IMG/VR virus record: IMGVR_UViG_3300046010_010929
Span: 1 to 31,124 of that record
Source: a virus
Strand: one strand, 5' to 3'
DNA: 31,124 nucleotides
Part shown: positions 1 through 31,124 of the stretch, one piece after another
Layout of the letters: every line of letters starts with the position of its first letter
Numbering within the stretch: position 1 is the first letter of the stretch
Made by a program: the position numbers and the translations under genes
The notes under the pieces: generated by a model
What the model saw: only the letters and a program-made list of their open reading frames with translations
Databases searched by the model: none
Told to the model about the DNA's origin: nothing

Positions 1-475
1 TTTAAAATATTTTTCTAAAGATACACACACTATATATCCTCCACAACTTGAAATTAGATGGGATGATAGTAGTTACAATACAGGCTCATTAACCGTTTTA
101 GCTAATGATAATACTATTATCACTTTAGGAAATAATATAGGTCAATACAACACAGATACAACATATCAGTTTAGAGTAAATGCGAGACAAACATATCCCG
201 CTAGACAATTTGTAACTCAATCAGTTTATACGTTAAATAACGCGCTACCTTCTTCCTCATATTATGCCGTACAAGATCTAGATACTGGTGAATATGTTGT
301 TGATTTCAGCGTTAACTATACTAAAATAAGTTGTGATAGTAATGGTAATTATTTTAAACTATATATGGCTGCTTTTCAACCTGAGAGATACTATAAGATT
401 CTAATCAAGTCATCTTTCGCAGACGGATCAACGGTAGTATTTGATAATAATTACACATTTAAAATTAATAAGTAA
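1..475 (+). CDS. C-terminal part of a virion structural protein (5' end outside window)
   Basis: An open frame with codons starting at base 2 runs to a TAA at 473-475; its start lies before the window. About 157 residues are visible, rich in Asn, Thr, Ser and Tyr, with alternating hydrophobic residues that suggest beta-sandwich structure. There is no membrane segment and no recognised catalytic motif. One local motif is PPQLEIRWDD near the start of the visible part. The stop overlaps the next start (TAATG), so the two genes are translationally linked. It lies directly upstream of tail/baseplate-type genes and has the same composition, so a tail or baseplate structural role is inferred. The exact role is unknown. 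Confidence 0.75.
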   Translation, partial: LKYFSKDTHTIYPPQLEIRWDDSSYNTGSLTVLANDNTIITLGNNIGQYNTDTTYQFRVNARQTYPARQFVTQSVYTLNNALPSSSYYAVQDLDTGEYVVDFSVNYTKISCDSNGNYFKLYMAAFQPERYYKILIKSSFADGSTVVFDNNYTFKINK

Positions 476-825
476 TGTCTGAAGTAATTCCTGTAGAGCT
501 AGCTGTCTATAATAAGGATAGATTTTCTAAAGTTATAGATACACAATTTAGTGAATTAACGGTACCTGAAGTAATCGCACCGGAAACTACTGTTGATGAT
601 TTTTTTGCTTTATATAACGAATTATTTTTTGAGATTCCTAAAGAAGGAGATATAAATTCTCATAGATTTATTTTAAATAGAGCAATAGAATATTTAGGAG
701 TACAGCTTGCTGATGACGTTAATATACAAGCATTATTACAAGAAATAACAGATTTAAGACAACAACTGCTAGCAGCTGAAACGGAAAATGTTAATTTAAC
801 CCAACAATTTACAAATGGCGGATAA
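475..825 (+). CDS. Small phage protein with C-terminal coiled coil
   Basis: This 116-residue acidic protein overlaps the upstream stop by one base and the downstream start by 11 bases, so it sits inside a coupled structural operon. Residues 1-60 are mixed. Residues 75-112 are strongly helical with heptad-like spacing (around ALLQEITDLRQQLLAAETE), which predicts a coiled coil for oligomerisation. No enzyme motif is visible. Its position before a very large tail/baseplate protein suggests a small structural subunit or an assembly partner of that protein, but this is inferred from context only. I do not recognise a named family. Confidence 0.7.
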   Translation: MSEVIPVELAVYNKDRFSKVIDTQFSELTVPEVIAPETTVDDFFALYNELFFEIPKEGDINSHRFILNRAIEYLGVQLADDVNIQALLQEITDLRQQLLAAETENVNLTQQFTNGG

Positions 826-3800
826 TATTAAAATAGTAGGTCAGATTACAGACACATCAATAGTAACTCGTTATTCTGTACAAGACGAACAGTTACTTTT
901 ACCTATATTACAAAAAGATACTTTTGGTCAAATTGATGACTATATTGAATATTTTGTTTTTGATTTAGGTGGTAGTGTTCTTAATTCAGATTACAATTAC
1001 AAATCATATAAACTTCCACCTAATACAGGTTACTCACAAAGTTTATTACCTAATATTGAAATAGATCCTATTCAAGATATTGAAAATTTAGGATACCAAT
1101 CAGGTGACGTTACGTCTAGATATAACTTTTTTAGAAAAGTATCAGGCCAACCATTTGATAACCAATTATTCATCCAGCAGATATCAACAGATAGAACTGA
1201 AATAAGAGTAAACTCAACAATATTATCTGATGAACAGTTATTGGCTATTGTTACTAATTTTGCTGGAAAACAAGAAAGTGTTCCTTATTACTACTATGTA
1301 ATTTTAAACTTTGGTAATAATAACCAATCAATAGCTGTAAATGCTTTAAGTAGTGTTGATGAAAATGGTGAGGTAAGTATATTATTTAAATTATACGAAC
1401 CATTACCTATTAATTTTGACTTAAAGAGTACATTTTGGATTGTAGAAGAAGTTATTAATCCATACATATTTGATGTTAGTTTAAATAAATTAATATCAAC
1501 ACCGCCTCAACCACAATTAAGAGGTCCTAATTTTGCTATTGATTTACAAATCAAAGAAGCAGTTCCAACACCGTATAGTAATTTTAATCAACTTATCACC
1601 ACATTAACTGGTTCTTATTATCAAGCTGTTTTAAATACTCTTGCTGATCAAGAAACAAACATCAATATCAATTACAGTATACTTAATGAATTTGTACACT
1701 ATAGTTCAGCTGAAAATAGAATAAGTAATTTTATGTTTAAGATGGGTGAAATTGAAACCTATCAAAGTGAAATTAGTTCAAGTACTCCTTTAACATCAAG
1801 TAACGCATTACTATCAGCTTCAGTAAATAGAGCAAGTTCTAGTATCAATGCTGTTATTGCTGGGTTTGATGGATTTGAAACTTATCTTTATTTTACATCA
1901 AGTTCATTAACATCATCTATTGTAGAATATACTTTAGAAACGGGTTCTTTCCTCCAGTATAACATAGCACCATATCCTAAATCTAATTCTACTCAACCAT
2001 ACACATTGTATGCTTCATCATCTGTAACAGCACAAAATTGGTTTGCTACGGCGTCCAATGTTGCTTTAGCATATGATTTAAGTAATAAAGATTTATTATT
2101 AGATGTAATACCTTCTTATGTAAGAGACGATGTAGATAATTACTATCCATACATTGTATTTGTTAACATGATAGGCCAATATTTTGATAATATTTGGATC
2201 TACGTTAATAAATTAACAGATGTTTGGGATAACGATAACAATATTAATAAAGGTATTTCTAAAGATTTAGTATACGATTGGTTAGAATCATTTGGTGTTA
2301 AAGTATATAATAGTCAAGGTAACCAAACCGTATTAGATTACAACGTTGGTGGATATAGCGGTAGTGTTGATTTTAATGGTAATTATTCTCCTTCAAGTAG
2401 TTTCTTAAACAATGTTCCTAGAAAAGACTTAGTAGTAGACACATATAAAAGAATTTATCATAACTTACCTTACTTATTTAAAGCTAAAGGATCACATGGT
2501 AGTTTACAAGGTTTAATAAACGTATTTGGTATTACAGGTTCAATATTACCTATTAAAGAATATGGTGGTACAAATGATTATCAAGATTTACAAGGATACA
2601 CAACCGATAAAATTAGATTATCATCTACTAACATTACAGGTAGTATATTATCACCTATTAAGCGTTTAGAAACCACAACTACATCTTCCAGAGATGTTAG
2701 AAGTCAAGATTTACACTTTATAGATGTATCTTTTTCACCACAAACTCAAATTGATGCAGCTGTATCAGCATCAATCACTGCTGTTTCAGCATCATGGGTA
2801 ATTGATCAGTATATTGGTGATCCTACAGATTTACAATTAAATACTTATCCGTCATTATCATATCAACGAGATTACTGGTTTGGACAAACATTTGATCAAT
2901 CATTTGATTATGGTGGTTTTATCAGATTAATACAATTCTTTGATAACTCATTATTTAAAATGGTTAAGGATTTCACACCAGCAAGAGGTAATACATGGAC
3001 TGGTGTATCAATGAAATCACCTGTACTTGAAAGACCTAAGGTAGCTCAATATAACCCTGATATGACTAGCGTACAAGAATATGATGCTCCTTATTCAGGT
3101 GCTGCTCTTGTTTCTATATACGATCCGTATTACTATTATTTAGCTGGTGATAAAGAACCATATTACGAAGGAAATATATCTGGTTCTATTGTTGACACTT
3201 ATGCTTATTTTGAAATTGGAAATAGAAATCCATATTTGGTAAATAATACTGTTGGGTTTGTACCTTCTGGTTTTATAAGTGGTAGTACAGATTTTGTGCT
3301 TAATTATGATGCCCCTAGATTTGAGAATTTCTTTTTAAATTCAGATTTTAACGTATTACAAAATAATGTTGATATAAGTCTAACATCTGAATACAGAAAA
3401 AAACTTACACCAATATATTCTGTGGACGGACTAGGTAGATGCTTTACATCATACTCAGTAACTGAATCTGTTGAATTGCAAGATTCTTATTTATCACTGG
3501 ATGCATATGTTAATTCTAGATACGATGGAGTACAAATGTATAGCAGATTGTTTAATACATGGTCTTTTGGAGACAATTCATACGGGAAATCTCCTGTAAT
3601 TGATTATAATGTTAAAAAATTAGGTTTATTTACTGAAGTAGTAGATAATATCTATTTACCTTATAAAAGTAATGTTGTATTAAAATACCTAGTTGATGAA
3701 ACAGGTAGATTAACTGAATTAAATAAACGTAATAGAAACTGGTTTGAAGTTCAAAATACATTTGAAACTGGAGATCCATTAAATATATCATTATTTGATT

Positions 3801-5371
3801 CACAAAAATTCTCTAATCAAGTTCAAACTGATGGAAATAAACTAATTGCTGAAAGTGGGTATTCTTATTCCCCAGTATTTTATGCTTATGGAAATGAGGC
3901 TCCTACTGCATCAACATCTGCAGTATTTGTTGCTCCAGGTGGTGCATCTCAAAATAGCTTAAATAATTATTTTACAGTATATCCAATACCAGGAAATATA
4001 GTACCTTCTGGTGTTTATACCTCTTCTAGTTTTAACGGAAGTACTTTTGAAGTATGGAACTTATTTGATTATGAAACAAATGAATCATTTTTAGGCAATT
4101 ATTATAATACAGGATCTGGTCCTGGTTTATCAACTGTTACTTCTTCATATTACAGTATACCTCAAGAAGCTGACTATCAATTTACTTATGATTTTAATAT
4201 TGCCATAACAGCATCTTCCGGTGTTGGGAAATCAGTAACAGGAAGTATGCAACTGTGGTTAAGTAGTTCTGCAGGATTTAATGTAGTTAGTTCTAGTACT
4301 GTTATTGCAGATGCTTCTAACTTCCAAACTAATGCTTATAGAGCAATTTTAGGAAGTATACAGGCTGGGTATAGTAGAGTTATTCCTAGATATACAGGAG
4401 CGACATTTGTTGCTTTTAATGGATTTACAATAAATGAATATAATCTACCTACAGATTTATCCCCAGCAAACTCATTTCTTATATCAGGGGGTGATCGTAC
4501 TTATAAAAAATATGAATATTATGGACGTGCTAACACACCTGGTAAAGATGAATTTGCAGATAGTAGTGAAGTATCTCTAGGTGATTTCTGGGTTTTATCT
4601 ACAGATGATGCTGATTCATATACTAATATAACATTGTATTCAGACATAACAGGTACAGCAACAAGTGTTCCGGGTACTGTAAATGTGGATATGGCGTTTA
4701 GACAAACAGTAAATATAAACAGTGGTCAAATAACACCTAATGATAAGGTAGTATTTAGATTCTTCTTAAATAGTGGTAATACATCTATAACTGCCTCTTT
4801 AAAAGAAAATGGAGTATTAAAAGTAGTACCAACAAATAATTCTATACTTACTAATAATGTAGAAATATGTGTTGATCAAACTAATAATACATTCTATTTA
4901 AATCCTGAATTGTCAGAATATTTTGGTCCGGCATATTTATTTAATCCTTTAGATTCAAGTGTATCGGCATCATATAGTAGTTTATTTAGTGTTTATGGTG
5001 ATACATTATATCCATTCTCATTAGTAGCGAATGATAAAATAGTAGTACAAGCTATAAATGAAAGTGGCCCTATTTTAGAATATACTGTTGACAGTGTATT
5101 TGTTGGTGGTGGAAATATAGCGTATATTAAGGTAAAAGAAGATATAGACGGATATTTTAATGCTTGTGGTAAGTTTTATAAAATATTATTCTTGAAAAGA
5201 GTAATAGATGAAACAAGTATAATCATTGAATTGCCAAAACCACCAGGAAAAACATCATATGGCTTCAGCATACCACAAAACATAGACCCAGCGGTGCTTG
5301 CTAACATTGACGTAATTACCAGAAATGTGAATTCACAATTAGTAGATGTAGGAATTGGTGTAATAACATAA
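815..5371 (+). CDS. Giant tail/baseplate structural protein with Tail_P2_I-like segment
   Basis: This 1518-residue protein is rich in Ser, Asn, Thr and Tyr, as expected for an extended beta-rich virion protein. Around residues 434-590 it changes character. A helical stretch (YVRDDVDNYYPYIVF onward) is followed by RIYHNLPYLFKAKGSH, then GLINVFGITGS and PIKEYGG. That 'LP-L-KAKGS...L..L.N.FGI' pattern resembles the KGT/L..fG core of phage tail protein I (Tail_P2_I) baseplate components. Long Ser-rich beta regions flank this core on both sides. No cleavage site or signal peptide is obvious. It overlaps the small coiled-coil gene upstream. A baseplate wedge or tail-fibre connector role is likely. 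The family link is from memory and unverified; the structural assignment is firm. Confidence 0.8.
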   Translation: MADNIKIVGQITDTSIVTRYSVQDEQLLLPILQKDTFGQIDDYIEYFVFDLGGSVLNSDYNYKSYKLPPNTGYSQSLLPNIEIDPIQDIENLGYQSGDVTSRYNFFRKVSGQPFDNQLFIQQISTDRTEIRVNSTILSDEQLLAIVTNFAGKQESVPYYYYVILNFGNNNQSIAVNALSSVDENGEVSILFKLYEPLPINFDLKSTFWIVEEVINPYIFDVSLNKLISTPPQPQLRGPNFAIDLQIKEAVPTPYSNFNQLITTLTGSYYQAVLNTLADQETNININYSILNEFVHYSSAENRISNFMFKMGEIETYQSEISSSTPLTSSNALLSASVNRASSSINAVIAGFDGFETYLYFTSSSLTSSIVEYTLETGSFLQYNIAPYPKSNSTQPYTLYASSSVTAQNWFATASNVALAYDLSNKDLLLDVIPSYVRDDVDNYYPYIVFVNMIGQYFDNIWIYVNKLTDVWDNDNNINKGISKDLVYDWLESFGVKVYNSQGNQTVLDYNVGGYSGSVDFNGNYSPSSSFLNNVPRKDLVVDTYKRIYHNLPYLFKAKGSHGSLQGLINVFGITGSILPIKEYGGTNDYQDLQGYTTDKIRLSSTNITGSILSPIKRLETTTTSSRDVRSQDLHFIDVSFSPQTQIDAAVSASITAVSASWVIDQYIGDPTDLQLNTYPSLSYQRDYWFGQTFDQSFDYGGFIRLIQFFDNSLFKMVKDFTPARGNTWTGVSMKSPVLERPKVAQYNPDMTSVQEYDAPYSGAALVSIYDPYYYYLAGDKEPYYEGNISGSIVDTYAYFEIGNRNPYLVNNTVGFVPSGFISGSTDFVLNYDAPRFENFFLNSDFNVLQNNVDISLTSEYRKKLTPIYSVDGLGRCFTSYSVTESVELQDSYLSLDAYVNSRYDGVQMYSRLFNTWSFGDNSYGKSPVIDYNVKKLGLFTEVVDNIYLPYKSNVVLKYLVDETGRLTELNKRNRNWFEVQNTFETGDPLNISLFDSQKFSNQVQTDGNKLIAESGYSYSPVFYAYGNEAPTASTSAVFVAPGGASQNSLNNYFTVYPIPGNIVPSGVYTSSSFNGSTFEVWNLFDYETNESFLGNYYNTGSGPGLSTVTSSYYSIPQEADYQFTYDFNIAITASSGVGKSVTGSMQLWLSSSAGFNVVSSSTVIADASNFQTNAYRAILGSIQAGYSRVIPRYTGATFVAFNGFTINEYNLPTDLSPANSFLISGGDRTYKKYEYYGRANTPGKDEFADSSEVSLGDFWVLSTDDADSYTNITLYSDITGTATSVPGTVNVDMAFRQTVNINSGQITPNDKVVFRFFLNSGNTSITASLKENGVLKVVPTNNSILTNNVEICVDQTNNTFYLNPELSEYFGPAYLFNPLDSSVSASYSSLFSVYGDTLYPFSLVANDKIVVQAINESGPILEYTVDSVFVGGGNIAYIKVKEDIDGYFNACGKFYKILFLKRVIDETSIIIELPKPPGKTSYGFSIPQNIDPAVLANIDVITRNVNSQLVDVGIGVIT

Positions 5372-5390
5372 TTTAGAGTTGTAAAAATTT

Positions 5391-5400
5391 AATATTTATA
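5391..5400 (+). promoter_or_regulatory. AATATTTATA motif, long-spacing class
   Basis: This 10-bp AATATTTATA lies in the 48-bp gap after the giant tail gene. Nineteen nucleotides separate it from the ATG of the next gene. The same 10-mer occurs six more times in the window, always between genes. It resembles the T4 late box TATAAATA in composition and is exactly its reverse complement over eight bases (TATTTATA). A promoter role is inferred from position and recurrence. Confidence 0.45.
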
Positions 5401-5419
5401 ATCAAAATATCAAAAAATA

Positions 5420-6082
5420 ATGGCTATTTTAAACAATAATACTGTAACAATTGATGCAGTTTTAACAGCTAAGGGCAGAGAATTATTAGCTAGAAATGAT
5501 GGGTCGTTCACAATCACCCAGTTCTCTTTGGCAGATGATGAAGTAGATTACACTTTATACAATCCGCAACATCCTTCAGGATCAGCATTTTATGGTCAAG
5601 CTATTGAGGCTATGCCATTAATGGAGGCGTTTCCTGACGATACGCAAATCATGATTTATAAGTTAGTAACATTACCTAGAGGCACTGCTCAATTACCTGT
5701 AATTAATATTGGATACAGCAGCATTGGCTTGAAACAAGGAGCTACATTAACTATTACTCCACAAACATTAAACTACTTAGGAGCTACAAGTACCTTTGAA
5801 GCTAATGGATACGCAGTAACTGTTGCTGATGTTAGATTCTTATCTACATTCTCTTCTACAGGTGTTCCTGGTTCTGAAGTTACGCCAACAGGTATTACTC
5901 AAACATTGGGTTCACAAGTAAGTCAAACGTTAATTGGTACTTCATTTACATTAACTGGTACTACAATTAATACATTATTTGGTTCTAACCAGAATCAAAT
6001 TACTACTACAATTACTGTATTAGGTAGAGATAGTGGTGCTAGAATTACTATCCCATTAACAATAACAAAATCAAATTCTTAA
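5420..6082 (+). CDS. Conserved phage structural protein (220 aa)
   Basis: The N-terminal half carries a distinctive conserved-looking block (IDAVLTAKGRELLARNDGSF, then TQFSLADDEVDYTLYNP) that I associate with structural proteins of uncultured AT-rich phages. I do not know its function. Residues 140-220 are Thr/Ser-rich beta sequence ending in TTITVLGRDSGARITIPL, which looks like a small Ig-like or jelly-roll domain. There is no signal peptide and no catalytic motif. The gene is preceded by an AATATTTATA motif 19 nt before its ATG, so it may open a transcription unit running through the fibre genes. A baseplate or tail-fibre attachment role is plausible from context. Confidence 0.75.
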   Translation: MAILNNNTVTIDAVLTAKGRELLARNDGSFTITQFSLADDEVDYTLYNPQHPSGSAFYGQAIEAMPLMEAFPDDTQIMIYKLVTLPRGTAQLPVINIGYSSIGLKQGATLTITPQTLNYLGATSTFEANGYAVTVADVRFLSTFSSTGVPGSEVTPTGITQTLGSQVSQTLIGTSFTLTGTTINTLFGSNQNQITTTITVLGRDSGARITIPLTITKSNS

Positions 6083-6091
6083 TAATATAAT

Positions 6092-7114
6092 ATGTCATTT
6101 GTAAGATATAACCCAGAAGATTCAGTAGTAAGTACAGAAACAGTGGTTAGACCAATGTGGAGCGGCGATACTAATATTTTAACTACTTTTTTCACTTCAA
6201 GTGCAATTACTAGTTCATTTTATGTAAACACATATGCTGAATTCCCAGGCTCTTTACCCTCAACTACAGCTGCTGTTCAGTTTGCTGTTCAGTATGGGAA
6301 TAAATTTGGTAGTGGATCTGCATATATTAATGCTGCTGTAACTAACCAATTACCAGACAGTTCATCTATTACTCCATCAAGAGTTGTTTATGGACAATAT
6401 AGAACATTATTGTTAGGAACTGAAAGTGGAAGTTTCCAGTTTGGAACTGAAGATCCAAATGGTATCTACATTATTAACATAGCTAGAAATAGATATAAAG
6501 AGCACATTCAGCCTGGTTCTATGACTTTAAAGTTAAAAAATAGCACAGCAGAAGTTGTTTTAACAGATAATAGCCAAATTACAAACACAGCTAATTATAC
6601 TACAGGTGGTAACTTATACTATACTTTAATTAGTGGTAGTAATGGTACTGCATATACAACAAATGCTAATGCATCTGTTTATGGTTACTTATTCCCAGAT
6701 GATGATATTATCATTTTAAACCCAACAGCATTAACTAAAACAGTAGCTAGTGGTGGTATTAGTTTTAACCCAACAGTTAGTACTCCTGGTAATAATAATA
6801 ACTTACCATTCCAGATATATACAATTATGTCTTCTAGTGCGTATTTTGGTTTACAATCTGCTGAGAATGTTTCTTCTCATTACTTCTTTACAAGAGTAAA
6901 AAATCAGGAATTTAACTATACTACAAACCCTTCAATTATAGATAATAACGGTAATTTACTTTACACAACTCTTATTAATAATCCTCAAACGTTTATTACT
7001 ACAGTTGGTTTATATAACGACCAAAATGAGTTATTAGCAGTTGCTAAATTAAGTAGACCATTAGTTAAAGACTTTACCAAAGAGGCTTTAATTAAAGTAA
7101 AATTAGACTATTAA
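6092..7114 (+). CDS. Virion structural protein with C-terminal GLYNDQNELLAVAK module
   Basis: This 340-residue Ser/Thr/Asn-rich beta protein starts 9 nt after the previous stop. The last 80 or so residues form a recognisable module: FNYTTNPSI, then TTVGLYNDQNELLAVAKLSRP and a final KVKLDY. The same module makes up almost all of the 115-residue protein encoded at 13201-13548, so the two are paralogous there. The N-terminal part (MSFVRYNPEDSVV..., with a GSFQFGTEDPNGIYIINIAR core) is unlike that protein and is probably an independent beta domain. A structural role in tail or fibre is inferred. The module probably mediates attachment or oligomerisation, but nothing visible proves that. Confidence 0.75.
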   Translation: MSFVRYNPEDSVVSTETVVRPMWSGDTNILTTFFTSSAITSSFYVNTYAEFPGSLPSTTAAVQFAVQYGNKFGSGSAYINAAVTNQLPDSSSITPSRVVYGQYRTLLLGTESGSFQFGTEDPNGIYIINIARNRYKEHIQPGSMTLKLKNSTAEVVLTDNSQITNTANYTTGGNLYYTLISGSNGTAYTTNANASVYGYLFPDDDIIILNPTALTKTVASGGISFNPTVSTPGNNNNLPFQIYTIMSSSAYFGLQSAENVSSHYFFTRVKNQEFNYTTNPSIIDNNGNLLYTTLINNPQTFITTVGLYNDQNELLAVAKLSRPLVKDFTKEALIKVKLDY

Positions 7115-7135
7115 TCTATATAATAATGTTAATGC

Positions 7136-8131
7136 ATGGCCTCATTCAAACAGTTGAGATCTTCGGATGTTATAACGACTCCTATTGTAGCTAATAAACA
7201 ATGGGACTTTAATTTTTGTCCCATTCCTCAGAATGACCCCAACATTGTTATTTATAACGGTACTAATTTAACTGGTCTTTTTAATCCTGGTGGTGAACCT
7301 ATTACTAATGGGCAGTACGACCGATTAACATATCGTCAAATAAACCAATTATTCTACCACAAGTATTCTGGTAGTTTATCTACAGCTTCATTAGCATCAT
7401 CATTATACTATATATCTGCTAGTAGCCAACGACGATCAGCTTCATTTTTTAATTTTAATGATGAATCAGGATTTGTGAATAATTTCCCTGTAGATGTAAA
7501 TGCTACTATTAAGGTATTATCTATTTCTACAAATTTATATGGTGAAAGAATTTTACCATATACTTTTCAAATGACTTCATCTACATATAACTTTACCGAT
7601 GACGGTAAGGGGAATGTATATGATTCATCTACTCATGTTGGAAACATATTTTACCCAGAAGGGGTTGTAGTAATAACTAATTCAGAATACCAAGATATAT
7701 TTCCATTACCTCCAGTAGCATATAATGACACGATGTATATCACACGAAGTGATTACGGAAATCCTGTTACATTATCGTTATCTCCTTTATCAAATGATGA
7801 TTTAAGAGGTAATACTCTTGTTAGTCAATCAATACAATTGTTTGGTGGTGATATTAGTTACTTTAGTACTGGTTCGAATAATACGGTATCAATGTCATTT
7901 GAAGGGTTAGGAGTAGGAGTATATACAACACATTATACATTCCAAGTAACAGGCTCTTATTGTTCTCCATTAACAAGTAATACAGGTACCATAGTTATAG
8001 TTGTAGAAGATCCAAAATGTGAATTTGAAATAAGTATTGCGAAATTTACACAACTCATATTAGCATCTCCATCATTAACGGGTAGCAACATGGTTGTAAC
8101 ATTTACTGATTATACTGGGTCTTTAAGTTAA
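7136..8131 (+). CDS. Virion structural protein with Ig-like domain
   Basis: This 331-residue protein has two parts. Residues 1-180 contain a conserved-looking block (QLRSSDVITTPIVANKQWDF ... YDRLTYRQINQLFYHKYSG). Residues 195-295 look like a cadherin/Ig-type beta sandwich (AYNDTMYI..., LSPLSNDDL, then GVYTTHYTFQVTGSYCSPLTS). The C-terminal 40 residues (PKCEFEISIAKFTQLILA) resemble the PLCNFDILVSQLAPTKT cassette repeated five times in the next gene. Ig-like domains on phage surface proteins usually bind weakly to carbohydrate or cell surfaces, so a fibre or adhesin-associated role fits. The start at 7136 gives MASFKQLRS; the 21 nt upstream lack a Shine-Dalgarno sequence. Confidence 0.72.
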   Translation: MASFKQLRSSDVITTPIVANKQWDFNFCPIPQNDPNIVIYNGTNLTGLFNPGGEPITNGQYDRLTYRQINQLFYHKYSGSLSTASLASSLYYISASSQRRSASFFNFNDESGFVNNFPVDVNATIKVLSISTNLYGERILPYTFQMTSSTYNFTDDGKGNVYDSSTHVGNIFYPEGVVVITNSEYQDIFPLPPVAYNDTMYITRSDYGNPVTLSLSPLSNDDLRGNTLVSQSIQLFGGDISYFSTGSNNTVSMSFEGLGVGVYTTHYTFQVTGSYCSPLTSNTGTIVIVVEDPKCEFEISIAKFTQLILASPSLTGSNMVVTFTDYTGSLS

Positions 8132-8148
8132 AAAATTAAAAAGAAAAA

Positions 8149-10992
8149 ATGGCATTCGCTTCCGCTTCATTTGATGTAACAGCTTCAGTCCAATCAGTGG
8201 ATCAGGCATATGTTTATAATACAACAAATGTCTTTATCAAAGAAGGATTTTCAAGTGGATCTGCTAGTTTTTCTCCTGCGCCATCATCAACTTATGGTGT
8301 TTACATTGAAAGTATTAACCCTCAAGAACAAAATGATACATTAATTGTTTTTACACCACCTCCTACACGCACACCAACAGTAACACCTACTAATAGCGTT
8401 ACACCATCTGTAACGCCAACTGTTACTAGGACTATTACACCAACTATTAGTGTTACTAGAACAGTAACTCCTACTATAACACCGTCTATTAGTATTACTC
8501 CAAGTAAAACACCTAGTGTAACACCTAGTGTAACAATTACTCCTACTATTTCAATAACACCTTCTACATCACCACTGTGTAATTTTGATGTGTTAGTGTC
8601 ACAATTGGCTCCGACTAAGACACCTCAACCAACGTTGTCTGTTTCACCATCACCAACACCATCAACATCACCACTGTGTAACTTTGATATATTGGTATCG
8701 CAGTTGGCTCCAACTAAAACGCCTCAACCAACGTTGTCTGTTTCACCATCATTATCTACTTCTCCATCTGTAACACCATCTATAACACCGTCAACTACTC
8801 CTTTATGTAACTTTGATATACTGGTATCACAGTTAGCTCCAACTAAAACACCTCAACCAACGTTGTCTGTTTCACCAAGTGCTACACCTTCTGTATCTGT
8901 ATCAATAAGTGTTACACCTACTCCAACTATTAGTATAACTCCTACTATAACACCAACATCTACTATTTCAATAACACCATCAACATCACCACTGTGTAAC
9001 TTTGATATATTGGTATCGCAGTTGGCTCCGACTAAGACACCTCAACCAACGTTGTCTGTTTCACCATCATTATCTACTTCTCCATCTGTTTCAGTAACAC
9101 CTTCTATATCTGTTTCATTAACACCTTCTGTAACCCCTAGTGTTACTCCAACAATAACACTTAGTACAACACCATCTATTAGCATTAGTAGTACACCAAG
9201 TACTTCAGTAACACCATCTATAACACCATCAACTACTCCTTTATGTAACTTTGATATACTGGTATCGCAATTAGCTCCAACTAAGACACCTCAACCAACG
9301 TTGTCTGTTTCACCATCAATACCGGCTTCTATTACACCAACTATCAGCATAACACCAACAATATCAATAACACCGACTATTAGTATCACACGTACTATTT
9401 CAATAACACCATCAATTACTCCATCTTCATTAGGAATTAACTTCGCTAGATCATCAGTAACCTATAGTACAGAATTTAATGCATGTTTGGGAACTATTTC
9501 AAACGGCATATTCCAACCACCTCAATTTGGAAATACACCAACAAATGGAGCTCAATTATACACTAACAATACTTTAACAGCTCCGTGGACCCCAACAGCA
9601 GCCGGAATATATTTGTTCCAGTTTGGAGGATCTACTACATGGGCTGTGTTTGTAGGACCTTCAGGAATTGTAGGTACTGTAACTGCTTGTTCAACTATAC
9701 CGTCAATAACACCGACTATATCAGTAACACCGACTATTAGTATTACACCAACAAAAACACCGACTATATCAGTAACACCAACTATTAGTATTACACCAAC
9801 AAAAACACCGACTATATCGATAACACGTACCCCAACAATAACACCAACAATAACACCAACAATATCAGTTACTCCAACTTCTCCAAGTATTGCGTTTGGT
9901 AGATCAACAACAACTTATTCTACTGTATTTAATGCTTGTTTAGGAACTATTACTGGTCAAGTATATCAACCACCTGCTTTTGGTACTACACCAACAGATG
10001 GAGCTCAACTATATACTGATACTAATTTAACAACTACATTTACTCCAGCAACTGCGGGGATATTTTTAATGCAAAGAGGAGGATCAGATAAATGGGCTGT
10101 ATATATAGGTCCTTCAGGTCTTGTAGGTGCTGTAACTGCTTGTTCAGGTGTACCTTCAGTAACACCAACTATTAGTGTTACTGTAACACCAACACCAACT
10201 ATATCGATAACACGTACCCCAACAATAACACCAACAATAACACCTACTATTAGTATTACTAGAACAATAACTCCAACACCTCCACCTTGTTATATTTATA
10301 TAGTTTATGCTGATGACGGTACTGGCGATAAAAACACTTATTCTTTCAGTTACACAAGATGTAATGGCTCTGCAGCTAGTGGTACAGCAACCAATCAAGG
10401 AGCTGAAAGGACAATATGTGCTCAAGAAAACTCAGTAACTTCAACAAGCGGATTTATATTTGTTGATGGTCCAGGAGCAGTATGTAGTGTAGAGCCAACA
10501 CAAACACCAACACAAACACCAACAATATCAATAACAAGTACACCACCGAATTCACCGCCGAATTCACCGCCGAATTCACCACCGAATTCACCGCCGAATT
10601 CACCGCCGAATTCACCTTCTAATACACCTGCGAATTCACCTTCTAATACACCGCCGAATTCACCAGCAGCTCCAGTAGAATTTACAATCGACTATGACTT
10701 TGGACAAAGTGCTCAAAGCGGAGACTTTAGTATAACAGTAAACGGTATTGGAGTAGTTTCTGTGACATCTACTAGTAGTGGACAAATAACAGTACCAGAA
10801 AATGCTAGCATATTCACATCAGTCGGCGCAGGTGCATCGAGTCAATTAATAGCATCAGTTAGTTTAATAATTTATAATGCAGGAACTGAAATATATAATG
10901 ACGTCGGTGAAGGAACTCCATTTGCCGGTCTTTCCCATAGTTATACTGCAACCGGTAACGGAAGTATAAGTGCACAAGCTTCTGAATTTTAA
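8149..10992 (+). CDS. Pro/Thr/Ser-rich repetitive tail fibre/adhesin
   Basis: This 947-residue protein is built like a beaded stalk. Residues 1-70 are a small N-terminal domain. Residues 72-425 are TPTISITPT-type tracts interrupted by five CNFDILVSQLAPTKTPQPTL cassettes. A globular domain at about 427-515 is repeated at about 580-666 with roughly 60% identity, each ending in VGxVTACS. A further insert lies at about 713-782. Ten PPNS-like tetrapeptides lie at 799-838, and the C-terminal domain is about 840-947. Such tracts form extended, protease-tolerant linkers, so the globular units are the likely receptor-binding parts. Each cassette has a single Cys, possibly for cross-links. Surface adhesin is inferred; the repeats themselves are directly visible. 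Confidence 0.8.
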   Translation: MAFASASFDVTASVQSVDQAYVYNTTNVFIKEGFSSGSASFSPAPSSTYGVYIESINPQEQNDTLIVFTPPPTRTPTVTPTNSVTPSVTPTVTRTITPTISVTRTVTPTITPSISITPSKTPSVTPSVTITPTISITPSTSPLCNFDVLVSQLAPTKTPQPTLSVSPSPTPSTSPLCNFDILVSQLAPTKTPQPTLSVSPSLSTSPSVTPSITPSTTPLCNFDILVSQLAPTKTPQPTLSVSPSATPSVSVSISVTPTPTISITPTITPTSTISITPSTSPLCNFDILVSQLAPTKTPQPTLSVSPSLSTSPSVSVTPSISVSLTPSVTPSVTPTITLSTTPSISISSTPSTSVTPSITPSTTPLCNFDILVSQLAPTKTPQPTLSVSPSIPASITPTISITPTISITPTISITRTISITPSITPSSLGINFARSSVTYSTEFNACLGTISNGIFQPPQFGNTPTNGAQLYTNNTLTAPWTPTAAGIYLFQFGGSTTWAVFVGPSGIVGTVTACSTIPSITPTISVTPTISITPTKTPTISVTPTISITPTKTPTISITRTPTITPTITPTISVTPTSPSIAFGRSTTTYSTVFNACLGTITGQVYQPPAFGTTPTDGAQLYTDTNLTTTFTPATAGIFLMQRGGSDKWAVYIGPSGLVGAVTACSGVPSVTPTISVTVTPTPTISITRTPTITPTITPTISITRTITPTPPPCYIYIVYADDGTGDKNTYSFSYTRCNGSAASGTATNQGAERTICAQENSVTSTSGFIFVDGPGAVCSVEPTQTPTQTPTISITSTPPNSPPNSPPNSPPNSPPNSPPNSPSNTPANSPSNTPPNSPAAPVEFTIDYDFGQSAQSGDFSITVNGIGVVSVTSTSSGQITVPENASIFTSVGAGASSQLIASVSLIIYNAGTEIYNDVGEGTPFAGLSHSYTATGNGSISAQASEF
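8572..9317 (+). repeat. Five-copy 79-bp CNFDILVSQLAP cassette array
   Basis: In-frame copies begin at 8572, 8671, 8800, 8989 and 9239, each about 78-79 bp and encoding PLCNFDxLVSQLAPTKTPQPTLSVSP. The 3' half is almost invariant at DNA level: CTCAACCAACGTTGTCTGTT is identical in all five. Variation is mostly synonymous changes (for example ttggctccgact versus ttagctccaact) and CCACTGTGT versus CCTTTATGT at the 5' end. Variable TPTISITPT spacers of 20-170 bp separate the copies. The near identity implies recent duplication or ongoing recombination within the adhesin gene. Confidence 0.9.
9431..10146 (+). repeat. Duplicated globular adhesin domain
   Basis: Two direct in-frame copies at about 9431-9693 and 9889-10146 each encode a domain of about 86 residues with shared landmarks: TYST.FNACLGTI, QPP.FG.TPT.GAQLYT, a GG..WAV core and GPSG.VG.VTACS. 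Two conserved Cys residues per copy suggest a disulphide within the domain. The copies differ at about 40% of residues, so this duplication is older than that of the CNFDILVSQLAP cassettes. Confidence 0.85.
10543..10662 (+). repeat. 12-bp PPNS minisatellite with eight GAATTC sites
   Basis: Ten tandem 12-bp units encode PPNS or variants (PSNT, PANS). Most units read ccgccgaattca, so the hexamer GAATTC occurs eight times in 120 bp. The tract links the stalk to the C-terminal domain of the adhesin. Such exact tandem units are prone to slippage, so unit number is expected to vary between relatives. Confidence 0.9.
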
Positions 10993-10996
10993 ATAG

Positions 10997-11027
10997 TGGA
11001 GTAAGTTTAACTGGATTTACTTGTCCA
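10997..11027 (+). terminator. Weak bulged hairpin after adhesin gene
   Basis: TGGA-GTAA at 10997-11004 can pair with TTAC at 11017-11020 and TCCA at 11024-11027, leaving a 3-nt bulge (TTG) and a 12-nt loop. It lies 4 nt after the adhesin stop and before the next AATATTTATA motif, so it could mark a transcript end. It lacks a T-tract and is followed by A-rich sequence, so terminator function is uncertain. Confidence 0.2.
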
Positions 11028-11058
11028 TAAAAAATATAACACAAATTAAATAAATAAC

Positions 11059-11068
11059 AATATTTATA
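11059..11068 (+). promoter_or_regulatory. AATATTTATA motif, long-spacing class
   Basis: This exact copy of the recurring 10-mer lies in the largest gap of the window (10993-11087). It is 19 nt before the ATG of the next structural gene, the same spacing as at 5391-5400. The remainder of the gap is A/T-rich sequence with one weak hairpin. A late-promoter role is inferred. Confidence 0.45.
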
Positions 11069-11087
11069 ACCACAAATTATAGAAAAC

Positions 11088-12350
11088 ATGTCATTTCCTT
11101 CAGGATCAACAATAAAAGTAATATTACAAAACGGAGCATCTCCAAATACAGGTCCATTTGATATATGGATAAACAGTTTAACTGCATCAGATGGTGGCTT
11201 TTTAATTGCTAATGATGTTAGTAAATCAATATTATCCGGTTCAGGGTATGAATTCATTACTCCTGTTGAAACATTTTCAGTTTTAGCAAAAAGTGATAGT
11301 AGCTGTCAAACTATAGATATTGTGGGTATTCCTGATATACCTGGAACTACTAATGCTATTAGAGTTACCGGATCATATGATGAAAGTTTAACTCCAGGTC
11401 TAGTAACAGCAAGTGTATTTTTTGATAATGGGTATGGTTTAGAACGTGTAGGTACAATACCTACTGCTTTAAACACATGTCCATCAACAACAGGTATAGG
11501 AACAGGAAGTGTTAATAATAATTTCCCTACATTAGTTGTACTTAAAACTAATGAAACTTCAAGTCAATATATAAAATTCTTTGCTAATGGTGGTTCAACA
11601 TCTGATTATTTTTATTATGTGCCATCTTCAGCCAGTGTGTCTGCTTTTAAAGCAGTAACTTCAGTTAATGTGTGTGCTGATTTGTCAAGTGGTAATTACC
11701 AAACAGTTGCTACTAATTCTATAAATGTATATCCAACTGCTTCCATTAATACTTCTACAACTAAAAATGGTGATGATGTATATGATTTATGGGTTCAACT
11801 CAAAGCAAATGGAGCACCTATATATTCAGGATCAGCAGCTGGTGGAACTTCATTTTTTAATAGTGTTCCTGGAGGAGCATTAGTAGAATTAACAGCAAGT
11901 ATTCCTCAAATTTCTGGATGGACTTCAGGTAATGTTTTTACATCATCTTTACAAGTACAAAACTTACTAAGATATAATAGCCCAGAATATGCTTTAGATC
12001 CAATGATTAATTTATCTCAAACTACGATGTTATCTAGTGCTACATCAGTTAATACTTTACAGTATTCATTCCAAGCAGTACCTGGAGGGTATTATGAATT
12101 ATTTAATATTGGAAATATTGATGGTGTTAATTATGCTTATAGTGCTTCATTATGTTATACAGGTCAAACTACTAGCTTTGTATGGAATGAGCCTTTAAAT
12201 AGTGGTATGATATATCTAAGAGTATTTGATGGTTTACCACAATGGTGTGCTGGTATAACATTTGTTAAACTTACAAGTACACCACAAAATAATCAACCTG
12301 TAGAATGGTTTGAGGTACCAACATGCGTTGATCCATCATGTCCAGTATAA
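11088..12350 (+). CDS. Beta-rich virion/fibre protein (420 aa)
   Basis: This Ser/Thr/Asn-rich protein has no catalytic motif. Its N-terminus (around NTGPFDIWINSLTASDGGFL, then SCQTIDIVGIP near residue 70) matches the pattern of the next gene's N-terminus (GPFSIFLSG ... AYGCDVAQQLTFP). Each has a 'GPF-I' strand, a run of short strands and a single Cys before the domain ends, so both probably begin with the same small attachment domain. The remainder looks like two or three beta-sandwich domains and ends in a Cys-containing tail (CVDPSCPV). An AATATTTATA motif 19 nt upstream suggests its own promoter. A fibre or adhesin component is inferred from position between two Pro/Thr-rich fibre genes. 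Confidence 0.72.
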   Translation: MSFPSGSTIKVILQNGASPNTGPFDIWINSLTASDGGFLIANDVSKSILSGSGYEFITPVETFSVLAKSDSSCQTIDIVGIPDIPGTTNAIRVTGSYDESLTPGLVTASVFFDNGYGLERVGTIPTALNTCPSTTGIGTGSVNNNFPTLVVLKTNETSSQYIKFFANGGSTSDYFYYVPSSASVSAFKAVTSVNVCADLSSGNYQTVATNSINVYPTASINTSTTKNGDDVYDLWVQLKANGAPIYSGSAAGGTSFFNSVPGGALVELTASIPQISGWTSGNVFTSSLQVQNLLRYNSPEYALDPMINLSQTTMLSSATSVNTLQYSFQAVPGGYYELFNIGNIDGVNYAYSASLCYTGQTTSFVWNEPLNSGMIYLRVFDGLPQWCAGITFVKLTSTPQNNQPVEWFEVPTCVDPSCPV

Positions 12351-12366
12351 TATATAGTTTTTAATT

Positions 12367-13191
12367 ATGCCCCAATACGTTATATATTATGAAGAAGGAG
12401 AAACCAATGGACCTTTTAGTATTTTTCTATCAGGAAGTAGTGGTTTAACCCTTTATTCATCAAGTGTTTCTTTAGCCCAATTACAAGCAGGGTTTATAAT
12501 ATCATTTGATGATAATACACCTTCATCTTCTGTTTTAATAGATACACAAGCCTATGGATGTGATGTTGCTCAACAGTTAACATTTCCTAGTCCAACCCCT
12601 ACTAGAACACCTAGCATAACAATTACACCTAGTATTACTAGAACACCTAGTTTAACACCAACAATAACACCATCTTTTACCCCATCGATTACTATACCTC
12701 CTAGTTTAACACCATCTATAACACTATCCATATCAACATCACCCCCTTTATCTCCAGGAGCATCATTATCCCCTACTCCTACTGTTTCAATAACAAGAAC
12801 ACCTTCAGCTACCCCAACAGCAGGAGCAGTATCTATTACAGTAACTAATTCTGGTTCTAATCCTTATCCTATACAAGCTGGTAATGGATCAGCATCTGGT
12901 ACCATTAGTAATACTACATCTAATAATATATTTATTTATTTAGTATTCAATAGTGCTGGGTATAATTCGGGAACATTTAGTAACGATACGGGAGTTGTAG
13001 GCTCAACAAATCTTTCAGTAAGTGGAACTATTACCAGCTACGGACAAACATTTTATTCAGTAGCAATTGCTACTATCAATAATAATACTACAGGTGTAGC
13101 ATGGAATTTGCTTAAACAAGATGGCTTATCATTTGCTACTTTAAGATTAGGATATTCAACATCACCAGGAGGTTTTGTTTATTTATTATAA
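12367..13191 (+). CDS. Second Pro/Thr-rich fibre/adhesin protein (274 aa)
   Basis: Residues 1-75 form an N-terminal domain related to that of the preceding gene (GPFSIFLSG, single Cys in YGCDVAQQL). Residues 76-155 are a PTPTRTPSITITPS-type linker like that of the 947-residue adhesin. Residues 156-274 are a C-terminal beta domain (AVSITVTNSGSNPYP ... GQTFYSVAIATINNN), probably the receptor-facing tip. The plan of anchor, stalk and tip is a compact version of the larger adhesin, so it may be an alternative or accessory fibre. The linker DNA is repetitive but lacks the CNFDILVSQLAP cassette. No signal peptide is visible. Confidence 0.75.
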   Translation: MPQYVIYYEEGETNGPFSIFLSGSSGLTLYSSSVSLAQLQAGFIISFDDNTPSSSVLIDTQAYGCDVAQQLTFPSPTPTRTPSITITPSITRTPSLTPTITPSFTPSITIPPSLTPSITLSISTSPPLSPGASLSPTPTVSITRTPSATPTAGAVSITVTNSGSNPYPIQAGNGSASGTISNTTSNNIFIYLVFNSAGYNSGTFSNDTGVVGSTNLSVSGTITSYGQTFYSVAIATINNNTTGVAWNLLKQDGLSFATLRLGYSTSPGGFVYLL

Positions 13192-13200
13192 AATTAAACC

Positions 13201-13548
13201 ATGCCAGTAGCTCAAGCACCAAGTTTTAATCTAGCGTTTCAAAACGAAGTCGTAATATACGAGCAAAATGTGATTTGTCATGTTAAGGATAATGAATTTA
13301 ATCTATCTTATAACCCAACATTATTACAAGGTAATTTAATGAGTGGAAGTGGATTTACATCTCAATCACTAAGTACACCTTTACCTGCTGTAAAATATTT
13401 TGCTACGTCATCATATTTTGTACCATATGTTACAACAATTGGTTTATATAATGAACAAAACGATTTATTAGCTGTTGCTAAGTTTGCTCAACCAATCCCA
13501 TTATCTCAAAATACAGACATGACGTTTGTAGTTAGATACGATAAATAA
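13201..13548 (+). CDS. Small structural protein, GLYNEQNDLLAVAK family
   Basis: This 115-residue protein is essentially a stand-alone copy of the C-terminal module of the protein at 6092-7114. The shared pattern is EFN.(T/S)YNP, then TT(V/I)GLYN(D/E)QN(E/D)LLAVAK, then a charged C-terminal strand (VVRYDK versus KVKLDY). It is the last gene of the structural block, and its stop overlaps the next start (TAATG). A structural or fibre-attachment function is likely because the same module is fused to a larger structural protein. No enzymatic residues are apparent. Confidence 0.75.
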   Translation: MPVAQAPSFNLAFQNEVVIYEQNVICHVKDNEFNLSYNPTLLQGNLMSGSGFTSQSLSTPLPAVKYFATSSYFVPYVTTIGLYNEQNDLLAVAKFAQPIPLSQNTDMTFVVRYDK

Positions 13549-14282
13549 TGATTAAGTTAATAGATATATTAAAAGAAATTGCTTTAAGGGAAGTTCAACA
13601 ACTTCCTATTGGTAACTCTATTATTTTTGGAGTTAAGCATTACAGTAAATCAGATGCAAAACAAGTTGTAGATTATGTTAAGAAAAATTTCTCACCTGAC
13701 GATAAGGTAGTATTTATGGGAGAAGGTGGAGATAGTAGTAATAAGTATGTAGTAGGTAGTGAGCAAGAAATGATTTATAATGAATTAAGTTCTTACTTTA
13801 AAAACCTAGTTAATGATTCATGGGATGGTTCCGATTTAGATGTAATGAATGACCAATCTCTTTTATACAAAATACAAAGAGAAAAAACAGGTCTTTCCCC
13901 TAATAAAATATTAGCAGCTAATTGGGCTAGTATGGTTGGACAAAATATTCTACAAGGCCAATCAATAGCAGATTTCGCTCCAGAAGATTACTTAAGTCCT
14001 GAAGGTATTAAGTTTTTAAAAGTAGCTGCACAAGAAGCCAAACTACCACTTTCAGATAATTTATACAAGCCAACAGCTGAAGACTATGATACCTTATACA
14101 GACTTTCTTTTCCAGCAGATTATGGAGACAAGTATACAGAAGTAGCTAAAGTAGCTGATGCTTTTAATGAAGCTAGAGATGAAAACTTACTATCAAAACT
14201 AAAAAAGTATGAAAGTAAAGGTTATAAAGTAATAGCTACTGCCGGGGAAGGACATATTGATTTAATTAAAGCAATGCTTTAA
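13548..14282 (+). CDS. Putative TraB/Tiki/ChaN-like protein with head-targeting N-terminus
   Basis: The 244-residue protein starts MIKLIDILKE, the first copy of the N-terminal signature shared by several later genes and resembling T4 capsid targeting sequences (cleavage expected after L-K-E, residue 10). The remainder shows three spaced motifs reminiscent of the TraB/Tiki/EreA/ChaN superfamily: IIFGVKH (GxxH, 25-31), VVFMGEGG (54-61, acidic residue) and TAGEGH (GxGH, 231-236) near the C-terminus. Members of that superfamily include metal-dependent proteases and haem or drug-modifying enzymes. If both readings hold, this would be a packaged, ejected enzyme acting in the host. The motif match is by eye and the overall similarity is weak. 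Confidence 0.45.
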   Translation: MIKLIDILKEIALREVQQLPIGNSIIFGVKHYSKSDAKQVVDYVKKNFSPDDKVVFMGEGGDSSNKYVVGSEQEMIYNELSSYFKNLVNDSWDGSDLDVMNDQSLLYKIQREKTGLSPNKILAANWASMVGQNILQGQSIADFAPEDYLSPEGIKFLKVAAQEAKLPLSDNLYKPTAEDYDTLYRLSFPADYGDKYTEVAKVADAFNEARDENLLSKLKKYESKGYKVIATAGEGHIDLIKAML

Positions 14283-14304
14283 AAATTAAAAAATAATTAT
14301 AGTT

Positions 14305-14754
14305 ATGTTACAAGTTTTAGGTCCTGCTACTGAAGTAGAGGATATGATTAACGATTCCTCATTTAATTTTACTGAATATTATGGTTATATTTATATGACT
14401 GTCCATACTAAAACAGGACGTACATATATCGGTAAAAAAGCATTCCAGCATACTACGAATAAAAAATTAGGTAAAAAAGAATTAGCTGAAATACCCGTTA
14501 CTAGAGGTAAACGCCCAACAAAGAAACAAGTCATTAAAGAAAGTGACTGGAAAACATATTATGGTTCAGCTAATGAAATTAAGTTATTACCTAAAGATGA
14601 AATGAAACGTTACGTAATTATGTTATGCAAAACTAAAAAGCAACTAACATATTGCGAAACGAAGTATCTATTTCAATATAATGTACTTGAAGATGACCGT
14701 TTTATTAACGATAATATCTTAGGAAAATTTTACCGCAAAGACTTGGAAGTATAA
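14305..14754 (+). CDS. SegE-like GIY-YIG endonuclease
   Basis: This 149-residue protein has the features of the SegE-like GIY-YIG group found in T4-type phages: YGYIY at 26-30 (GIY element), TGRTYIGKKAF at 37-47 (YIG element), and the family-typical KESDWKTYYGS at 78-88. A basic segment between them (KKLGKK, RGKRPTKK) fits DNA binding. GIY-YIG enzymes cut DNA at specific or structured sites, and SegE relatives are often free-standing homing endonucleases. It lies between the structural/effector genes and the replication genes, a typical insertion position for a mobile endonuclease. It could instead act in host DNA degradation. The fold call is fairly secure; the biological role is not. Confidence 0.7.
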   Translation: MLQVLGPATEVEDMINDSSFNFTEYYGYIYMTVHTKTGRTYIGKKAFQHTTNKKLGKKELAEIPVTRGKRPTKKQVIKESDWKTYYGSANEIKLLPKDEMKRYVIMLCKTKKQLTYCETKYLFQYNVLEDDRFINDNILGKFYRKDLEV

Positions 14755-14779
14755 AAGGGACCCCTTAACTTTACCCCAC

Positions 14780-14785
14780 AGGAGG
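14780..14785 (+). promoter_or_regulatory. Strong Shine-Dalgarno AGGAGG of the primase gene
   Basis: AGGAGG lies 9 nt before the ATG at 14795. Start regions of the other genes here lack any comparable purine box and instead have A-rich leaders, so this site is exceptional. It supports the chosen primase start and suggests a different translation control or a different origin for this gene. Confidence 0.7.
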
Positions 14786-14794
14786 TTTAAAAAA

Positions 14795-15754
14795 ATGAAT
14801 GAAGAGGGAATAAGAGAAAAAATGTTAATGGTGTTGGTGGAATCGGTATTGGGTAAGGGACGTTCTACTGCACGAAATAACGCGGCTTATATTTGCCCGT
14901 TTTGTCACCACTCTAAACCAAAATTAGAAATCCAATTACACACCAGCGAAAAAAAGGAAAATCCTTGGCATTGTTGGGTTTGTGGAGAAAAGGGCAAAAC
15001 ACTTACTGCTTTATTTAAAAAAATCAAAGCACCCCAGAACAAAATTCGAGAATTATATTCACTAATTAAACCAGGAAAAAAACAGGAAGAACATTCCCAA
15101 ACTATTTCCCTACCTAAAGAATATATTTCATTTTACGATCAGGATAAATTCTTAACCGATCACATTGCTCACATTGAATCCAAACACGCTTATCGTTTCT
15201 TAAGAGATAGAGGTATCACTTACGATGATATTTTAAAATACAACATTGGATTCTGTATTGACGGTCCATATAGTAAACGTATTATAATACCGTCATACGA
15301 TAGCGAAGGTTCACTTAACTATTTTGTTAGCCGTACTTACATCTCAGACGATCCACAAAAATATAAAAATCCACCCGTTGGAAAAAATATTATTGGTTGG
15401 GAATATTATATTAATTGGAATGTGCCTCTTGTTTTAGTTGAAGGTATATTTGATGCCTTAACTATTAAACGCAACGTTATTCCATTATTCGGAAAAACAA
15501 TATCAGAAGAACTAATGAAAAAAATAGTTAGTTCTCAAGTACAAAAAGTATACATTGCATTAGATAATGATGCTTTAAAAGAAGCAATCAAACATTGTGA
15601 GAAATTATTATCATATGGTAAAGAAGTTTACCTAGTAGAACTTGATGGTAAAGATGCAAATGAAATAGGATTTGAACACTTCTTAGAAATATTAGAAAAC
15701 ACACAACCGTTAACGTTTTCTACTTTAGTAAATAAAAAATTAAGCTTAATATGA
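14795..15754 (+). CDS. DNA primase (zinc finger plus Toprim, T4 gp61/DnaG type)
   Basis: The 319-residue protein has an N-terminal zinc-binding domain (CPFCH at 34-38, CWVC at 60-63) followed by a primase core and a Toprim domain: LVEGIFDAL at 214-222 (catalytic Glu), IALDND at 254-259 (metal-binding Asp pair) and DGKDANE at 284-290. These are the hallmarks of DnaG/gp61 primases, which make RNA primers for lagging-strand synthesis with the replicative helicase. The length fits T4 gp61-type primases that lack a helicase domain. It is preceded by the only strong AGGAGG in the window, and its stop overlaps the next start (ATGA), coupling it to a nuclease. This is the first replication gene after the structural block. 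Confidence 0.88.
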   Translation: MNEEGIREKMLMVLVESVLGKGRSTARNNAAYICPFCHHSKPKLEIQLHTSEKKENPWHCWVCGEKGKTLTALFKKIKAPQNKIRELYSLIKPGKKQEEHSQTISLPKEYISFYDQDKFLTDHIAHIESKHAYRFLRDRGITYDDILKYNIGFCIDGPYSKRIIIPSYDSEGSLNYFVSRTYISDDPQKYKNPPVGKNIIGWEYYINWNVPLVLVEGIFDALTIKRNVIPLFGKTISEELMKKIVSSQVQKVYIALDNDALKEAIKHCEKLLSYGKEVYLVELDGKDANEIGFEHFLEILENTQPLTFSTLVNKKLSLI

Positions 15755-16536
15755 TAGACAAAAACGCAAATGTAATTAAAGATCCTAAAATCAAACGTAT
15801 TGTACAATATAGTGATGATAATAAACAAATAAATGTACTTGACCAACGTTTCTATAGACGTAATGATAAGTACTATCCGTCTGTATCTTTGATTTTAAAT
15901 TATTTTCCTAAAAACCAATTCTTTCATTCATGGTTAAAAGATGTAGGACATAATAGCGATATTATTGCCTCTAGAGCTGCTGCTGAAGGTACTCAAGTAC
16001 ACAATGCTGCTGAAGCGCTTATTAATGGTGCTGAAGTAAGTTGGATTGATGAATATGGAAATGCTTTATATAGCCTAGACGTTTGGAAGATGATTCTTAA
16101 ATTTGCTGAATTTTGGAATAAACACAAACCAGAATTAGTAGCAGCAGAATACCATTTATTTTCAGATCAATATGAGTACGCTGGTACAGGTGACTTAGTT
16201 GTTAGATTAAATGATAAATTATGGTTATTAGATATTAAAACGTCTAATTCATTACATACATCATATGATTTACAGTTAGCTGCTTACGCTAAAGCATGGA
16301 ATGAAACACATGATGAACCAATTACCGAAACAGGTATTTTGTGGTTAAAAGCCGCTACTCGTGGTGAAGATAAAAAAGGTGAAAAAATCCAAGGTGCCGG
16401 ATGGCAATTAAAGGTAGTAAGTGAAATTGACCGTAATTTTGAAATGTTCACTAAAATACAAGATATATACAAACTAGAAAATCCCGACGCTAAACCGGCT
16501 ACAGAAACATTACCTACTAGTATTAAAATTAGCTAA
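15751..16536 (+). CDS. PD-(D/E)XK nuclease (RecB/Cas4-like exonuclease)
   Basis: In this 261-residue protein the motifs of RecB-family PD-(D/E)XK nucleases appear in order: EGTQVH at 79-84, Glu in AAEYHLF around 133, GTGDLV with Asp148, LLDIKTS with Asp161 and Lys163, and QLAAYA at 175-180. Asp148, Asp161 and Lys163 would form the catalytic D...D-x-K set. The N-terminal phrase YPSVSLILNYFP is typical of phage members. Such enzymes process DNA ends during recombination-dependent replication or degrade host DNA. It overlaps the primase gene by 4 nt (ATGA), supporting a role in phage DNA metabolism. The nuclease fold is confident; the substrate is not determined. Confidence 0.85.
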   Translation: MIDKNANVIKDPKIKRIVQYSDDNKQINVLDQRFYRRNDKYYPSVSLILNYFPKNQFFHSWLKDVGHNSDIIASRAAAEGTQVHNAAEALINGAEVSWIDEYGNALYSLDVWKMILKFAEFWNKHKPELVAAEYHLFSDQYEYAGTGDLVVRLNDKLWLLDIKTSNSLHTSYDLQLAAYAKAWNETHDEPITETGILWLKAATRGEDKKGEKIQGAGWQLKVVSEIDRNFEMFTKIQDIYKLENPDAKPATETLPTSIKIS

Positions 16537-16544
16537 AACCTGTA

Positions 16545-16554
16545 AATATTTATA
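16545..16554 (+). promoter_or_regulatory. AATATTTATA motif, long-spacing class, followed by dyad
   Basis: The 10-mer sits in the 38-bp gap after the nuclease gene, 20 nt before the ATG at 16575. Extended upstream it reads TAAATATTTATA, containing the palindrome TAAATATTTA. A separate dyad (TATAGT at 16555-16560, ACTATA at 16567-16572) follows directly and could form a small hairpin in the leader or bind a regulator. Confidence 0.45.
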
Positions 16555-16574
16555 TATAGTATATACACTATAAT

Positions 16575-17537
16575 ATGGCAGGATTATCTAAAAATATGTC
16601 GATAAATGACATTGCAAATAAACATAAAGTAGACGTTAACGTCCTTAAGCAAGAGCTTAAAAAAGGTATTAAAGTTGAACATGAGCATACGAGCGACCTT
16701 AAAAAAGCCGCTCGTATCGCTATGGATCATTTATTTGAAGATCCAAAATATTATACTAAGTTAGATAAAATAGGATTAGAAGAAAATAAATCTTTACTTA
16801 ATCAAGATTTAATTAAAGAATTTCTAAAAGCATGTATGCTTGAACTTGGTATAATTAATTTACCTAAAATCACATTATCTAATAACTCACAAGAAGCAAT
16901 TGATATGCGTTCTTGGGGTGGGTATATGCCTGGTAAAAAAGCAATCCATATAGTAACTGCTAAAAGACATCCTGCCGACATATTCAGAACATTAGCACAT
17001 GAATTAGTTCACTACAAACAAGATTTAGAAGGTCGTTTAAAACCTGAATCTGGTGAAACGGGTAGTGAAGATGAGAATGAAGCTAATTCTAAAGCAGCAG
17101 TTATAATGCGTAATTTTGCTCAAGAAAAACCAAATTTATTTGAACATTTACTTAAAGAAGTAGGTGATATAGTAAATGCATTTCCATGGAAATACGATTT
17201 TGTAGATGATGATGGAAATTTCTTTTATACATTCAATACACCTGAAAACAAATATTCTGTAGGTATTACCTACAATGGTGGTAATTCATACGAAATATTA
17301 TTCAATACAGCAGAGGAAATGGGTAAAGATACAGGCGAGAATGTTGCTACAAGAGTAATATCAACTGTATTTGAAATAATGTTAGATTTTATTAATAAAG
17401 AAAACCCAGACGATTTAATTATAAGACCAACTGAAGAAAAAAGAGGTCGCATATATAGACACTATGCTGAGAAAAATATACCTGATGGATATAAATTAAT
17501 ATCAATAGGTGACACCCAGCATTGGATAAAAAAATAA
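16575..17537 (+). CDS. Modular HExxH metallopeptidase-like protein with DUF5661-like N-terminal domain
   Basis: The 320-residue protein has three parts. Residues 29-62 (KGIKVEHEHT, then ARIAMDHLFEDPKYYTKL) match the small domain I know as DUF5661, common in phages. Residues 85-185 contain AHELVHYKQD with HELVH at 142-146 and a downstream ENEANSKA (167-174) that could give the third ligand of a gluzincin-type zinc site. Residues 196-320 form a separate C-terminal domain (KYDFVDDDGN ... GYKLISIGDTQHW). Between parts two and three lies HLLKEVG, an L-x-E site of the kind the head protease cuts. It may be a packaged peptidase, but it lacks the N-terminal leader of its neighbours. Peptidase activity is inferred from the motif. 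Confidence 0.6.
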   Translation: MAGLSKNMSINDIANKHKVDVNVLKQELKKGIKVEHEHTSDLKKAARIAMDHLFEDPKYYTKLDKIGLEENKSLLNQDLIKEFLKACMLELGIINLPKITLSNNSQEAIDMRSWGGYMPGKKAIHIVTAKRHPADIFRTLAHELVHYKQDLEGRLKPESGETGSEDENEANSKAAVIMRNFAQEKPNLFEHLLKEVGDIVNAFPWKYDFVDDDGNFFYTFNTPENKYSVGITYNGGNSYEILFNTAEEMGKDTGENVATRVISTVFEIMLDFINKENPDDLIIRPTEEKRGRIYRHYAEKNIPDGYKLISIGDTQHWIKK

Positions 17538-17541
17538 AGTT

Positions 17542-18111
17542 ATGAAAGAAACTCAATTAAAAAAGCAATTCACAGAACGTGATTTGCAACGTGTACGAAA
17601 TTTAGCAACAAAGAGAGTAAATGATAAAACAGTTACTTCTGTTGGCTATACTAAAGCTGAAGAACACCACGTTGAAGGTGATGTTTGGGAAGAAAATAAT
17701 CGCATGTGGACTATTAAAAACGGTATTAAGCGTACTGTACGTAAAATAGAAAATGTTGCTACACCATTCTTATGCCCTAAATGTTCTAAACCTATGAACC
17801 ATGACATCGATAAAAAGATGTACAGTATTCATAAAATGTGTTTGCACTGCACTACCGAAATGGAAAGTGAATTAAAAATGCAAGGCAAATATGAAGAGTA
17901 TGAGCGTAATATGATTATGAAAAATGCTCAATATTTTGCCGATAACGTTTCTAGCGGATTAGATCAATTTTTGGATGATATAATTAACGAATCATATGTG
18001 ATGGAGGATGGAACTATCCAAAATTGGGTGGGTAATGGCTTGAACAAAGCGGAAATTAAACAACAAATCATGGATAAGTTACAAAAAATAAAATCATTAG
18101 CAAAAGATTAA
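17542..18111 (+). CDS. Zinc-ribbon phage protein of unknown function (189 aa)
   Basis: Residues 76-103 hold a clear treble-clef/zinc-ribbon pattern: CPKC at 78-81 and CLHC at 100-103 with the intervening KPMNHDIDKKMYSIHKM. The N-terminal 70 residues are basic and helical (RDLQRVRNLATKRV, then GDVWEENNRMWTIKNGIKRT). The C-terminal part is helical and acidic to mixed. No leader of the MIKL type is present. The gene follows the HExxH gene by 4 nt and its stop codon runs into an AATATTTATA motif. Zinc-ribbon proteins of this size in phages often bind nucleic acids or host transcription proteins, but nothing here decides the role. Confidence 0.65.
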   Translation: MKETQLKKQFTERDLQRVRNLATKRVNDKTVTSVGYTKAEEHHVEGDVWEENNRMWTIKNGIKRTVRKIENVATPFLCPKCSKPMNHDIDKKMYSIHKMCLHCTTEMESELKMQGKYEEYERNMIMKNAQYFADNVSSGLDQFLDDIINESYVMEDGTIQNWVGNGLNKAEIKQQIMDKLQKIKSLAKD

Positions 18112-18120
18112 ATATTTATA
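18111..18120 (+). promoter_or_regulatory. AATATTTATA motif abutting a stop codon
   Basis: The TAA stop of the zinc-ribbon gene supplies the first A of this copy, giving TAAATATTTATA. Sixteen nucleotides separate it from the first possible ATG (18137) and 22 from the in-frame ATG at 18143, which brackets the 19-20 nt spacing of three other copies. Confidence 0.4.
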
Positions 18121-18136
18121 CCTAAACGTAATACAG

Positions 18137-18415
18137 ATGGGTATGAATAATGTATGGACACTGTTGATAACAGTAATAACGGTTTTGGGTAGTACGACTG
18201 CTTTCCGTTATTATGAAAAACGTGCTATGCATAAAGAACGTGATGATGATTTTATTCGCCATGACTGTAAAGATCGTATATCTAAATTAGAAGCATTACT
18301 TGAAGAATCATCAAGAGAAAAAGACGAAATGCGCAAGCAAATTTTAGACTTAGTAAGTGAAGTAGCATCATTACGTACTGAAATTAAATATCTAAACAAT
18401 AAAAGATCACTATAA
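18137..18415 (+). CDS. Membrane-anchored coiled-coil protein (possible spanin-like)
   Basis: This 92-residue protein has one N-terminal membrane segment (VWTLLITVITVLGSTTAF, about residues 6-23), followed by a basic stretch (RYYEKRAMHKER) and a long charged coiled coil to about residue 85 (KLEALLEESSREKDEM, then ILDLVSEVASLRTEI). One anchor plus a periplasmic coiled coil is the layout of an inner-membrane spanin such as Rz. However, no lysin, holin or outer spanin is visible nearby, so a host-membrane or virion role remains possible. In-frame ATGs lie at 18137 and 18143; the first is used here. Topology is directly readable; lysis function is a guess. Confidence 0.55.
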   Translation: MGMNNVWTLLITVITVLGSTTAFRYYEKRAMHKERDDDFIRHDCKDRISKLEALLEESSREKDEMRKQILDLVSEVASLRTEIKYLNNKRSL

Positions 18416-18416
18416 C

Positions 18417-18653
18417 ATGTATACTTTATCTGAAATGTTAGGGCTTGTTACTGAAGGCAAAATTGAATATCCAGCAGACCATGAACCAGGAATGCGTGTA
18501 ACTAAAGGTGGTTCAATGTGTGCTAACTGTGAATACTGGATTGAAAAAGGTAATTTGTGTAATAACAAATATTGGTTACAATGGCACGATGGGGATGCTA
18601 AAGTTCCTGCTCCTGCTGATGAATATTGTTGTAACTGGTGGCACGCAAAATAA
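18417..18653 (+). CDS. Small HiPIP-like cysteine protein with possible head leader
   Basis: This 78-residue protein begins MYTLSEMLGLVTEG, which resembles the head-targeting leaders of the following genes with a possible cut after V-T-E (residue 13). The remainder has C35-A-N-C38, C48 and a C71-C72 pair followed by NWW (YCCNWW). The order CxxCxxW...C...VP.PADxYCCNW recalls high-potential iron-sulphur proteins, where four Cys bind a 4Fe-4S cluster and the last is set in a GWC..W context. The spacing is not canonical, so a zinc site is an alternative. It lies 1 nt after the coiled-coil gene and 3 nt before the next MIKL gene. Confidence 0.5.
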   Translation: MYTLSEMLGLVTEGKIEYPADHEPGMRVTKGGSMCANCEYWIEKGNLCNNKYWLQWHDGDAKVPAPADEYCCNWWHAK

Positions 18654-18656
18654 ATT

Positions 18657-18974
18657 ATGATTAAATTACTAGACATATTAACTGAGGTTAAAGAAACATT
18701 TGAAATGTTTGCCCAAACACGTGGTAAAGGTGCTGCTAAAATTGCTGCTACTGCTGAAGAAAAAGGAGGATTATCCTTATTAACTTGGCACCATTTTAAA
18801 GTTAAGGCTCCATACTATAAAAAAGCAACTGAAGGTAAATTTGATAAAGAAGCTGCTAAAAAAGAATTTGAAGAAACATATAAAAAGATATCATTAGATA
18901 TGACTCAAACCGAATTTCAACGTGAAGTTGGTCGTCTAGAGGTATTAGGTGAATTACTAATAAGAGAAAAATGA
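18657..18974 (+). CDS. Putative head-packaged protein (MIKL leader), 105 aa
   Basis: The N-terminus MIKLLDILTE matches the shared leader, with the predicted cut after L-T-E (residue 10) leaving a mature protein of about 95 residues. The mature part is helical and Lys/Glu-rich, with a distinctive TWHHFKVKAPYYKKATEGKFD motif (split at residues 42-61) and no Cys or membrane segment. I associate this motif with conserved proteins of unknown function in large phages. The stop overlaps the next start (ATGA). Net basic character and small size resemble T4 internal proteins that are ejected with DNA. Function after ejection is unknown. Confidence 0.6.
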   Translation: MIKLLDILTEVKETFEMFAQTRGKGAAKIAATAEEKGGLSLLTWHHFKVKAPYYKKATEGKFDKEAAKKEFEETYKKISLDMTQTEFQREVGRLEVLGELLIREK

Positions 18975-19387
18975 TTAAATTAACCGACATATTATTAGAA
19001 ATAATAACTGAGAAGAAGCTTTGCCCTAAGGGTAAAGCCTACTATAATCGTCGTATAGCAGCAGGTGAAAAACCATCAGCTTACCTATCAGGACGTGCAG
19101 TTAAGGTATGTAAAGGATTAATGAAAGAAGATGATTTAGATGAATCATTACGTGATTGGTTTGAAAAAGAAGATTGGGTTCGTATTGATACACAAGGTAA
19201 TATAACTGGTCCTTGTGGTACAATGAAAAAAGGTAAAGCAACAACTCGTTGTTTGCCTCGCGCTAAAGCAAATAGTTTAACTAAAGCAGAACGTGCTGCT
19301 ACTGCTCGTAAGAAAGTAGCTGGTTCTAAAAAAGGCAAACAATTTGTACCTAATACTAAAAAAGCAAAAGTAAAACTTAATAAATAG
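18971..19387 (+). CDS. Basic head-packaged protein with DUF5872-like domain
   Basis: The protein opens MIKLTDILLEIITE, the shared leader with two possible cuts (L-L-E at 10, I-T-E at 14). A short CPKGKAYYNRRIAAGEKPSA segment follows. From residue 60 comes SLRDWFEKEDWVRID, GPCGTMKKGKATTRCLPRAK and KAERAATARKKVA, which I recognise, from memory, as the DUF5872-type domain seen in phages. The last 35 residues are extremely Lys-rich. A Cys-containing basic protein with a targeting leader fits a DNA-associated internal head protein that enters the cell with the genome. The precise activity is unknown. Confidence 0.6.
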   Translation: MIKLTDILLEIITEKKLCPKGKAYYNRRIAAGEKPSAYLSGRAVKVCKGLMKEDDLDESLRDWFEKEDWVRIDTQGNITGPCGTMKKGKATTRCLPRAKANSLTKAERAATARKKVAGSKKGKQFVPNTKKAKVKLNK

Positions 19388-19393
19388 ATTACA

Positions 19394-19753
19394 ATGAATT
19401 TAGCTGAAGAAGAAATATATGAATATGATGTTGAAAATATGGATGATACAAGAGATTTCATTACCTTTATCAAAGAATATGTTCAACAATTATCTGAATC
19501 TGAAATAACCGAAGCAGAATACCAAGGACGCAAGGTACAATTAGGTAAACCAATGCGTGGTGATTCTAAAAAGTTTAAAGTGTATGTTAAAAACCCTAAA
19601 ACTGGTAAAGTTGTTAAAGTAAACTTTGGCCAAAAGGGTATGAACATAAAGAAAAATAATCCTAAACGTCGTGCTGCTTTTAGAGCAAGACATAACTGCA
19701 AAAATCCAGGACCACGTACTAAAGCTAGATATTGGTCTTGCAGAGCATGGTAA
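19394..19753 (+). CDS. Basic head-packaged protein with C-terminal RARHNC...YWSCRAW domain
   Basis: In this 119-residue protein, residues 1-43 form an acidic helical prosegment ending SESEITE, followed by AEYQGRKVQLGKP. The I-T-E/A junction at 43-44 is a good prohead-protease site, so the prosegment may be a longer targeting sequence. The mature part is strongly basic: KKFKVYVKNPKTGKVVKVNF, then NPKRRAAFRARHNC, and a terminal KARYWSCRAW. Two Cys may bind metal. I have seen this conserved domain in many large phages without a known function. It follows two other small basic packaged candidates and ends 1 nt before the next MIKL start. Confidence 0.6.
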   Translation: MNLAEEEIYEYDVENMDDTRDFITFIKEYVQQLSESEITEAEYQGRKVQLGKPMRGDSKKFKVYVKNPKTGKVVKVNFGQKGMNIKKNNPKRRAAFRARHNCKNPGPRTKARYWSCRAW

Positions 19754-19754
19754 T

Positions 19755-21035
19755 ATGATTAAACTAATAGACATATTAAGTGAAATAATTGATCCGTCTG
19801 AAGCATATAACGATACAGACGCAGTTCAAACGCTAATTGATGGCAAAAGAAATTTAGCATTTATTGTTGAAAAGTCTAATAATAAAGATAATTGGGCTCG
19901 TATACAAAAAATGATAGCAGACAATGGTTTAAAAGCAATGTACGTTAAAGGCAATACAAATAACGCTTATGTTGTATACACACCTGGTAGTGAATCTAAA
20001 GCTAATGAATTAAAAGATATTGCCCAAACATATGATGGTTATTTATCTGCTAATGCTACTAAAGAAGATACTATAAAAATAGGTGAATTATTAGGATACG
20101 ATTATGATAAAATAATGGCGTATGTTGATAAAAATTTTCCTAAAACTGAAGCTAGAGTAACGCCTGTAAGAATGGATAATCCTTTTGAGTGGAATAGTGA
20201 ATGTATAAAACAATTAAGAAATAAAACAAATAAACCTATATCTAAATTAAATTTTAAAATAGGTAAATATAATGTTACGGGTGATGAATACGGAGCTAAA
20301 ATGACGTGGGATGAAGGTAATCAATTTTTATCTGTAGTTACAAAACGTAATGCTGAAAATTTATTTACACGTTTAAATATACAACCTGAAGAAGTATATA
20401 TAGGTGTTGTTCCTACTAGATGTGCATATTCATATTATATTATAGGAAACTATAATGATAATCCAATAGCTATTGCTAGAAAAGAATCATCAAGCCCAAT
20501 GTCTGGACAGACATATTTAACAACTCCTAATGTTAAAAAACAACTTAATAAATTTGGAACTGAAGATTTTCCTGAAGATTCTTTAGAAGAAGCTAGAGTA
20601 ACGCCTGTAGGAATGAGTAGAATATTACCAAAAGAAGATGTTCCATTTATAGCAAAATTAACAGAAATGTTTGGGGAAGGTGATAGCGGGTTTGACCTAT
20701 ATGAACCAGCATCTGGACATTATGAATTAGAATATTATGAAGATGATGATAATGAAGAAATGTACAATGAATTTAAAGCATTTGTATCAAAACACAAACC
20801 AGGAACTACATTAGTAAGTAAAGATATATTTGACTTTTTTTCATGTCCTGGTGCTCCTTCAAATTCTTATCAAGTTACAATTACAATAGATAAGGACAAA
20901 GATATATTTGTAAAATCACCATACATAGATTCAGAAGGAAATTATAGTGTAGGCTGGTTTGATACATCAGGCAAATACCACGCAGACACTAAAAACTTTG
21001 ATGAAGATGGAAATTATATAGGAGGCAATGCATAA
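19755..21035 (+). CDS. Three-module head-packaged polyprotein with EARVTPV linkers
   Basis: The start is set at 19755, not at an upstream in-frame ATG (19671) inside the previous gene, because 19755 gives the shared leader MIKLIDILSE, 1 nt after the preceding stop. The 426-residue product is split by KTEARVTPVRM (Glu132) and LEEARVTPVGM (Glu279) into three domains of about 120-150 residues after the leader. Domain 1 is alpha/beta (NLAFIVEKSN ... GYLSANATKED). Domain 2 is beta-rich. Domain 3 is acidic (DDDNEEMYNEF). The 3' end overlaps the next gene by 8 nt. Glu279 fits L-x-E/A; Glu132 does not fit the strict rule. Module functions are unrecognised. Confidence 0.65.
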   Translation: MIKLIDILSEIIDPSEAYNDTDAVQTLIDGKRNLAFIVEKSNNKDNWARIQKMIADNGLKAMYVKGNTNNAYVVYTPGSESKANELKDIAQTYDGYLSANATKEDTIKIGELLGYDYDKIMAYVDKNFPKTEARVTPVRMDNPFEWNSECIKQLRNKTNKPISKLNFKIGKYNVTGDEYGAKMTWDEGNQFLSVVTKRNAENLFTRLNIQPEEVYIGVVPTRCAYSYYIIGNYNDNPIAIARKESSSPMSGQTYLTTPNVKKQLNKFGTEDFPEDSLEEARVTPVGMSRILPKEDVPFIAKLTEMFGEGDSGFDLYEPASGHYELEYYEDDDNEEMYNEFKAFVSKHKPGTTLVSKDIFDFFSCPGAPSNSYQVTITIDKDKDIFVKSPYIDSEGNYSVGWFDTSGKYHADTKNFDEDGNYIGGNA

Positions 21036-21432
21036 TATATTAGACGAAATATTATCCATTCAACAACAACACCCTAACATTTATGTTGGTGGTAGTGTTG
21101 CTCTTATATTACAAGAAGCTATTCCACCCAGGAAACCTAAAGATGTTGATTTAATTTCTACATACAAAACTCACATATACGATATATTTGGTATAGATAA
21201 AGAAAAGCATTGGAGAATTAAAAATACAAGACGTAATGGTATTACGTTTGATTTATTCCATAATCCTAATGCTCAATACGTAGAATACAATTATAACGGT
21301 AATATTATTAAATTATCTCCTGTTGACGAAACAATGGAGTGGAAAACAGCTCAATTAAATAAACGTCACCCTGAGGGATATAGAGTAGAATATTTTAAAA
21401 AACATTTAACCGATTTACAGTACGCTATATGA
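21028..21432 (+). CDS. Minimal nucleotidyltransferase-fold protein
   Basis: In this 134-residue protein, YVGGSVALIL (19-28) is followed by RKPKDVDLIS (35-44). The GG/S...DxD arrangement is the signature of the nucleotidyltransferase superfamily, where the Asp pair binds metal for nucleotidyl transfer. A third Asp may be in FDLF (around 75-78, 'ITFDLFHN'). The protein is little more than one minimal domain, like MNT/HEPN-type or tRNA-CCA-like stand-alone NTases. No EARV motif and no clear leader is present, although ILDEIL lies near the N-terminus. It is inserted between two leader-bearing genes, overlapping both (8 nt and ATGA). Possible role: nucleotidylation of a host RNA or protein target, inferred only. 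Confidence 0.6.
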   Translation: MHNILDEILSIQQQHPNIYVGGSVALILQEAIPPRKPKDVDLISTYKTHIYDIFGIDKEKHWRIKNTRRNGITFDLFHNPNAQYVEYNYNGNIIKLSPVDETMEWKTAQLNKRHPEGYRVEYFKKHLTDLQYAI

Positions 21433-21812
21433 TTAAGTTAACAGATATATTAAACGAAGCTAGAGTAGTACCTGTGGGTATGACTAACAAACAAAAAATA
21501 ATTGATAACATATGGAACTTTAACCCATATTTTTTATATGGATTAATAGGCAAAGCAACAATAAAAGATTGGATAAAAACATTTGGATATGACGAATCTA
21601 CTTCTTTATCTAAATTTTTACAAGATGAATGGAACTATAAAGATGAAAACTTAAAAGAAGCTACACAATTAATAGAAACATATTTCCAATCAATCAAACC
21701 AGAAGATATAAAAATAGCCAACGGCAAAACAGACATATCAGGATATAAGCACATTGAAGAAGTATGTCCAGAAGGCGATGATGATTGTTATGTTATAATA
21801 ACTAAGTTTTAA
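21429..21812 (+). CDS. Head-packaged protein whose leader fuses directly to EARVVPVGM
   Basis: The 127-residue protein begins MIKLTDILNEARVVPVGM. This joins the N-terminal leader (cut after L-N-E at residue 10) to the EARVxPVGM motif found as internal linkers elsewhere, showing that the two elements are the same cleavage/packaging unit. The remainder is helical (IDNIWNFNPYFLYGLIGKAT ... LIETYFQSIKPED) and ends with an acidic, Cys-containing tail (CPEGDDDCYVII). The mature protein would start ARVVPVGM and be about 117 residues. It overlaps the NTase gene (ATGA), and its TAA runs into an AATATTTATA motif. Function in the cell is unknown. Confidence 0.65.
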   Translation: MIKLTDILNEARVVPVGMTNKQKIIDNIWNFNPYFLYGLIGKATIKDWIKTFGYDESTSLSKFLQDEWNYKDENLKEATQLIETYFQSIKPEDIKIANGKTDISGYKHIEEVCPEGDDDCYVIITKF

Positions 21813-21821
21813 ATATTTATA
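21812..21821 (+). promoter_or_regulatory. AATATTTATA motif, 3-nt spacing class
   Basis: This copy begins at the last base of the upstream TAA stop (TAAATATTTATA) and ends only 3 nt before the ATG at 21825. The same 3-nt spacing recurs at 25579-25588 and 27861-27870, each before a gene starting ATGAAAT. This is too close for a conventional leader. Confidence 0.4.
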
Positions 21822-21824
21822 TAT

Positions 21825-23900
21825 ATGAAATATAGCTTAGTAGAGTTACTTCTTAATGAATATACTGACAAGACCATCAATCAGATGGTAGCTTTATACA
21901 AGCCCCAAACAACTGATAGTGATACTCAAATAAAACGTAACATAGTTCGTTATGGTGAATTAATACCATCTGTAGAATCTAAATTAAAACAAAACAATCC
22001 AATTGTAACTAAAGTAGTACCTGATGAATTAAAGCAAAATAATAAATTTAAGGATATTACATTAATTAAGGATTATAATACTTTATCACGTATTTTAAAG
22101 TCTGTTGAAAAGAAAGAAACAGATATATATAAAGCGGCTATTGAATACTTTAAGAAAAAAGACCAATACATGGATCCTTCTATTATAGGAATGTATGTTG
22201 GTCAATTCAAAAAGAATAAAAATGAAATAGAAAAAGCAGTACTTAGTAAAGATACTAATGTTATTAACCTAATCCCTGATGAATTAATTAAAAATAACAA
22301 ATATAGTGATATATTAAGTTATAAAAACTTTAATGACTTAGAAAAACTAATTGATGGTGCTTTTCCATTTAAAGCTAAAGAAGGCGAAGAAATAAATAGT
22401 GCCGAAATTGATGCAGACTTAACATATAGTAATCCTAATGACGGTATTGAAATATATAGAGGTGATGCTGAACATAAATGTATAAAGTACGGCAAAAACC
22501 AAACATACAGTTGGTGTATTTCACGCTTACAAGGTTCAATGTATAGTAGCTATAGATTTATGCGACAACAAGGTGAAAATAGAATGTTCTATATTGTTAA
22601 AGATACTACACAAACTGATGCTAAAGAGAATGGACGTTTTGTTAATCCATATCATATTATAGTTATCCATGCTCTTGAAAATGGAAAATATGAACGTACA
22701 ACTGCTAACAATGATGGCGATGAACCATACCAAGGTACTGAATGGAATGGTTTAAGTGCATATTTTAACGGTGAAGATGGTCAAAGAATGTGGAATAAAA
22801 TAAAGGGATTAGAAAGATATTTTCCTTATATTCCACCATCTGCTGAAGAAAGAAGAGCAAAAGGTTTAAAAGGACAACGTTTAACATTAGATACATTTAT
22901 TGATTTAGACCAAGAAGATAAACAAGCATGGTTAAGAGTAAATGCAGGAGATAGAAGTCTTGTTACACCCGAGATAACTAAATCTTTAGATAATGAACAA
23001 ATTAATGATTTAATTAATTACGATAGAAAATTCTCATTTGATGAATTAAAGAAATCTCAAGGATTGCTTAAGCGCTATGCTGACTATCGTTACACAAGAC
23101 ATCCTAAAGACCCATTACCATACATTTTCATCCCATACCTAAAACCAGAGTTACAGGAAAAATATCTTAATGAATTTGGTGACAATTATACTACATTTAC
23201 TATATTAGAAAAATACTTTAATGAAGATATATTAAAAAAATACATCACTAAAGAATTAGAACAATTTGGAGCTAATCTACCTCCAGAGGCTAAAAAATAT
23301 ATGAATAAGGAACAACAAGATATATATGATCTTTATTCATTAGTATTTAAAGATATAAACATAGATGAGGATCCTGTAAATGAAAATAGTACAGATGCTC
23401 CTATCCAAAATATTAGTTTACCACCTATTAGCCAAAAATCATATAAAGAATTAAGTCCAAACGATAGAAAAAAACTTACTGCTTTATTTAAAAATATAAG
23501 TAATGATACAGGAAATGTAGAAAAATATTCTAATTTCTTTATGGGATATCCATTAGCGTTTGAGGCAAATAACCAAACATACCTAGTAGCTCCTACAGAT
23601 AAAAATTCAAGAGAGTATGTTATTATGGATGAAGACGGTAATACTATCAAAGATAAAATTGAAATAATATCATTTTACAAAGATAACAATGAATTACAGA
23701 GCAATGATATTACTTTTAAACAATCTGGTAATGATAGTGTTTATATAGCACCTAATGATTATGACAAAATAGAAATTACTAATGTTGATGGTGATGTTAG
23801 TGAATTAACTCAAAGTGATTTTTCTAAACAAGTAACAGAATCATTACTTGAAAGTTATTACATGAATAAATTAAAATATAGAGCAGGAATTATAAAATAA
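21825..23900 (+). CDS. Large putative head-packaged protein with WCISR domain (691 aa)
   Basis: A leader variant MKYSLVELLLNE (cut after L-N-E, residue 12) is followed by a helical region with two related halves: VVPDELKQNNKFKDI near 66-80 and LIPDELIKNNKYSDI near 150-165 look like a repeat. Residues 205-325 form a distinctive domain (YSWCISRLQGSMYSSYRF, then NRMFYIVKD and NPYHIIVIHAL) that I have seen in large phages without a known function. Residues 340-530 are helical, and residues 540-690 a beta domain ending MNKLKYRAGIIK. There is no EARV linker. The size and N-terminus recall a T4 Alt-like ejected enzyme, but no ADP-ribosyltransferase signature is visible. Confidence 0.6.
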   Translation: MKYSLVELLLNEYTDKTINQMVALYKPQTTDSDTQIKRNIVRYGELIPSVESKLKQNNPIVTKVVPDELKQNNKFKDITLIKDYNTLSRILKSVEKKETDIYKAAIEYFKKKDQYMDPSIIGMYVGQFKKNKNEIEKAVLSKDTNVINLIPDELIKNNKYSDILSYKNFNDLEKLIDGAFPFKAKEGEEINSAEIDADLTYSNPNDGIEIYRGDAEHKCIKYGKNQTYSWCISRLQGSMYSSYRFMRQQGENRMFYIVKDTTQTDAKENGRFVNPYHIIVIHALENGKYERTTANNDGDEPYQGTEWNGLSAYFNGEDGQRMWNKIKGLERYFPYIPPSAEERRAKGLKGQRLTLDTFIDLDQEDKQAWLRVNAGDRSLVTPEITKSLDNEQINDLINYDRKFSFDELKKSQGLLKRYADYRYTRHPKDPLPYIFIPYLKPELQEKYLNEFGDNYTTFTILEKYFNEDILKKYITKELEQFGANLPPEAKKYMNKEQQDIYDLYSLVFKDINIDEDPVNENSTDAPIQNISLPPISQKSYKELSPNDRKKLTALFKNISNDTGNVEKYSNFFMGYPLAFEANNQTYLVAPTDKNSREYVIMDEDGNTIKDKIEIISFYKDNNELQSNDITFKQSGNDSVYIAPNDYDKIEITNVDGDVSELTQSDFSKQVTESLLESYYMNKLKYRAGIIK

Positions 23901-23906
23901 CAAAAT

Positions 23907-24146
23907 ATGAAAATAAGTGAACTTAGATCTTTTATTAAAGAAACTATAAAGCAAATAAAAGAAAACCAACCTGCAACTGCTCCTACTAAACCAACAGTAG
24001 CTCCAAGTAAACCAGGAACAGACAAACCAAAACCTCGTCGCCCATTAGGTAATCCTAATGTACAGCCTAAGCCAAAGGCTAATATGAGTGAAAGCGAGCA
24101 GGATATGATTAATAAAATTGTACAAAGATATAAGTCTAAAAAATAA
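23907..24146 (+). CDS. Small Pro/Lys-rich head-core-like protein with leader
   Basis: This 79-residue protein starts MKISELRSFIKETIKQIKE with two possible cuts (I-K-E at 12, I-K-E at 19). The middle is a disordered Pro/Lys/Thr-rich linker (TAPTKPTVAPSKPG, KPKPRRPLGNP) and the end a short amphipathic helix (EQDMINKIVQRYKSKK). Such small, basic, low-complexity proteins with head-protease sites resemble prohead core or internal proteins of T4-type phages. The stop overlaps the next start (TAATG). A scaffold role versus an ejected peptide cannot be separated from sequence alone. Confidence 0.55.
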   Translation: MKISELRSFIKETIKQIKENQPATAPTKPTVAPSKPGTDKPKPRRPLGNPNVQPKPKANMSESEQDMINKIVQRYKSKK

Positions 24147-25579
24147 TGAAAACATTATTAGAAGTAGAATATAAAGATATATTTTCACCTGAAACTATGG
24201 CCTCATTAAAGGGCAAATCTGGTGAGTCTATGCGTCAAATGCTTGGTAATAAAACATTAAATCAAACATTAGTACGTTCACAAGAACTATTAGATGATAT
24301 TATTAAAGCAGAAGACGAATATCGTGATGAATTGGATATGTTAGCTGTTCAAATGGTAAAGGATGCATATCCTATTATTGATTATGCTGATATTAAAATT
24401 GATGCTAAAATAGTAGATCCATCCCAAATCGACATACAGATGGGTGGTGGTGAAGATCCTAGTGATATAGATTTTGGAGCGGATGATCCTGAAAAATTAA
24501 AAGCAAAACGCCGTATCATTAATGGTATTACACAAGGGGCATCTGTTAGAGGAGCATTTTGGTTTCTAATATTCAGAGAATATCTTGACTCAATTAACCC
24601 AGAATTAGTAGACAAATACAATGAAATAATGAAATTAGTATTTGGTATCTATGATGATGAAAATGCTATCGCAATGATGTTGGCAATGCTTGCTCAAGGT
24701 CGTAAACAAGAAGGTGGTGAAAGTGATATTGAATATGATGAAAACACAGAACAATTTGTAATTAAAGCACGTGCACTTTGTTTTCCAATGTTAGTACATG
24801 AAATCGTTAAAGGATTGTATGAAATCATTGGCACCGAAGGATTTGGAATGGATAAGTCTAAAAATCAAGCCATCATAAATCAAATAGATAAATTATCAAA
24901 TGAACCACGTGATTTACAATATGGTAAATTTATATTTGATACCTTAAATAATTTGTATAAAAATAGTAGAATTAAAGATGATCGCGTACGTGAATTATTT
25001 TTTGCTGAAGTATATAAACTAAATGATAACGAATTTATCCCATTTATTGAAAACGCTGTTAACGATAAATTAACATCTCAACAAAAACAATGGGCTACAA
25101 ACACAATGCGCGATATTGAGAGTGACTTAAAAAAAGATGACACTGGATTAACTGATTTAGATGAAGTTAGTATAAAGAAAGCAATAGGAACAGCTGCATT
25201 AGCTGCTGGATTAGCTGGATCTCCAAGCACAGCTAACGCCCAAAACTTTAAAGGGTTAAAGGATAAATTTAAGCAAGGTATTACTGCTGTACAAAATAAA
25301 TTAAAACCTCAACAGAAAGTAGATACTATATATATAAAAAAAGACGCACCACTACAATTACAAAAGTATAAAAACGATAAAGAAGTTGGATACGGTGTTG
25401 CTGAACACATAAATGAAAATAGTGCTAGACAAATATCATACTTTAATGCATCAGTTGATTTAATGAAAAAATTAGGCAAAACACAAATGACTGCTGGTAT
25501 AGAGATAGTAGATGAAAAAATGTATCAATTACCTAACGGCACATACCAAGCAGAAACCATAGTAAAAATAAATAAATAA
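24146..25579 (+). CDS. Head-packaged protein with internal signal peptide and LPP20-like domain
   Basis: A 477-residue protein starting MKTLLE (possible cut after L-L-E). Residues 7-335 are mainly helical and acidic (ELLDDIIKAEDEYRDELDML, then QGASVRGAFWFLIFREYLDS). At 338-340 comes L-D-E, directly followed by VSIKKAIGTAALAAGLAG and STANAQ. Residues 341-365 read exactly as a signal peptide: KK, a hydrophobic core of small residues, then A-N-A before Gln366. The C-terminal 110 residues (GYGVAEHINENSARQISYFN ... GTYQAETIVKI) resemble the LPP20/outer-envelope lipoprotein fold. Cleavage after Glu340 would expose a new N-terminal export signal. The gene is coupled to the upstream one (TAATG). Functions of both halves are unproven. 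Confidence 0.6.
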   Translation: MKTLLEVEYKDIFSPETMASLKGKSGESMRQMLGNKTLNQTLVRSQELLDDIIKAEDEYRDELDMLAVQMVKDAYPIIDYADIKIDAKIVDPSQIDIQMGGGEDPSDIDFGADDPEKLKAKRRIINGITQGASVRGAFWFLIFREYLDSINPELVDKYNEIMKLVFGIYDDENAIAMMLAMLAQGRKQEGGESDIEYDENTEQFVIKARALCFPMLVHEIVKGLYEIIGTEGFGMDKSKNQAIINQIDKLSNEPRDLQYGKFIFDTLNNLYKNSRIKDDRVRELFFAEVYKLNDNEFIPFIENAVNDKLTSQQKQWATNTMRDIESDLKKDDTGLTDLDEVSIKKAIGTAALAAGLAGSPSTANAQNFKGLKDKFKQGITAVQNKLKPQQKVDTIYIKKDAPLQLQKYKNDKEVGYGVAEHINENSARQISYFNASVDLMKKLGKTQMTAGIEIVDEKMYQLPNGTYQAETIVKINK

Positions 25580-25588
25580 ATATTTATA
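25579..25588 (+). promoter_or_regulatory. AATATTTATA motif, 3-nt spacing class
   Basis: The motif begins at the last base of the upstream TAA and ends 3 nt before the ATG at 25592 (ATGAAATATAAT). It contains the palindrome TAAATATTTA, as at 18111 and 21812. Confidence 0.4.
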
Positions 25589-25591
25589 GAT

Positions 25592-26557
25592 ATGAAATAT
25601 AATGAATTAAAAGAAATGATTCGCCGCGTTGTAGTTGAGAAGAAATTAACTACAGCTGAAAAAAAGAAAAAAGAAGATATTGTTAAAGGTATGAAAAAAA
25701 CCTTTAAAGGTGATAAAGCGTCAATGTATGCTATTGCTACTGCTAAAGCTAAAAAAGTAGCAGAAGCTAGAGTAACACCTCTTCCTATCCCATCTAGAAA
25801 AGAAGATGTAAAAGACACAAATATAAAAGAAGGTAGTGACCATGAAGTAAAAATGGCTGTATCTAGTTTAGAAGCAATTGCAAAAGCAATTCTTGAACTA
25901 AGACAAAAACTAGGAAATCAAGAGCGTAATATCCCAAGTTGGATTCAAGATCATATTGCTAAAGCAGAAAATTACATTGAGCAAGCTGCTCAAGGTTTTC
26001 ATGAATTAAAAATGGAAGAAAAAGACCCATTAGATGTAGTTGTAGCAGAAAAGAAAGGTAAAGATTTAGACAGTGACGGTGATATAGATAGTGATGATTA
26101 TTTAAAAGCAAGAGATATTGCAATTCAAAAAGCAAAAGCTAAAAAAGTAAATGAAGCAAGATCAGTAGCTACAGATTTTCAACTTACCCCTAAACAATTT
26201 GAATTATTAAAAAATAATGGAACTAAAATAAATACAGCTAAAGAAGAATTATATTTACCTGATTTAATTAAAATTGAATTAAATAAAAATAGAAAAGATT
26301 CTGATTTAAAAAAAGAATTATTTTTAACTGCACCTTCATCTGATGAATATATTATAGCTGCTCTTATTACAGGTATAAAAAATTCATTGAAAAATAAAGT
26401 AAAAATTAATGATCAAGTGTATTGGTTATTAAAAGGTCATTTTACTAAAAAGGGTAATTTTAATTTTCCTAACCCTACTCGAGCTAAATTAGCCCCAAAA
26501 CCAGAGGAAACAGATACACCTACACAAGACAACGATACAAATAAAATGGAACAATAA
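25592..26557 (+). CDS. Modular head-packaged protein with EF-hand/dockerin-like loop
   Basis: This 321-residue protein has the leader MKYNELKEMIRRVVVE (possible cut after V-V-E, residue 16). Module 1 is KEDIVKGMKKTF, then ASMYAIATAKAKKVAE, ending at EARVTPLP (Glu58). Module 2 (residues 80-140) is helical (SSLEAIAKAILELRQKLGN, WIQDHIAKAENYIEQA). Residues 158-169 (DLDSDGDIDSDD) place Asp at loop positions 1, 3, 5, 7, 9 and 12 with Gly at 6, a canonical calcium-binding EF-hand/dockerin loop. VNEARSVATD (Glu188) opens module 3, a helical domain followed by a disordered Pro/Thr/Asp tail. The stop overlaps the next start (TAATG). A calcium-responsive ejected or structural role is possible. Confidence 0.65.
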   Translation: MKYNELKEMIRRVVVEKKLTTAEKKKKEDIVKGMKKTFKGDKASMYAIATAKAKKVAEARVTPLPIPSRKEDVKDTNIKEGSDHEVKMAVSSLEAIAKAILELRQKLGNQERNIPSWIQDHIAKAENYIEQAAQGFHELKMEEKDPLDVVVAEKKGKDLDSDGDIDSDDYLKARDIAIQKAKAKKVNEARSVATDFQLTPKQFELLKNNGTKINTAKEELYLPDLIKIELNKNRKDSDLKKELFLTAPSSDEYIIAALITGIKNSLKNKVKINDQVYWLLKGHFTKKGNFNFPNPTRAKLAPKPEETDTPTQDNDTNKMEQ

Positions 26558-27042
26558 TGGAATTTAAAACTAAAGACGAATTAATAGCTCACATTAGAGG
26601 TAGAGTAAAACAAATGGTGGGAAAAACAGATGATTCATCTTATCAAGGTAATACTGAATCTCCTATGAACATAATGTTAGCACGTTTTCCCCAACTACGT
26701 CAAGCATTAGAAAAATTGCTTACAATGCAATTTAGAATATTTGTTAATGACATCCAGTGGGTAGCTCCTAAACCAACTACATTTAAAGTTATTCTCCCAA
26801 ACGGACAGTATTTTACATTAATATGGAATACAGAAGATTTTATTGCTAAAGTAGCTGGGATGAAATATGATATGCTTACACTTAAAGAACGTGAGCGCGC
26901 TACTAAAGCAGTATCTAATTTACTTCAAATAGGTCCTATAAACGCTAATTTATCTCCTGAAGATTTAGCACAACAAAACCTAACACCAGCTAAAGGTGAA
27001 TCAGTAGCTCCTCCTCTTGCACCTGACGAAACGGCCGCTTAA
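26557..27042 (+). CDS. Conserved phage protein of unknown function (161 aa)
   Basis: The start overlaps the previous stop (TAATG). The N-terminus MEFKTKDELIAHIRGRVKQM is helical but lacks a clear L/I-x-E cut followed by a small residue, so leader status is doubtful. Residues 50-120 form an alpha/beta domain with the conserved-looking phrase WVAPKPTTFKVILPNGQYFT, then LIWNTEDFIAKVAGM. The C-terminal 35 residues are a Pro/Ala-rich disordered tail. It is followed by a 52-bp gap containing a dyad, so it may end an operon. I recognise the PKPTTF phrase from other uncultured-phage proteins but know no function. Confidence 0.6.
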   Translation: MEFKTKDELIAHIRGRVKQMVGKTDDSSYQGNTESPMNIMLARFPQLRQALEKLLTMQFRIFVNDIQWVAPKPTTFKVILPNGQYFTLIWNTEDFIAKVAGMKYDMLTLKERERATKAVSNLLQIGPINANLSPEDLAQQNLTPAKGESVAPPLAPDETAA

Positions 27043-27067
27043 ATTTGGAAACCCAACACATTATACA

Positions 27068-27080
27068 TACCTTTAAGGTA
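27068..27080 (+). promoter_or_regulatory. TACCTT-T-AAGGTA dyad upstream of exonuclease
   Basis: This perfect inverted repeat has 6-bp arms around one central base, in the 52-bp gap before the exonuclease gene and 14 nt from its ATG. The single-base centre fits a protein-binding operator better than an RNA hairpin. No AATATTTATA motif is present here, so this gene may be under different, possibly early, control. Confidence 0.35.
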
Positions 27081-27094
27081 ATTTATATAACGTT

Positions 27095-27862
27095 ATGAGT
27101 AAATTTAAAAAGAAAAGGTTATTTTTTGACATCGAAACTAGTCCAAACATTGGTTTCTTTTGGCAATCAGGGTACAAATTAAATGTACCTTACAGTAACA
27201 TCATCAAAGAAAGAGCTATCATTTGTATTTGTTACAAGTGGGAAGGCGAAAGTAAAGTACATTCGTTAAATTGGGATGAGAACCAAGACGATAAAAAAAT
27301 GCTTGAGTCATTTATGGCTATCGCTGCTGAGTCGCATGAGATGGTAGGACACAACGGAGATAGATTCGACTTACCTTGGATCAGAACACGTTGCTTATTC
27401 CATAGAATACCATCGTTCCCTAATTATGCTACAATTGATACATTAAAGCAAGCACGTTCTAAATTCCGCTTCAATAGTAATCGTTTAGATTACATTGCGA
27501 ACTACTTAGGTGTAGGCGGTAAAACAGAAACCGGATTTGATTTATGGAAAGATATCGTATTGAAAAACGATAAAACTGCCTTAAAGAAAATGGTTGAATA
27601 CTGTAAGAACGATGTTATTATTCTTGAAAAAGTACATAAAGAACTTTCAAACTACGTTCCACATAAAACACATTTTGGTGTTATGGAACATGGTGATAAG
27701 TGTTCATGCCCAGAATGTGGATCAGTTAGTTTAAGATTCTCACAAAAACGATATACAGCAGGTGGTGTTGCACGCGTTCAATTACAATGTAATGAATGTC
27801 ACAAGTATCATACCGTATCTAATACATCTTACGAATCGTATACTGAAGCTAACGAAGAATAA
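27095..27862 (+). CDS. PolB-type 3'-5' exonuclease with C-terminal zinc ribbon
   Basis: The 255-residue protein carries the three DnaQ/PolB exonuclease motifs in order: FFDIET at 10-15 (Exo I), GHNGDRFDLPWI at 85-96 (Exo II) and YCKNDVIILEKV at 169-180 (Exo III, with Tyr and Asp). Acidic residues Asp12, Glu14, Asp92 and Asp173 would hold two catalytic metals. There is no polymerase domain. Instead residues 203-240 form a zinc ribbon (CPEC at 205-208, CNEC at 232-235), probably for nucleic-acid binding. It likely degrades or proofreads DNA or RNA ends. It stands among packaged-protein genes but has no head leader, and has a distinct upstream dyad. Its stop abuts an AATATTTATA motif. Confidence 0.85.
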   Translation: MSKFKKKRLFFDIETSPNIGFFWQSGYKLNVPYSNIIKERAIICICYKWEGESKVHSLNWDENQDDKKMLESFMAIAAESHEMVGHNGDRFDLPWIRTRCLFHRIPSFPNYATIDTLKQARSKFRFNSNRLDYIANYLGVGGKTETGFDLWKDIVLKNDKTALKKMVEYCKNDVIILEKVHKELSNYVPHKTHFGVMEHGDKCSCPECGSVSLRFSQKRYTAGGVARVQLQCNECHKYHTVSNTSYESYTEANEE

Positions 27863-27870
27863 TATTTATA
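27861..27870 (+). promoter_or_regulatory. AATATTTATA motif, 3-nt spacing class
   Basis: The first two bases are the end of the exonuclease TAA stop, and the motif ends 3 nt before the ATG at 27874 (ATGAAATTAAG). It has the same layout as at 21812 and 25579. Confidence 0.4.
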
Positions 27871-27873
27871 CTC

Positions 27874-28230
27874 ATGAAATTAAGTGAGTTTAAAAAATCT
27901 TTAATTACTGAAGTACGACGAATATTAAAAGAAGCTGTGAGAATTAAACGTGACGAATTAATCCAAAAAATCAAAGCAACTGATCCTCGTAATTCAGGCC
28001 GTGGTGAATTCTTCACAGTAACATTCGTTAAACGAACTGATGGTACTACTCGTACAATCAATGCTCGTTTAGGTGTTAGACGATATTTAAGAGGTGGTGA
28101 TTTACCATACGATCCAATCGCAAAAGGATTATTACCTGTATATGATGTTCAAAAACGTGATTACAGAATGATTAATCTAGGCACCATTATATCAGCTAAA
28201 GTAGGTGGTGTTGATTATATAGTAGGATAA
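27874..28230 (+). CDS. Head-packaged SH3-barrel-like protein (118 aa)
   Basis: The N-terminus MKLSEFKKSLITEVRRILKEA carries two head-protease-type sites (I-T-E at 13, L-K-E/A at 20). The mature domain, about 98 residues, is beta-rich: GEFFTVTFVKRTDGTTRTIN, then RRYLRGGDLPYDPIAKGLLP and VYDVQKRDYRMINL. This matches phage proteins commonly labelled SH3 beta-barrel fold, which are of unknown function and probably bind nucleic acid or protein. It follows the exonuclease by 11 nt with a 3-nt-class AATATTTATA motif between, and the next gene starts 1 nt after its stop. Confidence 0.65.
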   Translation: MKLSEFKKSLITEVRRILKEAVRIKRDELIQKIKATDPRNSGRGEFFTVTFVKRTDGTTRTINARLGVRRYLRGGDLPYDPIAKGLLPVYDVQKRDYRMINLGTIISAKVGGVDYIVG

Positions 28231-28231
28231 T

Positions 28232-31124
28232 ATGAGAAAACTAATCGACATATACTTGGATGAAGCAATAATCACGCCTAAAGTCCCTGTAAAAGATAAA
28301 CAAACCACAGAAGCTAGAGTATTACCTTCATTATCTATGAATTTAACTCCACTTCAAAGATACATATACAATTACGAAGTAGAAGTTAGCGGTGAAGATT
28401 TTGCTAGAAAAGAACTTGACAACATTAAAAAACTTAACACACTTACAGATATGCTTAACTACTATAGTAGTTATAGAGGCTGGGCACAAGACAGTGGTTT
28501 AAGAAATGAAATGATTAAGTTAATGACAGTTGCTAAAGAAAAATTCAATACACCTGTCAGTGAACAAATAGAAGAAGCAGAAAAATTAATGAAACGTGCA
28601 GGTATTAAATCTGAAGCCAGAATATTACCTGTAAAAATGCCTAATTATAAATATAAAGTAGGTGAAACTGTACGTGAAGAAAACGGTGATGAAGAAGCAT
28701 GTAAAATATTAGATAGAAGAGTTGATTGGAATGCTGTAAAAATGGATCCTGTTGATAAACAATATCTTCCAATGTTTATGGATCATGATGAAGAAACAGA
28801 TAACAATCCATGGTATTTAGTTCAATGGTTAGAACATAATGCAGATAAAAAACCAACATGGTGGACAGAAGATGAATTACAACCATATTATGAAAAAAAT
28901 AACGATGAAGATGAAGATGAAGACGAAATAGATGAGGCTCAAGTTACACCTGTTGGTATGGGTAAAATAGAGAATTATAGAATATCTTGGTATGATGGTT
29001 CTTTTCAATTTAAACAAGAAAAAGTTAAAACATCATTAGCTAACGCTGAAAGAATAGCTATAGATGGATTAAAAAAACAATATAAACATAGAGAATCAGA
29101 TGATTATTGGGTAGATATGGATCGAAATTTAGGAGATGATGTTATACCTCGCCGTGAAGAAGTTGAAAGAATAAGTTTAGATTCTGAGCCTGATGGTTTA
29201 TATGCTAGAGTAAAAGTACGTAATAATGATACTAGAGCATATGAACTTACTAAAAAAATTAAACTTCAAGACGAAGTAGATGAAGCTCGTATTACACCTG
29301 TTGGTATTCCTTCACAAAAATATGGAACAGCAGATTGGGTACACCAGTGGGCAGACGATGATTATGATACTTTAGTATATGAATTAGGAGAAGATACAGC
29401 GGACATGGTATGGCTTTTAACTTCAATCATAGATATAAACAAACAATCAACATTAAGTATTGCTGATGTACGTAAATTTAGAGAAAGTATTTATAGTGAT
29501 GGATATGAAGGTAGTGTTGATGATTTAATTAAAAATTTATTAGATTATAAAGTAATAGTACCAATAACTACTAATGAAGCCCGCGTTACACCTGTAGGAA
29601 TGTCAAAATATAATAACGCTACATTACATATACCAGATAATACTGGTAAAACATATATTGACGAAGACATATACCTAATAGATAATACAGGAGGAGAATT
29701 TGTAGGAACTGATATGGGAAATAACCAATATGAATTTACTGATTATTACGGATGTGATGAGGATGAGGATGATGAGGATGATGAAAATAGAATATTTGAT
29801 ACTGAAAATTATGAACTTCCTAAAGTATTCATTCAAATGTTAGACGCTGGGGGTGAATTAAGTAGATCTTTTGGTATGTGTTATGAATACACAGTAACAA
29901 TAAACCTAGACACACTAAAAAAACTATACCCAGTAAAATCTACTACTAATGAAGCCCGCGTTACACCTACTACAAGCATGAATAGGGTAAGTGCTAACTA
30001 TGTTAATTTAATTAATGACGCTATATCAAAATCTATAGTTAAAATTATTAAAGAAAATATGAAATATGTTGGAGATAGTGTTGATATAGTTAAAACATTA
30101 TTATCTGATAATAAATTAGGTCTATTAATTGAAAAATACATTAAATCTAAAATGATAGAAACCAACGCTGAAATTGTAAGAAACGGCGTTCCTGATATTG
30201 TTACTAGAGCAAATGTTAATACATTAACAGATAATGAAATGCTTGATTTTATTGAGGACAATAAAGCAGTACAACAGTATATATCTAAATTATTCTGGAA
30301 ATCTTATTTAGAATTAATCGATATTGACGCTGTAAAAAAAATAATAAAAGATAAATACTATAATCCTCAATATGAAAATGAGTATAATGATTCGGAAATT
30401 ACTCATTTGATTTATATGGACATAAACAGAAACATGTATGGTGAAGATATATTCCCATATGCTGATACTCATTTAATTAGTGATGAATTTGCTGACGTTT
30501 TAGAACGTGAATTACCTAAAGAAATATTTGAAGCACGTGTTACGCCTGTAGCAATAGGTTCATTAAGATCTGATGATTTAATTGAAATAATATTAAAAGA
30601 ATATGATAATAACCCTAATCTCTTTACTGATGACAATTTAGATATAGTATCTAAAGATGAACTATATAAAGACTTAAAAGAATCAGGTTCACGTTTAATT
30701 ATAGATATATTAGTAGGATTAGAAATACATCAAGAAATACTTAACTTTTATAACAAATATAAAAAGGTAGTAATTGATGGTACTGACTATACTAAATATT
30801 TTACAAAATACATTAATAACACAAATGAAGCCCGTGTTACGCCTGTATCGATGTCACGATACAACAATGCTGAAGTAAATATAATAGATAACGATTTTGT
30901 TGTAATAGAGGATAATGAGGGTAATGAATATAACGGCGATATAGAAAATGATGGTACAGTTAACTTTCTTTTAATATTTGAAAGTGATGATAATACTTTA
31001 GAGTTCATGGATGAAGAAGAAATATTTGACACAATAGCTCCTGAAGTATTTAAACAAATAAAAGATGCAGGTGGCAAAATTGGAGCATCAAGCGATTCAA
31101 TAGATGTAACTATAGATGTAATTA
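28232..31124 (+). CDS. Giant modular head-packaged polyprotein (3' end outside window)
   Basis: The frame is open from ATG 28232 to the window edge, at least 964 codons with no stop. It starts MRKLIDIYLDEAIITP, a leader variant with an L-D-E/A site. EAR-type linkers follow at Glu27, 128, 235, 351, 449, 574, 767 and 866, for example IDEAQVTPVGM, TNEARVTPVGM and IFEARVTPVAIG. These cut the protein into pieces of 16, 101, 107, 116, 98, 125, 193, 99 and at least 98 residues. Modules 450-574 and 867 onward are paralogous (MS(K/R)YNNA start, DAGG near the end). Modules 575-866 are helical. Acidic runs occur near 225-234 and 510-520. No module has a recognised enzyme motif. Confidence 0.75.
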   Translation, partial: MRKLIDIYLDEAIITPKVPVKDKQTTEARVLPSLSMNLTPLQRYIYNYEVEVSGEDFARKELDNIKKLNTLTDMLNYYSSYRGWAQDSGLRNEMIKLMTVAKEKFNTPVSEQIEEAEKLMKRAGIKSEARILPVKMPNYKYKVGETVREENGDEEACKILDRRVDWNAVKMDPVDKQYLPMFMDHDEETDNNPWYLVQWLEHNADKKPTWWTEDELQPYYEKNNDEDEDEDEIDEAQVTPVGMGKIENYRISWYDGSFQFKQEKVKTSLANAERIAIDGLKKQYKHRESDDYWVDMDRNLGDDVIPRREEVERISLDSEPDGLYARVKVRNNDTRAYELTKKIKLQDEVDEARITPVGIPSQKYGTADWVHQWADDDYDTLVYELGEDTADMVWLLTSIIDINKQSTLSIADVRKFRESIYSDGYEGSVDDLIKNLLDYKVIVPITTNEARVTPVGMSKYNNATLHIPDNTGKTYIDEDIYLIDNTGGEFVGTDMGNNQYEFTDYYGCDEDEDDEDDENRIFDTENYELPKVFIQMLDAGGELSRSFGMCYEYTVTINLDTLKKLYPVKSTTNEARVTPTTSMNRVSANYVNLINDAISKSIVKIIKENMKYVGDSVDIVKTLLSDNKLGLLIEKYIKSKMIETNAEIVRNGVPDIVTRANVNTLTDNEMLDFIEDNKAVQQYISKLFWKSYLELIDIDAVKKIIKDKYYNPQYENEYNDSEITHLIYMDINRNMYGEDIFPYADTHLISDEFADVLERELPKEIFEARVTPVAIGSLRSDDLIEIILKEYDNNPNLFTDDNLDIVSKDELYKDLKESGSRLIIDILVGLEIHQEILNFYNKYKKVVIDGTDYTKYFTKYINNTNEARVTPVSMSRYNNAEVNIIDNDFVVIEDNEGNEYNGDIENDGTVNFLLIFESDDNTLEFMDEEEIFDTIAPEVFKQIKDAGGKIGASSDSIDVTIDVI
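28262..30847 (+). repeat. Nine dispersed EAR(V/I)TPV linker repeats
   Basis: In-frame copies start at 28262, 28310, 28613, 28934, 29282, 29576, 29951, 30530 and 30827. The typical protein sequence is (N/D)EARVTPVGM. Two copies share the DNA block AATGAAGCCCGCGTTACACC (29573 and 29948), locally richer in G+C than the surrounding sequence. Further copies occur in other genes at 20148, 20589, 21456, 25763 and 26153 (the last only as NEARS). Gaps between copies are 48-579 bp and always multiples of three. Confidence 0.9.

Follow-up and report, generated by a model that had tools for sequence, protein, structure and literature searches.

A candidate virion-cargo polyprotein built of exchangeable cassettes in a T4-like phage

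Overview

The window analysed here, i.e., the whole 31,124-nucleotide stretch of the virus record IMGVR_UViG_3300046010_010929, ends in a gene for a long chain of small segments separated by copies of one short junction motif. On balance we favour the reading that this is a true virion-cargo polyprotein of a DNA phage, in which one gene with one leader would supply about eleven proteins, which the head-maturation protease would free in the prohead. The junction would then also be the point at which pieces pass between stand-alone and polyprotein forms.

Architecture of the polyprotein

The earlier note on this DNA had described a 964-codon open frame with nine copies of EA[RQI][VI]xP, spaced by about 100–190 residues after a first short interval, the first copy coinciding with the end of an N-terminal leader. 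The frame lies at 28232-31123 on the plus strand and agrees with this description in every respect. The copies are found at frame residues 11, 27, 128, 235, 351, 449, 574, 767 and 866, so that the first step is 16 residues and the later ones are 98-193, and the first copy joins the leader to the chain (MRKLIDIYLDE|AIITP). Shuffled versions of the protein contain 0.003 copies on average and one at most, versus nine in the window frame. Three other window genes have the motif, 19755-21035 at two junctions and 21429-21812 and 25592-26557 at one each, while it is missing from all remaining window ORFs of at least 80 aa.

Beyond the window edge, the gene is completed by contig L009 (IMGVR_UViG_3300046007_008394), a 12-kb contig of another record. 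It is identical to the window at 3037 of 3039 bases (99.9%), and both mismatches are the window's last bases. The complete polyprotein (L009 147-4136) has 1329 aa and 12 motif copies, followed by a stop. It opens with a leader of 11 aa and a spacer of 16 aa, which precede eleven segments (C1-C11) of 98-193 aa each; the window holds C1-C7 and most of C8, and C9-C11 lie past its edge, in L009. Downstream of the stop, L009 carries a dehydrogenase-like and a thymidylate-kinase-like gene, then the large terminase and the portal. The parts of the polyprotein are as follows.

28232..28264, plus strand: leader MRKLIDIYLDE, resembling a capsid-targeting sequence (hydrophobic residues 4 and 7, L-x-E end); putative first cut after E11
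28265..28312, plus strand: short spacer AIITPKVPVKDKQTTE, separating junctions 1 and 2
28313..28615, plus strand: cassette C1, 101 aa, 11.7 kDa, from E|ARVLP to E|ARILP
28616..28936, plus strand: cassette C2, 107 aa, 13.0 kDa, acidic, pI 4.3
28937..29284, plus strand: cassette C3, 116 aa, 13.6 kDa
29285..29578, plus strand: cassette C4, 98 aa, 11.1 kDa, acidic, pI 4.2
29579..29953, plus strand: cassette C5, 125 aa, 14.3 kDa, pI 4.1, a paralogue of C8
29954..30532, plus strand: cassette C6, 193 aa, 22.4 kDa, corresponding to the first cassette of the relative G005, where it directly follows the leader
30533..30829, plus strand: cassette C7, 99 aa, 11.5 kDa, corresponding to G005 cassette 2 (33% identity, E=3e-12)
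30830..31123, plus strand: cassette C8, its end cut off by the window edge; 114 aa when whole (L009)
L009:3087-4133: cassettes C9, C10 and C11, the last two matching G005 cassettes 3 and 4

The segment homology expected of a tandem-repeat structural or fibre protein is found in two pairs only, C5-C8 and C9-C11; all other pairs are without similarity at E<1e-3. C5 and C8 share 40% identity over the full length of C5, and their homology begins at the junction. Most segments are acidic (pI 4.1-5.3), C1 being the exception. Each segment contains between zero and three other [L/I]-x-E sites, which folding must protect if the junctions are cut.

Junctions are the boundaries of exchange

The evidence that we regard as the strongest new argument for a cassette polyprotein is the exchange of junction-bounded pieces with G005 (IMGVR_UViG_3300008116_000011), a 174-kb relative. 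The syntenic gene in G005 encodes 539 aa with four junctions, and its segments are homologues of C6, C7, C10 and C11 only, in the same order. C6 and its G005 counterpart (49% identity, E=1e-56) are homologous from a boundary exactly at E|A. In the window phage this cassette follows an internal junction, and in G005 it comes directly after the leader (MKKLYDILKE|ARIVP).

All nine homologous cassette pairs tested show similarity from segment residue 9 onward (P=0.001). Of the seven pairs with differing neighbours, six are without similarity upstream of the junction (P 0.11-0.80), and the seventh, C6 against the leader, is marginal (P=0.015). The similarity does reach upstream in both pairs whose neighbours are conserved, as expected. 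From these comparisons, the end of the leader is equivalent to an internal junction. The alignments show E|A junction-bounded pieces being gained, lost, duplicated and moved as whole units. What the earlier note took for separate domains between linkers are thus exchangeable modules, with bounds exactly at the junctions. In several other relatives the same locus is occupied by one single-cargo gene that has another leader, e.g. MSKQFISEAQRMQKLAGM, or by no such gene. A C-terminal LKKLY near two junctions resembles the leader start MKKLY; it lies inside a conserved domain and was dropped as evidence.

Leaders and stand-alone genes

In T4, the 10-residue leader of IPIII uses residues 4 and 7 for targeting and residues 8 and 10 for processing, and is cut after L/I-x-E, according to the available text of PMC9026906. 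The polyprotein leader is one residue longer than the T4 leader, otherwise it has the same features. The leaders MIKLTDILNE, MIKLIDILSE and MKKLYDILKE also have the T4 capsid-targeting geometry, with hydrophobic residues at positions 4 and 7 and an [L/I]-x-E end. The leaders in the window are MIKLTDILNE|A, MIKLIDILSE, MIKLLDILTE, MIKLTDILLE and MIKLIDILKE, and together with that of the polyprotein they measure 10-11 aa. The T4 ipII record reads MKTYQEFIAE|ARV, to be compared with MIKLTDILNE|ARV in the window. The leader pattern is found at the start of 5 of 37 window ORFs versus none of 113 internal Met positions; in G005 it starts 10 of 233 ORFs versus none of 598 internal methionines.

The window contains the following candidate cargo genes besides the polyprotein.

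13548..14282, plus strand: leader-bearing gene, MIKLIDILKE
18657..18974, plus strand: leader-bearing gene, MIKLLDILTE
18971..19387, plus strand: gene with leader MIKLTDILLE; in relatives, extra domains are inserted ahead of the E|SLRDWF boundary (alignment A2)
19755..21035, plus strand: second cassette protein, 426 aa, leader MIKLIDILSE, three domains; joints KTE|ARVTPV (20150/20151) and LEE|ARVTPV (20591/20592)
21429..21812, plus strand: stand-alone gene, MIKLTDILNE|ARVVPVG followed by its cargo, 117 aa after the cut
25592..26557, plus strand: third cassette protein, 321 aa; junctions AE|ARVTPL (25765/25766) and NE|ARSVATD (26155/26156)

Between the window phage and G005, swaps of fused and stand-alone forms run both ways. 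In G005, the counterpart of the third domain of the 19755-21035 protein has a gene to itself, complete with leader (3234-3806), and the homology starts at the junction. Conversely, the stand-alone cargo of 21429-21812 closes a G005 polyprotein, where it follows KKE|ARVVPP (41% identity, E=3e-25). The portion of the 25592-26557 protein past its second junction begins a separate protein in another relative, G021 (MIKE|AKQIATDYQF).

Some other window genes deserve mention. A small nucleotidyltransferase-like protein (GGSVALIL...KDVDL) without a leader is encoded at 21028-21432, between two cargo genes. The gene at 14305-14754 matches a SegE-type GIY-YIG endonuclease in Pfam (E=3e-23) and carries the PHROGs label NAD synthetase, which is probably wrong; a gene at a similar position in a cultured relative is also annotated as NAD synthetase. 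In the tail region, the protein at 8149-10992 is rich in threonine and proline, with about five CNFD(I/V)LVSQLAPTKTPQPTLSVSPS blocks between TPTxT stretches, and its low-complexity versions in relatives are longer.

The phage, its relatives and the prohead protease

In its large terminase the phage shares 60% identity with Flavobacterium phage vB_FspM_immuto (Immutovirus, 160 kb), the terminases of T4-like cyanophages being more distant relatives, and the portal has many IMG/VR relatives at 88-93% identity. Judged by these two proteins, the phage belongs with the T4-like Flavobacterium phages, as kin of Immutovirus. The gene order in immuto is terminase, gp20 portal, prohead protease, core-type protein and gp23 capsid, and its prohead protease is 36% identical to T4 gp21 (E=4e-31). 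Of the 30 records searched, 25 have a protease of the T4 gp21 type, and the polyprotein-bearing G005 is one of them. The gene is absent from the window contig and L009, both of which are fragments that end before its place; from the relatives, we infer that the window phage itself encodes one.

No relative of the polyprotein was found among annotated phages. When IMG/VR was scanned with patterns for the linker and the leader and with alignments, the only contigs retrieved were L009, G005 and two small ones bearing single leader genes, and a scan of GTDB genomes gave no match. G005 has 13 sites of the form E[AS][RK][VI]xP, the window has 11 and L009 has 10, versus 0 or 1 in each other relative examined. 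Thus, the junction form is peculiar to two sampled phages. A search of the relatives for other polyproteins with repeated Glu sites yielded nothing but repeat proteins and shadow frames of low-complexity tail genes.

Two observations on these relatives stand on their own. A second class of leader, MSKQFITEAKRMQKLAGI, which has two Glu sites, stands at the head of small genes beside the prohead protease in L154 (2720-3501), and this contig is close to G005. The relatives L026 (269-2410) and L050 (507-2159) encode proteins in which a KWTKDALEQEAAKYNTA repeat of about 50 residues occurs five to seven times, and the protein of L050 begins with the leader-like MDNFDLKRFLVEN.

Cargo identity and predicted structure

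Searches of the segments against Pfam, PHROGs, PADLOC and PDB sequences gave no significant match, and neither a peptidase nor a polyvalent domain was detected in the chain. The AlphaFold model of the four-cassette G005 protein is uninformative (pLDDT 38) because there are too few homologues. When the C11 family is predicted alone (G005 cassette 4 with C11 and C9), the best of five models is compact, with four strands plus helices (pLDDT 77, pTM 0.75), and the remaining four are not good. In this model the N-terminal tail, where the junction lies, is unstructured, and no significant fold match was found in the PDB or among viral model folds. By likeness to T4 IPI (PMC9026906), one may speculate that the cargo counters host defences.

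Do the junctions resemble head-protease sites?

At the P3 position, the 12 junctions of the window phage have L or I four times, V twice, T five times and K once, while all four G005 junctions have L or I, as in T4. Taken together, L or I is found at 8 of 16 junctions versus a background of 14% (P=6e-4). With V and T added, a grouping chosen after the data were seen, the count is 15 of 16. The putative sites in the major capsid protein of the relatives read (V/I)xE|(A/S/T). The T or K found at six of the 12 window-phage junctions is therefore outside both the T4 rule of L or I and the capsid-type V-x-E of the relatives.

On the P' side, the conservation of ARVTPVGM exceeds what the T4 protease is known to need; this stretch may be read by the protease of this phage, or it may be a tag on the mature protein. 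The Arg codons at the junctions are mixed (AGA as well as CGT/CGC). These differences rule out the linker as a mere DNA-level repeat, and the conservation is thus largely at the protein level and not only copied DNA.

The earlier note's proposal of cargo proteins released by the head protease keeps the support of the modules, the T4-type leader and the relatives' protease, but half of the window-phage junctions are without the T4 or capsid form at P3. This half would be accommodated by an uncut multidomain head or ejection protein, whose junctions are flexible hinges and which is packaged whole and leaves as a partly unfolded thread, as has been suggested for the large cargo proteins of crassviruses. 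Multidomain virion proteins packaged whole are indeed known, such as the N4 virion RNA polymerase (PMC5512222) and the crassvirus cargo (PMC10172136). However, hinges need neither an invariant Glu nor a sequence identical to the leader cleavage point, and the same E|[AR/AK][V/I]xP comes after stand-alone leaders of two types. We consider an uncut chain unlikely.

Proposed mechanism

We suggest that the chain is likely to enter the prohead by means of its leader, and to be cut there by a gp21-type protease into separate packaged cargos. In detail, (i) the T4-type capsid-targeting leader would carry the 1329-aa chain into the prohead core, (ii) the gp21-type prohead protease would cleave every E|A[R/Q/I][V/I]xP junction behind its Glu, (iii) about eleven small, mostly acidic proteins of 11-22 kDa would be freed, and (iv) these would stay with the DNA and be injected together with it. 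No virion proteomics of these phages was found in the literature searched.

Cutting by the head protease would also be expected if the chain were a scaffold or core protein, chopped like T4 gp22 and gp67 into fragments that exit the head, and hence filler instead of cargo. The T4 gp22 sequence contains 16 [L/I]-x-E sites, and most T4 core fragments do exit the head, as the available text of PMC9026906 describes. On the other hand, a core-type gene is already present in the relatives, between the protease and capsid genes, and one segment is predicted to fold compactly. The segments are mostly unrelated and variably present, and the locus is single-cargo in several relatives, unlike an essential scaffold. 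A scaffold role is thus very improbable.

Relation to known systems

The proposed cargo polyprotein closely recalls T4 IPI, IPII, IPIII and Alt, whose leader of some 10 residues has [L/I]-x-E at its end, as here, and is cut by a gp21-type protease, as predicted here. The mature N-terminus of ipII, ARV, is identical to the one expected here, and small packaged proteins would be the product in both cases. However, the T4 internal proteins have one cargo per gene, whereas up to eleven here follow one leader, each behind a junction (L009 has eleven cassettes and G005 has four).

The polyvalent proteins of phages and conjugative elements, which their authors likened to polyproteins (PMC5512222, in the text available), are the nearest precedent for a head-carried chain of many domains. 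These carry two to fifteen domains per polypeptide, a range that includes the eleven segments of L009 and the four of G005, and as here the many unrelated domains are proposed to be packaged in the head and processed. Their processing is ascribed to embedded zincin peptidases, and neither a zincin nor a polyvalent domain was found here; the available text of PMC5512222 mentions no repeated head-protease-type junction.

That a zincin-like peptidase, in the chain or elsewhere, and not the head protease would process our chain is hardly credible, as the junctions are of the Glu-Ala type seen in head-protease sites and the searches described above detected no such domain in the chain, even though the polyvalent class exists and a separate window gene at 16575-17537 has an HELVH motif. 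This gene, a possible alternative peptidase by its zinc-peptidase-like motif, also has an N-terminal DUF5661 (E=2e-15) and adjoins an exonuclease gene.

Multiple cuts after Glu by a prohead protease are found in T4 gp22 and gp67, which gp21 cuts many times (PMC9026906, available text), and in head proteins of SPN3US and phiKZ, sometimes several per protein. However, these cuts in the T4 core and in giant phages remove propeptides or destroy the scaffold, and no multi-cargo release is reported in the available text of PMC9026906, PMC10052503 and PMC5694885. Polyproteins of eukaryotic RNA viruses likewise give many mature products from one chain through a virus-encoded protease. Here, in contrast, the searches revealed no protease within the chain, and its products would be accessory cargo, not the replication or capsid core.

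The earlier note knew of no phage polyprotein of this kind. Our literature search, with most subscription journals outside its reach, found no description of this arrangement either; the polyvalent proteins (PMC5512222) and T4 gp22 and gp67 (PMC9026906), as far as their available texts go, are nevertheless near precedents.

Significance

If the chain is cut as predicted, a T4-like phage would have a compact way of loading many effectors into each head, in equal numbers and with one leader. The anonymous small segments would become a defined cargo set to screen against host defences. The junction would also provide a sequence rule for spotting head cargo in metagenomic T4-like phages, and a design hint for packaging several proteins together in T4-type capsids.
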